Below are positions 1 through 64,000 of a DNA stretch of 64,000 nucleotides, piece by piece. The position numbers were made by a program, and so were the translations under genes. Under the pieces are notes generated by a model that was given only the letters and a program-made list of their open reading frames with translations, ran no database searches and was not told the origin of the DNA. The first letter of the stretch is position 1, and each line of letters opens with the position of its first letter. Origin of the DNA: Streptomyces aquilus (GTDB taxonomy: Bacteria; Actinomycetota; Actinomycetes; Streptomycetales; Streptomycetaceae); NCBI RefSeq assembly GCF_003955715.1, contig NZ_CP034463.1:434001-498000 (forward strand), read 5' to 3'.

Positions 1-256
1 GGGAGTACTCCAGGACGTCGATGCCACCGAAGTGCGCGGCCACGTCCTTGAGCGCCTGGGTGAGAGCGGGGCGGTCAAGGACGTCGGCGGGGAACGCGGC
101 GGCGGTGATGCCCTCGCCGGCCAGCTCGCCGGCAAGGTCTTCGAGCTTGCTCCGGTCGCGGGCGATCAGTGCGACGTCGTAGCCGTGAGTGCCGTAGGTG
201 CGGGCGATGGCGAGACCGAGCTGAGGGCCGGCACCGACGATGGCGATGGTGGGCAT
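1..256 (-). CDS. Short-chain dehydrogenase/reductase (C-terminus beyond window)
   Basis: The 85 visible residues start MPTIAIVGAGPQLGLAIART and have the N-terminal Rossmann fold of an SDR: a beta strand, a GAGPQLG nucleotide-binding turn in place of the usual TGxxxGIG, then a second strand ending in ARD, which suggests NADPH preference. The reaction is probably reduction or oxidation of a small carbonyl substrate, which cannot be specified. The gene is cut by the window edge. It is transcribed divergently from the TetR gene starting at 386, and the 129 bp between them carry repeated half-sites, so this SDR is the likely target of that repressor. The start is the ATG at 254-256. Confidence 0.75.
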   Translation of the reverse strand, partial: MPTIAIVGAGPQLGLAIARTYGTHGYDVALIARDRSKLEDLAGELAGEGITAAAFPADVLDRPALTQALKDVAAHFGGIDVLEYS

Positions 257-283
257 GAGAGAGCCTTTCACTGAAGAGGAGAT

Positions 284-359
284 GGATAGGCCTATCCGTT
301 TCGCTTCCGGAAAGCCCTATCCGTTTCACTGCCCACCGTAACACGAGAATCGGATAAGG
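284..359. promoter_or_regulatory. Probable TetR operator cluster between SDR and TetR genes
   Basis: GGATAGGCCTATCC (284-297) is a perfect 14-bp palindrome. CCTATCCGTTTC occurs twice as a direct repeat, at 291-302 and 316-327, and an inverted partner CGGATAAGG lies at 351-359. All copies lie in the divergent promoter between the SDR (start 256) and TetR (start 386) genes. This arrangement is typical of an autoregulated TetR repressor that also controls the neighbouring oxidoreductase. The binding protein is inferred from position. Confidence 0.6.
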
Positions 360-385
360 CATTCCGGTTTGCTAGTCTGATCGTC

Positions 386-1099
386 ATGAGCCCCCGAGAC
401 CCGCACCCCGAAGCCGGCGCCGACGCGGCCGTTTCCGCAGGTCATGCCAAGCGCAGCGACGCGGAACGCAACCGGGGGCGGATCATCGCCGCCGCACGCA
501 CGGTCTTCGGGCGCGACGGGCTTAACGCGTCGATGGCCTCGGTCGCGCGGGAGACCGGCGTCGGCATCGCCACCCTCTTCCGCCACTTCCCCCGAAAGGA
601 GGACCTGCTCGCCGCGGTCTTCGCCGACCGCATGAAGGCGTATGCGCAGGCCACCGACGCGGCCCTGGCCGACCCAGACCCGTGGCACGGCTTCACCGGC
701 TACATCGAGACGGTCTGCGCGATGCAGGCCGCCGACCGTGGCTTCGCCGACATCCTGACCATGAACTTCCCAGGCGTCCCGGAGCTGGAGAAGCACCACG
801 CCCGGGCGTACGAGGGCTTCCTGGAACTCATCGGCCGCGCCAAGGACAGCGGGCAGCTGCGCGAGGACTTCACCAGCCGCGACCTCGTGCTGCTGCTGAT
901 GGCCAACGCCGGAGTCCTCAGCGCCACCGCCGACGCCGCCCCCGACGCCTGGCGCCGCCTCGTCGCGTGGATGATCCAGTCCTTCCAGGCACCAGCCCGC
1001 GGCCCGCTGCCCGACCCGCCGGAAGACGCGGCACTGTACGAGGCCATGCGCCGCGCAAGCCACGACGTCACCACCCCCGAGACCGGAAAGCGACGCTAG
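386..1099 (+). CDS. TetR/AcrR family transcriptional regulator
   Basis: This 237-residue protein has an N-terminal TetR helix-turn-helix at about residues 30-80: RNRGRIIAAARTVFG, then VARETGVGIATLFRHFPRKE, with the family's characteristic aromatic residues in the recognition helix. The C-terminal ligand-binding half contains a DPDPWHGF stretch also present in the TetR encoded at 38106-38747, so the two belong to one subfamily. It is probably a cytoplasmic dimeric repressor of the divergent SDR and of itself. The ATG at 386 gives a 28-residue disordered leader before the HTH; a later start is possible. Confidence 0.85.
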   Translation: MSPRDPHPEAGADAAVSAGHAKRSDAERNRGRIIAAARTVFGRDGLNASMASVARETGVGIATLFRHFPRKEDLLAAVFADRMKAYAQATDAALADPDPWHGFTGYIETVCAMQAADRGFADILTMNFPGVPELEKHHARAYEGFLELIGRAKDSGQLREDFTSRDLVLLLMANAGVLSATADAAPDAWRRLVAWMIQSFQAPARGPLPDPPEDAALYEAMRRASHDVTTPETGKRR

Positions 1100-1356
1100 A
1101 TCCAGCGACCGTTGGGACAGGGCGACCACGGTGAGCCCGCGTTCCACGGTAGCCTCACCGCGGTCGGGGCGGGCCTCTGCCCTCCGCCGCCGCGCCGTAC
1201 GGCTAGGTACCCATCGGGCCCCCGCAGCGGTTCCGGATGGCTTGGCGTGTGGGACACCGCGTCCGGAGAAATGACCTCGCGGGCGAGATCCTCGTCGCCC
1301 GTGTTGATGAACTCGACGAAACGGTTCATCACTGACTCGGTGGACTGCGATGGCAT
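1096..1356 (-). pseudogene. SnoaL-like/ester cyclase family gene, 3' part lost
   Basis: The first 50 or so residues (MNRFVEFINTGDEDLAREVI, then HPEPLRGPDGYLAV) match the N-terminus of SnoaL-like small cyclase/isomerase proteins, which normally run to about 130-140 residues. After GYLAV the reading frame turns into unrelated Arg/Pro-rich sequence and stops inside the end of the upstream tetR gene. The rest of the alpha+beta cone fold is missing, so the gene is a broken relic. Its 3' end overlaps the tetR stop by four bases in convergent orientation, which is probably the deletion junction. Confidence 0.6.
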
Positions 1357-1390
1357 CGTGCTGTGCCTCTCCAGAGACGTTCGGGCGGAT

Positions 1391-1450
1391 ATCTTCGCAC
1401 GCGACCATCGAATCGATGTTCACATCGATTCGATGGTCGCGTGCGAAGAT
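1391..1450. repeat. 60-bp perfect palindrome (29-bp arms, 2-bp centre) before padR
   Basis: The left arm (1391-1419, beginning ATCTTCGCACGCGACCATCG) and the right arm (1422-1450) are exact reverse complements, separated only by TC. The centre reads ATGT-TC-ACAT, which recalls the ATGT/ACAT half-sites known for PadR regulators, although those are usually 8-10 bp apart. The right arm ends six bases before the ATG of padR at 1457, so the element could serve as an operator or, as RNA, as a very stable hairpin covering the translation start region. Confidence 0.8.
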
Positions 1451-1456
1451 GGACTC

Positions 1457-2035
1457 ATGCTGGAACTCGCGATACTCGGCTTCCTCGCCGAGGGACCCCT
1501 GCCTGGACACGAGCTGCGCCGCCGCGTCTCACAACTGACCGGTTACACGCGGCCGGTCAGCGACGGCAGCCTCTATCCGGCGATCACTCGCCTGACCAAG
1601 GCGGGCTTGATCGAGCGGCGTGCCGACCCGGCCGCGGGGGCGGCCCGGTACACGCTCAGCCTGACCGCGGCCGGGCGCGCCGACATGCTTCAGCGCCTGC
1701 GTACGCCCGCCGACCACGAGATCACCGACTTCACCCGGTTCTACGTCGTCCTGGCCTTCCTCTCCCACCTGCCCGACCCGGCCGAACGGCACGCGGTGCT
1801 GCGCCGACGCCTGGAGTTCCTGGAAGAACCGGCGAGCTTCTTCTACGACAACGAGCGGCCCCTGCGTGCCGAGGAGGTCGCCGACCCCTACCGGCGGGGC
1901 ATGCTGCTCACCGCCCGCGCCACCAGTCGCGCCGAACGGACCTGGCTGCGCGAGGCCCTCGGGGAACAACCGCCCGTGTTCGACACCGGATCCACCGACA
2001 GCGATCCGCATACGCCCGCCGCTCCCGCGAGCTGA
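1457..2035 (+). CDS. PadR family transcriptional regulator
   Basis: The protein has 192 residues. Residues 1-80 form the PadR winged helix: MLELAILGFLAEGPLPGHEL, then SDGSLYPAITRLTKAGLIER, with the conserved SLYPAL-type recognition helix and a wing carrying ARYTLSLTAAGR. The C-terminal alpha-helical half is the dimerisation region. PadR proteins usually repress a neighbouring transporter or oxidoreductase gene, and here the quinone oxidoreductase follows 20 bases after the stop, so the two are probably cotranscribed. The ATG at 1457 is chosen because the PadR domain begins there; an upstream in-frame extension would read through the 60-bp palindrome. Confidence 0.88.
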   Translation: MLELAILGFLAEGPLPGHELRRRVSQLTGYTRPVSDGSLYPAITRLTKAGLIERRADPAAGAARYTLSLTAAGRADMLQRLRTPADHEITDFTRFYVVLAFLSHLPDPAERHAVLRRRLEFLEEPASFFYDNERPLRAEEVADPYRRGMLLTARATSRAERTWLREALGEQPPVFDTGSTDSDPHTPAAPAS

Positions 2036-2055
2036 CTGTCCACGGAGGCACCCTC

Positions 2056-3051
2056 ATGCTTGCATCCTGGTACGACGCCCAGGGCCCCGCGGCCGAGGTC
2101 CTGCACGTCGGTGAACTCCCTGATCCCGTCCCCGGCCCCGGCCCCGGCCCCGGCGAGGTGCGCGTCCGCGTCACCGTCTCGGGCGTCAACCCCGGCGACA
2201 CCAAGAAACGGCGCGGCTGGCTCGGCTCGTCCATGCCCTATCCGCGAGTGATCCCGCACAGCGACGCCGCCGGAATCATCGACGCCGTGGGCGGCCAAGT
2301 CGACGCCCGCCGCGTCGGACAACGGGTCTGGGTGTACGGCGCCCAGTCCTACCGCCCCTTCGGCACCGCCGCCCAGTACACCGTCGTACCCGGCCACCAA
2401 GCCGTACCCCTGCCCGACCACCTCAGTGACGAGCTGGGCGCGAGCCTCGGCATCCCCGGCATCACCGCCCACCGCACCGTCTTCGCCGACGGCCCGGTCG
2501 ACGGCCAACTGGTCCTGGTCCACGGAGTCCTCGGCGGCGTCGGCTCCCTGGCCGCCCAGCTCGCCCACTGGGCCGGCGCCACCGTGATCGCCACCGTCCG
2601 CCGCACCGCGGACCTCGACCATGTCGACCCGGCGGTCGTCTCCCACGCCGTCGCCCTGGACACCGGCGACCCCACCGCCGCCATCCGCTCGTACGCACCG
2701 CGGGGCGTCGACAGGATCATCGAAGTCGCGCTGTCCGACAACGCCGACCTCGACAACGCCGTCGCCGCCCAAGGGGCCGTCATCGCCGCCTACGCCACCC
2801 GCTCAGACCGCACCGAAATCCCCTTCTGGCCACTGCTGTTCAACAACGTCACCCTGCGGCTGCTCGGCAGCGACGACTTCCCCGCCGAGGCCAAGCGCCA
2901 GGCCGCCCGCGACCTCACTTCCGCCGCCGCCGTCGGCGCCCTCACCGTCGCCGCCGGCGACCGATACCCGCTGGACGACATCGCCAAGGCCCACGACCAC
3001 GTCGACACCGGCGGTGGCCACGGCCGCACCCTGGTCACCCTCCCCTACTAG
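2056..3051 (+). CDS. NADPH:quinone oxidoreductase-like MDR family protein
   Basis: The protein has 331 residues. It has the zinc-free medium-chain dehydrogenase layout: a GroES-like N-terminal half (GEVRVRVTVSGVNPGDTKKR, then GVNPGD and HSDAAGII) and a Rossmann half with VLVHGVLGGVGSLAAQLAHW. The structural-zinc cysteines are absent, as in quinone reductase and zeta-crystallin. It should use NADPH to reduce quinones or enones. Residues 27-34 are GPGPGPGP, from a short CCCCGG repeat. A GGAGG site lies ten bases before the ATG. It forms an operon with padR. Confidence 0.85.
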   Translation: MLASWYDAQGPAAEVLHVGELPDPVPGPGPGPGEVRVRVTVSGVNPGDTKKRRGWLGSSMPYPRVIPHSDAAGIIDAVGGQVDARRVGQRVWVYGAQSYRPFGTAAQYTVVPGHQAVPLPDHLSDELGASLGIPGITAHRTVFADGPVDGQLVLVHGVLGGVGSLAAQLAHWAGATVIATVRRTADLDHVDPAVVSHAVALDTGDPTAAIRSYAPRGVDRIIEVALSDNADLDNAVAAQGAVIAAYATRSDRTEIPFWPLLFNNVTLRLLGSDDFPAEAKRQAARDLTSAAAVGALTVAAGDRYPLDDIAKAHDHVDTGGGHGRTLVTLPY

Positions 3052-3421
3052 CGCAGACCCGGAACACTGCCCTGCCACCACCGACGGCACGTTCGTCGCG
3101 TTCGCCCCGGACACCGGCCTGCGGCGCTGCCTGGCCTGGGTCGACGCCGTCACCGTGTCATGGCGCGGTCGACGAGCGCGGACAACGCACTCGGCGAACG
3201 ACAGCAGGCACCGATCGCCTACGAACAGCAGTCAGCCAGCCTGACATTTACCGCATAACGTCACGAACAGGCGTCCACTCTTCGGGGACAAGGTCCATGG
3301 CCCGCGCCAAGCCGGTTGGCATCTTCCACCCTGCGATAACGCGGGTTCCGCCCGCAGCCGCCTGCGTGCTTCAGTGACTGCGCGCCGGATCTTCCGGTGC
3401 GCACAGCGAGGAGGACCAGCG
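3052..3421. other. Intergenic, no gene recognised
   Basis: These 370 bases lie between two plus-strand genes. Reading frames here are short or lack codon bias, and none gave a recognisable family. The last 15 bases hold the Shine-Dalgarno sequence of the following gene. Confidence 0.5.
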
Positions 3422-3745
3422 GTGGAATCTATGATCGTGATCAGTACCCTGCGTCTGCGCGCCGAGCGGGCGGACGAGGCCCGGAAGGTCATCGCGTCGG
3501 TGGTCTCGCAAACCCACGAGGACGCGGGCTGCCTCACATACGCCGCACACGAGGACGCCGCCGATCCGCTCACCATGGTGCTCGTCGAAAAGTGGGCCTC
3601 ACAGCAGGCCATCGACGAACACAGCCAGGCCCCCTTTCTCACCGAAGCGATGAGCCGGGTGGGAGAACTGCTCACCGCCGAGCCCGAGATCCGCGTCATC
3701 ACCCCGCTCGGCTACGGCACGGGCGACAAGGCCGCACTGCGCTGA
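3422..3745 (+). CDS. Antibiotic biosynthesis monooxygenase (ABM) domain protein
   Basis: The protein has 107 residues and forms one dimeric alpha-beta barrel: MIVISTLRLRAERADEARKV (strand plus helix), HEDAGCLTYAAHED, then LVEKWASQQAIDEHSQAPF with the family's EKWxSxxAhxxHxxxxH-like pattern. Members act as cofactor-independent monooxygenases, quinol oxygenases or heme-degrading enzymes; the substrate here is unknown. The GTG at 3422 is preferred because AGGAGG sits seven bases upstream; an internal ATG at 3431 would remove three residues. A strong terminator follows 85 bases downstream. Confidence 0.8.
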   Translation: MESMIVISTLRLRAERADEARKVIASVVSQTHEDAGCLTYAAHEDAADPLTMVLVEKWASQQAIDEHSQAPFLTEAMSRVGELLTAEPEIRVITPLGYGTGDKAALR

Positions 3746-4075
3746 CTACACGGGTACACAAGGGCCGTGAGTTCGAGTCTTCCGAAGGGGGCTCGAAGCC
3801 GCACGGACGGGTGATGCTGCCGTAACCGTACTTGGGCGGGCCCGAGTTCGTCCGGGCCCGCCCAAGCGGTAGCCGGGCAGCAGCAGCTCCGCCGGTGGCA
3901 TGCCTGCCTCGGTAGCCAGTTCCAGTACGGACTCGCGGGTGATCTCCAGCCGTTCCAAAGTCTGCTCGGCGGCGGTGAGTTGCCCGGTGAGGTCGGCAAT
4001 CTGCTCGCGCAGCCGTTCGGCCGTCTCACACACCAGCCGCTGCCGGGCCTCGATCTCGTCGAGGAGTTCTCTCAC
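3746..4075 (-). pseudogene. Truncated coiled-coil Streptomyces hypothetical protein
   Basis: From the GTG at 4075 the product begins VRELLDEIEARQRLV and continues LREQIADLTGQLTAAEQTLE, ITRESVLELA: a heptad-rich coiled coil. This resembles a family of roughly 140-residue Streptomyces proteins, often near transposase remnants, that end in a winged-helix-like domain. Here the sequence breaks off at LLLPGYR and then translates the terminator hairpin at 3831-3866, so the C-terminal domain is gone. The family match is from memory of the pattern; its function is unknown. Confidence 0.5.
3831..3866 (+). terminator. Intrinsic terminator after ABM gene
   Basis: Perfect 14-bp arms, CTTGGGCGGGCCCG (3831-3844) and its complement (3853-3866), surround an eight-base loop. 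No U-tract follows, which is common in Streptomyces. The hairpin is placed for the upstream monooxygenase gene and marks where the opposing decayed gene loses homology. Confidence 0.7.
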
Positions 4076-4099
4076 CGCCGCCGCTCCCGCCCGTCTGGG

Positions 4100-4622
4100 G
4101 TGGCGGCGAGCAGCGAGGGCCGGGACGGCTGCGGGTCCACAGGGCGCCGACGAGGATGATGACCATGTGCGCGGCGCGGAGCGCCCGTTCGTCGTCGAGT
4201 TCGGAGAGCAGGTCGCGCAGCTGCTCCCCGAGTCAGCGGATGCCGTCACGCGAGGATCTCCTGTAGCTGATCGCGACGTCGACGGAGATGTCGTGCTCCA
4301 GGATCGCGTGTTGCACGTTCAGCAATTCGCACAGCATCGGGTGAGCGGCGAATGTGGCGGCCTGCCGCGCCGCGATATGGCGTGCCCTCACCGGAGCCGG
4401 TGCCGACGGGTTGGCCCACTCGGCGCACGTCTCGGCGGTCTCGGCCCGGTGGCGGGCGGCCGCCTCGGTGATGAGGCCCAGCGCAGCCTCGCGTGACTCG
4501 AAGTAGAGCGACATGACGGACTCGGACAGCCCGACCCGGCAGCTGAGTGCGTTGAGACTCACCGCCGCGACCGGCATCTCGTCGAACATGCCGGCCGCGG
4601 TCTGCAGGATGCTCTGCCGCCC
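4100..4622 (-). pseudogene. Decayed TetR family regulator
   Basis: In the minus frame, SILQTAAGMFDEMPVAAVS, ALSCRVGLSESVMSLYFESR and a downstream helical domain form a TetR protein. It has lost its true start (an in-frame stop lies just before GRQSIL), and TGA at 4246-4248 interrupts it after DGIR. The same frame continues past the stop with LGEQLRDLLSELDDERALRA and HMVIILVGALWTRSRP, a plausible TetR C-terminus, before a frameshift near 4110. It is a multiply disabled pseudogene whose 3' end abuts the coiled-coil relic. Confidence 0.65.
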
Positions 4623-4715
4623 TGCGGCTCAGGCTGCTTCGCCTGGTCCAGGCGCACATCGACCCGTCCTTCGACGAGTTGGTGGCGGCGGACCGCCATG
4701 CGCGGGGGCCCAGGT

Positions 4716-6023
4716 TCAGCGGATCACGAAGGTCGTCACGCTCTGCGCGGGCAGAGTGCCGGTGAAGGACCCGTTCGACATGCCGACCATGCCCTGGGAG
4801 GCCACATTCCGGCTCGCATCCGTCAGCCAGGAAGCCACGCTGGAACCGGCGCCGTTCGCCATGGTGAACTGCTGGCTGACCGCGGCCGTCCCCTTGTTCA
4901 CCGCGACGACGACCGTGGAGCCGCCGCCCCGATACGCGGAGACGTAGACGTTCGCAACGGGATTCGCCGTCGCGCCGATCCGCACGTACCCCGGCCGCAC
5001 GAACCGGGCGAAGTGCGCCATGGCGGCGCCACGCTTGCTCATCCTGCCGTCCTCGCGCATGGGGCCATAGCTGCGCCGGATGTACCACCAGATGTAGGCC
5101 TGGAACTCGGCGTCCACCATGGCCCGGTGGATGTGCTCCCCCACATCGAGAGCCTGCGGCCAAAGATCCGCCGAATCCGAGCTGTTGGGGTAGTACACCT
5201 CCGTCATCCACAGCTCTTTGCCCGCACCCTTCTGCTTGAAGAGGGGGTAGGGGAAGTTGCCGTACGACGTGCCGTACAGGTGGGCTCCGATCACGTCGAC
5301 GTTGGCGAGCGCCACCGGGTCGTTGAGGATCGGGTCCGACATGTTCTTCAGGTACTGGAAGGACTCCGGCGCGATGACCCTGGTGCCGATCGAGCCGGCG
5401 TTCTCCCTCAGGAACCGGACCATTTCGGCCGGGGTCCACCACGTCCAGTCATGGGCGTAATCGGGCTCGTTCTGCACCGAAATGCCGTACAGATTCACCC
5501 CGTTGTTGCGGAGGTAGGTGTTGAAGTCGTTCAGGTGCTGGGCGTAGGCGCCGTACATGCTGTACCTGAGACGACGTGCGTCGGTCTGGGTGCCGCGGAC
5601 GAAGGTCTCCACCATGGAGGCGGGCGGGTTCCAAGGGGACGCGATGACGGAGGCCCCGAGTTGCACCGCGCGCTTCGCCGTCGCCAGATCGGGGCTCCAG
5701 GCCGCCCGGTCCTCGGGCACCGGGATCCGTAACAGGGTGAATCCCAACTGCCCGTCACCGGTCCCGAATGCCATGTCCCGCTGAGCCGCGGTGAGGTCGC
5801 CGATCCACGCGGCATGAGCCATACCGCCGAAGCCCCGGATCGTCTGCCGCGTCGACGACGGGTCGATGACCGCTGCGGCGGCGGCCGTCGCGGACCCGGC
5901 CTCAGAGGCCCTCGCGAACGACGCCGTGGCGGCGACGAGGGGCAGGGCGCCCATCGACGCCACGATGGCCCTCCGGCTCGCTGACCTTCGCCCTTCGACG
6001 GGCTCATTCCGACTCTGCGCCAT
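4716..6023 (-). CDS. xynC: Secreted GH30 subfamily 8 glucuronoxylanase
   Basis: This 435-residue protein resembles Bacillus XynC glucuronoarabinoxylan endo-1,4-beta-xylanase over its length: IRGFGGMAHAAWIGDLTAAQ, ASPWNPPASMVETF, GISVQNEPDYAHDWTWWTP, APESFQYLKN, LWMTEVYYPN, WWYIRRSYGPM and LPAQSVTTFV. The expected acid/base is Glu186 (QNEP) and the nucleophile Glu275 (MTEVYYP). The RR of YIRRSYGP is the arginine region that reads 4-O-methylglucuronic acid side groups on xylan. The N-terminus has a twin-arginine signal (SASRRAIVASM followed by a hydrophobic stretch), so export is probably by Tat. The start at 6023 is chosen for the GGAGGAG just upstream. A CebR-type operator lies 74 bp upstream. 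Confidence 0.93.
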   Translation of the reverse strand: MAQSRNEPVEGRRSASRRAIVASMGALPLVAATASFARASEAGSATAAAAAVIDPSSTRQTIRGFGGMAHAAWIGDLTAAQRDMAFGTGDGQLGFTLLRIPVPEDRAAWSPDLATAKRAVQLGASVIASPWNPPASMVETFVRGTQTDARRLRYSMYGAYAQHLNDFNTYLRNNGVNLYGISVQNEPDYAHDWTWWTPAEMVRFLRENAGSIGTRVIAPESFQYLKNMSDPILNDPVALANVDVIGAHLYGTSYGNFPYPLFKQKGAGKELWMTEVYYPNSSDSADLWPQALDVGEHIHRAMVDAEFQAYIWWYIRRSYGPMREDGRMSKRGAAMAHFARFVRPGYVRIGATANPVANVYVSAYRGGGSTVVVAVNKGTAAVSQQFTMANGAGSSVASWLTDASRNVASQGMVGMSNGSFTGTLPAQSVTTFVIR

Positions 6024-6096
6024 GTCTCCTCCTCGTGACTGCGGCGCGCGCTCCGGCACCTTCTCGGCTGCGCCCGGCCGAACAGGCCGCGCAAGA

Positions 6097-6110
6097 TGGG
6101 AGCGCTCCCA
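6097..6110. promoter_or_regulatory. CebR-type operator upstream of xylanase
   Basis: TGGGAGCGCTCCCA is a perfect 14-bp palindrome and equals the consensus operator of CebR, the LacI-family cellobiose-responsive repressor of cellulolytic genes in Streptomyces. It sits 74 bp before the xylanase start, where a repressor could block the promoter. Other LacI-family sugar regulators use related palindromes, so the cognate protein, which is not encoded in this window, is inferred. Confidence 0.8.
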
Positions 6111-6730
6111 CGCTTATGGGTGAGCGCACTCGGGCTGTTTCAGTGGTACGTGGTGTCGATCATCACGCAGGACCGTGCAGCGACCGACCGGGCGCCAACG
6201 CCGTTCGATATCATGAACGTTGTCCAAGTGGCAGACCCCACGAAGTTAGCGACGCCGGTCATCACGGTCAACCCACGCGGCACAGTCGCCCCACTGAGGT
6301 TTCCCTCCGCCTCCCGAATGGTCGGGCTTGCCGTCGTAGGGCTGACCGGAGACGTACTCGCGCAGGTCGATGTTGCCCATCGCGGGCAGCGAGGCCCGGC
6401 CGTCCTGGGCAGGCCCTCGACGGTGATGGTGAGGTAGTCGTAGACGCGGGCGGTGCTGGGCTTGGTGGGATCGACGTCAGGAGCCGTCGTACGTCATGGC
6501 GGTCAATTTCCCGGCACCTTCCGCGCCGCGCCCCGATGTCCGCTTGCCGTCTCGGCCACCGGGTTCCAGTGCGACGCCTCGACCGGGACAGGACCCGGTG
6601 CTCGGTGCTCGGTACGGCAGAGCGTGGGCCCGCCCCTGAGCTCGAAAGGATGAATGTCCCGGTGGGGGCGGCGTGTCGCCGGTGCCGAAGTCTGCACTCT
6701 GCGATTCCGAACGCCGAGTGAGGAGAACAG
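6111..6730. other. Intergenic with a small SAM-methyltransferase-like relic
   Basis: No intact gene is seen in these 620 bases. On the minus strand, 6434-6478 encodes DVDPTKPSTARVYDY, which matches the start of the DUF574-type SAM-dependent methyltransferases (usually followed by LLGGKxNF). Here an in-frame stop lies just upstream and the homology ends immediately, so this is a short relic. The last ten bases hold the AGGAG site of the next gene. Confidence 0.45.
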
Positions 6731-8731
6731 GTGGCGGATGCGGGACGGCGTCAGGAGACGCCCCTCTTACGTGATCGGGCGCGATACCTCTTCGACAGAA
6801 CGCTGGCACGCAGCACGGCAGCGCTGCTCGGCTGGCTGGCCCTGGGCTGTCTGACGCTGGTCGTGCCGGTCAGCGCGCTTCTGGTGTGGACGGACCCGCG
6901 GGCGCCGCGCTCCGTGCCGGGGCGTATCACCGCCGTATGGCGCATCAGTGCCGAGACGTTGCGGCTGAGCGGGGTGACGGGCTCTCCCCTCAGGATGCTG
7001 TTGGCCGCGTTACTCGGCCTCATCGCCCTGTTGTGTGTGTCCACTGTCGTGGGTGTCATCACCACCGGTCTGGGCGACCGGCTCACAGAGCTGCGCCGGG
7101 GCCGCTCCACTGTTCTGGAACAGGGTCATACGGTCGTGCTCGGCTGGTCCGAGCACATCTTCACGGTGGTGGCCGAGTTGTTCGCGGCCCGCTCCGGACG
7201 AGGCCGACACGTGGTCACCGTCCTCGCCGACCGTGACGCGGCCGACATGCACACCGAGCTCACGAAGGCGCTCGGCATCACATCCCCCGCCCGGCTCGTG
7301 TGCCGTACCGGCTCCCCGACCGACCCCGAGGCACTCGCACTGGTCGCTCCCGGCACGGCACGGTCGGTACTGCTGCTCCCCTGCGACGACGCCGACGCCG
7401 ACTCGCGGGTGATCCGCACTCTTCTGGCGCTGCGCGTCGTGATCGGCGCCCGGCCCGGGCCACCACTGGTGGCGACCGTGCGGCACGACCATCACCTGCG
7501 CGCCGCGCGACTCGCGGCGGGCCTGCGGAACACCGTCCTGGAAGCGGACCGCACGACGGCACGGCTGCTCGTGCAGTCGGCTCGTCAGCCAGGGCTCCCG
7601 GCCGCCCTGCGCGACCTGCTCGACTTCGCCGGAGCCGAGTTCCACACCCTCGACGTCGCCGGGCCGGTGGGGCGGTCGTACGCGGAACTGGCACCGTCCT
7701 TCGAGGACGCGTGTGTGATCGGAATTCTGCGGGCCGACGGCACCGCGCACCTCACGCCGCGGCCGGACACCCTGCTCCGTGCCGGTGACCGGTTGGTCGT
7801 AGTCGCCCACGACGACCATCCGGCGGCCGCCACCGACTGCCCCGGCCACATCGACGAGCGGGTGCCGACAGCCGAACACGAAGGGGCCGACGGACCGACC
7901 CACACGCTGATGCTGGGCTGGAACCGCAGGGCGCCGTTCATCGTGGACCTCCTGCGCCGCACCGCACGGCCGGGCTCCGTCCTCGATGTCGTCACCGATC
8001 CGGAGACGGATCCACCCGGGGCCGCCGCTCATCTGTCACACTCCGACGGCTCCGACCTCCTCCGCGTCAGTCACCGTAGCGGCGACCCCACTCGCTTCGC
8101 CACCCTGCGCGCCCTGGACCCTTCCCGCTACGACAGCGTCATCGTCCTGCGGGACGAGAACCCTGCCGCCCCCGGGCAGCCCGACGACAGGACCCTGCTG
8201 ACCCTGCTGATGCTCAAGGCACACGAAGAGGAGACAGGACGATGCGTCCGTGCAGTCGCCGAACTGCACGATCACCGCAGCCGGCTGCTGGCACCCCTCG
8301 GCGCCACGTCGGCGGTCGTCGTCCGCGGTGAACTGACCGCCCTGGTCATGACCCAGATCTCCCACAACCCCGCTCTCGCGGCCGTGTTCGAGGAGATCTT
8401 CACCGTTCGCGGCGGAGCGCTGGCCCTGCGCCCCGCCCACGCCTACGTACGCCCCGATGCGGAGGCATCCTTCGCCACCGTCGCGGCGGCGGCGCTCGCA
8501 CGGGGCGAGGCCGCGATCGGATACCGCGCCCGCGATCCCCGCGCCGACCCCGTGGCACACCGGATCCGTCTGTGCCCCCGCCAGTCCGAACGGCGCGTCT
8601 GGAGGTGCGAGGACGAACTTCTGGTGCTGACCGCGGGACACGACATCCCCTCTGCCGACGAGGCCGAGCCGCCCTCTTTTCCTCTTCCTCGGCGCGACGG
8701 CGACTCCGCGGCGGAGGTTCCGCGTGCATGA
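6731..8731 (+). CDS. CASTOR/POLLUX-related ion channel protein with RCK-like domains
   Basis: The protein has 666 residues. Two hydrophobic segments (about 29-52 and 88-113) are followed by VVLGWSEHIFTVVAELF at about 134-150, the nucleotide-binding strand of an RCK/TrkA-N-like domain, and a second such unit (TLMLGWNRRAPFIVDLLRR) near residue 395. This matches actinobacterial homologues of plant CASTOR/POLLUX channels. No canonical TVGYG selectivity filter is visible, as in that family. It probably regulates cation flux across the cytoplasmic membrane, with the RCK domains sensing a ligand in the cytosol. The GTG start at 6731 has AGGAG five bases upstream. It appears monocistronic. Confidence 0.8.
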   Translation: MADAGRRQETPLLRDRARYLFDRTLARSTAALLGWLALGCLTLVVPVSALLVWTDPRAPRSVPGRITAVWRISAETLRLSGVTGSPLRMLLAALLGLIALLCVSTVVGVITTGLGDRLTELRRGRSTVLEQGHTVVLGWSEHIFTVVAELFAARSGRGRHVVTVLADRDAADMHTELTKALGITSPARLVCRTGSPTDPEALALVAPGTARSVLLLPCDDADADSRVIRTLLALRVVIGARPGPPLVATVRHDHHLRAARLAAGLRNTVLEADRTTARLLVQSARQPGLPAALRDLLDFAGAEFHTLDVAGPVGRSYAELAPSFEDACVIGILRADGTAHLTPRPDTLLRAGDRLVVVAHDDHPAAATDCPGHIDERVPTAEHEGADGPTHTLMLGWNRRAPFIVDLLRRTARPGSVLDVVTDPETDPPGAAAHLSHSDGSDLLRVSHRSGDPTRFATLRALDPSRYDSVIVLRDENPAAPGQPDDRTLLTLLMLKAHEEETGRCVRAVAELHDHRSRLLAPLGATSAVVVRGELTALVMTQISHNPALAAVFEEIFTVRGGALALRPAHAYVRPDAEASFATVAAAALARGEAAIGYRARDPRADPVAHRIRLCPRQSERRVWRCEDELLVLTAGHDIPSADEAEPPSFPLPRRDGDSAAEVPRA

Positions 8732-8751
8732 CCGGTCGACGGTTCCGCCGC

Positions 8752-9009
8752 TCAGTCCCCTTCGTCGTCCTCGAAAACGAAGTACACGCTCAGCACACAG
8801 GAGAACTCCTCCCCGGCGGGGGCGTTCTCCCAAGCCGTGTCGAGGACACGGACATCGTGCGCCCTGATCCATTCGGCGGCTTCGGCGAAGGGATCGGCCA
8901 TCCGCGAGCCGAAGAACATCTTCCGTGCCACGGGGTGCACTTGGGAATCGGCGTCGGAATCGTCGAAGCGGTCGGGCACCATCAGATGAAGATCGGGTTC
9001 ACTTCTCAC
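8752..9009 (-). CDS. Small acidic hypothetical protein
   Basis: This 85-residue protein starts at a GTG (9009). It contains MFFGSRMADPFAEAAEWIRA and VYFVFEDDEGD, has good codon bias, and is strongly acidic at its C-terminus. I do not recognise a family. It is convergent with the channel gene, whose stop is 20 bases away. A mixed alpha/beta fold ending in a beta hairpin (FSCVLSVYFVFE) is plausible from the sequence pattern. Confidence 0.55.
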   Translation of the reverse strand: MRSEPDLHLMVPDRFDDSDADSQVHPVARKMFFGSRMADPFAEAAEWIRAHDVRVLDTAWENAPAGEEFSCVLSVYFVFEDDEGD

Positions 9010-9167
9010 ACGGACACCTTCCGGCAGTCAGCCGCCTCTTCGCGGCGCTCACGGAGGGAGACCCTCATGGTGGTCCGCCAGGTTGCTCGTCGCGCCCCTG
9101 CTCGCAGTCCGATGCCGACGGTGCGTTCGTGCGCACCCGACTTGATCGGGCACAGGATGTCGGGTCG

Positions 9168-9185
9168 GGCAGGGTGAGCCCTGCC
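9168..9185. promoter_or_regulatory. Inverted repeat upstream of AraC-type gene
   Basis: GGCAGGG (9168-9174) and CCCTGCC (9179-9185) are separated by TGAG, 35 bases before the GTG of the AraC regulator. It could be an operator or a hairpin in the leader. No partner copy was seen elsewhere. Confidence 0.35.
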
Positions 9186-9220
9186 TAGCGTGGTGGTCGT
9201 CAAGAGGAAGGAAGACGGGC

Positions 9221-10087
9221 GTGCTGGAGCGACTCAACCAGGCGATGGAACACATCGAGTGCCGTCTCGACCAGGACATCGAGGTGGCCGAACTCGCCCG
9301 CGTCGCGGCCACCTCGGAGTACCACCTGCGTCGGATGTTCTCGGCACTCGCGGGCATGCCGCTGTCGGAATACATCCGGCGCCGTCGGCTGACCCTCGCG
9401 GGAGCCGATGTGCTCGCGAGTCGGACAACGCTGCTGGAGATCGCGGTGCGCTACGGCTACGGCTCCGGCGAAGCGTTCGCTCGGGCGTTCCGGGCCATGC
9501 ACGGCGTCGGCCCGAACGAGGCCCGACGTACGGGCGCAGCGCTCAGCTCCCAGCCCCGGATGGCCTTCCGTCTCGTCGTCGAAGGAAGTAGCAGCATGCG
9601 ATATCGCGTTGTGGACAAGGCGGACTTCAGCGTCGTGGGGCTCAAGAAGCGTGTACCGCTGGTACATGCGGGGCCGAACCAGGCGATCATCGACTTCGTA
9701 CGCGGCATCGACCCGCAGATTGTGGAGCGTCTGCAGCGGTTGTCGGACCAGGAGCCGGAAGGGATCGTCGCGGTCTGCGACGATCTTGACCCCAGCCGCG
9801 CCGAGGGCACCGAGCTCGACTACTACCACGCGGTGATCACCTCCGCGGCTGCCCCTGAGGGCACCACCGCCTTGACCGTGCCGGCCGGCACCTGGGCGGT
9901 CTTCGCCACCTCGGGGCCGGCGCCGCAGGCCATTCAGGAGCTGTGGCGGGACGTCTTCACCGAGTGGTTCCCGTCGAACCCGTACCGCAGTCGCACCGGA
10001 CCCGAGATCCTGCGCACCCGCCTGTCGCCCCGGACAGGCGAGGCCGACGCCGAACTGTGGCTCCCGGTGGAACCGGAACTCGGCTGA
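9221..10087 (+). CDS. AraC family regulator with GyrI-like effector domain
   Basis: The protein has 288 residues. Residues 1-105 form the double AraC HTH: MEHIECRLDQDIEVAELARV, SEYHLRRMFSALAGMPLSEYIRRRR is split by the first recognition helix, and IAVRYGYGSGEAFARAFRAM is the second HTH with its signature. Residues 127-288 (MRYRVVDKADFSVVGLKKRV onward, ending DAELWLPVEPELG) form a GyrI/Rob-like small-molecule-binding domain. HTH-first, GyrI-last is the usual order for SoxS/Rob-type sensors of drugs or lipophilic compounds. No adjacent target is obvious, so it may act at a distance. The start is a GTG preceded by a purine-rich AAGAGGAAGGAAG. Confidence 0.87.
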   Translation: MLERLNQAMEHIECRLDQDIEVAELARVAATSEYHLRRMFSALAGMPLSEYIRRRRLTLAGADVLASRTTLLEIAVRYGYGSGEAFARAFRAMHGVGPNEARRTGAALSSQPRMAFRLVVEGSSSMRYRVVDKADFSVVGLKKRVPLVHAGPNQAIIDFVRGIDPQIVERLQRLSDQEPEGIVAVCDDLDPSRAEGTELDYYHAVITSAAAPEGTTALTVPAGTWAVFATSGPAPQAIQELWRDVFTEWFPSNPYRSRTGPEILRTRLSPRTGEADAELWLPVEPELG

Positions 10088-10533
10088 CACAGGGCCCGGC
10101 CGGGGGCGGGCGAGAGCCGGCCTTCCGGTCGGCCGTGCGGTCTCTCCGTCAGGAAGCCAGGAACGGCCCCACGGCGCGTTCCGCATCGCCGTCGCCCGGC
10201 GGCCCCAGGGCGTTCGTCCGCCCCCCCGATGCGGACGAGTGCGCAAGCAGGCGGACCGGTACGGCGACCCAGCGACCCCCGCTACCGCGACCAACTGAGC
10301 GGCTCCCAGGGCCGGGGCCACTGCCCCTGCCGTTGCACCGCGGCCTGTCACCGCGCGTTCACCGGAACGGGGCCCAGTCCGGTGCCCCCCCGACACGGCA
10401 CACCGGCTGATGTCCACCGGCCGGCACCGGCCCCTGGAGGTGCCCGGTTCAGGCGCACGGTACGTGCCCCGGGCCCGCCGGCCTGTCCGTGCCGGACGGT
10501 ACGGTCGCTCATGATCGACGAAGGGGAGAGCAG
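10088..10533. other. Intergenic, no gene recognised
   Basis: This 446-base gap contains several short hairpin-prone GGCC/CCGG runs just after the AraC stop (about 10098-10140) that may end its transcript. No reading frame with coding character was found. The AAGGGGAGAG ribosome site of the next gene lies at 10521-10530. Confidence 0.5.
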
Positions 10534-11172
10534 ATGACCATCCAGAGGCCGGGCCTGCCGGAGGACCTTCCGGACCCCGAGGTGCTGTGGGCGCGATGGG
10601 CGCTCGTGGCCGTCGTGGCGGCGACCAGCGAGGCCGAGCGTGCGCGCCACCGGACCGGTACGTGGATCGACGACGAGGGACTGCACCTCGACGACAGCGG
10701 CTGCACCTGGTGGACGTTCTCCCGCTTGGGCGGTGGCCGGTACGTGCTCTACGGCGAGGACGAATCCAGCGCATGCAAGTGGCACGAGCCGCCGGTCGAC
10801 ATGCTGGCGGGCGGCCCTGACTGGCTTCCCCACGAAGAGCTGCGCGACCGCCTCGCGGGCAACGAGCTGGGCTGCGTCTACTGGTACGACAACGGCGCCT
10901 GGGCCCGCGCCCCCTACCCCGAGGGCCTCAAGGACGACGGTCTGGACTGCGGGATGAGCCGGTTCGTGGAGCGCGACGAGGCCCACAGGCTGCTGGACGA
11001 GTACGTCGGCTACGGCAGGCCCGCCCGCGCACTCCTCATGGAGCACGCCGAGGCCCGTCGGCTGACACCGGAACTGCTCGGAGAACACGTCTCCTCACCG
11101 GAGGGAGGCCCCCCGGACCTACCGGCGATGACCAGGGCACTGCGACCTGCGGGGCTGGATGCCTCGCTCTAG
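10534..11172 (+). CDS. Conserved-looking hypothetical protein
   Basis: This 212-residue soluble protein is rich in Trp, Glu and Asp (CTWWTFSRLGGGRYVLYGED, LGCVYWYDNGAWARAPYPEG, VERDEAHRLLDEYV). Codon bias is strong and the AAGGGGAG site is well placed, so it is a real gene. It has no signal peptide or membrane segment. I do not recognise a domain; the first half looks beta-rich and the last third helical. Its stop codon sits exactly where an IS481-type transposase relic ends on the other strand, the two sharing a CTAG. Confidence 0.7.
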   Translation: MTIQRPGLPEDLPDPEVLWARWALVAVVAATSEAERARHRTGTWIDDEGLHLDDSGCTWWTFSRLGGGRYVLYGEDESSACKWHEPPVDMLAGGPDWLPHEELRDRLAGNELGCVYWYDNGAWARAPYPEGLKDDGLDCGMSRFVERDEAHRLLDEYVGYGRPARALLMEHAEARRLTPELLGEHVSSPEGGPPDLPAMTRALRPAGLDASL

Positions 11173-11330
11173 CTGTATTGACCTGAAGCGTTGTTGACAC
11201 GGCTGATCGGTGGGTGACCGCCGAGTGCGGTGTGGCAGCGGTGGTGGTTGTAGGTGTGCAGGAAGTCTGCCAGGGCTTGGGTCCGTTCTTGGTTGGTGGT
11301 GTAGGGCCGCAGGTAGGCCCACCCGTCCTC
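11169..11330 (-). mobile_element. IS481-type transposase C-terminal remnant
   Basis: The minus strand encodes WAYLRPYTTNQERTQALADF, then LHTYNHHRCHTALGGHPPIS and RVNNASGQYS followed by a stop. This is the C-terminal end of an IS481-family DDE transposase, including the YNHHRCHTALGG motif. Everything upstream (the HTH and most of the catalytic core) is absent, and the terminal repeats could not be found. It is a transposase relic of about 50 codons. Confidence 0.8.
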
Positions 11331-11487
11331 AGAAGCTGCTGTCAGCGGGCCTGTGCGCCACCTGCCGGAACCTCTCCGCGCCGGGGCGACTCGGACACCG
11401 CGATCGGGGAACTGGGAGAGGAGCCCATGACACACGAGAGGCGCCGGAGGTGAGCGGCCCGGCCCTCGCGGCGCAGGAGAGGCGACG

Positions 11488-12105
11488 ATGGCGCGCGAAC
11501 ACGACCTGCAACAGGCTGCCCCGGACCCTGCACGAACAACTCCCGGCGACGGTGACACACGGCGTCGGCCGCTGCGAGAGCGGCACGTCGAGGAGACGGT
11601 CGAGGTCAGCGTGCCGGTGCGTACGGCGTACGACCAGTGGACGCAGTTCAGGACGTTCCCCCGGTTCGCGACCGTGGTGCGCGGGGTCGAACAGCTCAGG
11701 CCGACCGTGACCGTCTGGACCCTCGGCTACGGCCCGCTGCGCCACCGCTTCGCCGTGGAGATCGTCGAGCAGGATCCCGATGCCTACCTGGCGTGGCGCG
11801 GTCTGGAGCAGCACCCCTCGCACCAGGGCGAAGTGGAGTTCCGGCCGACGCAAGAGGGCGGCACGGCCGTCACCGTCCGGATACTGCTGCGGCCACGGGC
11901 GGCCACGAAGGCGCTCCTCGGCTCACCGCGCGCCACGCGGCTGATCGCCCGGCTCCTGCACCGCGAACTGCGGAACTTCAAGGGGTTCATCGAGGGCCTG
12001 GGGCAAGCCGGCGGAGCCTGGCGGAGCACCATCCGCAACGGCCGGGTGCAGCACGACCACCCCGAACCGCCCCGTAGCCGCGTGGCTCACTGGCCCGTCG
12101 GCTGA
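11488..12105 (+). CDS. SRPBCC family (polyketide cyclase/dehydrase-like) protein
   Basis: The protein has 205 residues. After a 25-residue charged leader, RHVEETVEVSVPVRTAYDQW, TQFRTFPRFATVVRGVEQL and a final long helix (LIARLLHRELRNFKGFIEGL) give the START/SRPBCC helix-grip fold with a hydrophobic cavity. Such proteins bind lipids, or act as aromatase/cyclases or stress proteins; no catalytic residue can be assigned. It is followed after 38 bases by the FdhF-like oxidoreductase, so the two may be cotranscribed. Confidence 0.8.
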   Translation: MAREHDLQQAAPDPARTTPGDGDTRRRPLRERHVEETVEVSVPVRTAYDQWTQFRTFPRFATVVRGVEQLRPTVTVWTLGYGPLRHRFAVEIVEQDPDAYLAWRGLEQHPSHQGEVEFRPTQEGGTAVTVRILLRPRAATKALLGSPRATRLIARLLHRELRNFKGFIEGLGQAGGAWRSTIRNGRVQHDHPEPPRSRVAHWPVG

Positions 12106-12143
12106 CCCGCGCACCGGAACCCGGCAAGAGAAAGGCGAACCCC

Positions 12144-14426
12144 ATGCAGAACCCGCCCGCTGAGGAGACGGAGACCACCCTTTCCGTGACGCCACCGAAG
12201 AAGTGGGCGGCCGGAGTCCCGGCGGTCGTGCACGCGCTGGAGTACTCCCTGGAACAGACCTCCCCGCGCAAGGCGGGCGTGGACCTGCTGGCCATGAACC
12301 AGGTCGGCGGCATCGACTGTCCCGGTTGTGCCTGGGCGGATCCGGCTCCCGGGCACCGTCATCGCAACGAGTACTGCGAGAACGGTGCCAAACACATCAA
12401 CGACGAGGCGACCAGGCGCCGTATCACCGCCGACTTCTTCCGGCAGCACAGCGTCTCCGATCTCGCCGGCCGCTCCGACATGTGGCTCAACCAGCAGGGG
12501 CGGCTCACCGAGCCGATGATCAAGCGTCCCGACTCCGACCACTACGAGCCGATCAGCTGGGACGATGCCCTGGGCGTGCTCGCTGAGGAACTCACCACGC
12601 TCGACTCCCCCGACGAGGCCGTCTTCTACACCTCGGGGCGCGCCAGCAACGAGGCCGCCTTCGTCCTGCAGCTCTTCGCCCGCGCCTTCGGCACCAACAA
12701 CCTGCCCGACTGCAGCAACATGTGCCACGAGTCCAGCGGATTCGCCCTCAATGAGACGCTGGGCACCGGCAAGGGCACTGTCGGTCTGGACGACCTCCAC
12801 CACGCGGACCTGATCTTCCTGGTCGGACAGAACCCCGGAAGCAACCATCCCCGCCAGCTCACCGCACTGGAGACGGCCAAGCGCAACGGGTGCCGGATCG
12901 TCGCGGTCAATCCGCTGCCGGAGGCGGGGCTGCGGCGCTTCAAGAACCCGCAGACGGCCCGGGGAGTCGTCGGCCGCGGCACCCAGATCGCCGACCGCTT
13001 CCTGCACATCAAGCCCGGCGGGGACCTGGCCCTGTTCCAGGCCCTCAACCGCCTGCTGCTGGAGGCCGAGGCCGCTCGGCCGGGAACCGTCCTGGACCAC
13101 GACTTCATCGACGCCCACACCTCCGGCTTCGAGGAGTTCGCCCGACACGCACGCACCGTCGACTGGGACGACGTACGCGCCGCGACCGGACTGACCCGCC
13201 AGGAGATCGAGCAGGTCCGCGACGAGGTCCTGCGCAGCGAACGCGTCATCGTCTGCTGGGCGATGGGCATCACCCAGCACAAGCACGGGGTGCCCACCAT
13301 CCGGGAGATCGTCAACTTCCTGATGCTGCGCGGCAACCTCGGGCGGGCCGGCACCGGCGCCTGCCCGGTGCGCGGACACAGCAACGTCCAGGGCGACCGC
13401 ACCATGGGCATCTGGGAGCAGATGCCCGACTCCTTCCTCGACGCGCTCCAGAAGGAGTTCGGCTTCGACCCGCCGCGTCCCCACGGACTGGACTCGGTGA
13501 ACTCGATCAAAGCGATGCGCGAGGGCCGTGTGAAGGTGTTCCTCGCGCTGGCCGGGAACTTCGTACGGGCCGCCCCCGACAGCGCGGTCACCGAGGAGGC
13601 AATGCGTACATGCCGGCTGACCGCTCACATCTCCACCAAGCTGAACCGGTCGCACACCGTCTGCGGTGCCACGGCACTGATCCTGCCGACCCTCGGCCGT
13701 ACCGAACGTGACCTGCAGGCCTCGGGCGAACAGTTCGTCACGGTGGAGAACTCCATGAGCCAGGTGCACACCTCCCAAGGGCGCCTGGAACCGGCCTCCC
13801 CTGTCCTGCTCAGCGAGATCGCGATCCTGTGCCGGCTGGCCCGGCGCACACTCGACGGCCGGGCGGACATCCCCTGGGACGACTTCGAAGGGGACTACGA
13901 CACGATCCGCGACCGCATCTCCCGCATCGTCCCGGGGTTCCACGACTTCAACGCGCGCGTCACCCGCCCGGGCGGCTTCCAACTGCCCAACGCCGTGAAC
14001 GAAGGCGTGTTCCGCACCGCGGTCGGCAAAGCCCTGTTCACCTGCAACGAACCGGTGGTGCCGCGCGCGCCCGCGGGCCATCTGCTGCTGCAGACCCTGC
14101 GCTCGCACGACCAGTGGAACACCGTCCCCTACACGCAGAACGACCGCTACCGCGGCATCCACGGAAGCCGCCATGTCGTACTCGTCAACCCCGCCGACCT
14201 CCGCGAGCTCGGTCTCGCCGCAGGTGACCAGGTCGACCTGGTCAGCGTCTGGGAGGACGGCACCGAGCGGCGCGCCGAGAAGTTCGAAGTGGTCCCCTAT
14301 CCGACGGCCCCAGGATCGGCCGCCGCCTACTACCCCGAGACGAACGTCCTGGTGCCGCTGGACAGCGTCGCCGACATCAGCAACCAGCCCACCTCCAAGG
14401 GCATCGTCGTGCGCCTCGAAAGCTGA
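12144..14426 (+). CDS. FdhF/YdeP family molybdopterin oxidoreductase
   Basis: The 760-residue protein has the layout of the FdhF/YdeP subfamily: GGIDCPGCAWADP at about 55-67 and NEYCENGAKH near 80 in place of a ferredoxin-type 4Fe-4S domain, then molybdopterin-binding stretches such as FYTSGRASNEAAFVLQLFAR, CSNMCHESSGFALNETLGTG and IFLVGQNPGSNHPRQL, and a C-terminal molydop-binding domain (LLLQTLRSHDQWNTVPYTQN). YdeP in E. coli is linked to acid resistance; the substrate is unknown and formate is not established. It is cytoplasmic, without a Tat signal. Length is normal for the family and no truncation is visible. Confidence 0.88.
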   Translation: MQNPPAEETETTLSVTPPKKWAAGVPAVVHALEYSLEQTSPRKAGVDLLAMNQVGGIDCPGCAWADPAPGHRHRNEYCENGAKHINDEATRRRITADFFRQHSVSDLAGRSDMWLNQQGRLTEPMIKRPDSDHYEPISWDDALGVLAEELTTLDSPDEAVFYTSGRASNEAAFVLQLFARAFGTNNLPDCSNMCHESSGFALNETLGTGKGTVGLDDLHHADLIFLVGQNPGSNHPRQLTALETAKRNGCRIVAVNPLPEAGLRRFKNPQTARGVVGRGTQIADRFLHIKPGGDLALFQALNRLLLEAEAARPGTVLDHDFIDAHTSGFEEFARHARTVDWDDVRAATGLTRQEIEQVRDEVLRSERVIVCWAMGITQHKHGVPTIREIVNFLMLRGNLGRAGTGACPVRGHSNVQGDRTMGIWEQMPDSFLDALQKEFGFDPPRPHGLDSVNSIKAMREGRVKVFLALAGNFVRAAPDSAVTEEAMRTCRLTAHISTKLNRSHTVCGATALILPTLGRTERDLQASGEQFVTVENSMSQVHTSQGRLEPASPVLLSEIAILCRLARRTLDGRADIPWDDFEGDYDTIRDRISRIVPGFHDFNARVTRPGGFQLPNAVNEGVFRTAVGKALFTCNEPVVPRAPAGHLLLQTLRSHDQWNTVPYTQNDRYRGIHGSRHVVLVNPADLRELGLAAGDQVDLVSVWEDGTERRAEKFEVVPYPTAPGSAAAYYPETNVLVPLDSVADISNQPTSKGIVVRLES

Positions 14427-14474
14427 TCCGGTTCCACAGCCGCCGGTTGGCGGGGATGCCGCCCGCGTGCCGTG

Positions 14475-15035
14475 TCACGCGTCCGGAGCGCCGGGCGCCG
14501 CCTGGGTACTGGCAGCGCCCTGAGCACGGTAGTGCCGCAGAAGGCGAAGAAAACGCCGATAATCCGCAACTCCGCCCAGGACGTACAAGAGGTTGCGCGA
14601 TATCGGGAGGACAAGGGCGAGCATCGGAGCGTACGCGACCCACGCGAACCCGGCCCCCAATGCCACTGCGCAGAAGAGGGCCACTCCCGGAGCCGTTTCC
14701 GTCGGGGACCCGGTCAGCCACAGCAGGGACGCAAGCTCGGCGAGAAACAACAGCGAGATGATCGCGACGGCGGACAGGACGTACAACACCATGGCCAGAC
14801 CTGCCCGTGCCCCCACATTCGTCGCCCGCACCTGCCGTGCGACGTCTTCCACCTGCTGCGCAGAAGGATCACCGCCTTCGCGGAACATCGCACGGATCAG
14901 GGTGATGGGGCCTGTGAGGGATTCGTACAACTCCCGCACCCGTTGACGGCGGTTGTTGATCTCGACCACGGCCACCAGCAGGATCACCGGTGCCACCGCG
15001 GCGACGGTGGCGGCGTAGCTTTCTGTCATCTTCAC
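14475..15035 (-). CDS. Membrane protein of unknown function
   Basis: The protein has 186 residues. Hydrophobic segments at about 9-27 (TVAAVAPVILLVAVVEI), 80-107 (LAMVLYVLSAVAIISLLFLA) and 115-145 (ALFCAVALGAGFAWVAYAPM, longer than one span) suggest three or four membrane helices, with a cytosolic charged loop between the first two (NNRRQRVRELYESLTGP). I do not recognise the family. The start is a GTG at 15035, or the ATG two codons later. It is convergent with the FdhF-like gene, whose stop is 48 bases away. Confidence 0.65.
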   Translation of the reverse strand: MKMTESYAATVAAVAPVILLVAVVEINNRRQRVRELYESLTGPITLIRAMFREGGDPSAQQVEDVARQVRATNVGARAGLAMVLYVLSAVAIISLLFLAELASLLWLTGSPTETAPGVALFCAVALGAGFAWVAYAPMLALVLPISRNLLYVLGGVADYRRFLRLLRHYRAQGAASTQAAPGAPDA

Positions 15036-15137
15036 CGCGACAGTGTGCCCTCACCTCACCCGTTCGTGTCACAGGAACATCACCGTGCCTCCCTGCCGAC
15101 TCCGCGCGCCGCATGATGCTCTCTCAGATCACGCACC

Positions 15138-15371
15138 ATGGTGGGGGACCACACGCGCACACGTACGGTTGCGGCCGCGCTCGCTGCCGCAGCGCTGCTC
15201 ACCCTCGCGGCCTGCGAGGGCAGCGACGGCACCGGCTCCAGCTCGTCGCACAGCAGCGTCCAGGGCACCGATGGCTCCGCGGATGACCGTTCCGCCCAAG
15301 ACGCGACCCCGTCCGCGCCCGTCGTCGAGGACGAGGCCGACGCGGAGACCGCGACGCTGCCTGATCGCTGA
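15138..15371 (+). CDS. Small predicted lipoprotein
   Basis: The protein has 77 residues. TVAAALAAAALLTLAAC is a lipoprotein signal with an LAAC lipobox, so Cys27 would be acylated. The remainder is a low-complexity Ser/Asp/Glu tail without a domain. Its role is unknown; small Streptomyces lipoproteins like this are often poorly conserved. The Shine-Dalgarno sequence is weak, and a GTG one codon after the ATG is an alternative start. Confidence 0.55.
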   Translation: MVGDHTRTRTVAAALAAAALLTLAACEGSDGTGSSSSHSSVQGTDGSADDRSAQDATPSAPVVEDEADAETATLPDR

Positions 15372-15491
15372 CACTCCCCCACCGACTGGCCGTCTCCCAC
15401 GGCCCGTAGCGTTCCGGCAGCTCACGTCACGAGATCATGAGTGAGCTGCCCCGCTCCTCGACATACCCGTATGCGCTCGGCCGGGCCGACG

Positions 15492-16523
15492 TCAGCCCGT
15501 CACCCGCACGCCGAACTGGAACGATCCGATCGTGCTCATCGACTCGTAGCGCACGTAGGCACCCGGGTACGGGGCGTGCAGCACCTGGTTGTTGCCCGCA
15601 TAGAGGCCGACGTGCTCGGTGTTGTTGAAGAAGACCAGGTCACCGGGCTTGAGCGCACTCATCCCGATCCGGGTTCCGTCGTTGACCTGCGTGTAGGTGA
15701 CCCGGGATATGTGCACCCCGGCCTCCGCGTACGCCCACTGCGTCAGGCCGGAGCAGTCGTACGAGTTGGGGCCGGTGCCGCCTCGCGCGTACGGCTTGCC
15801 GATCTGGGAAGCGGCAGCGTTCAGGGCTGCCGCGCCGAAGGGGGAGGCGGCCGCCTCGTTGCCGAGGTCGACGCGCTCCGCCGCCGTGCGGCTGGCACGC
15901 GCCTCGGTGTCCGCGATCTCCTGACGCTCGGCGGCGGTCAGGGAGTTCAGCAGCTTCTGCGCCTTGCTGAGCTTGCCCTGGATCTCCTTCTTCTTCTCGC
16001 CGAGCTGGGTGCGGGTGGTGGCGAGGTCCTTCAGCTTCTCCGTCGCCTCGGCACGCTGCTGGGCCAGCTCACGCTGTTTCGTCTGCACCTTCTTCAGCGA
16101 CTCCAGTTGCTGCGCGGAGAGCGACTCGAGCGTGGACGCCTTGTCGAGGTAGTCGTCCGGGTCGGCGGAGAGCAGCAGCTGGACCGAGGGGTCGATGCCA
16201 CCGGAGCGGTACTGGGCGCTCGCCATCGTTCCCAGCCCTGTGCGCAGTTCGTTGAGCTCGTCCTGCTCGCGGGCGACCTCGTCCTGGATCAGGCCGATCT
16301 CCTTCTGCAGTTTCTCCTGCTTCTCCTTGGCGCCGTCGTACTGGTTGGTGGCTCGCTCCGCCTCCTCGTAGAGCTTGTCGACCTGTGACTTCACCTCGCT
16401 CTTGGTCGGCTTCGGGGCCGCATTGGCGGCCTGCGAGGTGAGAGCCACGGCAGCGGCCGCGGTCGCGGTGAGCACACTCACGCGGGTGCGGCTCTGCGGC
16501 TTGGGTCGGCGGTGAAGCGCCAC
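15492..16523 (-). CDS. Secreted NlpC/P60 peptidoglycan endopeptidase
   Basis: The protein has 343 residues. The signal peptide (VLTATAAAAVALTSQAANAA) is followed by a long coiled coil at about 40-210 (EVKSQVDKLYEEAERATNQY, KEKQEKLQKEIGLIQDEVAR and more) and a C-terminal C40 domain. Catalytic residues are visible: Cys in YDCSGLTQWAY, His in NTEHVGLYAG and a second polar residue in QVLHAPYPGAY. This is the RipA-like architecture of enzymes that cleave D-Glu-meso/LL-DAP stem-peptide bonds, with the coiled coil restraining or positioning the domain. The GTG start at 16523 has GAAGGAG upstream. The 5' region is unusually AT-rich for this genome. Confidence 0.92.
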   Translation of the reverse strand: MALHRRPKPQSRTRVSVLTATAAAAVALTSQAANAAPKPTKSEVKSQVDKLYEEAERATNQYDGAKEKQEKLQKEIGLIQDEVAREQDELNELRTGLGTMASAQYRSGGIDPSVQLLLSADPDDYLDKASTLESLSAQQLESLKKVQTKQRELAQQRAEATEKLKDLATTRTQLGEKKKEIQGKLSKAQKLLNSLTAAERQEIADTEARASRTAAERVDLGNEAAASPFGAAALNAAASQIGKPYARGGTGPNSYDCSGLTQWAYAEAGVHISRVTYTQVNDGTRIGMSALKPGDLVFFNNTEHVGLYAGNNQVLHAPYPGAYVRYESMSTIGSFQFGVRVTG

Positions 16524-16640
16524 GAAGACGAACTCCTTCTTCCTTCACCGCCCACAGGCCAGCCACGTGGACGGCGCCCTGCACGGCCGCTCACGTGGTG
16601 CGAGCGATCATCTGTGCGAGGGTTTCGAGATCTCACCCTA

Positions 16641-16657
16641 GTGATCTTCTTGTAATC
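16641..16657. promoter_or_regulatory. Possible MtrA-type direct repeat upstream of endopeptidase
   Basis: GTGATC and GTAATC are separated by five bases, within an AT-rich stretch about 120-135 bp before the endopeptidase start. MtrA response regulators of actinobacteria bind two GTNACC-like hexamers with this spacing and control cell-wall hydrolase genes. Neither hexamer ends in the CC of the consensus, so the match is partial. Confidence 0.25.
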
Positions 16658-16772
16658 ATTTCAAAGTTTGAAGCGAACAACTTCGGCCACTTTCTTCACT
16701 CTTGGCCTACGCATCATTCACAGGCGGACGCCCCGTTCCCGACGAGGCAGCCGCCGGGAACGGGTGTGACGG

Positions 16773-17453
16773 TCAGAAGTCGTCGGCGCCGTTGCGGAGC
16801 TCGGGGGTCCAGTAGCCGACCAGGGCCTGGGCAGGATCAGCCGCGATGCCGTCGGATCCGGGCGCGGTAACGGCGATGACCGTCGAGTCTCCCTCCAGCG
16901 TGACCGAGAACGCCGACACGGGTTCGTTGTCCTCGTCGGTTCCGCCGTCGGAGACCTTGAGCAGGGCGTAGGCCGGGGCTCCCGCGGACAGCACGACCGG
17001 GGCGGCGGGCTTGCTCTTGGCCACGGCCGGGACGTCCTGCTTGTGGCTCTCCAGGAGCTGGACGTGCGGGAAGCCCGCCAGGCGGCAGGAGTGCCCCGAG
17101 GTGTTCTTCGCGGTGAGGACGAGGTGGGTGTAGGGCGGGCCGTCCTGCTTGGCCGCGGTCACGGTGACGTCGGCGGCGGCGCACGCCGGCGTGGAGGTGC
17201 TCGCCTGCCGGCCGTTCGAGTCGTCAGAGGTGCCGGAGTCGGCCGGTCCCGAGGGCTTGCCCGACCCGGTCGAACCGGCCGAGTCCGCGGTCGCGGCCGG
17301 TGCGGACGCGCCTGCCGTCGCCGTCGCCGTGGCTGAAGTGGGAGGTGTGGCCGCCGCGTTGTCGTCCTCGCCGCCCTGGCAGGCGGTGAGCGAAAGGGCC
17401 AGTGCCGTGCCGGCGACGGCCAGCATCGTGGAGCGGGTGAAGACAGCGGTCAT
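16773..17453 (-). CDS. DUF4232 domain lipoprotein
   Basis: The protein has 226 residues. The N-terminus (MLAVAGTALALSLTAC) is a lipoprotein signal with an LTAC lipobox. A Thr/Ala/Ser-rich linker follows to about residue 95, then the DUF4232 domain: CAAADVTVTAAKQDGPPYTH, LVLTAKNTSGHSCRLAGFPH and a C-terminal beta-rich part, with two Cys that may form a disulfide. DUF4232 proteins are cell-surface proteins of unknown function. The start at 17453 is chosen because GGGGGAA precedes it and the signal peptide begins there. It is divergent from the NB-ARC regulator. Confidence 0.85.
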   Translation of the reverse strand: MTAVFTRSTMLAVAGTALALSLTACQGGEDDNAAATPPTSATATATAGASAPAATADSAGSTGSGKPSGPADSGTSDDSNGRQASTSTPACAAADVTVTAAKQDGPPYTHLVLTAKNTSGHSCRLAGFPHVQLLESHKQDVPAVAKSKPAAPVVLSAGAPAYALLKVSDGGTDEDNEPVSAFSVTLEGDSTVIAVTAPGSDGIAADPAQALVGYWTPELRNGADDF

Positions 17454-17634
17454 GATGGGTTCCCCCGTGAAGTGGTGCAGAGACACCGGCCTGTTGCCGG
17501 TGGCCGGAACGATCGGTCGGGTGTGACACGTGCGGCGGTCCGCCCATTCCCTGACACGAGCTCGGGCGGACTGCGACGCCGTTCGCGTCGGGCCCCAGTC
17601 GATCACCGCGAAACCCTCGCCACCAGGCGGTTCT

Positions 17635-17670
17635 CCCGGCAGAAGTACCGTCCGTCATACTTCTGCCGGG
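17635..17670. promoter_or_regulatory. 13-bp inverted repeat before NB-ARC regulator
   Basis: CCCGGCAGAAGTA (17635-17647) and its exact complement (17658-17670) flank ten bases, 40 bp before the regulator's GTG and 181 bp before the divergent lipoprotein start. It may be an autoregulatory operator or a leader hairpin. Its AGAAGTA/TACTTCT core resembles the repeat at 41306-41329. Confidence 0.5.
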
Positions 17671-17710
17671 GGCTCGCACAGGGAGAGCCGGACGATCGGG
17701 GATCTCAGCG

Positions 17711-20062
17711 GTGCGCGGTGCCATGCCGGCCGGCGACGAATTCAGGCAGCGACTGCGACACTTCCGGACCCGTGCCGGGCTCAGCCAGGAGGCGCTCTCC
17801 GAGGCGGCCGGGGTCAGCGTCAGGGCCCTGGCCGACATGGAACGCGGGCGCACGCTCGGGCCGCAGCGCCGCACGGTCCAGGCACTCGCCGAGGCACTGA
17901 AGCTGGACGACGACGAGGCGGCGGATCTGGAGAAGTCCGCCGCACTGGGGCGACCACGTCCGCGCGCCGCCACCGCTCCCGCTGGGCCGAACATACTGGC
18001 CCTGCCGCGCGACATCCGGGACTTCACCGCACGGGGCCCGGCACTCGCGCGGCTGCTGGAGCTGGCAGCGACCCTCGACGACGGGAAACCGGGCGGCGAC
18101 GAGCCCGCGGAACCGACGGCGGTCTCCCCGGTTTCCGTGATCACTGGTCAACCCGGGCTGGGCAAGACGGCCTTCGCCGTCCACGCCGCGCATCGCCTTG
18201 CCCCGCGCTTCCCCGACGGACAGTTCGCCCTGGACCTGCGCGGCATGGACGCCGAGCCGACACCGCCCAGGGACGCGCTGGCCCGGCTCCTCGCCGCGTC
18301 GGGCATCACCGACGCCGCGATACCCAACGGTCTCGACGAGCGCGCCGCCCTGTGGCGGTCACTGCTGAGTGAGCGCCGGGTGCTCCTGCTGCTCGACAAC
18401 GCCGTCGACGAGGACCAGGTCCGCCCCCTGCTGCCCGGTTCCGGGCCGTCACTGACGCTGGTCACCAGCCGCAACTCCCTGGCGGGCCTGGACTCCGTCC
18501 ACCGCACCGATCTGGCACTGCTGCGTCGCGAGGAGGCCGTGGAACTCCTGACCCGTATCCTCGGCCCGGAACGCGTCCTGGCCGAGGCCCAGGCCGCCCG
18601 TGACCTCGCCGACCTGTGCGGGCACCTGCCGCTGGCGGTCCGCATCGCCGGACAACGCCTCCTCAGCCGGCCGCACGAACGCCTCACCAAACTCGTCACC
18701 CGCCTGGCCGCCGAAGGACGCCGCCTCGACGGGCTCCAGGCCGGCAGCCTGCGGGTGCGTGCCGCGTTCGCCCTCTCCTACCGTCAACTCCCGCCCGTCA
18801 CACGGACCTTCCTGCGCCGCGCCGCGCTGGCCGAAGGCCCTGACTTCAGCCCTGAGACCGGTGCCCTGCTGGCCAACCTCTCCTTCGACGCGGCCGTCGA
18901 CTGCGCCGAGGAACTCACCGACGCCGGGCTGCTCCAGAGCGACGCCGTCGCCGAGCGGTACCGCTTTCACGATCTGCTCAGGCTCTACGCCCTCGAACAG
19001 ACCGAGTCGGAGGACCGTCCCGACATCCGCGACGCCGCCCTCGACCGTACGGCGCGCTGGATGCTCGAACGGGCCACCGCCGCCGCGCTCCACTACGAGG
19101 TCCACCAGGAGCGGACCACACCCGCCCAAGACCCCGATCCCGACACGGCACCGGTCGGCAAGAGCGAGGCACGGCGGTGGCTGGAGGCCGAGCGTGCGCA
19201 GTGGCTGGCCGCGCTGCACCGGGCGCACCGATCCGGCTGGCACCAGGAGGTCCTCGACACCGCGCAGGCCATGCACTGGTTCTCCGACATGACCCAGCAC
19301 TGGGAGCAGTGGGTGGAGGTGTTCACCTGCGCCACCGACTCGGCACGCGCACTGGGCGACCGCCGACAAGAAGCGGTCCACCTCAACTACCTCGCCTGGG
19401 CCCACAACCTCTGTGCGCACAACCCGGAGGCCGCCCTGACCGCGGCCGACGCCGCACTGGAGGCCGCCCGTGAGTGCGGGGACGGGCTTCAGGAAGGCTG
19501 GGCGCTCGGCTACGGCGCAGGCGCCCTCCACCGGCAGGGCAGGGCCGAGGACGCGCACGACCGACTGCGGGAGTCGGCCCGCCGCCTCGCGGCGCTGGAC
19601 GCCCCCGAGGCCCGGCCGGCCGAGCTGACCATCCTCAACACCCTGGGCAACCTGCTGCGGCACACCGGCCGGGCGGCCGAGGCGCTGGAGATCCATCGCC
19701 GCAGCGAGCGGATCTGCCGGACGGGGTTTCCCGGCCGCTCGGACGAGCTGGTGAGCCTGTATCACGCGGTGGCCCGGCAGCAGATCGGCAACGACCTGGT
19801 GGCCCTGGAGCGCTGGCACCAGGCCGAAGCGCCACTGCGCCAGGCACTCGCCGACTTCGAGGCGGCACACATGCCCATCTGGGCCGAGCAGGCCCGCCTG
19901 GACCTGGGGCGTGCGCTCAGTGGCATCGGGCACCCCGAGGCCCGGCAGACGCTGCTCACCGCCCGGGACTCTCTCGCGGCGCTGAACAGCCCGCTGCACG
20001 TCGAGGCCACGGCTGCACTGGCTGCCCTCGACACCCACGAGGGGGCCTCCGCCGCCGGCTGA
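17711..20062 (+). CDS. XRE-NB-ARC-TPR transcriptional regulator (STAND ATPase)
   Basis: The protein has 783 residues. Residues 12-66 are an XRE/Cro HTH (LRHFRTRAGLSQEALSEAAG, VSVRALADMERGRTLGPQ). The P-loop GQPGLGKT lies at 146-153, followed by a Walker B strand (RRVLLLLDNAVDEDQV), a sensor (LTLVTSRNSL) and GHLPLAVRIAG, which is the GLPLA motif of NB-ARC ATPases. From about 520 to the end it has TPR-like helices (AHNPEAALTAADAALEAARE, HTGRAAEALEIHRRSE). Such Streptomyces proteins are nucleotide-switched regulators of secondary metabolism or of neighbouring genes. The GTG at 17711 or the ATG four codons later may be the start. Confidence 0.88.
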   Translation: MRGAMPAGDEFRQRLRHFRTRAGLSQEALSEAAGVSVRALADMERGRTLGPQRRTVQALAEALKLDDDEAADLEKSAALGRPRPRAATAPAGPNILALPRDIRDFTARGPALARLLELAATLDDGKPGGDEPAEPTAVSPVSVITGQPGLGKTAFAVHAAHRLAPRFPDGQFALDLRGMDAEPTPPRDALARLLAASGITDAAIPNGLDERAALWRSLLSERRVLLLLDNAVDEDQVRPLLPGSGPSLTLVTSRNSLAGLDSVHRTDLALLRREEAVELLTRILGPERVLAEAQAARDLADLCGHLPLAVRIAGQRLLSRPHERLTKLVTRLAAEGRRLDGLQAGSLRVRAAFALSYRQLPPVTRTFLRRAALAEGPDFSPETGALLANLSFDAAVDCAEELTDAGLLQSDAVAERYRFHDLLRLYALEQTESEDRPDIRDAALDRTARWMLERATAAALHYEVHQERTTPAQDPDPDTAPVGKSEARRWLEAERAQWLAALHRAHRSGWHQEVLDTAQAMHWFSDMTQHWEQWVEVFTCATDSARALGDRRQEAVHLNYLAWAHNLCAHNPEAALTAADAALEAARECGDGLQEGWALGYGAGALHRQGRAEDAHDRLRESARRLAALDAPEARPAELTILNTLGNLLRHTGRAAEALEIHRRSERICRTGFPGRSDELVSLYHAVARQQIGNDLVALERWHQAEAPLRQALADFEAAHMPIWAEQARLDLGRALSGIGHPEARQTLLTARDSLAALNSPLHVEATAALAALDTHEGASAAG

Positions 20063-20394
20063 TGGGCGCGGCCTCCTTCTCCGTGGTCTTCGCGGAACGC
20101 GTGGCGCTGGGAGTCGTCCTGGGGCCGGTTCCGGTATGGGCCCATGAAGTCGCGGCGAGGTGGGGCCGGATGACTTCACCTCGTATTTGGTTCCACCGGG
20201 TTCCCTGTCTTGCTCCTGGAGGGGCCCCGCTGATCGCCAGACCTTGAGGTCTCGGAGCCGAACGGCTCTCGGACTGCTGTGGCAGGAAGCGGCCCCCGCT
20301 GCGAGCCATCGGTCGGCGTCGCCTGTGGCCAGGTCGTGGTCTCGCCGGCGCGGCAGAAGCCGGGGACCTCCCCTTGACGGCGGTCCGGAGCAGG
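20063..20394. other. Intergenic, no gene recognised
   Basis: This gap lies between the convergent NB-ARC and SDR genes. A small hairpin, GAGCCG-AA-CGGCTC, lies near 20258 and could serve as a terminator. Translations in several frames run without stops but lack recognisable motifs; an old insertion-sequence border cannot be excluded. Confidence 0.45.
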
Positions 20395-21216
20395 TCAGTG
20401 ACCAGGCCGCGAGCGCATCTGCCACTGGGTCATCGCACCGAAGGCGAGAACGTTGGCTCGGCGGGTGGTGAAGCGCGAGGTCAGGGTCATCACCCAGTTG
20501 AAGGCGCCGGAGACGACGCTGGGCGGCGGGTTGCGCCGGTCCAGCGTGCGCAGCGCGGTGGTGACCACCTGACTCGGCGTCTGCAACCGGACACCGCGGG
20601 CCATGTCGTCGGAGCCGGCCGCGTCGAAGAACTCGGTGCGGGTCGGGCCCGGGGAGAGCGCGAGCACCCGCAGGCCGGTCCCCCGCGATTCCTGCCACAG
20701 CGCCTCGGTGAAACTCAGCACGAAGGCCTTGGTCGCCCCGTAGACCGCGGCATTGGGCCACGGCTGGTACCCGAGAGAGCTGGCGACGTTGACGAGGACA
20801 CCGGTCAACTGGCCGATGAACGCCCTGGTGACGTCGACCAGGCTGGCCACGTTCAGGCCGATCTCCTGCTGGACCCGTGCCGCGTCCTCCTGGCGGAACG
20901 GACTGTGGGTGCCGAAACCGGCGTTGTTGACGAGGCTGGTGACGGTGATCCCACGCCGGGCCACCTCTCTGGCCAGCGCATCGCCCGCGGCAGCCACCGT
21001 GAGGTCGAACGGCACCACCGTGACGGTGACCTGGTGCTTCGCGGACAGCTCGTCGGCCAGGGCCTGAAGCCGGTCCGCGCGTCGGGCGACCAGCACGAGG
21101 TCCGAGCCGCGCGCGGCGAACTGGCGGGCGAACTCCGCGCCGAGTCCGGCACTCGCCCCGGTGATCAATGTGGTCTGGGTGCGGTAGTCGATCTTCTTCA
21201 TGGCAGTCAGGGACAC
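20395..21216 (-). CDS. Short-chain dehydrogenase/reductase
   Basis: The 273-residue classical SDR has TTLITGASAGLGAEFARQFA (TGxxxGxG), VARRADRL (NADPH-type basic residues after strand 2), NNAGFG, and the catalytic Ser-Tyr-Lys in VASSLGYQPWPNAAVYGATKAF. It belongs with DltE/YqjQ-type SDRs of about 260 residues. A C-terminal extension (NWVMTLTSRFTTRRANVLAF) is mildly hydrophobic. The substrate is unknown. The GTG at 21216 has GAGGG upstream; an ATG five codons later is an alternative. No dedicated regulator adjoins it. Confidence 0.87.
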   Translation of the reverse strand: MSLTAMKKIDYRTQTTLITGASAGLGAEFARQFAARGSDLVLVARRADRLQALADELSAKHQVTVTVVPFDLTVAAAGDALAREVARRGITVTSLVNNAGFGTHSPFRQEDAARVQQEIGLNVASLVDVTRAFIGQLTGVLVNVASSLGYQPWPNAAVYGATKAFVLSFTEALWQESRGTGLRVLALSPGPTRTEFFDAAGSDDMARGVRLQTPSQVVTTALRTLDRRNPPPSVVSGAFNWVMTLTSRFTTRRANVLAFGAMTQWQMRSRPGH

Positions 21217-21404
21217 GGTGCCCTCGCGGGTACCTCCTCCCCTGCTCCTTTCAATCCTTGCGACGGTCGGCGACCGTCATCGAGTGCTCATCTGTGGCAG
21301 GCCTCCTTGCGGAGGTGTGCGCCTCGGCCATGCCCTGGCCGCTGCACGGGCGGCCGCACTTGTGTGGAGGTGCTGAGGGGCGGCGGGCGCCGGCGCTGTT
21401 TCCT

Positions 21405-22832
21405 TCACCGCAGGAGGAAGTTGAGGAGGGTTTCGGTGCGCTTGTTGAAGGGGGCGCGCAGCAGCCGGGTGGCGTTCCAGCGTCCTTGTACGTAGATGCC
21501 CTTGGGGTGGCTGAGGGTGCGGAAGCCTTCGATGCCGTGGTACTTGCCCATCCCGCTGGCGCCGACGCCGCCGAAGGGGAGGTCGTCCTGCGCGACGTGC
21601 ATGACCGTGCCGTTGACGGTGACGTTGCCGGAGGTCGTGCGGTCAAGGACCTTGCGCCGCTCGGGGCCGTTGTCGCCGAAGTAGTAGAGCGCGAGCGGGC
21701 GCGGCCGTGCGTTGACGTAGTCGACGGCGTCGTCGATGTCGCGGTAACCGAAGACCGGCAGGATGGGGCCGAAGATCTCCTCGTGGGCGATGCGCATGTC
21801 GTCGGTGACGCCGAGCACGACGGTCGGTGCGAGGGTGTGCGGGCGGCGGGCCGCGTCGCCCGGCCGGTGTCCGACCTCGATGATCCGCGCCCCGTGAGCC
21901 CGGGCGTCGTCTATCAGGTCGGTGAGGATCCCGTACTGCTTGTCGTCGATGATCGAGGTGTAGTCGTCGCCGGTGGGGCCGTCGGGGTAGGCAGTCTTCA
22001 CCAGCCTGTCGTAGGCGGCGATGAAGGCGTCGATCTCGGATTCGTGCACCAAGGCGTAGTCGGGGGCGATGCAGGTCTGCCCGCCGCTGAGAAGCTTGCC
22101 GAAGACGATGTCGGACACGACCTGGTCGCGGACGTGTCCCTTGGCCACGATGGTCGGGGACTTACCTCCGAGCTCCAGCGTGACGGGGACGAGGTGGTCA
22201 CTGGCCGCCTTCATCACGGCCCGACCGACCTCGGTGCTGCCGGTGAAGACGAGATGGTCGAACGGCAGGGAGGAGAACGCGGAGCCGTCACCGCTGACCA
22301 TCGTGACCTGCTCCGGCGGGAAGAGTTCGCTCAGCATCGACGCGAGCACCGCGTTCGTGGCCGGCGTCAGCTTCGACGGCTTGAGCATCACGCGATTGCC
22401 GGCCGCGATCGCGGTGACCACGGGCATCAGCGACAGATTGACCGGATAGTTCCACGGCGAGATGACGCCCACCACGCCGAGCGGCTGGTACTCGATGCGG
22501 TTGCTGCCGAAACGCAACAGCAGCTCGATGTGGCGGTGGGTCGGGCGCATGAACCGGCGAAGGTTGCGGTGCAGGTAGTCGATGCCCTGCACGACGCCCA
22601 CGACCTCCATCAGCGCGCTCTCGTGCCGCGAGCGATGTCCGAAGTCGGCGTTGATCGCCTCCTCGATGTCGCCGCGCCGGGCTATCAGTGCCTTCTTGAA
22701 CCTGGCCAGATCGCTGCGCCGGGCGTCCAGGGAGGGCGCTCCGTCGCGGAGGTAGGCGGCGCGCTGGGTCTGGAGGATGTGCTGGAAGCGCTCCGCGTCG
22801 GTGGGCTGAGTGGTGACGTCGGTGAGGGTCAT
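21405..22832 (-). CDS. Aldehyde dehydrogenase, coniferyl-aldehyde-dehydrogenase-like
   Basis: The protein has 475 residues. Motifs of the ALDH superfamily are in place: ISPWNYP (Asn128), FTGSTEVGRAVM, VTLELGGKSP (general base Glu220) and GGQTCIAPDY (nucleophile Cys254). The GGQTCIAPDY variant and overall length are characteristic of coniferyl/medium-chain aliphatic aldehyde dehydrogenases (CalB group), which oxidise aldehydes to acids with NAD(P). It is divergent from a TetR gene across an interval with a 15-bp palindrome, so it is the likely target of that repressor. A 14-residue reading frame precedes it by 11 bases. Confidence 0.88.
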   Translation of the reverse strand: MTLTDVTTQPTDAERFQHILQTQRAAYLRDGAPSLDARRSDLARFKKALIARRGDIEEAINADFGHRSRHESALMEVVGVVQGIDYLHRNLRRFMRPTHRHIELLLRFGSNRIEYQPLGVVGVISPWNYPVNLSLMPVVTAIAAGNRVMLKPSKLTPATNAVLASMLSELFPPEQVTMVSGDGSAFSSLPFDHLVFTGSTEVGRAVMKAASDHLVPVTLELGGKSPTIVAKGHVRDQVVSDIVFGKLLSGGQTCIAPDYALVHESEIDAFIAAYDRLVKTAYPDGPTGDDYTSIIDDKQYGILTDLIDDARAHGARIIEVGHRPGDAARRPHTLAPTVVLGVTDDMRIAHEEIFGPILPVFGYRDIDDAVDYVNARPRPLALYYFGDNGPERRKVLDRTTSGNVTVNGTVMHVAQDDLPFGGVGASGMGKYHGIEGFRTLSHPKGIYVQGRWNATRLLRAPFNKRTETLLNFLLR

Positions 22833-22843
22833 GACGGCGTTCC

Positions 22844-22888
22844 TTAGCGGTTGATGAGGGCGGCGGGGACGGAGTCGACGTCGCTCAT
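22844..22888 (-). CDS. Possible 14-residue leader peptide
   Basis: ATG (22886-22888) opens MSDVDSVPAALINR and stops with TAA 11 bases before the aldehyde dehydrogenase ATG. The reading frame has host-like codons. The Shine-Dalgarno sequence is weak (GGGTG), so it may be fortuitous, or it may couple translation of the dehydrogenase. No run of one regulatory amino acid is present, so classical attenuation is unlikely. Confidence 0.3.
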   Translation of the reverse strand: MSDVDSVPAALINR

Positions 22889-22910
22889 GACATTCACCCT
22901 ACGCACTGTT

Positions 22911-22925
22911 TTGCACTGAGTGCAA
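22911..22925. promoter_or_regulatory. Probable TetR operator (TTGCACT-G-AGTGCAA)
   Basis: Seven-bp arms flank one base, between the divergent aldehyde dehydrogenase (start 22832) and tetR (start 22962). GCACTG at 22903 and TGCATTAAGT at 22931 look like flanking partial half-sites. Position and symmetry suggest the operator of the adjacent TetR protein. Confidence 0.65.
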
Positions 22926-22961
22926 GTAGATGCATTAAGTGAGACGAAGTACCATCGGTGC

Positions 22962-23552
22962 ATGACTCGGAAACCCGCCCCCATCCGGGAACAGACCCGG
23001 TCCGTGGTGCGATCGCTGCTCGCCCAGACCGCCATCGAGCTGTTCGCCGCCAAAGGCTTCGGCAACACGACCCTCGACGAGGTCGCCGCCGCAGCGGGCG
23101 TCTCCCGGCGGACCCTGTTCAACTACTTCCGCAACAAGGAAGACCTCGCGCTCAGCGGCCTGGACGAACAGGGCGAACTGATCGCCGCGCGCCTCGCCGA
23201 GCGGCCGGCCGACGAGGACGCCTGGACGGCGCTGCGCGCGGCGTTCCAGGTGCTCGAGGAGATCGACATAACAGCCGAGGGGCGCCTTGAGTTCATCTCC
23301 CTGCTGTTCGGCAACGACTCCCTACGCGCCGGACACGCCGAGAAGCAAGGCCGCTGGCAGGACCTGTTCGCACCACTGATCGAGCCGCGACTGCCCGACT
23401 CCGACCGCCGCACCCTGCAAGCCCGCGCGATCGCAGCCGCGGCGATCGTCTGCATGCAGGCAGCCAACGAGGAATGGGTACGCCTGGGCGGACAGGTCGA
23501 CATGTTCGACCTCTACGACACCGCCGTACAGGCCATCCGCCGCCCGATCTGA
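22962..23552 (+). CDS. TetR family transcriptional regulator
   Basis: The protein has 196 residues. The HTH occupies about 12-60: LLAQTAIELFAAKGFGNTTL, VAAAAGVSRRTLFNYFRNKE, with the typical TLFNYF recognition helix. The C-terminal domain is all-helical, with IVCMQAANEEWVRLGG near the end, as in MftR-like TetR proteins. It probably represses the divergent aldehyde dehydrogenase and itself and releases DNA on binding an aldehyde or related ligand; the ligand is an inference. The ATG at 22962 fits the start of the family. Confidence 0.87.
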   Translation: MTRKPAPIREQTRSVVRSLLAQTAIELFAAKGFGNTTLDEVAAAAGVSRRTLFNYFRNKEDLALSGLDEQGELIAARLAERPADEDAWTALRAAFQVLEEIDITAEGRLEFISLLFGNDSLRAGHAEKQGRWQDLFAPLIEPRLPDSDRRTLQARAIAAAAIVCMQAANEEWVRLGGQVDMFDLYDTAVQAIRRPI

Positions 23553-23575
23553 AACGTCAACAGGCCCTGACGACC

Positions 23576-23845
23576 TCAGGCGAAGTCTGCCGCCGTGATG
23601 CCGTCGGGATGTCCGGGCGGCCACTCCACGAGCTCGATCCGGTAGCCGTCCGGGTCGGCCGGTGCGGCGTCGGGGCGGTGCACCAGTTTCAGCGAGGCCG
23701 CCGGTTCGCCGGGGAAGGTGAGGAGGACGAGGCGAGCCCCGCCGCCGAGTTCGACCCGGCCCAGTTCGGCATAGCCCAGGGCCGTGTAGAACGCCGGCGA
23801 GCGGGCGAGGTCGCTGACGCGGTAGGAGACGAAGAGCGTCTTCAC
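23576..23845 (-). CDS. VOC (glyoxalase-like) protein with internal deletion
   Basis: The protein has 89 residues. The N-terminus (MKTLFVSYRVSDLARSPAFY, then LVLLTFPGEPA and LKLVHRP) and the C-terminus (DPDGYRIELVEWPPGHPDGI) match the two ends of lactoylglutathione-lyase-like VOC proteins, normally about 130 residues. The middle 40-odd residues, which hold the second half of the first beta-alpha-beta unit and its metal ligand, are missing in frame at the AAPADPDG junction. The frame stays open, but a folded active enzyme is unlikely. The GTG start overlaps the preceding stop by four bases (GTGA). Confidence 0.7.
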   Translation of the reverse strand: MKTLFVSYRVSDLARSPAFYTALGYAELGRVELGGGARLVLLTFPGEPAASLKLVHRPDAAPADPDGYRIELVEWPPGHPDGITAADFA

Positions 23846-24132
23846 GCCGCCGCCTCCTCGGATCGCCGCACCCGGTAGCGCAGATGCGTGACGTCCCGGT
23901 CGTCGAGGCGTCGGACGAGGTCCAGTTCGATGTGAGCGCCGCCCAGGTGCTCGAACAGCCGCCGGCGCTCCACCATGACCGGCCGGTCCCCGGCGGCCGC
24001 GCGGGCGCAGTCGTCGACATCGGTGACGAAACGCGCGTGGCCGGGTGGGACGTCCCCGTCCGCCACCTGGTACGACACTGGAATCCGGCGTTTCCTCCGG
24101 CGCCGAAGGGCCGGGTTGTCACACGGAAGCAT
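23842..24132 (-). pseudogene. Fragment, possibly of a CYTH/class IV adenylate cyclase-like protein
   Basis: This 96-residue frame contains RPVMVERRRLFEHLGGAHIE followed by LDLVRRLDDRD, whose pattern (VVxKRRxLFxxxxxRIHLDxVExLG) recalls the C-terminal half of CYTH phosphohydrolase/CyaB-like proteins. The N-terminal ExExK half is absent, and the first 15 residues (ALRRRRKRR) look non-native. If the resemblance is real it is a truncated gene. It is translationally coupled to the deleted VOC frame. The family match is weak and may be wrong. Confidence 0.35.
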
Positions 24133-24269
24133 TCAGGCAACCGTCAAACTCATCGGCCCGATGCGCCCGCCCTGCTGTCGGCCTCTGCGGCGACTGACAG
24201 CAAGGCGGCGCCCAAAGTGCTCATGCCAGGGCCTTCTGCCTGCACACGGCGGCTGTCCGAGCGGCAGAC

Positions 24270-24827
24270 TCAGCGCTGTACGACGTCGTCCTGCCGGAGA
24301 TAGAGGTCGCGCAGCAGGGAGATCTCCGCGCCGTGATGGATCAACTCCCTGTTGACGTGCAGGATCATGCCCTCCATGGGGCGCCGCTCGGGACCCACCG
24401 CGGGCGGATTGTCCAGGTCGGCGTCTGAGAGTCCGCGGACTCCGGCGTTCCAGCTCTCGTACATCTCGTCGAGCTGTTTCAGCGCCTCGTCAGCGGTCCC
24501 CGCGTAGGCGAACGTCTCGGACTCGACGTCCTGGCCACCGAAGTGCCACCCCACTCGATAGCCCAGGCAGGAGACGATGATGTGGGCCAGCCGCCAGGCG
24601 ATCGTGGTCACCGGCGTCGGCTCCGGGGCAGTGGATGCGAGGTCCATCCTCCACTCCCCCGAACCTTCCGTCATCGGTGCGGCCGACGTGCCACGTGGGC
24701 GGATGCTCCAGCAGCCGGGCACCGGCTCCCAGAAGTACTCCTCGTCGGTGAGCCCCTCCAGCCGAGGCCGCAGGTTCGTGCGCCAGTACCAATCCAACTG
24801 CTCCGCGAGCCGCTCACTTCTTGTCAT
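24270..24827 (-). CDS. DinB family protein
   Basis: The protein has 185 residues and the DinB/YfiT four-helix-bundle pattern: MTRSERLAEQLDWYWRTNLR, LAHIIVSCLGYRVGWHFGGQ and LHVNRELIHHGAEISLLRDL. His in LAHI and HH in LIHHGAEI are the usual metal ligands. Members include mycothiol- or bacillithiol-dependent transferases and proteins of unknown role; no specific reaction is assigned. The gene is monocistronic with its own start, and the region upstream holds a terminator for genes further right. Confidence 0.85.
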   Translation of the reverse strand: MTRSERLAEQLDWYWRTNLRPRLEGLTDEEYFWEPVPGCWSIRPRGTSAAPMTEGSGEWRMDLASTAPEPTPVTTIAWRLAHIIVSCLGYRVGWHFGGQDVESETFAYAGTADEALKQLDEMYESWNAGVRGLSDADLDNPPAVGPERRPMEGMILHVNRELIHHGAEISLLRDLYLRQDDVVQR

Positions 24828-24957
24828 TTCCGCACACTACCTACAGCGGAGACGTGACTGCGCCCTGCGCGGACGCCGTCACCGGTAGCAGGTCGCAGGG
24901 TGGTCGCGGCGTCCAGCCCGACCGGGAGCCCCTCCCCGCCGCCCGAACGACGGTGCG

Positions 24958-25000
24958 CGGCCTGCCGGAACCCTGAGCTCTGAGGATCTCCGGCAGGCCG
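24958..25000 (-). terminator. Intrinsic terminator-like hairpin
   Basis: CGGCCTGCCGGA (24958-24969) and its exact complement (24989-25000) form a 12-bp stem with a 19-base loop. It lies downstream of the minus-strand SDR (ends 25444) and its relic neighbour and upstream of DinB, so it probably ends the SDR transcript. Confidence 0.55.
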
Positions 25001-25194
25001 GCCTTGTTCGACTCTGGACGGCTCAGCTGCTCAGACCGCCGCCGACTTCTGGATGCGCGGGTGATCTCCAGGGCCCACCGCACCGTCTTCGCCAGGCGAC
25101 CCAGCAGGGTGTCCAGCTCGTCGGTGCTGTCGCCGTATCCTCCGCGGCCGGATGATCCGGGTCAGGGTCTTGAGGTGCTCCGCGATGTGCGGCT

Positions 25195-25380
25195 AGGCGG
25201 ACATGTGGGCGTCCACGTAGGTCATGTTCCAGGTTTCGATGTCCGCGGGAACAAGAGGTGCGGTGCCGGGTCGGCCCAGGATCTTCGCGCACAGCACACT
25301 TCCGCGACGTCGTAACCGGCGATGGGGGCGAGCTCGTGTTCGCCGAAGGGCAGGCGCAGTTCACCGTCGGCCAGTGAACT
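25195..25380 (-). pseudogene. NmrA-like NAD(P)-binding protein remnant
   Basis: The minus frame reads LSSLADGELRLPFGEHELAP, then IAGYDVAEVCCA, which fits the segment of NmrA/NAD(P)H-binding proteins around the PIAxxDVAEV motif. Frameshifts and stops follow; the other frame contains PHIAEHLKTLTRIIRP, resembling a later helix. Neither the N-terminal GATG motif nor the C-terminus is present. The identification is moderate, from the short LPFGEHELAPIAGYDVAEV signature. Confidence 0.45.
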
Positions 25381-25443
25381 CAGTGTCCTCACGTCCGGTG
25401 GAGGTGGGGCGCCTGTTCAGAAAGCCTGGACAGCGCCTGCGCG

Positions 25444-26262
25444 TCAGCCGGTGAGCTGGTTCATCTTGCGGATCTGCTTGTCGAAGACCCCGGCGGGAGC
25501 GAGGCGGCGCAGTACGCGTGCGCGTGCGGCCAGGGGGCCGGCGGTGTAGCGCGGCTTGGGCCTCGGATCGGTCGCTGCCGTGACGATCGACTTGGCGACG
25601 ACGGCGGGGGCGTCGCCGTCTCTGACCGCATCCGCCATCACACGGTCGACGGCCTGGCGCTGCTTCGCGTACGCGTGCAGGGGGATCTCGGGCTTCGCGC
25701 TGTTCGCCTCGAATCCCGTCCTGGTGTAGGCCGGTTCGACGATGAGCGCCCGGACGCCGTGGTCACGGACCTCATGGTCCAGGGACTCGGTGTAGCCCTC
25801 GATCGCGTGCTTGGAGGCGGTGTAGGCGGCCATGTAGGGCTGGGGCAGGAACCCGAGCACGGACGAGATGTTGATGATGCGCCCGCGTCGCTGAGCGCGC
25901 ATGTGCGGCAGGACCTCGTTCACCATGCGCATGACCCCGAAGACGTTGGTGTCGAAGACGGCTTGGGCCTGCTCAACGGAGGTTTCCTCCGCGGCACCCA
26001 GTGAGCCCACGCCCGCGTTGTTGACCAGGACGTCGATCCGTCCGAACCGGTCGCTCACCTCCTGGACCAGCGCGGCGACCGAGGAGTCGCTGGCCACGTC
26101 GAGGCCGAGGAACGTCACGCCGTCGAGCGGGGTGACGCGTGAGGTGTCCCGGCTGGTGCCGATCACGTCGAAACCCGCTGCGACCAGCGCGAGCGCGGTT
26201 TCCTTCCCGATGCCGGATGACGCACCCGTCACGAGTGCCACCGGGCGTCCTGTCGTCATCAT
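25444..26262 (-). CDS. Short-chain dehydrogenase/reductase of the AAACCGATCGGTTT regulon
   Basis: The 272-residue classical SDR has VALVTGASSGIGKETALALV (TGASSGIG), LDVAS, VLVNNAGVGSLG, ISSVLGFLPQPYMAAYTASKHA (catalytic Ser, Tyr, Lys) and VEPAYTRTGF. The Arg in GTSRD suggests NADP(H). It belongs to the oxidoreductases with Y-x-A-S-K-H-A and a basic C-terminal tail (RVLRRLAPAGVFDKQIRKMN). Two AAACCGATCGGTTT operators lie 18-55 bp before the ATG, so it should be tightly controlled by the TetR protein encoded at 26453-27022. Confidence 0.9.
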   Translation of the reverse strand: MMTTGRPVALVTGASSGIGKETALALVAAGFDVIGTSRDTSRVTPLDGVTFLGLDVASDSSVAALVQEVSDRFGRIDVLVNNAGVGSLGAAEETSVEQAQAVFDTNVFGVMRMVNEVLPHMRAQRRGRIINISSVLGFLPQPYMAAYTASKHAIEGYTESLDHEVRDHGVRALIVEPAYTRTGFEANSAKPEIPLHAYAKQRQAVDRVMADAVRDGDAPAVVAKSIVTAATDPRPKPRYTAGPLAARARVLRRLAPAGVFDKQIRKMNQLTG

Positions 26263-26279
26263 GTCTCCTTGACATCGAA

Positions 26280-26317
26280 AAACCGATCGGTTTCCATCAC
26301 TGTAAACCGATCGGTTT
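26280..26317. promoter_or_regulatory. Two AAACCGATCGGTTT operators before SDR
   Basis: Perfect 14-bp palindromes lie at 26280-26293 and 26304-26317, with starts 24 bp apart. The first begins 18 bases before the SDR start. The same palindrome recurs at 27055, 29680, 29702, 33665 and 33689 (some with one mismatch), which identifies a local regulon. Confidence 0.85.
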
Positions 26318-26452
26318 CCTCGTGCAAGTCGAGGCGGTAACAGGCAGAGAGCGGATGCGGACGCGCCTGCGGCATGCTCGGCACCACACTTGCGGCCACA
26401 GAAGTTCGGCCGAACGCAGGGCAGGGAGAAAGCGCTCGGGAAGCGCTGCCGT

Positions 26453-27022
26453 TCAGCGCACGCCCGCCGCGTCGAGCAGGGTGATCACCGTGGGCCCGAC
26501 GAGGCCCGGCAGCGTGTCCGCCCTGATGCCGGCGCGGGCGCTGGCACCGTCGAAGACCAGGCTGAGCTGCCGGGCCAGCAGGCCCGGATCGCTCGCTCCA
26601 CCCCGCTCGGCCTCGGCACGGAAGAAGGCGGTCAGGTTCTCCTTGACCTGATGGGCGACCTGGCTCGCGGGGTGACTCTGGTCCTTGAGCTCGATCTGCG
26701 CGGCGAGGAAGGGGCAGCCGTAGAATTCGGGCATGGCCGCCTGCGATTCCACCTGCTCGAAGACGTGCAGGATCCGCTCCCTGGGGGTACGGCCGTCGTC
26801 CGCCGCGGGCAGGAGTGTCGCCACGTAGGAGGAGGTGCGCCGCTCCAGACTCGCCGCGAGCAGTTCGTCCTTGCTGTGGAACAGCTGGTACATGGAGCGC
26901 TTCGACACTCCGGCCGCCTTGCACAGCGCCTCGACGCCGATATTGACGCCCTCTCGGTACGTGAGCGTGGCCGCCGCCTCCAGCAGCCGCTCCCTGGGGC
27001 TCGGTTTCGCTTCAGTGGTCAT
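26453..27022 (-). CDS. TetR family regulator, probable AAACCGATCGGTTT repressor
   Basis: The protein has 189 residues. The HTH is at about 10-58: RERLLEAAATLTYREGVNIG, ALCKAAGVSKRSMYQLFHSK. The C-terminal domain has CPFLAAQIELKD and a helical dimer region, as in TetR_C_16-like regulators. A single perfect operator lies 33 bases before its ATG, and its gene sits between two operator-bearing transcription units, so it is the best candidate for the protein that reads all seven sites. The Cys in the YGCPF motif could be a redox or electrophile sensor; that is speculation. Confidence 0.9.
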   Translation of the reverse strand: MTTEAKPSPRERLLEAAATLTYREGVNIGVEALCKAAGVSKRSMYQLFHSKDELLAASLERRTSSYVATLLPAADDGRTPRERILHVFEQVESQAAMPEFYGCPFLAAQIELKDQSHPASQVAHQVKENLTAFFRAEAERGGASDPGLLARQLSLVFDGASARAGIRADTLPGLVGPTVITLLDAAGVR

Positions 27023-27054
27023 ACCGCGAGATTAACCCAAAGGGAAGTAAATGA

Positions 27055-27068
27055 AAACCGATCGGTTT
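27055..27068. promoter_or_regulatory. AAACCGATCGGTTT operator before tetR
   Basis: A perfect 14-bp palindrome 33 bp upstream of the tetR start at 27022 indicates autoregulation. Only one copy is present here, whereas the target promoters carry pairs. Confidence 0.8.
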
Positions 27069-27223
27069 CCGAGTGTCGTATGCGAAGAGGCTCGGCGACG
27101 GCCCGGGGGAATGGCCGTCGCCGAGCCCTGATAGTGTGCGCGCCCCTCGTCCCCGGCGGGGCGGCACACACGGGGGCCACTCCGAGTAATGGCCCCGTCC
27201 TGGGGATGCGGGGGTGGCTCCCG

Positions 27224-28510
27224 CTATGCCGGGACCGCCGGTTTCGCGGACGTCGTCTCCACCGGGATGCGGTGCAGCCCCTTGCGGTCGTACCACCCCA
27301 GCACGCCGAAGCCGAACAGCGCGGCCGCCACGAGAGCGGCTGCCATCATGACCCAGCCCCGGGCCAGACCCGCGTCGCCCTGGGCGTCGTAGTAGAGGAT
27401 CGAGCGGACGCCACCGGTGATCTGGCGCAGCGGCTCGAACTCCGCGAGGAACCGGTAGAAGCCGGGCAGCGCCTCGATGGGGGTGGTGGCCCCGGCCGTC
27501 GGCACCGCCATCCCGATGAAGACCAGCGTGACCACCAGCATGCCGGGCGTGCCGAAGACCGCGAGGAGGGTGAGCGCGCCGAACCCGGCGACCGCGACGG
27601 CGCACACCGAGTACAGCCACAGCAGCGGCAGATGGGAGGCGTCCATCCCCATGATGCCGACCGCTCCCGCCATGACCAGGCTGCCCATCACCAGGGACAG
27701 TCCGGCCATGAGGGTGCTGCTGATGGCGAGGGTCTGCACCCGGGTCGCCCGGATCAGCGGACGGTGCAGGCGCCGCGGGCCCATGTCGTTGTGGGTGTAG
27801 CCGAGGGCGTGGTCGACCTGGCCGCTGATGACGTTGGCGGAGAGCATGCCGACGACCACGAGGGTGAGCGCGTAGTAGAACGCCGTGAGGCCCAGGCCGC
27901 TGTGCGAGTCGAGCGGATGGCCGTCCTTCACCGTGACGGCAGCCGGATCGGCGAGCAGGACGCGGGCCGCGGCGGGCAGCTTCGCCTGCGCGGGTCCGAT
28001 CCGGGCGGTCAGCTCCTTGCCCACTTGCCGCGAGGCGTTCTCGGCCGCCTGGCTGGTCGCCGCCCGGGCCAGGCCGGAGCCGAGACTGCCGGCGGATTGG
28101 TTGGTGAGCACCGTCAGTGTCGGGCGGGCCGGGGTGCCGGTGGTCGTGGTGCCGGTCAGTGCGGTGACGGAGGAGGTGAAGTCGGCGGGCACCACCAGTG
28201 CGCCGAACAGCTTGCCCTCACCGAGCTCCTCCTTCAGCTCCCGCTCGTCCATCACCTTCCAGTCGATCTTGTCCCCGTTCGCGGTGGACTTCCTGATCGA
28301 CGCGGTGATCTGAGCCCCCAGGTTGACCTGGCCCGCTCCCTTGTCCGCGTTGACCAGGCCGACGGGCAGCTTGGTCATGTGACCGACCGGATCGATGTTG
28401 GCGCCGACGTAGAACACGGCGAACAGCAGCGCGAGTACGCCCGTGATGATGCCGTTGGCCATCCACAGCGGCTTGGCCCGCAGGACGCGGAAGGGGTGAA
28501 TGCCGCTCAT
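27224..28510 (-). CDS. DUF3533/YhgE-Pip-like membrane protein (ABC-2 permease type)
   Basis: The protein has 428 residues. One N-terminal membrane helix (GIITGVLALLFAVFYVGANI) precedes an extracytoplasmic domain to about residue 215 (LPVGLVNADKGAGQVNLGAQ, GALVVPADFTSSVTAL). Five hydrophobic helices follow in the C-terminal half (FYYALTLVVVGMLSANVISG, LMAGLSLVMGSLVMAG, LLWLYSVCAVAVAGFGALTL, MLVVTLVFIGMAVP, WVMMAAALVAAALFGFGVLG). This is the SNG1/YhgE/ABC-2 architecture of proteins tied to drug export or secretion. No ATPase gene is adjacent. Its ATG overlaps the stop of the 4Fe-4S gene by four bases, so the pair is translationally coupled. Confidence 0.82.
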   Translation of the reverse strand: MSGIHPFRVLRAKPLWMANGIITGVLALLFAVFYVGANIDPVGHMTKLPVGLVNADKGAGQVNLGAQITASIRKSTANGDKIDWKVMDERELKEELGEGKLFGALVVPADFTSSVTALTGTTTTGTPARPTLTVLTNQSAGSLGSGLARAATSQAAENASRQVGKELTARIGPAQAKLPAAARVLLADPAAVTVKDGHPLDSHSGLGLTAFYYALTLVVVGMLSANVISGQVDHALGYTHNDMGPRRLHRPLIRATRVQTLAISSTLMAGLSLVMGSLVMAGAVGIMGMDASHLPLLWLYSVCAVAVAGFGALTLLAVFGTPGMLVVTLVFIGMAVPTAGATTPIEALPGFYRFLAEFEPLRQITGGVRSILYYDAQGDAGLARGWVMMAAALVAAALFGFGVLGWYDRKGLHRIPVETTSAKPAVPA

Positions 28511-29631
28511 GACGTAGGTGTCTCTCGTTCGGAGGGTGCGGAACGCTTCGCCGGGGGCTGCCAGCCGCCGGTGACTTCCTTGACGGGCTTGTGGGGGAAT
28601 CGGCGCCGGGCGTACTCCTGGGCCTGCGAGCCCGGCAGGACGTAGAGCGTTTCCTTCTTCTCCTGGAGCGGTCGCAGCACGGTGTCCATGAACGACTTGC
28701 GGTCGTCCAGGTACGGGCCGAGGACGTCCTCACCGGCGGGGCAGACGGCAAGGCAGTAGCCGGACTTGTAGCCAGGGGGCGAGCTCAGGCTCTGCCACAT
28801 GGAGGCACTCTCGGAGTCGCTGACCCGGGAGCGGTAGTCGGCGGCGTCCTCGCTGTCGGCCACGGTCTGCGCCCAGTCGGTGAACCCGCTCATGAACTCT
28901 CGGTAGTTGTGCGTGGTGCAGGCCAGCCCGTTGAAGGCGCCGTCCTTGGCGATGGCGCCTACCGGGCAGGCGGCGACGCACAACTTGCAGTCGATACAGG
29001 GGTTGTAGTCCAGCGCCTGCCCGTACGCGCTCACCTCCGCGTCCACCAATACGGTCACGAGGAGGATGAAGCTGCCGAACTTCGGGTGGATGACGTTGCG
29101 GTGCAGGCCCATCACGCCGAGCCCGGCGGCCACCGCGACCGTCTTGTGCGCCACCACCCAGATCCGCTCGCGAGGGAAGCGGTCCATTTCCTGCGGGAAG
29201 CCGACGGACGGGTTGAGTGCGCGGTAGCCGGCGTCCTGGAGCGCCTGGGTGACGCTGCGGGCGGCGTGGTTGGCCTGCTCGTCGGCCTGGTGGAACTCCT
29301 GGTTGGCCACACTGCGGGCCGGGGAGCGGCAGTTGTCGCGGTTCATCCGCACCGCCATCGCGATCAGGGTGCGGGTGCCGGGCAGCGCGGACTGCACGTA
29401 CTCACGCTCGCCGGCCAGATCGGGATGGTCCAGGCTGACCGCGGCCGCGTCGTCCGCACCGGCGGCCAGACACAGGTCGCGCAGCCAGTCCGCGTCGACC
29501 ACGGGCGGTGGGCTCGCGACCTCACCCGCCGCGCGCCGGGCGAGTACCGCCTGCACCGACGGGTGGGCGGCCAGCTTCGCCGGAAGCCGGGGATTCAGCG
29601 GTGGTCCCTCGGCGTCGCGCGCGGCAGTCAT
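28507..29631 (-). CDS. 4Fe-4S protein related to QueG/reductive-dehalogenase ferredoxin module
   Basis: The protein has 374 residues. A central dicluster ferredoxin domain has CIDCKLCVAACP (Cys212, 215, 218, 222), a further Cys238 and CLAVCP (Cys293, 297), enough for two [4Fe-4S] centres. The preceding 200 residues (REYVQSALPGTRTLIAMAVR, AAGLGVMGLHRNVIHPKFGS) resemble the region before the clusters in epoxyqueuosine reductase QueG and reductive dehalogenases. It lacks a twin-arginine signal, so it is cytoplasmic. It is too divergent to be called QueG. The promoter has paired AAACCGATCGGTTT sites, and translation is coupled to the DUF3533 gene. Confidence 0.78.
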   Translation of the reverse strand: MTAARDAEGPPLNPRLPAKLAAHPSVQAVLARRAAGEVASPPPVVDADWLRDLCLAAGADDAAAVSLDHPDLAGEREYVQSALPGTRTLIAMAVRMNRDNCRSPARSVANQEFHQADEQANHAARSVTQALQDAGYRALNPSVGFPQEMDRFPRERIWVVAHKTVAVAAGLGVMGLHRNVIHPKFGSFILLVTVLVDAEVSAYGQALDYNPCIDCKLCVAACPVGAIAKDGAFNGLACTTHNYREFMSGFTDWAQTVADSEDAADYRSRVSDSESASMWQSLSSPPGYKSGYCLAVCPAGEDVLGPYLDDRKSFMDTVLRPLQEKKETLYVLPGSQAQEYARRRFPHKPVKEVTGGWQPPAKRSAPSERETPTS

Positions 29632-29679
29632 CCGTGCTCCTCGTCGCTCGGGTCCGGAACTCGGCGTCCGAACGCCGAG

Positions 29680-29715
29680 AAACCGATCGGTTCACCACCG
29701 TAAACTGATCGGTTT
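29680..29715. promoter_or_regulatory. Paired AAACCGATCGGTTT-type operators
   Basis: AAACCGATCGGTTC (29680-29693) and AAACTGATCGGTTT (29702-29715) each differ by one base from the palindrome; their starts are 22 bp apart. They lie 49-84 bp upstream of the 4Fe-4S gene start and could also control plus-strand transcription towards the SnoaL relic. Confidence 0.8.
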
Positions 29716-29977
29716 CCCCATGCAAGTGTCATGCACGGACGCAGGTTGCGGCCCCGAGCCACGAACGCCCACAAGGCCCCTCACAACAGGCGGCCTGCCC
29801 CTCTTCCCGTCGATGCTCCCGAAGCCGATGTCGTGCGGCGGTGCGGCCGCGGTCCTGCCGACAGGCTGGTCTCGCTGCTCACTGCCCGCGGTGCTCGCCG
29901 TGCCGGGACCGACGAGATCAACGAAGCGATCGCGTCCGCCCGCTCCGGCCGGGGCATCAAGCCCGTACGGGTCTTCG

Positions 29978-30310
29978 TTCTTCGCGGCCTTCCCCGACTT
30001 CGCGGCCTTCCCCGACTTCGCCGCCTTCCCCGACTTCGCCGCCTTCCCCGACCTCGTGCACCGGCCGCACCGGATCGTCGCCGCGCAGGACAAGGTCGCC
30101 GTCGAGGTCGAGGTGACCGGCACCCACGCCCAGGGCCTCACCGCGCCCGACGGCAACGCGATCCCTGCGAGCGGACGGTCCCTCCAGATCGGGCTGGCGG
30201 CGTTCCGGCACCTGCACGACGGGCGCGTCAGCGAATACCGCGTGTACTACGACTACCGCGTGGACTACGACGACTTCGATCTTCTTACGCAGCTCGGGCT
30301 GACGAACTGA
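29978..30310 (+). pseudogene. SnoaL-like protein, N-terminus lost, with FAAFPD repeats
   Basis: The C-terminal 80 residues (DLVHRPHRIVAAQDKVAVEV, EVTGTHAQGL, IGLAAFRHLHDGRVSEYRVY, LTQLGLTN) match the second half of SnoaL/steroid-isomerase-like proteins. The expected N-terminal helices and strand are not seen upstream in any frame. FAAFPD, which occurs once in the family, is here present four times in tandem. The open frame extends further upstream, but that part is unrelated and Pro/Ser-rich. It was probably once a target of the operators at 29680-29715. Confidence 0.6.
29981..30052 (+). repeat. Four tandem copies of an 18-bp unit (FAAFPD)
   Basis: TTCGCGGCCTTCCCCGAC at 29981-29998 is repeated at 29999, and again at 30017 and 30035 with one change (GCG to GCC). 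The unit is a multiple of three, so the copies add hexapeptides without a frameshift. Such arrays arise by replication slippage. Confidence 0.9.
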
Positions 30311-30427
30311 CGTATCGAGGACCGGTGTTGAGGCCGGCGTGGAGCGGGGCGCGCCCGGCCGAGGGCGTGCCCCCCTTCTGTGGCACGGTGCGCCGCCTGG
30401 CGTGCGCCCAGTCTCTCTTGCTCCCGG

Positions 30428-31108
30428 CTACTCCTCCCGCCCGCAAGCGCGGCGATCGTGGCGGCGATGGTTCGCGTCCTCCTGGGCCAGGCGCCGCAGC
30501 AGCCTGACGACCGGCTCGAACAGCACGGTGAGGACCACGGCCCGCTCGGCGAGGGCGATGCGGTCCTCGATGCCTTCGAACTGCGCGAAGTCCAGGTCCG
30601 CGGTGGCGGTGGCGAGCCGTGCGTAGGGGGCGAGGTCGTCGGCCGTGAAGTCCGTTCCGATCCGGCTCAGTTCGGCGAGACTCCGGGCGAGTGCCGGGCG
30701 GTGCGGTGAGGCGTCGGAGATCTGCCAGCCCATGTTCTCGATGAGAGCCTCGACCCTCGCGGCGGCTCCGCAGGACGCCGCCTCGTCGACGCCGCCCTCC
30801 GGCCCCTCACCCTTCCCCTCATTCGTCTCCGCGGAAGGAACGGGCAGGGCGTGGTGAACGACGCCCAGGGTCTCGAACGCGTCCAGTGGACGGTCGACGG
30901 CTTCCAGCACTTCACGGGTGCGGGCGACCGACAGCCCCCCGAGCTGGATGAGGGAACGGATCAGACGGAGCCGCTCGATGTGCTCCTCGTCGTACTCGAC
31001 CGTGGTCGGGTTCAGCGCACGTCCCTCCGGGAGAAGCCCCTCCCGTCGGTAGTACTTGATGGTCGCCACCGGCACCCCGGACCGCCGGCTGAGCTCTGAA
31101 ATCCTCAT
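30428..31108 (-). CDS. MerR family transcriptional regulator
   Basis: The protein has 226 residues. The MerR HTH is at 1-70: MRISELSRRSGVPVATIKYY, RREGLLPEG, then EHIERLRLIRSLIQLGGLSV. The C-terminal part is an acidic linker (ETNEGKGEGPEGG) and a helical effector domain without the Cys of metal sensors, resembling regulators that respond to organic ligands. It is divergent from the DUF6230 operon, and palindromes with MerR-like spacing lie between them. The ATG at 31108 follows GAGGGAG; a GTG four codons earlier is possible. Confidence 0.87.
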   Translation of the reverse strand: MRISELSRRSGVPVATIKYYRREGLLPEGRALNPTTVEYDEEHIERLRLIRSLIQLGGLSVARTREVLEAVDRPLDAFETLGVVHHALPVPSAETNEGKGEGPEGGVDEAASCGAAARVEALIENMGWQISDASPHRPALARSLAELSRIGTDFTADDLAPYARLATATADLDFAQFEGIEDRIALAERAVVLTVLFEPVVRLLRRLAQEDANHRRHDRRACGREE

Positions 31109-31171
31109 GCGCTCCCTCACGCTCAACTGTCCCTCCAGTATCGCGTTACCGGGGGTTGCCCCACCGAGCTC

Positions 31172-31212
31172 GATAGTGCCACTATCAGGCACTCGATAGT
31201 GGAGCTATCGAG
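31172..31212. promoter_or_regulatory. Two palindromes in MerR/DUF6230 divergent promoter
   Basis: GATAGTG-C-CACTATC (31172-31186) and CTCGATAG-N5-CTATCGAG (31192-31212) share the CGATAGTG core. They sit 64 bp from the merR start and 72 bp from the DUF6230 start. MerR proteins bind such dyads within promoters with a long spacer. Confidence 0.65.
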
Positions 31213-31284
31213 TTCTGCCTCGGCGCGCCCTCGTTGCGCACCCGGCCTCTCACCCTCGTACGCCTTGATATCGGAGGACCACGC

Positions 31285-31899
31285 ATGTCCCAGCGAATCG
31301 GCAAGACCCACTGGAAGCGTTTCGCCGTGGGTGCGGTGCCGACAGTGGCCGCCACCGCGGCGGTTGCCGTCTCCATGGCCCAGGGTGCGCTGGCCGCTTC
31401 GTTCAGCATCTCCGGTTCCGACTTCAAGGTCTCGGCAGGCTCCCTGAGCGGCAGCGGATTCGCCAACTACGCCACGGTGGACGTCGCCAAGAACGGCAAG
31501 CACATACCCGTCTCCGTGTCGGCCCTCGACAACGCGAAGATCACCAACATGTGCCAGTCCGTGCCGGTGGACATTCCCGTACTCGGGACCTACACGATGA
31601 CCCTCAAGGCCGGCGGGGACGGGACCGCGGTCAAGGCCAAGGACCTGTTCATCGACATGACCGATCTTCAGGCCAAGAAGGGCACCTTCAACAACGTCGA
31701 CATCGGCGTCGCCACCGGCTCCATCACGAAGGGCCACGTCAACCCCAAGGACCGCGTCGATCCCGACAACTACGCCCAGCAGGCGGACTCGATCGAGATC
31801 ATCGACGCCCACCAGAGGGTCTGGGCCACCACCGCAGGGACGTTCGAACTGTCGGGCCTGCACATGAACATCGCGGCCGGCCGCCACGACTGCTTCTGA
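31285..31899 (+). CDS. DUF6230 family secreted protein
   Basis: The protein has 204 residues. A cleavable signal (VGAVPTVAATAAVAVSMAQGALA) is followed by a beta-rich domain: SFSISGSDFKVSAGSLSGSG, VDVAKNGKHIPVSVSALDNA, MTLKAGGDG and HQRVWATTAGTFELSGLHMN. Two Cys (NMCQS and the terminal HDCF) could form a disulfide. This matches DUF6230, a Streptomyces family sometimes mislabelled cholesterol esterase; its function is unknown. GGAGG lies upstream of the ATG. It is the first gene of a three-gene operon and faces the MerR regulator. Confidence 0.85.
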   Translation: MSQRIGKTHWKRFAVGAVPTVAATAAVAVSMAQGALAASFSISGSDFKVSAGSLSGSGFANYATVDVAKNGKHIPVSVSALDNAKITNMCQSVPVDIPVLGTYTMTLKAGGDGTAVKAKDLFIDMTDLQAKKGTFNNVDIGVATGSITKGHVNPKDRVDPDNYAQQADSIEIIDAHQRVWATTAGTFELSGLHMNIAAGRHDCF

Positions 31900-31951
31900 C
31901 CCTCGCTCCCACTTCCCCTCCCCCACCCGTTCACGACCTGGGAGCCTCTCC

Positions 31952-32410
31952 ATGACGAGTGCCGGCGCATCCGCGCACCCCCACAGAGACAGCGGCTTCG
32001 CCAGTGCTCGCCAAGCCTTTCGGACCTGGCGGCGCACCCGCCCCTTCTGGGCGGGTCTGCTGGTGCTCCTCGCCGCCGCACCCATCATTTACTTCCCATA
32101 CTTCAACCTCTCCCTGGGCGCCCTGTCCGTGGCGATGTCCACGACGGCCGGCGCGGGCTCGCTGATCATCGGCCTGACGCTGATCGTCCTCGGCGGACTC
32201 CTCTGGTTCCAGCCGATCATCAGGTTCTTCGCCGGATGCGTCGCGATCTTCCTCGGCGTACTGTCGCTTCCCGTCTCCAACTTCGGCGGCTTCTTCTTCG
32301 GCACCCTGTTCGCGGCCACCGGCGGGCTCCTCGCCCTGGCGTGGGGCCCGGTCGACGCGGACCTGCCCGAGGACATCGCCGCCACGGAGGGAGAGCCGGG
32401 GAATGGCTGA
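31952..32410 (+). CDS. DUF6114 family membrane protein
   Basis: The protein has 152 residues. After a charged cytosolic start (RTWRRTRPFW), four hydrophobic segments follow: AGLLVLLAAAPIIYFPYFNL, LSVAMSTTAGAGSLIIGLTL, GLLWFQPIIRFFAGCVAIFL and FGTLFAATGGLLALAWGP. This is the DUF6114 pattern, regularly found beside DUF6230. It may anchor or organise the secreted DUF6230 protein at the membrane, which is inferred from gene order. Its stop overlaps the next start by eight bases, indicating translational coupling. Confidence 0.82.
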   Translation: MTSAGASAHPHRDSGFASARQAFRTWRRTRPFWAGLLVLLAAAPIIYFPYFNLSLGALSVAMSTTAGAGSLIIGLTLIVLGGLLWFQPIIRFFAGCVAIFLGVLSLPVSNFGGFFFGTLFAATGGLLALAWGPVDADLPEDIAATEGEPGNG

Positions 32411-33620
32411 ACCGTCGTCCCACCTCCACGGCGAGACCGCGGAAACCCACGTCACCCGGTCCCCGCGAGGCCGCCACGCCCTGCCTCGCGCCTCCGCGCT
32501 GACCCGCCTGCGTCTGCCGCTCGGAAAGGCGCTCGCGCTGACCGCGCTGCCGACCGCCCTCGTCCTGGGGAGTCAGCGTCCGCCCACCGTCGACACGAGC
32601 GCCACCACCGCGCAATCCGTGCCCGAAGAGGCGGCCGAGAGCGGGGTCGACTGCGACCGCACCGACGCCCCGTCGAAGCCCACCGTGACGCCGACACCCT
32701 CGGCTGCTCCCGCCACGCCCAGTGCCGCTCCGAGCGAACAGCCCGTCAAGCCGACGGAGCACACGGCTGAAACGCCCCTCACGCCGGATCCGCCCCCATC
32801 ACCGGGCACCCCCTCCGCCACCCCTACCCTCACCGGTCTCGCGGGACTCCTCGACCCCCTCTTCGGCGGCGACACCGAGCAGCAGAGTCCGGCACCCGCC
32901 ACACCTGCGTCGCCGACCTCGGCCGCGCCGACGCCAATACCCAAGGCCACGCAGTCGACCACTCTCCCGGCAGCCCCCTCCCCGAGCCGGCGGACCACCT
33001 CCCCGGCAGCCCCCTCCACGAGCCAGCGGACCACCTCCGCATCACCCCTGCCGCACCCCGCGCAGTCACCCCAAGGGACCGACCGCACCTGCGACATCAG
33101 CGATCTCGCGGCACCCAGGGACAAGAGCGCCGGTCGCTTTGCCGCCGAGTCCTGGAACATGAAGGGGAGCCATCTCGAACTGCGCGACGTCGTCTTCGGC
33201 GGTGTGGTGACCGTGGACACGGCCGCCGGCCCCAAGCGGGTGCTCAAGTTCTCCGCGGCGGGCGTCACGATCCGCGACCTGAAGATGGCCGTACCCGTCA
33301 GCCCGCAGATCCAGCACATCGACGGAGCCCCCGGCTCGACGTCCACGCTGCAGGGCGACCGCATCACCATGTACGTCGAGAGCCTGACGGGCACGCTCTC
33401 CGGCGCCGAAGGGATTCCCCTTCCCCCCGTCCTCCGCCTCCACCTCACCCCCGACACCGTTCCGGAGTGGCTCTACGACACCGTCGGGAAGCTCGACCTC
33501 AAACTCCAGCTCGCCCTGGACGACGCCGACATCGACCAGGCCGGACAGACAGGCGGAAAGCTCATCATCCCGGGGATCCACGGATACGGAACCATCGAAA
33601 CCAGCGGAACCACCCCCTGA
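32403..33620 (+). CDS. Pro/Thr-rich surface protein of the DUF6230 operon
   Basis: The protein has 405 residues. An N-terminal hydrophobic stretch (LGKALALTALPTALVLGS) behaves as a signal or anchor. Residues 65-225 are low-complexity Pro/Thr/Ser/Ala, resembling a wall-spanning linker, and include a 12-residue tandem repeat. The C-terminal 170 residues (WNMKGSHLELRDVVFGGVVT, LKFSAAGVTIRDLKMAVPV, LHLTPDTVPEWLYDTVGKLD) form a beta-rich domain resembling the layered strands of DUF6230. I know no named family. Together the operon looks like an envelope system of unknown role. Confidence 0.75.
   Translation: MAEPSSHLHGETAETHVTRSPRGRHALPRASALTRLRLPLGKALALTALPTALVLGSQRPPTVDTSATTAQSVPEEAAESGVDCDRTDAPSKPTVTPTPSAAPATPSAAPSEQPVKPTEHTAETPLTPDPPPSPGTPSATPTLTGLAGLLDPLFGGDTEQQSPAPATPASPTSAAPTPIPKATQSTTLPAAPSPSRRTTSPAAPSTSQRTTSASPLPHPAQSPQGTDRTCDISDLAAPRDKSAGRFAAESWNMKGSHLELRDVVFGGVVTVDTAAGPKRVLKFSAAGVTIRDLKMAVPVSPQIQHIDGAPGSTSTLQGDRITMYVESLTGTLSGAEGIPLPPVLRLHLTPDTVPEWLYDTVGKLDLKLQLALDDADIDQAGQTGGKLIIPGIHGYGTIETSGTTP
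32966..33037 (+). repeat. 36-bp tandem duplication in Pro-rich linker
   Basis: Two adjacent 36-bp copies (32966-33001 and 33002-33037) differ at two positions and encode AAPSPSRRTTSP and AAPSTSQRTTSA. This is an in-frame length variation in a low-complexity linker. Confidence 0.75.
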
Positions 33621-33664
33621 ACCCAGCCCCACGCGACCATCTCCCTCGACGAGCTTGCGCTTGG

Positions 33665-33702
33665 AAACCGATCGGTTTACCGTGATGTAAACCAATCGGT
33701 TT
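33665..33702. promoter_or_regulatory. Paired AAACCGATCGGTTT operators before second SDR
   Basis: AAACCGATCGGTTT (33665-33678) and AAACCAATCGGTTT (33689-33702) have starts 24 bp apart, the same spacing as at 26280-26317. They end 20 bp before the SDR ATG. This places the SDR in the regulon of the TetR protein encoded 6.6 kb away. Confidence 0.85.
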
Positions 33703-33722
33703 CAATTCCTGTGGAGACAGTC

Positions 33723-34424
33723 ATGACCGCTTTGAAGGACGCAAACGTCTTCGTCACCGGTGGCAGCCGGGGCATCGGCAAGGCGCTGGTGGAGGAGCTG
33801 TACGCACGCGGTGCCGCCAAGGTCTACGCCACGGCCCGCGACCCGCGCGCCGTGACGCACCCCGACGCCATCCCGGTGGCGCTGGAGGTCACCGACCCGG
33901 CCGCCGTCGCAGCCGCCGCCGCGCAGGCGCAGGATGTCACCGTGCTGATCAACAACGCGGGTGCCGCGGTCGGCGCCTCCTACCTCGACTCCCCCGTCGA
34001 CGACGTACGCAGGGAATTCGAGACCAACTTCTACGGTCCGCTGCTGCTCACCCGCGCCTTCGTGCCGATCATCGAACGCAACGGCGGCGGCCACATCCTC
34101 AATGTGCACTCCGTCCTCTCCTGGCTGGCCCTCGGCGGCTCCTACAGCGCCTCCAAGGCCGCTCTGTGGTCGCAGTCCAACTCCCTGCGCCTGGAGCTTC
34201 AGCCGCGCGGCATCTCCGTCACCGGACTGCACGTCGGTTACGTCGACACCGACCTGGCGGCCGGCGTCGACGGCCCCAAGTCCAGCCCTCGCGACGTGGC
34301 CGCCCTCGCCCTCGACGGGATCGAGACGGGCGCCTACGAGGTGCTCGCCGACGACATCTCCCGACAGGTCAAGGCGGGCCTGGCCGGCGACCTGGCCGGG
34401 CTGTACGAACAGCTGGCCAAGTAG
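33723..34424 (+). CDS. Short-chain dehydrogenase/reductase of the AAACCGATCGGTTT regulon
   Basis: The 233-residue SDR has NVFVTGGSRGIGKALVEELY, DVTVLINNAGAAVGASYL, VHSVLSWLALGGSYSASKAA (Ser, Tyr, Lys) and GLHVGYVDTDLAAGVDGPKS. It is paralogous to the SDR at 45168-45866, sharing the GLHVGYxDTD stretch and the GAYE(V/I)LAD tail. The subfamily is atypical in having a short linker after strand 2 (ATARDPRAVTHPDAIPVALE). The ATG at 33723 has GGAGA upstream. A terminator follows the stop. The regulator is probably the TetR protein at 26453-27022. Confidence 0.9.
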   Translation: MTALKDANVFVTGGSRGIGKALVEELYARGAAKVYATARDPRAVTHPDAIPVALEVTDPAAVAAAAAQAQDVTVLINNAGAAVGASYLDSPVDDVRREFETNFYGPLLLTRAFVPIIERNGGGHILNVHSVLSWLALGGSYSASKAALWSQSNSLRLELQPRGISVTGLHVGYVDTDLAAGVDGPKSSPRDVAALALDGIETGAYEVLADDISRQVKAGLAGDLAGLYEQLAK

Positions 34425-34432
34425 CGGGACGG

Positions 34433-34471
34433 GGAGACGGCAGGATGCCCAGGCCGGGCACTTCCGTCTCC
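34433..34471 (+). terminator. Terminator hairpin after SDR
   Basis: GGAGACGG (34433-34440) pairs with CCGTCTCC (34464-34471), and TGCCC/GGGCA form an inner stem. It begins eight bases after the SDR stop. Confidence 0.55.
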
Positions 34472-34947
34472 TCCTCCCGCCGGGGCCCCACCCGGCGAGG
34501 AAGAGCCACATGAGCGGGCCGTGGCCCAGATACTGGCCCGGCCCGCCCGCGGCGGACCGCTCGACCTCGTCGTACACCCGCGCCTGCGGCACTCGGATGC
34601 GCTGCGGATCTCGCCATGCCGACCCCCTCTGAAGCCCTCCGTGCTCTGGCATGAGCCGACCCCGCCTTCGCCCCTCTGGACAGAATTCCGGTCACCGGCC
34701 TTCTCGTGATGGCTGGACGCGACGACACGGCCCTGCCCGACGCCTCCGCTGCCGAAGCGCACCGCGGCACCCTCACCCGCCCGGGGACTTCCACCCGATC
34801 ACCGAAGCCGCAGCCGTCGCCGCCAGGCCCAGTGACACAGAAACCCCCTCGATCTCGATCCCGACTTCAGCCACGCCCCGCTCCACCTGACGAAGCGAGT
34901 GCACCAAGGGAGCTTCATTCCGCGCACCGACAGAGCTGACACCGCAG
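34472..34947. other. Intergenic, no gene recognised
   Basis: This stretch of about 480 bases before the HxlR-type operator contains no frame with a start, ribosome site and recognisable motif. Some minus-strand translations are long but Arg/Pro-rich, as expected for non-coding GC-rich DNA. Confidence 0.5.
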
Positions 34948-34971
34948 CTGAGTTTACTTTCCTATACTCAG
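34948..34971. promoter_or_regulatory. HxlR-type operator before esterase, shared with 48219-48242
   Basis: The 24 bases begin CTGAGTTTACTTTCC and end ACTCAG. Read on the other strand they match the element at 48219-48242 at 22 of 24 positions. The latter lies before an hxlR gene, so the same regulator probably controls the esterase, whose ATG is 78 bp downstream. Confidence 0.75.
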
Positions 34972-35049
34972 AGGGTAGCGTCACCGGTACATCGATCCGG
35001 CTGCCGCACGGACACCTGTCACGGCACCCATCTGAGAAGGAGCGCCATC

Positions 35050-35961
35050 ATGGGCGTCAGCCAAGAAGCACACGAGTTCGCGGAGTTCCTCGCCGGCGTG
35101 AGCGCGAAGTCCGCGACACCGGGTCTCGACCTGAGCGTCATCCGCGACATCGTCGACTCGAACCACAAGGCGTCGACCGAACCGGAAGGCGTCACCTACG
35201 CCGAGGTCAACGCGGACGGAGTACCCGCTCTCTGGGCCATCCCCGAGGGCGCCGACCCCGACAAGGCGCTGCTCCACCTCCACTTCGGCGGATCCGTCAC
35301 AGCCTCCATGCACTCCGACCGCAAGGCCGCCGGCCACATCGCGAAGGCCGCCGGAGTGCGCTCCCTGGTCGTGGACTTCCGCCTCGCGCCGGAGCACCCC
35401 TACCCGGCGCAGCTCGACGACGTCGAGACGGCTTACCGGTGGCTGCTCTCCCAGGGCTACGAGCCCCGGAACATCGGCAGCACCGGCCACTCCATCGGCG
35501 GCACGCTCGCGATCATGCTGGCGCTGCGTCTGCTGGCCAAGGGCGAGCCCACCCCCGGTGCGATCGTCAGCGTCTCGCCCTGGACCGACCTCACCCTCCA
35601 GAACCCGTCGGTGGACGCCAACGAGGCGAACGACAAGATGCTCAGCCGCGCCACCCTCGAGCTCTTCCGCGGAGCCTGGGTGCAGGACCCCGCCATCGAG
35701 CCCGCCGACCCCCGGGTCAGCATCGCCAACGCCGACCTGACCGGCCTGCCGCCCACCCTCGTCTATTACGGCGAGTACGAGACCCTTGCCGACGACGGTG
35801 CCGAACTCGGGTGCCGGCTCGCCGACTTCAAGGTCACTTCCGAGACCCACGGGCTCCCCGAGGGTCAGCACTCGTTCGTCCTGGGCGCGGGCCGCGTGCC
35901 CGAGGTGAACGCGGCGATCGACCGGATGGGGCAGTGGCTCCGCACGTACCTCGGCGCCTGA
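35050..35961 (+). CDS. Alpha/beta hydrolase (HSL-family esterase/lipase)
   Basis: The protein has 303 residues. It has the hormone-sensitive-lipase layout: oxyanion motif HFGG at 78-81 (usually HGGG), VVDFRLAPEHPYPAQLDD, nucleophile Ser148 in GHSIGG, an acidic residue in YYGEYETLADD, and His in GQHSF near 276. The Phe in the oxyanion motif is uncommon but known. It should hydrolyse short acyl esters or lactones in the cytosol. The promoter carries an HxlR-type operator shared with the MDR/HxlR locus at 48.2 kb. A terminator follows, so it is monocistronic. Confidence 0.88.
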   Translation: MGVSQEAHEFAEFLAGVSAKSATPGLDLSVIRDIVDSNHKASTEPEGVTYAEVNADGVPALWAIPEGADPDKALLHLHFGGSVTASMHSDRKAAGHIAKAAGVRSLVVDFRLAPEHPYPAQLDDVETAYRWLLSQGYEPRNIGSTGHSIGGTLAIMLALRLLAKGEPTPGAIVSVSPWTDLTLQNPSVDANEANDKMLSRATLELFRGAWVQDPAIEPADPRVSIANADLTGLPPTLVYYGEYETLADDGAELGCRLADFKVTSETHGLPEGQHSFVLGAGRVPEVNAAIDRMGQWLRTYLGA

Positions 35962-36016
35962 CCAGAGCCTGAGGCCGGGGCCCGCCGATAAGGGCTCGCC
36001 CACCATGACGTGACGC

Positions 36017-36051
36017 GATGCCGGTGACCGGGAATCCTGGTCATCGGCATC
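36017..36051 (+). terminator. Terminator hairpin after esterase
   Basis: GATGCCGGTGACC (36017-36029) pairs with GGTCATCGGCATC (36039-36051) with one G-U pair and a nine-base loop. It separates the esterase from the acyl-CoA synthetase. Confidence 0.65.
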
Positions 36052-36147
36052 CTGCTCGGCCATTGCGGCCAACCTGAGGTATGCGTGGAGGCAGCGTTCT
36101 GCACGCCGCCCCTCCCCCGGTCCCTGGACGCCACAAAGGAGTGCGCA

Positions 36148-38037
36148 ATGGGAAAGTACGAGGACGTCTTCCGCACCAGCACCGAAGCCCCGGAGAACTT
36201 CTGGCTGACGGCGGCGGAAGGCATCGACTGGGATGTCGCTCCGCAACGCGCCCTGGACGCCTCCGGCGCACCCTTCTACCGCTGGTTTCCCGACGGCCGG
36301 CTGAACGTCTGCTTCAACGCGCTCGACCGGCACGTCGACGCGGGCCGCGGCGAACAACCCGCACTCGTCCACGACTCACCCGTGACCGGCACGCGGCGCA
36401 CCTACACCTACACCCAACTCAGGGACGAGGTGGCGGCCTTCGCCGGAGGCCTCGCGCGACTCGGGGTGGAACAGGGCGACCGAGTGGTGATCTACATGCC
36501 GATGGTTCCCGAGGCCGCCATCGCGATGCTGGCCTGTGCGCGCATCGGCGCCGTGCACTCGGTGGTGTTCGGCGGGTTCGCCCCGCACGAACTCGCCCTC
36601 CGCATCGACGACGCCGCCCCCAAGGTGGTCGTCTCCGCCTCCTGCGGCATCGAGGGCAAGCGGGTCATCGCGTACAAGCCGCTGCTCGACCGGGCCATCG
36701 AACTCGCGGTCCACAAGCCGGAGAAGAGCGTGATCCTGCAACGTCCGCAGGAACGCGCCGAGTTGGGGGCCGACGATGTCGACTGGGCCGACCTGGTCAC
36801 CGCGGCACCACCGGCCGACTGCGTTCCCGTCCCGGCGAACGCCCCCCTGTACATCCTCTACACGTCCGGAACGACCGGGAAACCGAAGGGAGTTGTCCGT
36901 GACAGCGGCGGCTACGCGGTCGCCCTGCACTGGTCGATGGGCGCCGTGTACGACGTGGGCCCGGGCGAGACGATGTTCACCGGCTCGGACGTCGGCTGGG
37001 TCGTCGGGCATTCGTACATCGTCTATGCCCCGCTGCTGGTCGGCGCGACCACGATCCTGTACGAGGGCAAGCCGGTCGGCACCCCGGACGCGGGGCAGTT
37101 CTGGCGCGTCGCCGCCGAGTACCGCGTCAAGACGATGTTCACCGCGCCCACCGCTTTCCGGGCCATCCGCAAGGAGGACCCCAAGGGCCTGCTCGCCGCG
37201 GACCACGACCTGTCCGGCCTGCGCCACCTCTTCCTCGCGGGCGAGCGCCTCGACCCCGAGACGTACCACTGGGCGAGCGCCCTTCTGGACATCCCGGTGA
37301 TCGACCACTGGTGGCAGACGGAGACCGGCTGGCCCATCGTCGCCAACCCGGTCGGCATCGAGGCCGCGCCCGTCAAGCCCGGTTCCCCCACCCGCCCGCT
37401 GCCCGGTTGGGACGTCCGCGTCCTCGACCCCTCGGGCGATCCGGTGCCCCCGGGCGTCGACGGCGCCATCGTCGTGAAGCTCCCCCTGCCGCCGGGCGCG
37501 CTTCCCACCCTGTGGAACGACGACGAACGCTACGTCGCCTCCTACCTCTCCGCCTTCGACGGCTACTACCTCACCGGCGACAGCGGGCACATCGACGACG
37601 ACGGCTACGTCTTCGTCATGGGCCGTACCGACGACGTCATCAACGTCGCCGGACACCGGCTGTCCACCGGCAGCATGGAGGAAGCCCTGGCGTCTCATCC
37701 CGATGTCGCGGAATGCGCCGTCATCGGGGTCGCCGACGCACTGAAAGGGCAAGTGCCGCGCGGTTTCGTCGTCCTCAAAGCCGGCATCAGCCGCGAGGCG
37801 ACCGAGGTCGAGGCCGAACTCGTCCAGCTCGTACGCGACCGCATCGGTGCCGTCGCCTCGCTCAAGAGCGTGGCGGTCGTGGCCGCCCTGCCCAAGACCC
37901 GATCGGGAAAGATCCTTCGCAAGACGATGCGCGGCATCGCCGACGGCCTCGACGAACCCATCCCCTCCACCGTCGACGACGCGAGCGTCATCGAGGCGCT
38001 CCGCCCTGTCCTTCGACGCACAGGCCGCACCGTATGA
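36148..38037 (+). CDS. prpE: Propionyl-CoA synthetase-like AMP-forming ligase
   Basis: The protein has 629 residues, normal for PrpE/AcsA. It begins with the ACAS N-terminal extension (YEDVFRTSTEAPENFWLTAA) and has VVIYMPMVPEAAIAMLACAR, the phosphate loop LYILYTSGTTGKPKG, HWWQTETGWPI, YYLTGDSGHIDDDGYVFVMG and, near the end, SGKILRKTMR, whose Lys performs adenylation. GHRLSTGSMEEALASHPDVA is typical of PrpE rather than acetyl-CoA synthetase. It should activate propionate or another short acid with ATP and CoA. The ATG at 36148 has AAGGAG seven bases upstream. Confidence 0.85.
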   Translation: MGKYEDVFRTSTEAPENFWLTAAEGIDWDVAPQRALDASGAPFYRWFPDGRLNVCFNALDRHVDAGRGEQPALVHDSPVTGTRRTYTYTQLRDEVAAFAGGLARLGVEQGDRVVIYMPMVPEAAIAMLACARIGAVHSVVFGGFAPHELALRIDDAAPKVVVSASCGIEGKRVIAYKPLLDRAIELAVHKPEKSVILQRPQERAELGADDVDWADLVTAAPPADCVPVPANAPLYILYTSGTTGKPKGVVRDSGGYAVALHWSMGAVYDVGPGETMFTGSDVGWVVGHSYIVYAPLLVGATTILYEGKPVGTPDAGQFWRVAAEYRVKTMFTAPTAFRAIRKEDPKGLLAADHDLSGLRHLFLAGERLDPETYHWASALLDIPVIDHWWQTETGWPIVANPVGIEAAPVKPGSPTRPLPGWDVRVLDPSGDPVPPGVDGAIVVKLPLPPGALPTLWNDDERYVASYLSAFDGYYLTGDSGHIDDDGYVFVMGRTDDVINVAGHRLSTGSMEEALASHPDVAECAVIGVADALKGQVPRGFVVLKAGISREATEVEAELVQLVRDRIGAVASLKSVAVVAALPKTRSGKILRKTMRGIADGLDEPIPSTVDDASVIEALRPVLRRTGRTV

Positions 38038-38105
38038 CCGTCCATCTTCTGTGATGCGCTGTGGAGCCGTCCGCGGCTGTCGTGCAGCGTCATGTCGAGC
38101 GCAGG

Positions 38106-38747
38106 TCAGGTGCTGTCCGGTGCTGCGGATGCCAGCCGTGGCGCTGGTGGTAGTGGTGCGTGCTGAGGACAGGCTTCCAACGCCTGGATCGCCAACCCTG
38201 CGAAGCGTCGGGATGCCTTGACCTGGCCGGCCGTCGATGTGGCGTGGATCCCCTTGTTGGCCATGAGGATGAGAATCAGGTCGTCCAGGACGAAGTCGGA
38301 CCGCAGGCGCCCCGCCTCCTTGGCTCGCTGAGCCAGTTCGGCGACTGCTTTCACCGTGTACTCACGGCCCGCGGCGGCATCCTTCATCTCCGGGTAGGTC
38401 GACAGGAAGGCTTCGGTGAAGCCCCGATCGCGTGCGTGCAGCTCACAGATCCTCTCGATCACCAGGCACAGTCCACGCCACGGATCAGGATCGGCGCACC
38501 CCTCGTCGACAATGGCGCGACATGCATTCAGCTGGTCCGCGAAGGCCTCGGCGACCAGCGCCTGCTTGGTCGGGAAGCGACGGTACAAGGTGGCAGGTCC
38601 CACCCCGGCACGCCGCGCGACCTCCCGCATCGGCACGTCCAGGCCATCGGTGGAGAACAGCGCTCGGGCCGCGTCGAGGATGCGTTCGCGGTTGTCCAGC
38701 GCGTCGGAACGCAACGTGTGAGGCAAACGGTCGGTCACCACTCTCAC
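38106..38747 (-). CDS. TetR family transcriptional regulator
   Basis: The protein has about 213 residues. The HTH is at about 15-65: NRERILDAARALFSTDGLDV, VARRAGVGPATLYRRFPTKQ. The C-terminal half has DPDPWRGLCLVIERICELHA, shared in pattern with the TetR at 386-1099, so the two are of one subfamily. The start is one of three clustered GTG codons (38747, 38741, 38738). It is divergent from an MDR gene, and TTAGCTAA (38749-38756) lies immediately before it as a possible operator core. The MDR is the likely target. Confidence 0.85.
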   Translation of the reverse strand: MRVVTDRLPHTLRSDALDNRERILDAARALFSTDGLDVPMREVARRAGVGPATLYRRFPTKQALVAEAFADQLNACRAIVDEGCADPDPWRGLCLVIERICELHARDRGFTEAFLSTYPEMKDAAAGREYTVKAVAELAQRAKEAGRLRSDFVLDDLILILMANKGIHATSTAGQVKASRRFAGLAIQALEACPQHAPLPPAPRLASAAPDST

Positions 38748-38748
38748 T

Positions 38749-38756
38749 TTAGCTAA
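38749..38756. promoter_or_regulatory. Possible operator core TTAGCTAA
   Basis: An 8-bp palindrome, unusual in this GC-rich DNA, adjoins the tetR start and precedes the MDR gene by 77 bp. Flanking CGCTT/AAAGTG give weak extra symmetry. Confidence 0.35.
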
Positions 38757-38832
38757 GCGGACGGGGGCGTCCGTTACCGTCCGAGACGCAGAAGCCCTCG
38801 TGCTTGAGCTGTCCGAGAACCTGGAGACCACG

Positions 38833-39795
38833 TTGAAGGCGATCTCGATCCAGACGTTCGGAAGTCCTGACGGTCTGGCTGTTGTCGGCCTGCCGGTACC
38901 CGCACCAGCTGCGGGGCAGGTACTGATAGCCACCGAGGCGGTGGGCGTCGGTGGTGTAGACACCCTGATCAGAAGCGGGGCTCTGGCCGCCTACGGCTTC
39001 GAGGAGGGCCACATCCCGGGCAGCGAGGTGGCGGGCACCGTGACCGCGGTCGGCGACGGCGTCGACGGGTCATGGATCGGCGAGCGGGTGTGGGCCTTCA
39101 CCGGCACCGGCGGAGGCTACGTCGAACACGCCCTCGCGCCGGTCGAGGAGGTCGTTCCCCTGCCCGCGAACCTGTCCGCGGTCGATGCGGTGACACTCGG
39201 CAGCTCCGGCGTGGTGGCCCACTTCGGGCTCCGCCACGCCCACTTCGCTCCCGGGGAGACGGTCCTGGTGCGTGGTGCAGCCGGCAGCATCGGGATCATG
39301 ACAGTGCAACTCGCCGCTCGTGGCGCCGCCGCCGCAGTGGCGGTCACCACCTCCTCGGCCGAGCGCGGCGAGCGGCTACGACGCCTCGGCGCGACCCACG
39401 TGCTGGACCGCTCCGGTGACGGAGGGGAACCATCGCCCGCGGGCTATGACGTCATCATCGACGTGGTGGCCGGCAAGGACATGCCGTCGTTCTTCGACCG
39501 GCTCAACCCGAACGGCCGCATGGTGGCCGTGGGCGCTGTCGCAGGCCAGCCACCGGCGGACTTCGGCACGAAGATCATGGCGGCGTTCCAGAAGTCGATG
39601 TCCTTCGCCGCTTTCAGCGCAGCCACCGTCACCGCCGGCGAACGGCGTGCCGTGCGGAGCGAGCAGTTCGCCGCAGCGAGCCGGGGCGAGATCGAAACGG
39701 TGGTGCACGAGGTGCTGCCGCTGGACGCAGCCGTGCTGGCGCACCGGAAAATGGACGCGGGCGAAGTCTTCGGCAGGATCGTGCTGACACCGTAG
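38833..39795 (+). CDS. Zinc-independent MDR oxidoreductase (quinone reductase-like)
   Basis: The protein has 320 residues. The GroES-like half begins LKAISIQTFGSPDGLAVVGL and contains EAVGVGGVDTLIRSG and IPGSEVAGTVTAVGDGV; the Rossmann half has VLVRGAAGSIGIMTVQLAAR and ends AHRKMDAGEVFGRIVLTP. No zinc ligands are present. It should catalyse NADPH-dependent reduction of quinones or enones. The TTG at 38833 is preferred because KAISI is the usual family start and GGAG lies nine bases upstream; a GTG at 38800 would add 11 residues. It is divergent from its probable TetR regulator. Confidence 0.83.
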   Translation: MKAISIQTFGSPDGLAVVGLPVPAPAAGQVLIATEAVGVGGVDTLIRSGALAAYGFEEGHIPGSEVAGTVTAVGDGVDGSWIGERVWAFTGTGGGYVEHALAPVEEVVPLPANLSAVDAVTLGSSGVVAHFGLRHAHFAPGETVLVRGAAGSIGIMTVQLAARGAAAAVAVTTSSAERGERLRRLGATHVLDRSGDGGEPSPAGYDVIIDVVAGKDMPSFFDRLNPNGRMVAVGAVAGQPPADFGTKIMAAFQKSMSFAAFSAATVTAGERRAVRSEQFAAASRGEIETVVHEVLPLDAAVLAHRKMDAGEVFGRIVLTP

Positions 39796-40014
39796 TCGAG
39801 GTCTGCTGAAGGGTTCGCCGCAGTTCGGGCCATGATGGCCGGCCGTGGGCATGCGCCGCAGCTCAGCGACGCCGAACCGGTGCCCCTGGCGATGATGCAG
39901 GCCATGCTCGACTTCACCTCCACGGCCAGGTGGCGGCCAACTCCATCTCGAACCACCGAGGGCGCACACCCGGCGGTGTCATCACCCGCTCCCCGGTGTC
40001 CGCTCGCACGCCGG

Positions 40015-40620
40015 TCAGTGCGCCGTCCTGGTGCCCCCCTCGTGCTCGATGCCCAGGAGGGCGAGGGCGTTGTGGATGCCCTGTTCGAGGACTTGATCAG
40101 CGAGCTGCGGGTCGGCGAGGGCCCGTGAGAGCTGGAGCGTGCCCGCCATCATGGCGTACGAGCTCAGTGCCATGGGGCGGACCGAGAGCGGGTCGTCCGG
40201 CGCCAGGCGGGAGGCGATGCCGTCGGCGACCGCCAGGACGCCGTCGGTGTACGCCTGCTTGGTCGGGTGTGTGCAGCGCCCTATCTCGTCGAGCAGGGCG
40301 GCGGAGGGGCAGCCGACGTCGCGGCTGTCACGGTGCCAGGGGGACAGGTACCAGCGCACGATCTGTTCGAGGCCGGCGCGGCCCGGTTCCGCGTGCGCGA
40401 CGATAGTCGCGTTCTGGGCCTGCAACTGGTCGGCGATCGTGGCGGCCACCAGGTCGTCCTTGGACGTGAAGTGGGTGTAGAAGGCGCCGTTGGTCAGCCC
40501 GGCGTCCCTCATGAGCGCCGCGATGCCCGAGCCGTCGATGCCGTCCTCCTTGAAGCGACGGCCCGCCGTCTCGATGATCCTCTGCCGGGTGGCCTGCTTG
40601 TGCTCTCTCCCGTATCGCAC
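40015..40620 (-). CDS. TetR family regulator (paralogue of 42758-43351)
   Basis: The protein has 201 residues. The HTH region reads EHKQATRQRIIETAGRRFKE, DGIDGSGIAALMRDAGLTNG, AFYTHFTSKDDLVAATIADQ; the paralogue at 42758 has nearly the same sequence. The C-terminal domain contains GCPSAALLDEIGRCTHPTKQ. LTNGAFYxHFxSKxDL is typical of regulators controlling nearby reductases. The GTG at 40620 has AGGAG six bases upstream. No oxidoreductase adjoins it; its nearest plus-strand neighbour is the hydrolase at 41506, 885 bp away. Confidence 0.87.
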   Translation of the reverse strand: MRYGREHKQATRQRIIETAGRRFKEDGIDGSGIAALMRDAGLTNGAFYTHFTSKDDLVAATIADQLQAQNATIVAHAEPGRAGLEQIVRWYLSPWHRDSRDVGCPSAALLDEIGRCTHPTKQAYTDGVLAVADGIASRLAPDDPLSVRPMALSSYAMMAGTLQLSRALADPQLADQVLEQGIHNALALLGIEHEGGTRTAH

Positions 40621-40681
40621 CACACACTCCTCTACGTACCGGGCGGGCAACGCGCCCTCCATCGGCCCCTCCAACGTATTG

Positions 40682-40702
40682 TATTGTGAACGTAATTCAA
40701 TA
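40682..40702. promoter_or_regulatory. AT-rich dyad before tetR (TATTG-N11-CAATA)
   Basis: Five-bp arms lie in a short AT-rich patch 62 bp before the tetR start. It is a plausible autoregulatory operator, but the symmetry is limited. Confidence 0.4.
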
Positions 40703-41305
40703 GCTCCGAATTCCGGCACCCCCACACCCGGGACGGGCCACGGCCTCCCGGCCCCATCACGCTGGAGGGCCTCGCCGACCTGGGCGGGCAGGGCCGGACG
40801 CAGCGGCCGTACGCACAGTTCGCTGCCCTCAAGAGCCCCGGGTTGCGCGCAGTGATGCCGTCCCGGCCACTCCGCGCGCACGGAGCTTGAGCCGGCCCAC
40901 GGCGTTTTTCCGTCCCACGTCTCCGAAGTCGAGGAGGAAGCGGGCCCGGAAGCACCGCGCCAGATCCGCCACAAGTGCACGTGGACATGCGCCGTGCCGG
41001 CGGCCCGGGATCGGGGCTGAGACGGGCGTTGTCGAGACGGTGCAGGCTCCGGCTGAGCCCTCGTCCGGGATTCCGGGGCACAGCCAGGCGTCGTCGTCAC
41101 GCCGGCATCGATGTCCTGACCGTCGCTGGCACCGCTCCCTCGGCCGGACGTCCACGACTCGCCGGTCACGATCAGCCCCTCATGGCCGTCAGCGCAGGTG
41201 AGCCGCTCCTGCCCTGATGGTGCGTGGCGCCATGCGCCATGACGCTTGGCGGAACTCGGGATTCCACAGCCGCGCATCCAGTTCGGCTCCCCCACTTGCA
41301 CCCTG
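40703..41305. other. Intergenic, no gene recognised
   Basis: This region of about 600 bases lies between divergent tetR and hydrolase genes. One plus frame, 40735-40860, reads GPITLEGLADLGGQGRTQ and looks protein-like, but has no start and stops soon; I could not assign it. It may be the trace of a lost partner gene of the TetR regulator. Confidence 0.45.
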
Positions 41306-41329
41306 ATTAAAGTACGGTCATACTTCAAT
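41306..41329. promoter_or_regulatory. Inverted repeat ATTAAAGTA-N6-TACTTCAAT
   Basis: Nine-bp arms with one mismatch flank CGGTCA, 177 bp upstream of the hydrolase GTG, in an AT-rich patch. It is probably an operator near the hydrolase promoter. Its AAGTA/TACTT core resembles 17635-17670. Confidence 0.5.
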
Positions 41330-41505
41330 AGTCGGCGGGTTGTTCAGGGACCTGATCCAAGGGGTTTCCCACTTCCTGGGGTTCCTCTGATCGCCGACAC
41401 CGGACTGCAGTCGCAGCCGGGAGACCGGGAACCGCTCCGCGCCCACCTGCGAGGAAGCAGAAATCGGCCCACAGTGGCGGTAACCACACTTCGAAGGGCA
41501 CGACC

Positions 41506-42372
41506 GTGAACGCACACGAAACGCGAGGCGACGTGGTGACGTCGTACAAGAACGCACAGACCCGCACCGTCACCGCCGACGGAGTGACCTTCGCCTACCG
41601 CGACCTCGGCCCCCGGACCGGTATGCCGGTCATCTTCATCACCCACCTCGCCGCGGTCCTGGACAACTGGGACCCCCGGGTCGTCGATGGAATCGCCGCC
41701 AAGCACCGGGTGATCACGTTCGACAACAGGGGCGTGGGCGCGTCCAGCGGCAAGACGCCGAAGACCATCGAGGAGATGGCCAAGGATGCCGTCACCTTCA
41801 TCCGGGCGCTGGGGTTCGAGCAGGTGGACGTCCTCAGCTTCTCGATGGGCGCCATGATCGCCCAGGTGATCGCCCAGACCGATCCGCAGCTCATCCGCAG
41901 GCTGATCCTCGCGGGCACCGGTCCGGCCGGAGGCGAGGGCATCAAGAACGTCACCCGGATCTCGCACTTCGACACCGTCCGGGCGCTGCTCACCCTTCAG
42001 GACGTGAAGCAGTTCCTCTTCTTCACCCGCACCCCGAACGGGATTCGGGCCGGCAAGGAGTTCCTGGCCCGCCTGAAGGAGCGCACCGAGGACCGCGACA
42101 AGGCGATCCGCCCCGCCTCCTACTTCTCCCAGCTCAAGGCCATCCACCGCTGGGGGCTGGCGCGGCCGCAGGATCTGTCCGTCATCCGGCAGCCCGTGCT
42201 CGTCGCCAATGGTGACCACGACAGGATGGTCCCGACATCGAACTCGGAGGACTTGGCCCGGCGGCTGCCCAACGCCGAGCTGGTGATCTACCCCGACGGC
42301 GGCCACGGCGGCATCTTCCAGTACCACGAGCAGTTCGTGCCCACGGCTCTCGAGTTCTTCGGCCGGCCGTAG
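41506..42372 (+). CDS. Alpha/beta hydrolase
   Basis: The protein has 288 residues. It has GVTFAYRDLGPRTGMPVIFI, the strand TFDNRGVGASSG, the nucleophile elbow in VDVLSFSMGAMIAQVIAQ, Asp in NGDHDRMVP and His in PDGGHGGIFQ. The elbow reads SFSMG instead of GxSxG, a Ser for the first Gly, which is tolerated in some members. TTYRDLG and GVGASSG-type motifs relate it to haloperoxidase/3-oxoadipate enol-lactonase-like hydrolases. The substrate is unknown. The GTG start has a purine-rich AAGGGCACGACC upstream. A strong terminator follows. Confidence 0.85.
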   Translation: MNAHETRGDVVTSYKNAQTRTVTADGVTFAYRDLGPRTGMPVIFITHLAAVLDNWDPRVVDGIAAKHRVITFDNRGVGASSGKTPKTIEEMAKDAVTFIRALGFEQVDVLSFSMGAMIAQVIAQTDPQLIRRLILAGTGPAGGEGIKNVTRISHFDTVRALLTLQDVKQFLFFTRTPNGIRAGKEFLARLKERTEDRDKAIRPASYFSQLKAIHRWGLARPQDLSVIRQPVLVANGDHDRMVPTSNSEDLARRLPNAELVIYPDGGHGGIFQYHEQFVPTALEFFGRP

Positions 42373-42413
42373 GGCCGCGGTGCGGTCTGCGTACGGACCG
42401 AGGACGCCGACTC

Positions 42414-42446
42414 AGAGCCGTGACGCCCCGCGGGCGTCACGGCTCT
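42414..42446 (+). terminator. Strong intrinsic terminator after hydrolase
   Basis: Perfect 15-bp arms, AGAGCCGTGACGCCC (42414-42428) and its complement (42432-42446), enclose CGC. It is 41 bases after the hydrolase stop. Confidence 0.8.
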
Positions 42447-42558
42447 CGGCACCTGCTCGACGTAACCGACCTGCACGCTTCTCAGCCACACGGCGCCGAG
42501 GCGATTTTCGTGCGGCCGGCGGTGCGGAGACCGGCATGGCCGATATCCCGTCTGCGCC

Positions 42559-42598
42559 AGTCCGCTAGTCCGCTAGTCCGCTAGTCCGCTAGTCCGCT
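42559..42598 (+). repeat. Five tandem copies of AGTCCGCT
   Basis: Exact octamer repeats lie between the hydrolase terminator and the convergent tetR stop. The junctions create four CTAG tetramers, normally rare in Streptomyces. No coding frame covers it, so it is a noncoding slippage array that may vary between strains. Confidence 0.9.
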
Positions 42599-42757
42599 AC
42601 GGCGTATCGAATGAGCGGAACGTCATCCGCCGTACGAGCGGAGGATCGCCGCATGGGTGTCACCACCGAGATCGCAGCTGTCCCGGCGACCGCCCGCTCA
42701 CACTGACGGCCGGAATCGCGGGTGCGTGGCACCGGCGTCCCAGCCCTTGCCAGGCGG

Positions 42758-43351
42758 TCAGCCAGCCGGTGCCGACTGCTGCTGCACGAAGGTGAGGGCG
42801 TTCTCGATTCCCTGCTCGAGGACCTCGTCGGAGAACTTCCGGTCGGAGAGCGCGCGGGACAGCTGCAACGTTCCCACCACCATGGCGTAGAGCCCGATGG
42901 CCTTGCCGCGCGCGGACTGCGGATCCGCGGGTGCCAGGCGGGCGGCGAGCTCGTCCACGATGGCCCTGGCGCCGTCGGTGTAGGCGTCCTTGGTCGCGTC
43001 ACCGCAGCGGCCGATCTCGTCGAGCAAGGCGGCGGACGGGCAACCGTCACCGGGGTTGTCCCGGTGCTCGGGCGTCAGGTACCCGCGGATGAGATCCTCA
43101 AGTCCCTCGCGGCCGGGCCGGAGCGTGTCGTACTGCTTGACCTGCGCGCGCAACTGCTCGGCGACGACATGGGCGACGAGATCGTCCTTGGACTCGAAGT
43201 GGGCGTAGAAGGCTCCGTTGGTGAGTCCGGCGTCGGACATCAACGTGGAGATGCCGGAGCCGTCGAGGCCGTCCTGCTTGAACCGGTGGCCGGCCCGCTC
43301 GATGATGCGTTGCCGCGTCACCTGCTTGTGCTCCTTGGTGTAGCGCGCCAC
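42758..43351 (-). CDS. TetR family regulator (paralogue of 40015-40620)
   Basis: The protein has 197 residues. The HTH is YTKEHKQVTRQRIIERAGHR, GSGISTLMSDAGLTNGAFYA, HFESKDDLVAHVVAEQ. The helical domain contains GCPSAALLDEIGRCGDATKD and ends VLEQGIENALTFVQQQ, matching the paralogue closely. Palindromic ATCGTAAT/ATTACGAT sites lie just upstream, and TTACGATCGTAA recurs before the SDR at 45168-45866, so it probably represses itself and the SDR/old-yellow-enzyme group. The start codon at 43349-43351 is GTG, giving (M)ARYTKEH. Confidence 0.88.
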   Translation of the reverse strand: MARYTKEHKQVTRQRIIERAGHRFKQDGLDGSGISTLMSDAGLTNGAFYAHFESKDDLVAHVVAEQLRAQVKQYDTLRPGREGLEDLIRGYLTPEHRDNPGDGCPSAALLDEIGRCGDATKDAYTDGARAIVDELAARLAPADPQSARGKAIGLYAMVVGTLQLSRALSDRKFSDEVLEQGIENALTFVQQQSAPAG

Positions 43352-43393
43352 AGTGCTCCTCCGTCAGCTTCGCGGGGCCATTGCCTCGCGCCC

Positions 43394-43432
43394 ATCGTAA
43401 TCCATGGCCTGACGCATGTAATATTACGATCG
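43394..43432. promoter_or_regulatory. TetR operators ATCGTAAT / GTAATATTACGATCG
   Basis: ATCGTAAT (43394-43401) and ATTACGAT (43423-43430) are inverted, and GTAATATTAC (43418-43427) is a perfect 10-bp palindrome. The region lies 43-81 bp before the tetR start. TATTACGATCG (43422-43432) recurs exactly at 45941-45951. Confidence 0.65.
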
Positions 43433-43444
43433 ACAGGCGACTTT

Positions 43445-43584
43445 GCGGCCTGCTGCGATCTCCGGCATGTCCGGACGCAGATCCACGATGCCGACCCGGG
43501 CGCCGCGGGAGAGAAGGGCCGAGGCCGTGGCGCTGCCGGACATCGGTGGCCGCCGGCGATGAGCACGACCTTGTCGGCGAGTTC
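43445..43584 (-). pseudogene. SDR N-terminal remnant with frameshift
   Basis: One minus frame reads ELADKVVLIAGGH, the start of an SDR up to the glycine loop, and the next frame continues SGSATASALLSRGARVGIVD, LRPDMPEI. Together they form the first beta-alpha-beta unit of an SDR broken at the glycine loop. The rest of the gene is absent. Confidence 0.55.
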
Positions 43585-43801
43585 TCATGCCTGGATGCGG
43601 ATACCTCGTCCTCAGTCATGAGACGGGGCCGAGTCCCCGCCCGGTGCGGCGAGTCCTGATGCGAAGCCGCGGGGCGGGACCTCGTCGTCATCGACGGCGC
43701 ACCGCTCGCGTCGCGAGCGCATGTGCCCCACCGCCTGGCGGCGCCGCGCGCACGCCGAAGCGCCCGGGGAAGGCGACTCCCCCGGGCACCGGGCGCTCCG
43801 G

Positions 43802-44869
43802 TCAGGCGGCGTAGGTGGGGTAGTCGGTGTAGCCGGCCGCGCCACCGCCGTAGAAGGTGGCCGGGTCGGGGGTGTTCAGGGGCGCGCCCGCACGGATGCG
43901 CTCGACCAGGTCGGGGTTGGCGAGTGCCATGGAGCCCACGGTGATGACGTCGGCGATGCCGTTCTCGATGTCCTTGGCGCGGGTGTCGATGTCGGTGCCC
44001 GCACGGTTGAGGAGCAGCGTGTTGGGCCACAGCCTTCGGAGCGTGTGCAGGAGTTCTTCGTCGCCGCCGTGGGCGAGGTGCAGGTAGGCGAGGTCGAGGG
44101 GGGCGAGGGCGCGCACGAGGTGCGGGTAGAGCTCGTGCGGGTCGTCCTCCACGAGGTCGCCGAGCTGGAAGGGGTTGCCGGGAGAGAGCCGGATGCCGGT
44201 ACGGCCGGCTCCGATCTCGTCGGCCACGGCGGCGGCGACCTCCACGGCGAAGCGGATGCGGTTGTCGAGGGAGCCGCCGTACCGGTCGGTGCGCTGGTTG
44301 GTGTTGGCGGCGAGGAACTGATGGACCAGGTAGCCGTTGGCGCCGTGGATCTCGACGCCGTCGGCACCGGCCGCGATGGCGGCCGCGGCGGCCCGCCGGA
44401 AGTCGTCGACCGTCGCGGTGACCTCCTCGGTGGACAGTGCGCGCGGTTCCGGCATTTCCTGCATCCCGGAGCCGGTGAACGTGAGGCCCCCCGGCTTGAT
44501 CGCGGAGGGGGCCACCGGCTGCCGGTGGTGGGGGGTGTTGTCGGGGTGGGAGATCCGCCCGACGTGCATGAGCTGGATGACGATACGCCCGTCGGCCTTG
44601 TGTACGGCGTCGGTGACCTTGCGCCAGCCCGCGATGTGCTCGTCGGTGTAGATGCCCGGCGTCACCGGGTAGCCCTGGCCGTCGGCGGAGGGCTGGGTGC
44701 CCTCGGTGATGATGAGGGCGTGCGACGCGCGCTGGGCGTAGTACTCGGCGTTGAGCTCGGTCGGCACGCCGTCCGGGGTGGCCCTGCTGCGGGTCAGGGG
44801 GGACATCGCCAGACGGTGCGGCAGGGAGATCTTTCCGGCGACGGTCGGGGTCCACAGGCTGTCGAGCAT
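43802..44869 (-). CDS. Old yellow enzyme family alkene reductase
   Basis: The 355-residue protein has the OYE/NemA pattern: LDSLWTPTVAGKISLPHRLA, MSPLTRSRATPDGVPTELNA, HALIITEGTQPSADGQGYPV, IVIQLMHVGRISHPDN, GADGVEIHGANGYLVHQFLA (FMN/substrate HGANGYL), NQRTDRYGGSLDNRIRFAVE and GIRLSPGNPF. FMN-dependent NAD(P)H reduction of activated C=C bonds is expected. The His-Asn pair that binds the substrate carbonyl is represented in HGAN. The start at 44869 has GAGGAAG upstream. It lies in the same direction as the SDR and under the same presumed TetR. Confidence 0.9.
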   Translation of the reverse strand: MLDSLWTPTVAGKISLPHRLAMSPLTRSRATPDGVPTELNAEYYAQRASHALIITEGTQPSADGQGYPVTPGIYTDEHIAGWRKVTDAVHKADGRIVIQLMHVGRISHPDNTPHHRQPVAPSAIKPGGLTFTGSGMQEMPEPRALSTEEVTATVDDFRRAAAAAIAAGADGVEIHGANGYLVHQFLAANTNQRTDRYGGSLDNRIRFAVEVAAAVADEIGAGRTGIRLSPGNPFQLGDLVEDDPHELYPHLVRALAPLDLAYLHLAHGGDEELLHTLRRLWPNTLLLNRAGTDIDTRAKDIENGIADVITVGSMALANPDLVERIRAGAPLNTPDPATFYGGGAAGYTDYPTYAA

Positions 44870-44973
44870 GCGTGCTTCCTCAGGTTGTTGGTGGTGTGGG
44901 TGGCGGACATCCGGCAGGCCTACGTCCCGGTCAGGCGGGCGGAAAAGATCCTCGCTTTTGGGAACGAGGCCAC

Positions 44974-45045
44974 CGGCGAGGTCTTTGCGGATGGAGGGGA
45001 GGGCGACGGTGACGATTAGGTTGTCGAGCGCGGCGTTGATTCCGG
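44974..45045 (-). pseudogene. MFS transporter (EmrB/QacA-type) N-terminal remnant
   Basis: The minus frame reads INAALDNLIVTVALPSIRKD then LAGGL, the first transmembrane segment and D-x-x-I-V-x-x-A-L-P-x-I motif of 14-TM drug exporters. Flanking sequence is unrelated, so about 25 codons remain, between the old-yellow-enzyme and SDR genes. The exporter may have been deleted from this operon. Confidence 0.55.
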
Positions 45046-45167
45046 CCCCGCCGGTGATGACCGCAGCCCCGACGGCACCGCCTCCCGAACCGGTCGCTTG
45101 TGATGCTGTGCCAGGACGTTCCCTTGAAGGACGCGCCTGGCGGTTGGCCGGCGAGGGCGGGCCCTCC

Positions 45168-45866
45168 TCAGGGGAGCTGCGGATAGAGCGCCGAGACGCC
45201 CCCGGACAGTGCCGCCTGCGCCTGGCGGGCCGCGTTGTCCGCGAGGATCTCGTAGGCGCCGGCGGCGATGCCGTCCACGGCGATGCGCGCGATGTCGGCC
45301 GGGTCGGACTTGGCCGCGTCGACGGTTCGGACCATGTCGGTGTCCATGTAGCCGACATGCAGACCGGCCACGCGGATGCCCTGGTCGGCCAGTTGCACGC
45401 GCAGGGTGTTGGTCAGCGACCACTCCGCGGATTTGGCGGCGCAGTAGGCGCCGAACTCCGGGAAGCTGACCCAGGACAGGCCGGACAGGACGTTCAGCAT
45501 GGCCCCGCCCCCGTTGGCCGCGATCTGGGGCGCGAAGGCGCGGGCCACTGTCAGGGTGCCGAGGTAGTGGGTGTTCATCTCCAGGCGGATGTCGTCCAGG
45601 TCGGCGGTGAGCAAGTCGGCGCCGGTGGAAGATCCCGCGTTGTTGACCAGGATGGTCACATCGCCGGTGGCCGCGGCGGCGGCCGCGACGGAGGCGGGGT
45701 CGGTGATGTCGAGCGCGATCGGCTTGGCGCCGGGCAGGTCGACCTGGTCGGGGTTACGGGCGCCGGCGTAGACGGTGGCGCCACGGCTGAGCAGTGCGGC
45801 GGCGAGGGCCCGGCCGAAGCCCCGGTTCGCTCCGGTGACGAGGGCGGTACTGGCGGAGAGGTCCAT
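45168..45866 (-). CDS. Short-chain dehydrogenase/reductase
   Basis: The 232-residue SDR has TALVTGANRGFGRALAAALL, DVTILVNNAGSSTGADLLTA, LSGLSWVSFPEFGAYCAAKS (Ser, Tyr, Lys) and RVAGLHVGYMDTDMVRTVDA. It is a paralogue of the SDR at 33723-34424. It lies upstream of the old-yellow-enzyme gene on the same strand, separated by about 300 bp holding an MFS relic; they may form one transcript. The perfect palindrome TTACGATCGTAA lies 77 bp before its ATG. Confidence 0.9.
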   Translation of the reverse strand: MDLSASTALVTGANRGFGRALAAALLSRGATVYAGARNPDQVDLPGAKPIALDITDPASVAAAAAATGDVTILVNNAGSSTGADLLTADLDDIRLEMNTHYLGTLTVARAFAPQIAANGGGAMLNVLSGLSWVSFPEFGAYCAAKSAEWSLTNTLRVQLADQGIRVAGLHVGYMDTDMVRTVDAAKSDPADIARIAVDGIAAGAYEILADNAARQAQAALSGGVSALYPQLP

Positions 45867-45942
45867 GGAGGTTCCCGGTGAAGTGGAGAGGAGATGACCA
45901 GGGCGGTGACGGCGTGATCTGACGCGACCCCAGTCCATTATA

Positions 45943-45954
45943 TTACGATCGTAA
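45943..45954. promoter_or_regulatory. Palindromic TetR operator TTACGATCGTAA
   Basis: A perfect 12-bp palindrome in the SDR promoter. Extended to TATTACGATCG it matches 43422-43432 before the tetR gene at 42758-43351, linking that regulator to this SDR. Confidence 0.7.
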
Positions 45955-46009
45955 GAGTAAGCGGGTCGAGCCAGTGATCGCAACCGATCCGCCTGGTGAA
46001 TGACGCTGA

Positions 46010-47032
46010 GCCGGGCTTCTTGCCGGCACAGGCGGTGGAGCGGTGGCCACAGCCGCCGGACTCACGGCTTTCGACTTCGGCTCTGAGATCGGCGGATCCA
46101 CCCGGACTCCGGCACACTTCAACGGTCTCTACGGACACAAGGCGACCTGGCGGTCCATCCCCCGGATCGGACACGTCCCGGGCGGACCAGGTCTCGGACG
46201 GTGGGCGGAGATCGACCTCGCCTGTGCCGACGCCCAAGTGCGCGACGCACGCGACCTGGCCCCCATCCTCCACGCGACGGCAGGACCGCCGGAGCGCGAC
46301 GGCGGCTTCAGCCACACCCTCGCACCGCCACGAGCGAACGAACTGGGCGCCTTCCGCGAGGCGGTGTGGACCGAGGACGCGTCATGCCCGATAGACCACG
46401 ATGTCGTTGCCGCGGTGGACGACGCCTTGAGCGCCCTGAAAGTGGCGGGCACGAAGGTCGAAGTACGGCCCACCAGCCCGCCCGTCGACATGACGACCAG
46501 TCATGCCCTGTTCCAGCGCCTGCTCTTCGGCGCCTTCGCCTACGACCGGCCCGGACTGACAGCGGCCTCCAGCGCCGCGACCCTCGCGCGCGTTGTCCAA
46601 CACCCTCGTGGAGAGGCACTGGACGCGGTGAGAGGAACCTTCCAGTCCCACGACAGCTGGCTGCAAGCGGACGTCGCACGCCGTGAACTCCGGCACCGGT
46701 GGGCCGAGTTCTTCCGTGAGTTCGACGTCCTGCTCATGCCGGTGACTCCGACCACGGCGCCGCCTCATCACACCAAGCCGATCGAGAGGTTCGGCCGACG
46801 GATCCAGGTGGACGGGCATTCCCGTTCCTACTGGGATCAGGTCAAGTGGAGCGCCATCGCCAATGCGGCCGGCTCTCCGGCGACGACCATCCCCGTCCGA
46901 ACGGGCCGGGACGGTCTGCCCGTCGGGCTGCAGGCGATGGGGCCGAGCGGCGGCGACCTCACGACCATCGAGTTCGCCGAGCTCCTGGGCCGGGAAGTCG
47001 AGGGCTACCAGCCCCCTCCGGCCTTCGCGTGA
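46010..47032 (+). pseudogene. Amidase-signature gene, 5' truncated
   Basis: The frame encodes AGTGGGAVATAAGLTAFDFG, SEIGGSTRTPAHFNGLYGHK, later VLLMPVTPTTAPPHH and AIANAAGSPATTIPV. These are the middle and C-terminal parts of an amidase-signature hydrolase, including the cis-Ser loop and GGSTR nucleophile. The first 100-150 residues, with the catalytic Lys (usually in a VKD motif), are absent, and a TGA at 46007-46009 closes the frame upstream. A GTG at 46043 could initiate a fragment, but it would lack the triad. The loss seems recent, since the rest is undamaged. Confidence 0.75.
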
Positions 47033-47088
47033 CGATCAGCCGGCCGACCCCGCACGGGTGAACGGCCACCGGATCGGCCCGCACGGTC

Positions 47089-48102
47089 TCACTCGCCGTC
47101 GGGCGCCATCGAGACCACGACCTTGCCGGCCTTGGTGCGGCCCTGCTCGACGTACGCCATCGCCTCGAGGGTCTGGTCGAAGGGGAAGGTGCTGTCGATG
47201 ACGGGGCGGAGTTTCCCGCTGTCGTAGAGGGCGCCGAGCTTGCGCAGCTGGGAGCCGTTGGCCCGCATCCAGAGGAACTCGTAGCGCACGCCCAGCTTCT
47301 TTGCCTGCTTGCGGATCTTGCGGCTGAGGGTGTTCATGACCAGGCCCAGGACGGCGGGGGCGCCGAGCTGCTTGGCGAAACCGGCGTCGGGCGGGCCGAC
47401 GACACTGATGGCCAGGCCGCCGGGCTTCAGTACGGTCAGTGACTTCTCGAGGTTCGCCCCGCCCAGGGAGTCCAGCACCAGGTCGTAGCCCGAGAGCACC
47501 GTGGAGAAGTCTTCCTTGGTGTAGTCGACGACGACGTCGGCGCCCAGGCTCCTGACCAGCTCCTCGGACCTGGTGTTCGCGGTCGTCGCCACCGTGGCGC
47601 CGAGGTGCTTGGCGAGCTGGATGACCGTCGACCCGAGGCCGCCGGCCCCGGCGTGGACGAGGACCTTCTGCCCCGGCTTCACGTGCGCGCGCTCGACGAG
47701 GACCTGCCATGCGGTCAGGGCCACCAGCGGCACCGCGGCTGCCTCTTGGAGAGTGAGGGAGGCGGGCTTGGGCGCGACATCGTCGACGTCGATCGCGATG
47801 TACTCCGCGAAGCCCCCGACCCGCAGGTCGCGCGGGCGGGCGTAGACCTCTTCGCCGACCTTGAAGCCGTGTACGGCGGAGCCGACCTGTGTCACGACGC
47901 CGGCCACGTCGTGGCCGAGCACGAACGGACGCTTGTACTTCAGGATCTGCTTGAACTGCCCGTTGCGGACCATCTTGTCCAGCGGGTTGATGCTGGCGGC
48001 GCTCACTCTGACCAGAACGTCGCGGGCTCCGACGGTGGGCTTGGGCACGTCGGCGGCGCGGGCGCCGTCCTTGCCGTACTTCTCGACGACGAATGCCTTC
48101 AT
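47089..48102 (-). CDS. MDR family NADP-dependent oxidoreductase
   Basis: The protein has 337 residues. MKAFVVEKYGKDGARAADVP, VSAASINPLDKMVRNGQFKQ, GHDVAGVVTQVGSAVHGFKV and VLVHAGAGGLGSTVIQLAKH give a GroES-like half plus a Rossmann half (AGAGGLGS). Zinc ligands are missing, as in quinone/enone reductases and reticulon-4-interacting-protein-like MDRs. VVVDYTKEDF and LVLDSLGGANLEKSLTVLKP are typical of this group. It is divergent from the HxlR gene over an operator, so HxlR is its likely regulator. The ATG at 48102 fits the family start. Confidence 0.88.
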   Translation of the reverse strand: MKAFVVEKYGKDGARAADVPKPTVGARDVLVRVSAASINPLDKMVRNGQFKQILKYKRPFVLGHDVAGVVTQVGSAVHGFKVGEEVYARPRDLRVGGFAEYIAIDVDDVAPKPASLTLQEAAAVPLVALTAWQVLVERAHVKPGQKVLVHAGAGGLGSTVIQLAKHLGATVATTANTRSEELVRSLGADVVVDYTKEDFSTVLSGYDLVLDSLGGANLEKSLTVLKPGGLAISVVGPPDAGFAKQLGAPAVLGLVMNTLSRKIRKQAKKLGVRYEFLWMRANGSQLRKLGALYDSGKLRPVIDSTFPFDQTLEAMAYVEQGRTKAGKVVVSMAPDGE

Positions 48103-48218
48103 GGCGGCCGCCTTTCTGCGTGGGTGTCTCGGTGGTCGGTGTGATTCTTGGGACGGGTCCCCTGTGCGCCTGCTTCTCGTCGGCGGCAGGGGTGACGTGC
48201 CGATCATGACGGTACTAG

Positions 48219-48242
48219 CTGAGTATGGAAAAGTAAACTCAG
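48219..48242. promoter_or_regulatory. HxlR-type operator, shared with 34948-34971
   Basis: CTGAGTATGGAAAAG followed by TAAACTCAG forms a dyad with CTGAGT/ACTCAG ends, 21 bp before the hxlR ATG. It matches the element before the esterase at 34948-34971 at 22 of 24 positions when that one is read on the other strand. Confidence 0.75.
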
Positions 48243-48262
48243 AGGAGGTTAGAATCACCCCC

Positions 48263-48775
48263 ATGGACGCAACGACCGAAGCCCTGCGGGACGACGCCGG
48301 CACGTTTCCCCATCTCGACCGGGACACGTCGAACTGCTCGATCGCCCGAACCCTTGAGATCGTGGGCGAGAAGTGGACGATCCTGATTCTGCGCGAGGTC
48401 TGGTACGGCTCGTCCCGTTTCAGCGAGTTCGAGCGCGTCCTCGGCTGCCCTCGCAACCTCCTCGCGGCGCGACTCAAGATGCTCGTGGAGGAAGGGATCC
48501 TGGCCACCGAGACCTACAAGGAGCCGGGCTCGCGGAGCCGACCGAAGTACGTGATCACAGCCAAGGGTATGGATCTGGTCCCGGCCGTGCTGGGACTCCT
48601 GCAGTGGGGGGACCGCTACCGCGCCGACCCGGAGGGCCCGGCCATGCTGTCCCGGCACCGTGGATGCGGCGCGCATGTCGACGCCCAGATCCGCTGCGAC
48701 CAGGGCCACGCCGTACGGCCGGAAGACATCGAGAGCATCCCCGGCCCCGCCTTTCGCCTGAGGCCGGCGGAGTGA
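48263..48775 (+). CDS. HxlR family transcriptional regulator
   Basis: The protein has 170 residues. NCSIARTLEIVGEKWTILIL, REVWYGSSRFSEFERVLGCP, RNLLAARLKMLVEEGILATE form the HxlR winged helix, beginning with the C-S-I-A-R-T-L-E-I-V-G-E-K-W motif whose Cys can be redox-active in this family. A C-terminal extension has RGCGAHVDAQIRCDQGHAVR with further Cys. It may sense electrophiles or oxidants. Targets inferred from operator position are the divergent MDR, itself and the esterase at 35050. Confidence 0.88.
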   Translation: MDATTEALRDDAGTFPHLDRDTSNCSIARTLEIVGEKWTILILREVWYGSSRFSEFERVLGCPRNLLAARLKMLVEEGILATETYKEPGSRSRPKYVITAKGMDLVPAVLGLLQWGDRYRADPEGPAMLSRHRGCGAHVDAQIRCDQGHAVRPEDIESIPGPAFRLRPAE

Positions 48776-48999
48776 ACTGAGCGCGGTGGCGCCAGGAGCT
48801 CGCGACGGGGCCGGTCCGTCCAGGCGCGCTCACGCTCGCCCGGTCCAGTCCGGCCCGGGGCTTCGTTCCGGCGGTCGCCACCGGGACGGCCTGGACCACC
48901 CGTGGCGACTGCGGGCGTCGGCCGCCGGACATGGATCGGGCCGCCCCGAGAATCGAACAACGCCCGTCCCCGCCCCCGCCGAGCGCGGCCCGGAAGCGG
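48776..48999. other. Intergenic, no gene recognised
   Basis: No motif, repeat or convincing frame is seen between the hxlR stop and the possible small gene at 49000-49212. Confidence 0.45.
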
Positions 49000-49212
49000 T
49001 CACACACCCACCACCTCGCCAGGCAGGTCACGCCCCAGGCGCAGGCAATGCCCGCACAAGTAGCGCGGCGGCGCGGGCGGCGGGCACGGTCGGAACCTGC
49101 GCCCCGGCTCGGCCGTCGCCATCCTGACCCGCGCCTCCAGCGCCCACACCACTGCGATCGCGCGGACCGAGTAGTCCAGCCGTGAGCGGGGTGTCGCGCA
49201 CGGCTTGCGCAC
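49000..49212 (-). CDS. Possible small Cys-containing protein
   Basis: A 70-residue frame opens with GTG at 49212 and contains RLDYSVRAIAVVWALEARVR and YLCGHCLRLGRDLPG. Its third codon positions are GC-rich as in real genes, and a CGHC motif could bind metal or be redox-active. It lies 63 bases downstream of the SDR in the same direction. I recognise no family, and it may be spurious or a gene fragment. Confidence 0.35.
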   Translation of the reverse strand: MRKPCATPRSRLDYSVRAIAVVWALEARVRMATAEPGRRFRPCPPPAPPRYLCGHCLRLGRDLPGEVVGV

Positions 49213-49274
49213 CGGGGCGCGGATCGAGCCGTCCGAGAGGGGGAGTTCCGCCCACGCCCCGAAGCGGCGCGGGA

Positions 49275-50102
49275 TCAGACCGGATCGACGAAGATGTCGA
49301 GCGCGAGATCGCCCGCGAAGCCGGCCGGGCTGTAGACGGACAGGTCGGTGACGCCCTCATCCGACAGGACCTCGTCGTCGATGAACAGGCTGCCGGTGCA
49401 CTTGCGCGCGTCACGCGTGAGGACGGCGTACGCGGCGTCAGCCATGATCCGCGGGCTACGGGCCTGTCCGGCGCCGCCGACCACGTTGCGTACGGCGGCG
49501 GTGTCGATCAGCGTTCGCGGCCACAGCGAGTTGGCGGCGATGCCGTCGGCGGCGAGCTCCTCGGCGAGCCCGATGGTGCACAGACTCATCCCGTACTTCG
49601 ACAGCGTGTAGCCGAGATGCCTGCCCACCCAGTGCGGCGCGAGGTTCAACGGCGGCGAGAGGGTGAGGATGTGCGGGTTGTCCGCTTCCCGCAGGTGCGG
49701 GATCGCGGCCTTGCTCAGCAGGAACGTGCCGCGCGTGTTGATGTCCTGCATCAGGTCGTACCGCTTCATCTCCAGCTGCTCCGTCGACGACAGGTCGATC
49801 GCGCTGGCGTTGTTCACCACGATGTCGACGCCTCCGAAGGCGGTGACCGCGGCGTTGACGGCGGTGCGTACGTCGTCGTCGTCGCGGACGTCACCGACGA
49901 CGGCCAGCCCCTTGCCGCCCGCGCGCTCGATCTCCTCGACCGCGGTGTGAACCGTGCCTTCGAGCTTCGGGTGCGGTACGGCGGTCTTGGCGAGCATCAC
50001 CACGTTCGCACCGTCGCGGGCCGCGCGCAGGGCGATGGCGAGTCCGATGCCGCGGCTGCCTCCCGACATCAGGACGGTCTTGCCGGCCAGCGTCTGTGTC
50101 AT
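49275..50102 (-). CDS. Short-chain dehydrogenase/reductase (HSDL2-like)
   Basis: The 275-residue SDR has TVLMSGGSRGIGLAIALRAA, GANVVMLAKTAVPHPKLEGT, VDIVVNNASAIDLSSTEQLE, and LGYTLSKYGMSLCTIGLAEE with the catalytic YxxxK. The AKTxxPHPKLxGT stretch and NNASAI are hallmarks of the HSDL2/SDR subfamily associated with fatty-acyl metabolism. It is divergent from an acyl-CoA dehydrogenase, with a dyad in the 63-bp interval, which supports a role in acyl-CoA or isoprenoid degradation. The start is the ATG at 50102. Confidence 0.88.
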   Translation of the reverse strand: MTQTLAGKTVLMSGGSRGIGLAIALRAARDGANVVMLAKTAVPHPKLEGTVHTAVEEIERAGGKGLAVVGDVRDDDDVRTAVNAAVTAFGGVDIVVNNASAIDLSSTEQLEMKRYDLMQDINTRGTFLLSKAAIPHLREADNPHILTLSPPLNLAPHWVGRHLGYTLSKYGMSLCTIGLAEELAADGIAANSLWPRTLIDTAAVRNVVGGAGQARSPRIMADAAYAVLTRDARKCTGSLFIDDEVLSDEGVTDLSVYSPAGFAGDLALDIFVDPV

Positions 50103-50120
50103 GGTCGAACCTCCAAAATA

Positions 50121-50136
50121 GATTGGTGAACTAATC
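50121..50136. promoter_or_regulatory. Dyad in SDR/acyl-CoA dehydrogenase promoter
   Basis: GATTGGTGAACTAATC has GATTnGT/ACnAATC symmetry in the AT-rich 63-bp interval between divergent genes. The MarR gene downstream of the dehydrogenase is a natural candidate for its binding protein. Confidence 0.5.
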
Positions 50137-50165
50137 ATAAGCAGTACGAATGATATGGTCCGCGC

Positions 50166-51392
50166 ATGACTTCCACCCCCGCACGCCAGAGCGACCGGCT
50201 CTACCACGAGCTCCTCGCCCCCAAAGAGACCCAGTCCGTACGCGCCACCGTGCGCCGGATCGCGGAGCAAGAAGTGGCTCCGCACGCCGCGGCGATCGCG
50301 AACGGCGACGAGCGCACCGACGGCTTCCCCCGGCAGGTGTTCGACGCGCTCGCATCGGCGGGGGTCTTCCGGATCCCCTTCCCCGGCGAGGTCGGCGGCG
50401 ACGGTCTGACCCACCCGGCGACCGCCACCGCAGCGGCGATCGAGGAACTGGCCTACTACTCCAGCAGCGTCGCGGCCGTCTTCGACGTGCACTGCATCCT
50501 GGCGGGCAACGCCCTGCGGCAGGGCACCGAGGAGCAGCAGCAGCGCTGGCTGCCCAAGGTCGCGGAGGGGTCCGTGGTCGGCGCGTTCGCCACCACCGAG
50601 CCGGACGCCTCCAGCGACCTGTCTCCGCAGGCCGTTCGGACCGAGGCCGTACGCACCGAGACCGGCTGGGTGCTCAACGGCCACAAGCGGTGGATCTCCA
50701 ACTCGCCCGTGGCCGCGTTCGTGGTGGTGCTCGCCCGCACCGGCGAGCGGCTGAGCATGTTCATCGTCGACACAACGCTTCCGGGCGTTCACGTCGGCCT
50801 CGCCGACCGCAAGATGGGCAACCGCGGCCAGCTCACCGCGGACATCCGCTTCTCGGGCGTCCACCTGACCGACGACGACCTCCTCGGCGGCACCGAGGGA
50901 CACGGACTGCGCCACGCACTGTCCACCCTCACCTACGGCCGGATCGGCATCGCGGCCGCCGGGGTCGGCATGGCACAGGCCGCCTTCGACCACACCGTGG
51001 CCCACCTGTCGACGCGCCACGCCTTCGGCAAGCCGGTGGCCGCCAACCAGCACTGGCAGTTCCTGCTCGCCGAGCGGGCCACCGAGATCGACAACGCCCG
51101 CACCCTCGTCACCAAGGCGGCCCTTCGCCTGGACGCCGGCAACCCGTCCCCGGAACCCGAGGCCGCGATGGCGAAGTACTACGCCACCAAGCTGTCGGTG
51201 GACATGGCACGCGACGCCGTCCAGGCTTTCGGAGGCCTCGGCTTCGCACGCGAACTCGGCGCCGACGGAAGCCCCGGCCCCGTCGAGGCGATCTACCGGG
51301 ACAGCAAGATCGGCGAGATATACGAGGGCACCAACGAGATCCAGAAGTGGGTCATCGCCCGGCAGATCTTCGGCCGGGCCATCGTCGGCTGA
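50166..51392 (+). CDS. Acyl-CoA dehydrogenase
   Basis: The 408-residue protein has the three-domain ACAD pattern: an N-terminal helical domain (TVRRIAEQEVAPHAAAIANG), a beta domain with VGAFATTEPDASSD and GHKRWISNSPVAAF for FAD and substrate, and a C-terminal bundle ending QAFGGLGFARELGADGSPGP, VEAIYRDSKIGEIYEGTNEI. EIYEGTNEIQ contains the usual catalytic Glu region. It should introduce a trans-2,3 double bond in an acyl-CoA with FAD; chain specificity is unknown. It pairs with the divergent HSDL2-like SDR, and a MarR gene follows 133 bp downstream. Confidence 0.92.
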   Translation: MTSTPARQSDRLYHELLAPKETQSVRATVRRIAEQEVAPHAAAIANGDERTDGFPRQVFDALASAGVFRIPFPGEVGGDGLTHPATATAAAIEELAYYSSSVAAVFDVHCILAGNALRQGTEEQQQRWLPKVAEGSVVGAFATTEPDASSDLSPQAVRTEAVRTETGWVLNGHKRWISNSPVAAFVVVLARTGERLSMFIVDTTLPGVHVGLADRKMGNRGQLTADIRFSGVHLTDDDLLGGTEGHGLRHALSTLTYGRIGIAAAGVGMAQAAFDHTVAHLSTRHAFGKPVAANQHWQFLLAERATEIDNARTLVTKAALRLDAGNPSPEPEAAMAKYYATKLSVDMARDAVQAFGGLGFARELGADGSPGPVEAIYRDSKIGEIYEGTNEIQKWVIARQIFGRAIVG

Positions 51393-51525
51393 CGGTCCCG
51401 CCGCGTTCCCTGCCCTGCGAACCCCTCTTCCGCGCACCGAGACCGCCGCCCGGACCGGCCGCCTCCGGCGTTCTCGTACGATGGCCCCAGACGATACGCA
51501 GGGCTAACCATAGGCGGGATAAACG

Positions 51526-52020
51526 ATGTCCGAGGCTCCGCTGGTACCGGGGACGGTGGCCGAACACACCATCTGCCTGCTGGTCAAACTCGGACAGGTG
51601 GCATTCAGGATCGCCGAGGACGGCCTCAGCGCCACCGGCCTGCGCGTGCGCCACTACAGCGTCCTGCAGGCCCTGGCCGACAACGGGGCCATGCCGCAGC
51701 TGGCGCTCGGCTCGTTCCTGCGCATCGACCCGGCGACGATGGTGACGAGTCTCGACGACCTGGAGCGGGCCGGATACGCCGAGCGGACACGCGATCCGCA
51801 GGACCGACGCCGCTACGCCGTCAACATCACCGACGACGGGCGCAAGGTCCTCGCCGACCTCAACCGCACACTCGCCGGCCTCGACACCGAAATCCTCCCC
51901 GACCTCGGCACCACTGAGCGGCACTCGCTGCACGCCCTGTTGAGCAGCCTTGCCGAGAGTCCCGCTCTCACCGCCATGTTCGACGCCATCCGCGAGCAGA
52001 GCGGCGCGAAGAGGGCTTGA
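51526..52020 (+). CDS. MarR family transcriptional regulator
   Basis: The protein has 164 residues. The winged helix spans about 35-100: LRVRHYSVLQALADNGAMPQ, FLRIDPATMVTSLDDLERAG, YAERTRDPQDRRRYAVNITD. The DPQDRRRYAVNIT wing is the MarR signature DxRDRRxxxxxLT. It is a probable dimeric repressor released by a phenolic, acyl or oxidative ligand. Its closest candidate target is the SDR/acyl-CoA dehydrogenase promoter, where a dyad lies at 50121-50136. CGGGATAAAC before the ATG is a weak ribosome site. Confidence 0.87.
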   Translation: MSEAPLVPGTVAEHTICLLVKLGQVAFRIAEDGLSATGLRVRHYSVLQALADNGAMPQLALGSFLRIDPATMVTSLDDLERAGYAERTRDPQDRRRYAVNITDDGRKVLADLNRTLAGLDTEILPDLGTTERHSLHALLSSLAESPALTAMFDAIREQSGAKRA

Positions 52021-52315
52021 CGTGCTCCCCGGCCCAGGCCGTGGGGTGAGGTGACAGCTGCGGCGTAGGAGCGGACAGCTCCGCTTCCGCCGGGTACGGA
52101 TGGTCGTGGGCGGTCCTGGCGGGAACACCGGCAGGTCGTGAACGGCGTGTTGTGGCGGTTGCGGACCGGAGCGCCCGGCAACACGGCCGGGTGCAGATAC
52201 CTCTTGCCCGGTCACAGCCCGGGGAGTCCGCCTGTGGCCCGAGAGGCCGATGGAGCCGACCGTAGCGATCCTGCCGCTCTTCGACGAGGAGCTCTCCCAG
52301 CCAGTCGCCGACCCG
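52021..52315. other. Intergenic, no gene recognised
   Basis: About 295 bases lie between the marR stop and the operator cluster of the next SDR. No recognisable gene or strong hairpin is seen. Confidence 0.45.
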
Positions 52316-52394
52316 ACCATCGATGGTAAGTGGATCGACTTGCCTTAAGGACGGTGCGGGAGTTACCTTCCGATGGTGAGTCCATCGACTTACC
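52316..52394. promoter_or_regulatory. Two GGTRAGT-N6-ACTTRCC operators and an ACCATCGATGGT palindrome
   Basis: GGTAAGT-N6-ACTTGCC (52325-52344) and GGTGAGT-N6-ACTTACC (52375-52394) are near-identical dyads 50 bp apart. The perfect palindrome ACCATCGATGGT overlaps the first at 52316-52327. The second ends 26 bp before the SDR ATG. They are probably read by the TetR protein encoded just downstream of the SDR. Confidence 0.75.
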
Positions 52395-52420
52395 TTACTT
52401 CTCGGCAAGGAACAGGCACC

Positions 52421-53176
52421 ATGAATCGTCTTGCGGGCAAGCGTGCCCTCATCACCGGCGGCACGAGCGGGATCGGTCTGGAGACCGCCCGACGTTTCCT
52501 CGCGGAGGGGGCCGACGTACTGGTCACCGGCGTGACCCCCGCCAGCATCGACAGGGCCCGGCAGGTCCTCGGGGACAAGGTGCCCGTCATGCATGCCGAC
52601 GCCCGCGATCTCGATGCGCAGCGCACCCTGGCCAAGCAGGTGGGTGAGCACTTCGGGAAACTGGACGTGGCGTTCCTGAACGCGGGCGTCTCGGACTGGC
52701 GGCCCTTCGAGGACCACACGGAGGACAGCTACGACCGGCTCTTCGACATCAACGTCAAGAGCGTCTTCTTCCTCACCCAGGCCCTGGTGCCCGTGCTGGC
52801 CGACCCGTCCTCGGTCATCCTCAACGCGTCCAGCAGCGCGCACGGCGGATACGGGAACTCGAACGCCTACGCCGCGACGAAGGCGGCCGTCGGCTCCCTG
52901 ATGCGCTCGTGGAACGCGGACCTGCTCAAGTCGCACGGCATCCGCTTCAACGCGGTCAGCCCCGGCCCGGTGGACACCCCGCTGTACGCCAAGCTCGGGA
53001 TCGAGGACCCCGCGGTGCAGGCGGCGGTCCTGGAGCGGATCAGCGCCGGCATCCCGCTGGGCCGCATGGGTCTGCCGGAGGAGGTCGCGGAAGCCGTCGT
53101 GTACCTGGCCTCCGACGCCGCCGCCTTCGCGGTGGGCCAGGACCTTATCCTGGACGGCGGCCAGACCGTCCTCTGA
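52421..53176 (+). CDS. Short-chain dehydrogenase/reductase (FabG-like)
   Basis: The 251-residue classical SDR has RALITGGTSGIGLETARRFL, VAFLNAGVSDW, ILNASSSAHGGYGNSNAYAA, TKAAVGSLMRSW (Ser, Tyr, Lys) and the C-terminal LGRMGLPEEVAEAVVYLASD, AAAFAVGQDLILDGGQTVL. The VTGV residues after strand 2 make the NAD/NADP choice uncertain. Substrate unknown. It lies 40 bp upstream of a TetR gene in the same direction, so the two form an operon with the operators at 52325-52394. Confidence 0.9.
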   Translation: MNRLAGKRALITGGTSGIGLETARRFLAEGADVLVTGVTPASIDRARQVLGDKVPVMHADARDLDAQRTLAKQVGEHFGKLDVAFLNAGVSDWRPFEDHTEDSYDRLFDINVKSVFFLTQALVPVLADPSSVILNASSSAHGGYGNSNAYAATKAAVGSLMRSWNADLLKSHGIRFNAVSPGPVDTPLYAKLGIEDPAVQAAVLERISAGIPLGRMGLPEEVAEAVVYLASDAAAFAVGQDLILDGGQTVL

Positions 53177-53216
53177 CAGCGAGGACGCGGCCGGGAAACG
53201 GGCGAGGGGCGAGGGC

Positions 53217-53903
53217 ATGGCGGTGGCGGAACGAGCGGAAACCGGTGGCGAAGCGAGCCAGGCCGGGTATCACGCGCAGATCAAAGCGGAGAACCGCGCC
53301 CGCATCATCCGCGCCGCCCGCGACCTCTTCCTCGCCCGGGGATACGACAAGACCTCCCTCGCCCAGATCGCCAAGGAGGCCCGCGTCTCCACCGGCACCC
53401 TCTTCAAGCGGTACCCCACCAAGGCGGCGCTGTTCGCGGCCGTCACCTCCGAACAGTGGCAGCTGGACGTGGAGTACGCCGCGCCGCCGCCGCCCGGCGA
53501 CCCCCGGTACGGTCTGGACCACATCGGCCGCGACTACGCCTGCCTGGTCGCGCGGCCGGGCACGGCGGCGCTGTGCCGCCTCATCATCACCGAGCTGCCT
53601 CAGATGCCGGAACTCGCCGACATCGTCGGCACCGGCTTCGCCATCGACCGTGGCCCGTTCTTCGACCGGCTCCGCGACTACCTGGAGGCCGAGGCGCAGG
53701 CGGGCACACTCGACTTCCGTTCGGCCGACGGACAGCCGCTGTCGGCATCCGAAGTGGCCGAACAGTTCCTCGGCATGATCTGCAGCCAGTTCCTGTGGCC
53801 CCAACTCGTACGGACCGACTTCGTCCCGCCCAACCCGACCGACGCCGCGATTGTGGACGAAGCGGTCGCCCTCATGCTCAGCCGCTACGGCACCGGATCC
53901 TGA
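53217..53903 (+). CDS. TetR family transcriptional regulator
   Basis: The protein has 228 residues. The HTH lies at about 22-70: NRARIIRAARDLFLARGYDK, IAKEARVSTGTLFKRYPTKA. The C-terminal domain (ALCRLIITELPQMPELADIV, EVAEQFLGMICSQFLWPQLV) is that of TetR_C-type regulators in which a tight turn precedes the ligand pocket. It is the second gene of the SDR operon and probably controls it through the GGTRAGT dyads. The ATG at 53217 gives a 20-residue leader; a GTG at 53223 is possible. Confidence 0.87.
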   Translation: MAVAERAETGGEASQAGYHAQIKAENRARIIRAARDLFLARGYDKTSLAQIAKEARVSTGTLFKRYPTKAALFAAVTSEQWQLDVEYAAPPPPGDPRYGLDHIGRDYACLVARPGTAALCRLIITELPQMPELADIVGTGFAIDRGPFFDRLRDYLEAEAQAGTLDFRSADGQPLSASEVAEQFLGMICSQFLWPQLVRTDFVPPNPTDAAIVDEAVALMLSRYGTGS

Positions 53904-54435
53904 ACCCCGGACCTCCGGTTCACGCCGCAAGGACTTCGACACGTCGCCCTACCGTCGAGGTGGGAGGCAGATACGGCCGCCGGTCGCGGCAGCACGCCTC
54001 CGCGAAAGCGTCACCGGCGGCGGCATCCGCCACCGCTCGCCGCGCGGGGAACCGATGGAGGCGGCCGTACGGCCCACCGTCTCGGCGGTCTCCGGAACGT
54101 CGGCCAGTGCCGCGGCGTGGTGCTCTGTGCCCGCTCAGCCGTCATCGACGGCAGGCCGGCGCCCCGTCGGCTTCGTGTACTCCGGCCTCGGCGGCACCGA
54201 GCCTGAGAGTGGCGAGGCCCAAGGCGGCGACCGGGCCGTGCTGTCGCGGGCTACGGCGATCACCAAGGAACGGCCGTCGGGATCCGGTTCGCCCTGTGAT
54301 CGTGGGAGCCGCTCGGACCGCCGCGCGCCAGCGTGGCCCGTACCTTCGGGCTTGGCCGCCGACGGCGTCAACGCCCGCCGTTGACCTGACCCGGGGCACG
54401 GCAGGGCGGCCCGCCTCGGGCACCATGGCCTGTCG
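53904..54435. other. Intergenic, no gene recognised
   Basis: This 530-base gap lies between the convergent tetR and LLM oxidoreductase genes. No frame with motifs, no clear terminator and no repeats were found. Several antisense-type frames are open only because of high GC content. Confidence 0.5.
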
Positions 54436-55500
54436 TCAGCGTGCCACCTCTTCTCGATCGAGGTCGCGGACCAGGTCGATGGCCCGGCCCAGGGTGGCGA
54501 GCCGGGCGTCAAGAGTCTCGCCGGCGGGGTAGAAGCGGACGGTGTCGACACCGACGTCGCGCCACACACGCAGTCGCTCACGCACCATGTCCTCGGTTCC
54601 GATCAGCGTCGTCGCCAGCACCATCTCGTCGGTGATCAGACCGGCCGCGCCGTCCCGGTCCCCGGCCTGCCAGCGGGTCCGGACCTCGGCCGCGACCTCG
54701 GCCCAACCCTGGCGGCTGTAGGCGTTGTTGTAGAAGTTCGTGGTCGCCGAGCCCATGCCGCCGAGGCTGAAGGCCAGCTCCTTCTTGCGCCCGGCCACCA
54801 TCATGCGCAGGTCGTCCTCGTCCTCCGCGAAGGCGACCTCGGCGCCCTGGCAGATGTCGAGGTCGGCGCGTGTACGGCCGGCGTTGGCAAGGCCCCGGTC
54901 CAGGTGGTCGAAGTACGCCTCTTTGGCGCCTTCGGGGACGAAACTGGTGCCCAGCCAGCCGTCGGCGATCTCACCGGTCAGGTTCAGCATCTTGGGCGAG
55001 AGAGTGGCCAGGTAGACGGGGATGTCGTGCTCAGCGCGCATGGACAGACGCATGGGCCTCGCCTCCCCGTCGGGCAGCGGGATCTGGAATTCACGGCCGG
55101 AGTGGGAGACCTTCTCCCCCGAGGCGGCCTGTCGCACGATCTCGACGGTCTCGCGCATCCGGGACAGCGGCCGGTCGAATGGCACGCCGTGCAGCCCTTC
55201 GATCACCTGCGGTCCGGAGGGGCCAAGGCCGAGGAGGAAGCGCCCCTGGGAGATCTGCGACAGCGTGATCGCGGCGCGTGCGATGGCCGTCGGTGTGCGG
55301 GTGCCGAGCTGGATGATTCCCGATCCGAGAAGCATGCGCTCCGTCTTCGCGGCGAGATAGCCCAACGGAGAGGGCGCCTCGGAGCCCCATGCCTCCGCCA
55401 CCCAGCAGATGTCGAGACCGAGCCTCTCCGCCTCGGTGACGTAGTCGACGATCTCCCGCCAGTCGCCGCCGGAGGCTTCGATCGTGGTGGACGTACGCAT
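54436..55500 (-). CDS. LLM class flavin-dependent oxidoreductase (luciferase-like)
   Basis: The protein has 354 residues. IVDYVTEAERLGLDICWVAE, AWGSEAPSPLGYLAAKTERM, GSGIIQLGTRTPTAIARAAI and LSQISQGRFLLGLGPSGPQV form the TIM barrel of the bacterial-luciferase/F420 family. The pattern is closest to F420-dependent methylene-H4MPT-reductase-like dehydrogenases and related monooxygenases. It uses F420 or FMN, which sequence alone cannot decide. Its ATG overlaps the stop of the SRPBCC gene by one base (TGATG), so the two are translationally coupled and probably act together. Confidence 0.87.
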   Translation of the reverse strand: MRTSTTIEASGGDWREIVDYVTEAERLGLDICWVAEAWGSEAPSPLGYLAAKTERMLLGSGIIQLGTRTPTAIARAAITLSQISQGRFLLGLGPSGPQVIEGLHGVPFDRPLSRMRETVEIVRQAASGEKVSHSGREFQIPLPDGEARPMRLSMRAEHDIPVYLATLSPKMLNLTGEIADGWLGTSFVPEGAKEAYFDHLDRGLANAGRTRADLDICQGAEVAFAEDEDDLRMMVAGRKKELAFSLGGMGSATTNFYNNAYSRQGWAEVAAEVRTRWQAGDRDGAAGLITDEMVLATTLIGTEDMVRERLRVWRDVGVDTVRFYPAGETLDARLATLGRAIDLVRDLDREEVAR

Positions 55501-56030
55501 CACAGACTCGCCTCCCCCGAGGTCCGGGGGCTCTCGGCCAGCTTCTTGACCTCTTCGAGGGTGACGGTCATGTTGGCCTCGAACTCCCGCATGCGCACGA
55601 AGACGATCTTCTGCTCCTTCTCCGGCATGCGTTCGATGGCGAAGGAGAGCCCCGAGGGGGCCGGCCCCATCTGCATCCATTCCCGCAGCACCGTGCCCCC
55701 GTCCTGTGGCTCCAACGTGAACCGCCAGATCGCCGACGGGTACTGCGGATCCTCTACCGCCCAGGCGAGCCGCTTCGGCGGCTCCCACTCGACGATGTGG
55801 GACGTGGTGGCCCACTCCCCGAACGCTTCGTGCTTGCTCCGGCCGACGAACCGGGCTCCCAGAGCGGGCCCGCAGCCGTCCAGCCATTCCACCGACTGCA
55901 ACTCGGAACTCATGCGTGGCATCAGTTCGATGTCGGACACCAGCCTCCACACCTGAGCCGGTGGTGCGGCGATCCAGGTGTGGACCTCAACCGTCGGTTT
56001 GTCCGCGTAGCGTGCGCCCGTCCACTCCAT
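55500..56030 (-). CDS. SRPBCC family protein coupled to LLM oxidoreductase
   Basis: The protein has 176 residues. YADKPTVEVHTWIAAPPAQV, WRLVSDIELMPRMSSELQSV and WEPPKRLAWAVEDPQYPSAI, followed by a long C-terminal helix (EKEQKIVFVRMREFEANMTV), form the helix-grip fold. It may bind or deliver a lipophilic substrate for the LLM enzyme. The start at 56030 is chosen over an upstream ATG (56111) because a -35-like TTGACA overlaps the latter, which places the transcript start downstream of it. Confidence 0.82.
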   Translation of the reverse strand: MEWTGARYADKPTVEVHTWIAAPPAQVWRLVSDIELMPRMSSELQSVEWLDGCGPALGARFVGRSKHEAFGEWATTSHIVEWEPPKRLAWAVEDPQYPSAIWRFTLEPQDGGTVLREWMQMGPAPSGLSFAIERMPEKEQKIVFVRMREFEANMTVTLEEVKKLAESPRTSGEASL

Positions 56031-56082
56031 GAACCCGCAGCCCCTCTGTCGCCAAGAGCGCTCGGATGAGCGTCTGACCAGT

Positions 56083-56111
56083 AAAGTTGCGTAGATAGAC
56101 TCACTTGTCAA
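56083..56111 (-). promoter_or_regulatory. Candidate promoter for SRPBCC-LLM operon
   Basis: On the minus strand TTGACA (56106-56111) is followed after 17 bases by AACTTT (56083-56088). The -35 box is consensus for the housekeeping sigma factor; the -10 box is weak. Transcription would begin about 45 bases before the SRPBCC ATG. Confidence 0.4.
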
Positions 56112-56141
56112 GGGTGACCTGCCGCGCAGGACACTGCCCGG

Positions 56142-56639
56142 TCAGCCCGTGAACCGGGCCCGTACATCCGGGCGTTCGGCCAAGTGCGGTGGGTAGCCGG
56201 GGCCCATTTGGGGGTGGGTGTTGTCCAGGGTCATGGGATCACCGCAGGCGGCGCACACCACCTCGGCATGCGTCTCCTGCCCGCACGTGTCGTGACGCAT
56301 CGTCACCGGCGGGCCTGCTTCGCCGGAGAGCCAGCGGTCCCCCCACCGGTTCATCACCAGCAGCACGCCGTAGAAGTCGCGCCCCTTCTCGGTGAGCACG
56401 TAGTCATGGCGGACCGGCTCCGTCTGGTAGGGCCGCTTCTCCAGCAGCCCCTCCTCCACCAGCCGGCGCAGCCGGTCCGTCAGCGTGTTGCGGGCGATCC
56501 CCAGCGACTCCTGGAACGCGTCGAACCGCCGGATCCCGTAGAACGCCTCACGCAGCACCAGCGGCGTCCACCAGTCCCCGAGCAGGTCCATGGTGCGTGC
56601 GATCGAGCAGGGCCACTGCGCAAAGGATGTCCGTCTCAT
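56142..56639 (-). CDS. HxlR family transcriptional regulator
   Basis: The protein has 165 residues. FAQWPCSIARTMDLLGDWWT, PLVLREAFYGIRRFDAFQES, LGIARNTLTDRLRRLVEEGL form the HxlR winged helix with the N-terminal Cys. HDTCGQETHAEVVCAACGDP has four Cys in a zinc-ribbon-like tail. The gene lies upstream of the SRPBCC-LLM operon on the same strand, with a separate promoter between them, so it probably regulates that operon. ATG at 56639 or an in-frame ATG four codons earlier may be the start. Confidence 0.87.
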   Translation of the reverse strand: MRRTSFAQWPCSIARTMDLLGDWWTPLVLREAFYGIRRFDAFQESLGIARNTLTDRLRRLVEEGLLEKRPYQTEPVRHDYVLTEKGRDFYGVLLVMNRWGDRWLSGEAGPPVTMRHDTCGQETHAEVVCAACGDPMTLDNTHPQMGPGYPPHLAERPDVRARFTG

Positions 56640-56723
56640 GACGGCCAGCATAGGTTCGTCCAGTCGTGAGACCCAGCAGGTGAACGGAACAACGACCGGT
56701 GCGCGGTCTCTTGTGCTCCATCA

Positions 56724-56736
56724 ATAACGAAGTTAT
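56724..56736. promoter_or_regulatory. Operator ATAAC-GAA-GTTAT before SDR
   Basis: Five-bp arms flank three bases, nine bases before the SDR ATG at 56746. The same element with TTG in the centre occurs at 58389-58401 before a tetR gene, so that TetR probably represses this SDR. Confidence 0.7.
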
Positions 56737-56745
56737 GTTGCCGCC

Positions 56746-57642
56746 ATGAAACGTGACTTGCTGGGCAAGAACCTGGTTGTTACCGGAGCGGCACGCGGCA
56801 TCGGCGAGAAGGTGGCCCGCCTGGCCGCCGCCCGAGGGGCCCGGGTGACCGTGATCGGCCTCGAAGCCGACCGGCTGCGCGCCCTCGCCGACGAGCTGGG
56901 TCCCGGCGCCGCCTGGCGTGAGGCCGATGTGCGCGACGGGGCTGCTCTGCGGTCGGCGATCGACGAGGCCGCCGACGTCATGGGCGGCGTCGACCTCGTG
57001 GTCGCCAACGCCGGCGTCGTGGCGTACGGGACGGTGCGGCAGACGGACGAGGCGTCGTTCGAGCGGGTGCTGGACATCAACCTGAACGGTGTGTTCCGCA
57101 CCCTCAAGTACGCGACGCCGCACCTGGAGCGCAGCCGTGGCCATGTGCTGGTCGTGGCGTCCGCGCTGTCGTTCATGCCGCTGGCCGCGATGGCCTCCTA
57201 CGGCGCGAGCAAGGCCGGGGCCGAGCTGCTCGCTCTGACCTACCGACAGGAGGTGGCCCACCTCGGAGTCACGGTCGGCGTGGTGCACCCCTCATGGATC
57301 GACACGGACCTCGTGCGAGGCGCCGAGGCGGACCTCCCCTCGTTCCAGGACCTGCGCACGCGACTCCCCTATCCGGGCAATGTCACCACGAGCTCCGACC
57401 GGGCGGCGGCCGCGATCGTCGACGGGCTCGTGCGCCGACGCAGCCGCGTGTATGTCCCGCGTGCGGTCGTCGTGGCCAACTGGGCCAAGGCGGCGCTGAA
57501 TTCACCGCTGGCCTGGCCCTGGGCGAGGCGCTTCGCGGCCCGGGCGGTGCCGTCCCTCGAACGCGAGGTCGCGGCACTGGGGAGGCAGGACCAGGTGACG
57601 CCGGGCGCAGATGCCCCCGCCACGGAGACCAGGTCGTCCTAG
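56746..57642 (+). CDS. Short-chain dehydrogenase/reductase
   Basis: The 298-residue SDR has NLVVTGAARGIGEKVARLAA, GVDLVVANAGVVAYGTVRQT, VASALSFMPLAAMASYGASK (Ser, Tyr, Lys) and VGVVHPSWIDTDLVRGAEAD. VANAG replaces NNAG. The C-terminal 60 residues (RAVVVANWAKAALNSPLAWP) are an extension seen in SDRs of acyl-CoA or sterol-type clusters. It is convergent with the tetR gene that probably controls it, and an operator lies directly before its ATG. Confidence 0.88.
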   Translation: MKRDLLGKNLVVTGAARGIGEKVARLAAARGARVTVIGLEADRLRALADELGPGAAWREADVRDGAALRSAIDEAADVMGGVDLVVANAGVVAYGTVRQTDEASFERVLDINLNGVFRTLKYATPHLERSRGHVLVVASALSFMPLAAMASYGASKAGAELLALTYRQEVAHLGVTVGVVHPSWIDTDLVRGAEADLPSFQDLRTRLPYPGNVTTSSDRAAAAIVDGLVRRRSRVYVPRAVVVANWAKAALNSPLAWPWARRFAARAVPSLEREVAALGRQDQVTPGADAPATETRSS

Positions 57643-57671
57643 AGCCGGGCAGCGCCCAACCGCCCGGCTTC

Positions 57672-58355
57672 TCAGCGGCCTTGGACGATCGAGTCGTACA
57701 GGCGCGCGCCGGCCTCGTGGGAGGCTTCGGCCCGTTCGCGCTCGTCACCGAGTCCGACAGTGAAGTTCACACCCATCGGCACGAGCACCTGCGCCACGGC
57801 GTCGTCGAACTCGACGAAGTGCTCAGCCAGTTCAAGGGTGATGTAACCGTGCACGTAACTCCACAGCTGGGCGGCGATGGCCTCGGGTTCCTGACGGTCG
57901 ATCCTGCCGGAGCGCACGAGCCGTTCGCACGCCGCGGTGACATGAGCGTGGGCTTCCCGAAAGGCGTGGGAATGCCCGCTCAGGCGACGGTCCGTATCCG
58001 GCAGCGGCCGGTATGTCGCCCGAGTGGAGAGACCGAACATCAGGTCATACAGGTGAGGGTTCTCCCGGGCCTGCCGACGGCAGGTCAAGGCCATGGCGAA
58101 GAGATCCGCGATCGGGTCCTCCGTCACCGGCACCCGGCCGAACGCCGCGCCGAGTTCCTTGAACCCGTGGTCGGCGACAGCCCTCATCAGCTCGGGGATC
58201 CCGCCGAAGTGGCTGTAGACCACCATCGTCGACAGTCCGCTCGCGGACGCCACCGCGCGCACCTTCAGAGCCGACGGACCCTGCTCGGCCAGCAAGCCGA
58301 CGGCCGCCTGCACGAGTCGCTCCGGTGCGTCATCGAGCCTCGCCCGCCCTGCCAT
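57672..58355 (-). CDS. TetR family transcriptional regulator
   Basis: The protein has 227 residues. The HTH is ERLVQAAVGLLAEQGPSALK, VASASGLSTMVVYSHFGGIP at about 12-60; the recognition helix MVVYSHFGG is the variant found in TetR_C_13-type regulators. The C-terminal domain has LWSYVHGYITLELAEHF, typical of that type. ATAAC-TTG-GTTAT lies 34 bases before its ATG and a twin lies before the SDR at 56746. Its other neighbour, the enoyl-CoA hydratase operon, starts 262 bp away in the opposite direction and is a further candidate target. Confidence 0.88.
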   Translation of the reverse strand: MAGRARLDDAPERLVQAAVGLLAEQGPSALKVRAVASASGLSTMVVYSHFGGIPELMRAVADHGFKELGAAFGRVPVTEDPIADLFAMALTCRRQARENPHLYDLMFGLSTRATYRPLPDTDRRLSGHSHAFREAHAHVTAACERLVRSGRIDRQEPEAIAAQLWSYVHGYITLELAEHFVEFDDAVAQVLVPMGVNFTVGLGDERERAEASHEAGARLYDSIVQGR

Positions 58356-58388
58356 GTTCCGTACGCCTCCACCGTTGACATACCAGAA

Positions 58389-58401
58389 ATAACTTGGTTA
58401 T
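58389..58401. promoter_or_regulatory. Operator ATAAC-TTG-GTTAT before tetR
   Basis: This 13-bp dyad matches the one at 56724-56736 in arms and spacing. It lies between the tetR gene and the divergent enoyl-CoA hydratase operon. Confidence 0.7.
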
Positions 58402-58616
58402 GTAATTCTTCACGGCAATAGTACACATCGTGTGTGACCTGCCGTCTCGGATACACGCGTCCGCTCTCGGACACGTCATCACGCGCTGGTCCAGTCTCCT
58501 GCCGCCCGTGCGGGCACAGCGTGTCGGGCCGAACCCGACCTCATCGCTGCGACATGCATCCGCGGCCGTTTCCACGCATTTTCCCTCCTCATGAACTCAG
58601 CACGGGAGCAGAACTC

Positions 58617-59585
58617 ATGCCGTACAAAGACAAGGGCCGTCTCACGGTCGAAGATCGCGGGGCCGTTCTGATCGCGCGGGTCGACGGCGGCCCGCTCCAG
58701 GAGTTCGGCCTCGACATCGCCCAGCAGCTGGAGAAGCTGGTGGCCCGAGCCGACCGTGATCCGAACATCCGTGCCGTCGTCTTCACCGGGGCACATCCCG
58801 AGCGGTTCGTCAGCCATGCCGCGGTCCGGTGGCTGCAGGAAGAGGGCGCCGCGAGCCCTACGGTCGGCCGGCTCGCTGCCTCAGCCGTCGTCCGCCTGGC
58901 CAAGCACGTGGACCGGTCCCGCCTCCTCGGGTCCGTGATGCGCAGAACCCCGATGCGCGGGGCCCTGCAGCTGGAACGCCTGCACAGGACCTTCCTGCGG
59001 ATGAACGCCAGCGGTGTGCTCTACGTCGCCGCCCTCAACGGTTCCGCCCTCGGCCTCGGCGCGGAGTTCGCCTGGGCGTGCGATCTGCGGGTCATGGCCG
59101 ACGGGGGCTTCTTCATCGGCCAGCCGGAGATCCTCCTCGGCATCATCCCGGGCGGCGGCGGCACCCAGCGGCTGACCCGCCTGATCGGCACCCACCGGTC
59201 CCTGGCCGCGATCCTCGAAGGCAAGCCGTTCACGCCCGAAGAGGCCCTCGCCAACGGGGCGGTGGACAAGGTCGTCGCGCAGGACAAGGTGGTCGCGCAG
59301 GCGGTCGAGCTCGCCGAGCACTTCGGGAAGCGGTCGAAGGGGTCGGTCGCGGCCGCCAAGAGGTCGGTGTACTTCGGCGGCTCGATGTCACTGGAGGACG
59401 GTCTGCACGTCGAACGCGCCGAGTTCTTCGCCCAGGTCATGTCGGAGGAAGGCCAGCGGCTGATGCTCGACTACCAGGCCACGACCGCCGCCACCGGCGA
59501 ACTCCCGCTCTACACACCGGGCACCTACGCACGAGCCCTCGCCTCGGGCAGCGTGCCGGGCCGTCGCTCGACGAGCGGGCGGTGA
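58617..59585 (+). CDS. Enoyl-CoA hydratase/isomerase family protein
   Basis: The protein has 322 residues. RAVVFTGAHPERFVSHAAVR is the first crotonase motif (usually SAG-D), AALNGSALGLGAEFAWACDL the oxyanion/GG region, and IGQPEILLGIIPGGGGTQRL with TRLIGTHRSLAAILEGKPFT the second catalytic motif (Glu in PE, then GGGGTQRLTR). It should hydrate or isomerise enoyl-CoA. The insertion around residues 75-125 (VVRLAKHVDRSRLLGSVMRR) is longer than usual. It is the first gene of an operon with a hydrolase and an acyl-CoA synthetase. The ATG at 58617 has GGGAG upstream. Confidence 0.9.
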   Translation: MPYKDKGRLTVEDRGAVLIARVDGGPLQEFGLDIAQQLEKLVARADRDPNIRAVVFTGAHPERFVSHAAVRWLQEEGAASPTVGRLAASAVVRLAKHVDRSRLLGSVMRRTPMRGALQLERLHRTFLRMNASGVLYVAALNGSALGLGAEFAWACDLRVMADGGFFIGQPEILLGIIPGGGGTQRLTRLIGTHRSLAAILEGKPFTPEEALANGAVDKVVAQDKVVAQAVELAEHFGKRSKGSVAAAKRSVYFGGSMSLEDGLHVERAEFFAQVMSEEGQRLMLDYQATTAATGELPLYTPGTYARALASGSVPGRRSTSGR

Positions 59586-59592
59586 ACCGACG

Positions 59593-60516
59593 ATGACCAC
59601 TCAGCAGTCCTTCACCCGTCACGACATCACGTTCCCTTCCGGCGACAGCACCTGCGCCGGCTGGCTCTACCTCCCCACGGGCGTCACCTCTCCGCCCGTC
59701 GTCATCCTCGGGCACGGCCTCGGCGCCGTCCGCGAGATGCGCCTGGACGCCTTCGCCGAGCGCTTCGCGCAGGCCGGCATCGCCGCGGTGGCCTTCACCT
59801 ACCGCCACTTCGGCGACAGCGGCGGCCACCCTCGCCAGCTCCTGTCGATCAAGCGTCAGCTCGCCGACTGGGACGCCGCCATCGCCTACGTCACGGCCCG
59901 CACGGACGTCGACCGCACCCGTATCGCCGTATGGGGCAGCTCGTTCGGCGGCGGCCATGCCATCACCGTCGCCTCCCGCCACCCCGAACTGCGCGCGGCA
60001 ATATCGCAATGCCCCTTCACCGACGGTCTCGCCTCCGCGCTCGCGCTGGGCCCTGCCGCCTCACTCAAGGTCCTCCCCGTGGTCGCCCGCGACCTGGCGG
60101 CCAGAGGCCGCGGAAAGCCGCCCGTGATGGTGCCGATCGCCGCCACCCCCGGCTCGTCGGCCCTCATGAACGCCCCGGACGCCCTGCCCGGATACCAGGC
60201 GCTCCAGCCTCCGGGAACGACGTTCCGCAACGAGGTGGCGGCGCGGGTCATCCCGACCATCCTCACCTACCGGCCCGGGCGCGCGGCCAGGAAGATCGCC
60301 ATGCCGATCCTCTTCTGCGTCAGCGACACCGACTCCGTCACGCCTCCCGCCCAGACCCTCCGCTACGCGCGCACCGCACCCAAGGGAGAGATCAAGAGGT
60401 ACGAGGCCGGCCACTTCGACTTCTACACCGGCGAGACCTTCGAAGTACTGGTGCGCGACCAGATCGAGTTCCTCACCCGCCAGCTGAAGCCGGCAGCCGC
60501 AGCGTCAGCTCCGTGA
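59593..60516 (+). CDS. Alpha/beta hydrolase (dienelactone-hydrolase/BAAT-like)
   Basis: The protein has 307 residues. VVILGHGLGAVREMRLDAFA, YRHFGDSGGHPRQLLSIKRQ, nucleophile Ser in VWGSSFGGGHAITVA, Asp in CVSDTDSVTPP and His in YEAGHFDFYTGE give a complete triad. The group (peptidase S9/DUF1100-like hydrolases) includes esterases and thioesterases, so cleavage of a CoA or ester intermediate is possible. It begins seven bases after the hydratase stop and precedes the acyl-CoA synthetase, so it is part of one catabolic operon. Confidence 0.88.
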   Translation: MTTQQSFTRHDITFPSGDSTCAGWLYLPTGVTSPPVVILGHGLGAVREMRLDAFAERFAQAGIAAVAFTYRHFGDSGGHPRQLLSIKRQLADWDAAIAYVTARTDVDRTRIAVWGSSFGGGHAITVASRHPELRAAISQCPFTDGLASALALGPAASLKVLPVVARDLAARGRGKPPVMVPIAATPGSSALMNAPDALPGYQALQPPGTTFRNEVAARVIPTILTYRPGRAARKIAMPILFCVSDTDSVTPPAQTLRYARTAPKGEIKRYEAGHFDFYTGETFEVLVRDQIEFLTRQLKPAAAASAP

Positions 60517-60553
60517 CCGGACCGCATCACACCCAGACAGGTACGCCCTCGCC

Positions 60554-62029
60554 ATGAATTTCGCATCTCTGCCCGACCGCCGCGCGTCCCTCGACCCAGA
60601 CGGGGCCGCGGTCTCGGACGGCCGCCAGGCCCTCACCAACGTCCAGTTGCTGCGTCGCGTCCAGGCGGCGACCCGTCACCTCCAGGATCTCGGGATCGGC
60701 CCCGGCGATGTCGTGGCTCTCAAGCTCACCAATCGCGTGGAGTTCGTGCTTCTGCTGTTCGCCTCCTGGCGGCTCGGCGCCACCATCACGCCGGTCAACC
60801 CGAGCATGACCGACGTCGAAGTGGCCCGTCAGCTCAAGGACTCCCGCGCACGTCTTCTGGTGAGCGAGGACGGCGAGGCCGCGGTGGCGGACGGGACCGC
60901 CGTTCTCGCCGTCGGCGAACTGCGCGACGACGCGGCGGCGGAGCCGGATGAGGCCCCCCTCCCGGACCCGTCCACGCTGGCCCTGCTCATCTACACCAGC
61001 GGCACGACCGGGGTTCCCAAGGGGGTGATGCTCGATCACGCCAACATCGACGCCATGGCGGACATGGGGCGTCAGGCGCTGGAAGTCGGTCCGGCCGACC
61101 GGTGTCTGCTGATCCTGCCGCTCTTCCACGTCAACGGCATCGTGGTCAGCACCCTCGTACCGTTGCTGGCGGGCGCGAGCGTCACCATCGCCGACCGGTT
61201 CAATCCCCAGACGTTCTTCGACGTGGTCGAGCGCGAGCGCCCCACGTTCTTCAGCGCCGTACCGACGATCTACAGCATGCTCGCGGCGCTTCCGGACCAG
61301 GTCCGCCCCGACACGTCGTCCCTGCGCTTCGGAGTCTGCGGCGCGGCACCCGCCTCCGCCGAACTGCTCACCCGGTTCGAGGCCCGTTACGGGTTCCCGC
61401 TCGTCGAGGGGTACGGGCTGTCCGAGGGAACCTGCGGCTCCACCATCAATCCGGTCGCGGGCCCTCGACGCGCCGGAACCGTGGGACTGCCCTTCCCCGG
61501 CCAGGAGATCCGGATCGTCGACGCCGACGGCAGCGAGGTACCACCGGGCGCGGACGGAGAGGTCGTCGTACGGGGCCCCAACGTCATGCGGGGCTATCTC
61601 GGCCGCCCGGAGGAGACAGCCAAGGTCATCGTCGACCGCTGGCTGCACACCGGCGACGTGGGCCGGCTCGACGCCGACGGATACCTGACCCTGGTCGGAC
61701 GCTCGAAAGACATGATCATCCGTGGCGGGGAGAACATCTACCCCAAGGAGATCGAGGACGTCCTCGTCGGTGACCCGTCGGTGCTCGAGGCCGCCGTGAT
61801 CGGCGTCCCCGACGAGAAATGGGGAGAGGTCGTCGTCGCCTACGTCCAGCCCCGACCGGGTTCGGCCGTCGATCCATCGGCACTGCAGTCCCGCTGCGCG
61901 CGCAGCCTCACCGGCTTCAAGCGCCCGACCGCGTTCTTCGTGGTGGATGCCATCCCGAAGAACCCGGTCGGCAAGATCGACAAGGTTTCGCTGCGCGCTG
62001 CTCACGCCGAGGTCTCCGCGCGGTCCTGA
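60554..62029 (+). CDS. Acyl-CoA synthetase (AMP-dependent ligase)
   Basis: The 491-residue protein has the ANL superfamily motifs: LLIYTSGTTGVPKGVMLDHA (P-loop), VEGYGLSEGTCGSTINPV, GYLTLVGRSKDMIIRGGENI (hinge and A8), YPKEIEDVLVGDP and IPKNPVGKIDKVSL (catalytic Lys in A10). A length near 490 and the GGENIYPKEIE form are typical of fatty- or aryl-acid-CoA ligases; chain length is unknown. It would supply the CoA ester for the enoyl-CoA hydratase. A large terminator 112 bases downstream ends the operon. Confidence 0.9.
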   Translation: MNFASLPDRRASLDPDGAAVSDGRQALTNVQLLRRVQAATRHLQDLGIGPGDVVALKLTNRVEFVLLLFASWRLGATITPVNPSMTDVEVARQLKDSRARLLVSEDGEAAVADGTAVLAVGELRDDAAAEPDEAPLPDPSTLALLIYTSGTTGVPKGVMLDHANIDAMADMGRQALEVGPADRCLLILPLFHVNGIVVSTLVPLLAGASVTIADRFNPQTFFDVVERERPTFFSAVPTIYSMLAALPDQVRPDTSSLRFGVCGAAPASAELLTRFEARYGFPLVEGYGLSEGTCGSTINPVAGPRRAGTVGLPFPGQEIRIVDADGSEVPPGADGEVVVRGPNVMRGYLGRPEETAKVIVDRWLHTGDVGRLDADGYLTLVGRSKDMIIRGGENIYPKEIEDVLVGDPSVLEAAVIGVPDEKWGEVVVAYVQPRPGSAVDPSALQSRCARSLTGFKRPTAFFVVDAIPKNPVGKIDKVSLRAAHAEVSARS

Positions 62030-62140
62030 CCTCCACGGAGGGCACTTGGGCTGTCTCCGGTGGCGGCCCTCAGCTCCGTGCCAGGGACCGAGTCCAGATC
62101 CGGGACCCCGGTGCGTGAGGGCTTCGCGTCGTTCGGGGCC

Positions 62141-62191
62141 GAGTACCGGAGCGGGGCACCTGCCGGTCGCCGGTGCCTCGCTCCGGTACTC
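62141..62191 (+). terminator. Large hairpin terminator after acyl-CoA synthetase
   Basis: 20-bp arms (62141-62160 beginning GAGTACCGGAGC, and 62172-62191) pair with a single G-U pair and an 11-base loop. It is the strongest terminator in the window and separates the catabolic operon from the IS1182 remnant. Confidence 0.75.
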
Positions 62192-62194
62192 AGG

Positions 62195-62605
62195 TGACCT
62201 CGACATGCTGCTGAACAGCTCGCCCAAGCGCGCTGTCACCGGATTCGACCGCACCGCCGTCACCATCGACCGGGACAAGAGGCAGGCCACCTACCCGCGT
62301 GGGAACGCCGGCACCTGGTGAAACCCCCGCCAACCGGCGCGGCACCATCGCGATCGCGGTGACTCTCGACAACGAGACCTGCTCCCTCTCCCCCGGCCCG
62401 TGACCAGGGCACCCGCTCGAGATCCGGCGGCCGTTCGCGCTCCCCCTCGACCACGCCCGAGCCCAGCAGACCGACGAGCAGCGGCGCGCCGAATACGCCG
62501 CCCGCGCTGGTGTCGGGGAAACCATCCACCAGGCCGTCCCGGTCACCGGCATGGGGCGCGACCGCTACCACGGCCTACGAAAGACGCACCTCAAGCAGTC
62601 TGCTC
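62195..62605 (+). mobile_element. IS1182-family transposase remnant, frameshifted
   Basis: Segments of a DDE transposase appear in shifting plus frames: FDRTAVTIDRDKRQATYPRG, then in another frame DEQRRAEYAARAGVGETIHQ, AVPVTGMGRDRYHGLRKTHL. The order and the R-A-G-V-E-G-T-I-x-Q and RYRGLxKTHL-like motifs are those of the IS1182 C-terminal half. No start, inverted repeats or target duplication are visible, so it is a relic. Confidence 0.72.
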
Positions 62606-62640
62606 ACCAAGTCCGAACCGTCACACGGCATCATTCAGGC

Positions 62641-62952
62641 ATGATCACCATTCATCTGAAGTACGAGATCGACGCCGACAGGCTTGCGGATTTCGAGGAA
62701 TACGGCCGCCGCTGGGTCCGGCTCGTCAACCGTTTCGGAGGGACGCATCACGGCTACTTCCTGCCGAGCGAAGGCGACAGCGACATCGCCTACGCCCTCT
62801 TCTCCTTTCCCAGCCTGGCCACGTACGAGCAGTACCGCACCGACAGCATGTCCGACCCGGAGTGCCAGGAAGCGTTCCAGCTGGCGCGTGACACCCGCTG
62901 CATCAAGCGGTACGAGCGCCGCTTCCTCCGACCGCTCGACGGTCTGTCCTAG
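62641..62952 (+). CDS. NIPSNAP family protein
   Basis: The 103-residue protein is one ferredoxin-like alpha-beta barrel: MITIHLKYEIDADRLADFEE, YGRRWVRLVNRFGGTHHGYF, LPSEGDSDIAYALFSFPSLA, YEQYRTDSMSDPECQEAFQL. This is the NIPSNAP pattern, a dimeric family of unconfirmed function. It lies directly after the IS1182 relic with its own ATG, and its stop overlaps the stop of the convergent LysR gene fragment in a CTAG. It appears intact, with the expected length. Confidence 0.85.
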   Translation: MITIHLKYEIDADRLADFEEYGRRWVRLVNRFGGTHHGYFLPSEGDSDIAYALFSFPSLATYEQYRTDSMSDPECQEAFQLARDTRCIKRYERRFLRPLDGLS

Positions 62953-63446
62953 GCCGACTGGAGGTGCGCAGCACCCCCCTCCCCCGGCCGCGTGGCTGTC
63001 GGCAGGGCTGAGATGACGGCCGTGGTGGTCGGGTTCGCGGTCTCGGTGTGACGCGTCGCGGCGAACAGCAGGCGCAGGATCGACCGGTCCTGGATGGGCG
63101 TCGTACGGATTCCGGATACGGCAGGGTCGATGGCTGTCCGGAGGACGAGCGCGGTGGCGAGGCCGGCCGGTGCCAGGGCGAGCCGGGCGGCGTTGTCGGC
63201 GGGGACGTAGCGGGGCGTGGGTGTGAAGCCTGCCTTGTGGCAGGCGTGCAGAATGTTTCCTGGTCGCGGTCCGATGCCCCTGAGTGTGGTGTCAGGCAGG
63301 TGGTGGTACCGCTCCCCCAGCAGCACGCCCCGCTCGTACGAATCCCGGCATCCGTCACTGGGACGCGCTTCTATCCGGGGCCTCTGCGGAGGCACCAATG
63401 CAAGATCACCGCTCGGATCGGCCGGGTCGTCGAGGACCACGATCAC
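62949..63446 (-). pseudogene. LysR family regulator, N-terminal HTH lost
   Basis: The frame gives about 165 residues of a LysR substrate-binding domain: DTTLRGIGPRPGNILHACHK, AGFTPTPRYVPADNAARLAL, APAGLATALVLRTAIDPAVS. Normal LysR proteins have about 300 residues with an HTH in the first 60. Here the HTH, linker and first subdomain are missing; the upstream minus frames do not supply them. The protein could not bind DNA. It is convergent with the NIPSNAP gene. Confidence 0.72.
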
Positions 63447-63770
63447 CAGGTGCTTGGACTGCCCTCAAGTCTGGAAGGAGGGGCGCCCGGAGGCGCCAGA
63501 ATCGAGGCGGCTCTCCACGCGATCGTGGCTGCCCGCCATCTCATTCAGCAGGTCGCACATGGAGTCGAATTGCCCGGTGTACCGGTCCTGGAGCGGGCGC
63601 AAAAGAACTTGGCGATTGCGGGCGGGTACGTCGCCACCACTTGGACCACCGAGCTGTCCCAACGCGTCGACCGGCGCCCCCGTTAGGGATCGGCTCCGCA
63701 GGATCCTCGTCTTCAGCGCCATCGCACGCCGTCTCGGCATGGGCCTCGACGCCGTCGGCCGAGGAGGGGC
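63447..63770. other. Intergenic, no gene recognised
   Basis: No intact gene lies between the LysR and ISL3 remnants. Minus frames here (for example LRPLQDRYTGQFDSMCDLL) might be worn parts of a regulator, but I cannot assign them. Confidence 0.45.
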
Positions 63771-63935
63771 AATTTTCAGGGCTGTCCTCGCTGGTCATCG
63801 AAGGCGAAGTCAACGAGGCCAGCGGGTCGTGGTGCGGACACGCACTCCGCAGGACACTGCGGTCTGTCCGGTGTACGGGCGCGTCGGCGGGGCGAGTGCA
63901 CGGCTCTCACTGGCGGACGGTGGACGACCCAACTG
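63771..63935 (+). mobile_element. ISL3-family transposase N-terminal remnant
   Basis: The plus strand encodes LSSLVIEGEV in one frame and VVVRTRTPQDTAVCPVYGRV in the next, matching the ISL3 transposase N-terminus (zinc-ribbon CPxC region and WRTVDD, here TVDD in a third frame). Two frameshifts and the change of the second Cys of CPVC to Tyr show it is inactive. It is the last recognisable element before the window ends. Confidence 0.65.
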
Positions 63936-64000
63936 ACCCCCGGAATCGTGGGCTTCGCCCGCTCCTGACATCGCACGCCGACAATGCCGACAGGCTCACG

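Follow-up and report, generated by a model that had tools for sequence, protein, structure and literature searches.

A 14-bp palindrome as the probable operator of a TetR-family subfamily in Streptomyces

Closest described systems

The paralogous regulators LmrA and QdoR of Bacillus use common DNA boxes, and an MFS drug pump is among their targets. QdoR (YxaF) of Bacillus subtilis is a self-repressing member of the TetR family; its own gene has a single operator, and its target qdoI has two (PMC8481877). In Thermus thermophilus, the tested consensus site of the TetR-family protein TTHB023 (PfmR) is CTGACCGATCGGTCAG, bound with a KD of about 2 nM, and genes of fatty-acid biosynthesis are among the targets mapped for it (PMC7022988). 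Under the 200-bp rule, as given in PMC3511530, the target of a TetR-family protein is a gene that is divergent from tetR and lies within 200 bp of it.

Within the 64,000-nt stretch of DNA that was analysed (the window), the layout of a tetR locus resembles the known Bacillus system, and the regulon itself seems uncharacterised. As in the LmrA/QdoR regulon, a single operator is present at the regulator gene and a double one at the targets. In contrast to that regulon, the targets here are short-chain dehydrogenases (SDRs), a QueG-like 4Fe-4S protein, a DUF3533 protein, a hydrolase and an MFS pump. When the targets of this genome were scanned against Pfam and NCBIfam, the families SDR, Fer4, DUF3533, MFS and abhydrolase came up, and quercetin dioxygenase did not. 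The window TetR is only weakly similar to YxaF (PDB 1sgm, E 3e-4), and on this comparison the two are not close relatives. The site CTGACCGATCGGTCAG of PfmR has the core ACCGATCGGT in common with the palindrome described here and differs in the outer bases.

The N-terminal TetR_N helix-turn-helix of the window TetR scores above its cut-off (Table 1), and its C-terminal Pfam match, TetR_C_13, is under its own. The closest solved sequence is PDB 3jsj (E 2.2e-89, residues 1-187), labelled simply 'Putative TetR-family transcriptional regulator'. Among the open-access papers searched, none with the code 3jsj was found, and the titles and abstract openings among the matches listed gave no description of this operator or regulon. 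From the sequence, it is highly probable that the palindrome is the operator of this TetR subfamily, in a system of self-repression, paired-operator repression of targets, co-repression by a paralog and release by an inducer.

Distribution of the palindrome and its link to TetR

The 14-bp palindrome AAACCGATCGGTTT occurs seven times in the window at up to one change. Four copies are exact and three carry one change, at the positions that the sequence-only reading had given (Table 1). That reading had also described pairs at three loci with starts 22-24 bp apart, which is borne out by start-to-start spacings of 24, 22 and 24 and by a single copy at tetR. Beyond the seven copies, the window holds no match at up to three changes; the three-change search was confined to the window, and in 100 dinucleotide shuffles of it such matches averaged 0.92 and never exceeded 3.

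A genome scan for additional targets, proposed with the original reading, found five more sites at up to one change, for a total of 12 where an independent-base model with an assumed GC of 0.71 (the window measures 0.69) expects 0.24 in the 10.39-Mb genome. The five form a second cluster 8.8 Mb distant on the opposite chromosome arm, and each of the two clusters has a TetR of the same subfamily. An equal frequency of the palindrome at unrelated promoters, which would have spoken against the regulon, is absent, with all 12 sites confined to the two clusters. Thirteen more sites differ from the palindrome by exactly two changes; they lie dispersed through the genome, their nearest neighbours at least 32.7 kb apart, and there are no further pairs among them.

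The association extends across the genus. In a sample of 121 genomes, with TetR scored as present at 62% identity or more, all 34 TetR-bearing genomes have palindrome sites (202 in total). Among the 87 genomes that lack this TetR, 19 have any site, and their 21 sites average 0.24 per genome, the same figure as expected by chance. Upstream regions were compared at loci picked for carrying this TetR. Of 111 distinct upstream regions (own two included), 107 have a site no more than 150 bp from tetR, as an exact operator in 97 and with one change in 10. One further tetR has a best match with two changes, and for three of the 111 tetR genes (identity 70% or more) no operator can be recognised (L139, L112 and L062, with best matches of 4, 7 and 7 changes). 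The best match stands exactly 32 nt from the tetR start in 102 of the 111. When all 111 regions are aligned at the start codon, the operator columns carry 1.66 bits per base as against 0.20 at -150 to -61; in the 102 regions selected for an operator at 32 nt, the value is 1.95. At three loci of a deeper clade (L064, L070 and L079), no site at up to one change was found in 18 kb around tetR, and the same genomes have sites elsewhere.

A MerR (30428-31192) and an MftR-like TetR (22920-23552) are encoded nearby, and the closeness of the palindrome to tetR could in principle reflect a shared neighbourhood, with some other regulator binding it. This explanation is most improbable, since the sites track this TetR over the 121 genomes, the distance of the best match from the tetR start codon is fixed in nearly all upstream regions, and palindrome pairs distant from tetR also occur in genomes having this TetR. 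Co-occurrence, positional conservation and promoter anatomy together tie the palindrome to this TetR and its targets.

Promoter anatomy and target genes

At the paired promoters, the first copy occupies the 17-bp spacer between a TTGC box and a TAC..T box, and the second covers the predicted start. Pair spacing across relatives is 24 bp in 111 of 180 pairs and 23 bp in 31. The TTGC box lies at -10 in 130 of 182 pairs and at -11 in 38, with at most two at each of 15 other offsets; the strict two-box pattern is missing from 53 of the 182. Orientation could be assigned from gene calls alone for 83 of 173 pairs. Where a pair side has both promoter boxes, one of four gene families lies downstream in 121 of 125 cases. 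Both boxes are present at 32 of the 39 pair sides with SDR1 relatives downstream (not both in 7), at 26 of 32 with 4Fe-4S relatives (not both in 6) and at 49 of 67 with SDR2 relatives (not both in 18). They are not both present at any of the 23 MFS pair sides or at 10 of 24 hydrolase pair sides. Four of the five paired promoters of this genome fit the strict pattern, and the fifth, that of the MFS gene, has a -10 box that matches imperfectly and a -35 box displaced by one position.

Table 1. Genes, palindrome copies and predicted promoter elements of the tetR locus in the window
Feature	Positions	Strand	Remarks
SDR1, PRK06179-subfamily short-chain dehydrogenase, 272 aa, target	25444..26262	-	NCBIfam NF004823 398.3 bits (cut-off 310); operator pair upstream
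Operator 2 of SDR1 promoter, exact	26280..26293	.	over predicted start site
Predicted -10 box TACAGT, SDR1	26299..26304	-	fits conserved column pattern
Operator 1 of SDR1 promoter, exact	26304..26317	.	within -35/-10 spacer
Predicted -35 box TTGCAC, SDR1	26322..26327	-	
tetR, TetR-family repressor, 189 aa	26453..27022	-	PF00440 37.3 bits (cut-off 24)
Putative -10 box TAATCT, tetR promoter	27029..27034	-	inferred; GGTTAACCTCGC-like block at -15 to -4 conserved in relatives
Single tetR operator, exact	27055..27068	.	32 nt from start codon
DUF3533 (YhgE/Pip-like) membrane protein, gene 2 of 4Fe-4S operon	27224..28510	-	PF12051 183.8 bits; 4-bp overlap with upstream gene
4Fe-4S protein, distantly epoxyqueuosine-reductase-like, 374 aa, target	28507..29631	-	TIGR00276 48.9 bits; PDB 5d6s E 2.2e-10
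Operator 2 of 4Fe-4S operon, one change	29680..29693	.	
Predicted -10 box TACGGT, 4Fe-4S operon	29697..29702	-	
Operator 1 of 4Fe-4S operon, one change	29702..29715	.	
Predicted -35 box TTGCAT, 4Fe-4S operon	29720..29725	-	
Predicted -35 box TTGCGC, SDR2	33655..33660	+	
Operator 1 of SDR2 promoter, exact	33665..33678	.	
Predicted -10 box TACCGT, SDR2	33678..33683	+	
Operator 2 of SDR2 promoter, one change	33689..33702	.	
SDR2, PRK08264-subfamily short-chain dehydrogenase, 233 aa, target	33723..34424	+	NF006119 365.1 bits (cut-off 249)

From the sequence we infer that this TetR binds the palindrome and represses, that cross-regulation takes place, that an inducer exists and that the regulon serves detoxification. 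A TetR dimer on the single operator would lie over the upstream part of its own promoter, which is probably leaderless, and would repress it. At the target promoters both copies would be bound, with the first dimer filling the spacer between the -35 (TTGC..) and -10 (TAC..T) boxes and the second sitting on the transcription start, so that the two together would exclude RNA polymerase. A single operator at the regulator and a double one at the targets is what would be expected, as with Bacillus QdoR, if a TetR represses its own gene and blocks its targets sterically. Certain TetR-family proteins are activators, for example AtrA (PMC3511530), and the window TetR could likewise activate its targets. 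Such a role is very improbable, as copies inside the -35/-10 spacer and over the predicted start occupy positions that normally block polymerase. Repression would be relieved when a small molecule at the C-terminal domain of TetR releases it, turning on the two SDR reductases, the QueG-like 4Fe-4S protein and the DUF3533 membrane protein, together with the MFS pump and the alpha/beta hydrolase of the second cluster. The regulon perhaps counters a toxic compound.

The proposed targets in the window had been tetR itself, both SDR genes, the 4Fe-4S/DUF3533 operon and a SnoaL relic. All but the last are upheld by co-occurrence, promoter anatomy and the conserved position of the sites. For the pair at 29680/29702, both boxes are found on the minus strand, facing the 4Fe-4S gene, and none on the plus strand; a different kind of promoter may still serve the relic. 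The relic is a genuine SnoaL-like fragment (PF07366, 45.4 bits, profile positions 50-119 of 126), and a 73-residue piece of it has a tblastn match (E up to 1e-5) in the window alone among 121 loci. The MerR/DUF6230/DUF6114 block was rejected as part of the regulon, with no site inside it at up to three changes. No divergent target was found within 200 bp of tetR: the gene upstream of it (27224-28510) has the same orientation, and the paired promoters are found at other places. A search guided by the divergent-neighbour rule would overlook targets predicted here.

The 4Fe-4S protein falls short of a QueG identity, with a TIGR00276 score below the cut-off of 200. TGT (PF01702), the enzyme that inserts the precursor of queuosine, has no match in the genome and is present in 14 of 14 control genomes. 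The regulon would place this orphan QueG-like iron-sulphur protein in an apparent inducible response. The operator and promoter layout is sharply defined for a TetR subfamily that 34 of the 121 sampled genomes carry, and its promoters could supply tightly regulated expression for Streptomyces work.

The second cluster and its TetR paralog

In the second cluster, a TetR paralog (L013:7436-8005) is 76% identical to the window TetR and is adjoined by the MFS pump and the alpha/beta hydrolase. The presumed DNA-reading helices are SKRSMYQLF in the window TetR and SKRSMYKLF in the paralog. With a near-identical helix and the same operator, the paralog very likely co-represses the same gene set, which would make this a two-sensor regulon. 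The original proposal of a local regulon under one repressor holds for the link between the palindrome and this TetR; the regulon extends past the window, however, and sole control by a single repressor is questionable, because the paralogous TetR of the second cluster has the same operator.

The paralog falls in a clade of its own (19 rows, support 99/97), of which 17 are near an MFS gene. Each paralog might be limited to its own cluster, the common operator being a leftover of duplication. Both clusters do contain a tetR that has an operator to itself. In addition, the two inner half-sites of MFS promoters often show a conserved variant (AAACCGATCTGTTT / AAACAGATCGGTTT, 13 cases) that one paralog could prefer. 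However, although the MFS-linked TetR is a distinct and supported clade, its tetR operator keeps the exact consensus in 18 of 19 and differs by one change in the other, and both TetR types are found together at 13 loci. Two separate regulons are therefore unlikely.

Co-repression by the paralogs would also allow a broader and more tentative reading, which we consider possible though short of even chances. Two old TetR paralogs, each with its own inducer and one common operator, would together govern targets on the two chromosome arms and would have spread among actinomycetes; their QueG-like 4Fe-4S target, in a genome without detectable TGT, would be a new inducible reductive detoxification enzyme. 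Plasmid carriage was rejected as the cause of the spread, with one match among 72,556 plasmid records at E 1e-30 (63% identity, Streptomyces chartreusis, 1.16 Mb). The TetR subfamily is also present in named genomes of Nonomuraea, Frankia, Pseudonocardia, Saccharothrix and Trebonia.

Palindromic sites and their linkage to TetR

All seven palindromes that the sequence-only reading had described in the window were found as described, and they are the only matches there at up to three changes; shuffled sequences (n = 100) gave a maximum of three. The S. aquilus genome is a single contig of 10.39 Mb, in which the window spans 434001-498000. Counted at up to one change, as throughout unless stated, sites number 12 in the genome: the seven of the window and another five at 9267037-9268832 on the other chromosome arm (locus L013). 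A further 13 sites carry exactly two changes, none of them near another. Since the 12 sites are clustered and the two-change sites scattered, an equal frequency of the palindrome at unrelated promoters, named beforehand as the refuting outcome, was not seen in the site counts across this genome.

The genus draw comprised 121 genomes, this one included, and 34 of them carry the TetR at 62% identity or more. Sites are present in all 34 carriers (202 in total), with two or more in 33. Among the 87 genomes without this TetR, 19 have sites, 21 altogether, with two sites in 2 genomes; the resulting rate of 0.24 per genome is the same as the 0.24 estimated for chance at an assumed GC of 0.71.

The palindrome finding is real, and sequence comparison supports its main interpretation as the operator of a TetR regulon. 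The proposed regulon gains a second cluster and a second repressor, and its list of targets loses the SnoaL relic, a gene fragment beside the pair of the 4Fe-4S operon. It stands as a clear case of a new regulon whose type is familiar. QdoR is reported to have a single operator at its own gene and two at a target (PMC8481877), and this arrangement of one at the regulator gene and two at targets is found here as well. However, the sequence kinship of the window TetR to YxaF is weak and the targets differ; the regulon is therefore described as working like the QdoR system without being classed as part of it. The Thermus TTHB023 site (PMC7022988) also contains the ACCGATCGGT core of the palindrome.

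Coordinates of features in the window and in compared loci (L-numbers, local coordinates)
Feature	Location	Strand	Remark
Aldehyde dehydrogenase (PF00171) and divergent MftR-like TetR genes	window 21405-23552		
SDR1	window 25444-26262	-	
tetR	window 26453-27022	-	
DUF3533	window 27224-28510	-	
4Fe-4S gene	window 28507-29631	-	
Tandem repetition	window 29980-30055		inside SnoaL-like relic; short, unit like CTTCCCCGACTTCGCNGC
MerR regulator divergent from DUF6230 - DUF6114 - proline-rich protein block	window 30428-33620		
SDR2	window 33723-34424	+	
Second-cluster TetR	L013 7436-8005		189 aa; 76% identical to window TetR; one exact operator upstream
MFS promoter	L013 9695-9732		
SbtR-like TetR gene (PF21597)	L013 10780-11491		
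Deeper TetR clade, example	L066 8734-12490		
ORF	L045 12204-13250		

Placement of the proposed operator at tetR and at paired promoters

A set of 121 loci (the window, L013, 40 genus regions and 79 named contigs) was picked for carrying this TetR, so that the tetR-upstream and pair counts describe carriers only. It contains 138 tetR matches, 116 of them at 70% identity or more, giving 111 distinct upstream sequences (the genome's own two included). Within 150 bp upstream, the operator is exact in 97, has one change in 10 and two changes in 1, and is not recognisable in 3 (best 4, 7 and 7 changes). In 102 of the 111, exactly 32 nt separate the end of the best match from the start codon, and 101 of these matches have at most one change. 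When all 111 upstreams are aligned by start codon, information reaches 1.66 bits per base in the operator columns, 1.19 in the 32 nt below and 0.20 from -150 to -61. Immediately upstream of the start codon is a second conserved block, GGTTAACCTCGC, which resembles the -10 box of a leaderless tetR promoter. Among 22 more distant tetR genes (50-70% identity), 3 have an exact best match, 13 have one with a single change, 5 one with two changes and 1 one with three. In a deeper clade (L065-L083), most pairs have a spacing of 30-35 bp, and many loci have an AAA ATPase gene (MoxR-like, by eye) adjoining tetR.

Among 180 distinct pairs with starts at most 60 bp apart, the spacing is 24 bp in 111, 23 bp in 31, 22, 25 or 26 bp in 18, 30-35 bp in 17 and 45-55 bp in 3. 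Gene calls alone oriented 83 of 173 pairs (42 ambiguous, 48 without a called gene). In the 51 oriented pairs that are spaced 24 bp and have full context, TTGC occupies -10 to -7 and a TAC.GT-like box 13-18, while operator 1 lies at 0-13 and operator 2 at 24-37; operator conservation in these pairs is due to their selection, that of the two boxes is not. This layout is that of a predicted 17-bp-spaced promoter in which operator 1 fills the spacer and operator 2 covers the predicted start. Across 182 pairs, 130 have TTGC at -10 and 38 have it at -11, with at most two at each of 15 other offsets. The strict two-box pattern occurs in a single orientation in 129 of them, in both orientations in none, and is missing from 53. 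SDR2 (49), SDR1 (32), the 4Fe-4S gene (26) or the hydrolase (14) lies downstream of 121 of the 125 pair sides with both boxes, and none of these lies downstream of the other 4. Counting against the layout are target-family sides that lack one or both boxes: MFS 23/23, hydrolase 10/24, SDR2 18/67, SDR1 7/39 and 4Fe-4S 6/32. In S. aquilus, a strict fit is seen at four promoters, the window's three paired ones and that of the hydrolase; at the MFS promoter, the -35 is displaced by one position and the -10 is imperfect. Fifteen further regions fetched around sites elsewhere held pairs in 8 and single sites only in 7. By eye, a TTG - operator - TAC..T layout is present in 4 of the 8, before SDR2 (L163, L172), a hydrolase (L170) and DUF3533 (L165), and the regulon can therefore be dispersed.

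Second cluster and two probable repressors

The second cluster contains an MFS pump and a divergent alpha/beta hydrolase, with one operator pair each. The presumed DNA-reading helices of the two repressors differ by one residue (SKRSMYQLF in the window, SKRSMYKLF in the second cluster). In a TetR tree of 132 rows, the second-cluster TetR falls within a clade of 19 (support 99/97), with an exact operator in 18 and a single change in 1. An MFS gene is nearby in 17 of these 19 rows and in 16 of the 92 other rows at 70% identity or more, 11 of the 16 being in loci with both TetR types; 13 loci hold both. That two old TetR paralogs have one operator in common suggests that control is shared between two sensors. 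Nonomuraea, Frankia, Pseudonocardia, Saccharothrix and Trebonia rows sit among Streptomyces rows, an interleaving that suggests inter-genus transfer, although support is weak for many of the forks there.

At the MFS promoters of L013 and its relatives, a variant base is frequent in both inner half-sites (AAACCGATCTGTTT / AAACAGATCGGTTT, 13 cases), a mirror-symmetric change of the pair. Upstream of the SbtR-like TetR gene lie motifs of its own that resemble inverted repeats (CCTCCGTTTTA/TACGGAGG, by eye), seemingly an operator different from the 14-bp palindrome.

Predicted target functions and neighbouring genes

SDR1 and SDR2 fall into oxidoreductase subfamilies for which no function is named. 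The 4Fe-4S protein is similar to epoxyqueuosine reductase (PDB 5d6s, E 2.2e-10). It is unlikely to serve queuosine, because its score is far under the QueG cut-off and no TGT was detectable in the S. aquilus genome. The MFS pump resembles EmrB/DHA2 drug pumps (216.8 bits, just below the 230.2 cut-off). The combination of reductases, a hydrolase and a pump leads us to infer a role in detoxification.

Among the 121 loci, the SnoaL relic piece was found in the window only. The MerR/DUF6230/DUF6114 block contains no palindromes; the L045 ORF starts with a piece resembling, by eye, the C-terminal part of the block's third gene. The aldehyde dehydrogenase and MftR-like TetR genes are a separate, classic divergent TetR pair.
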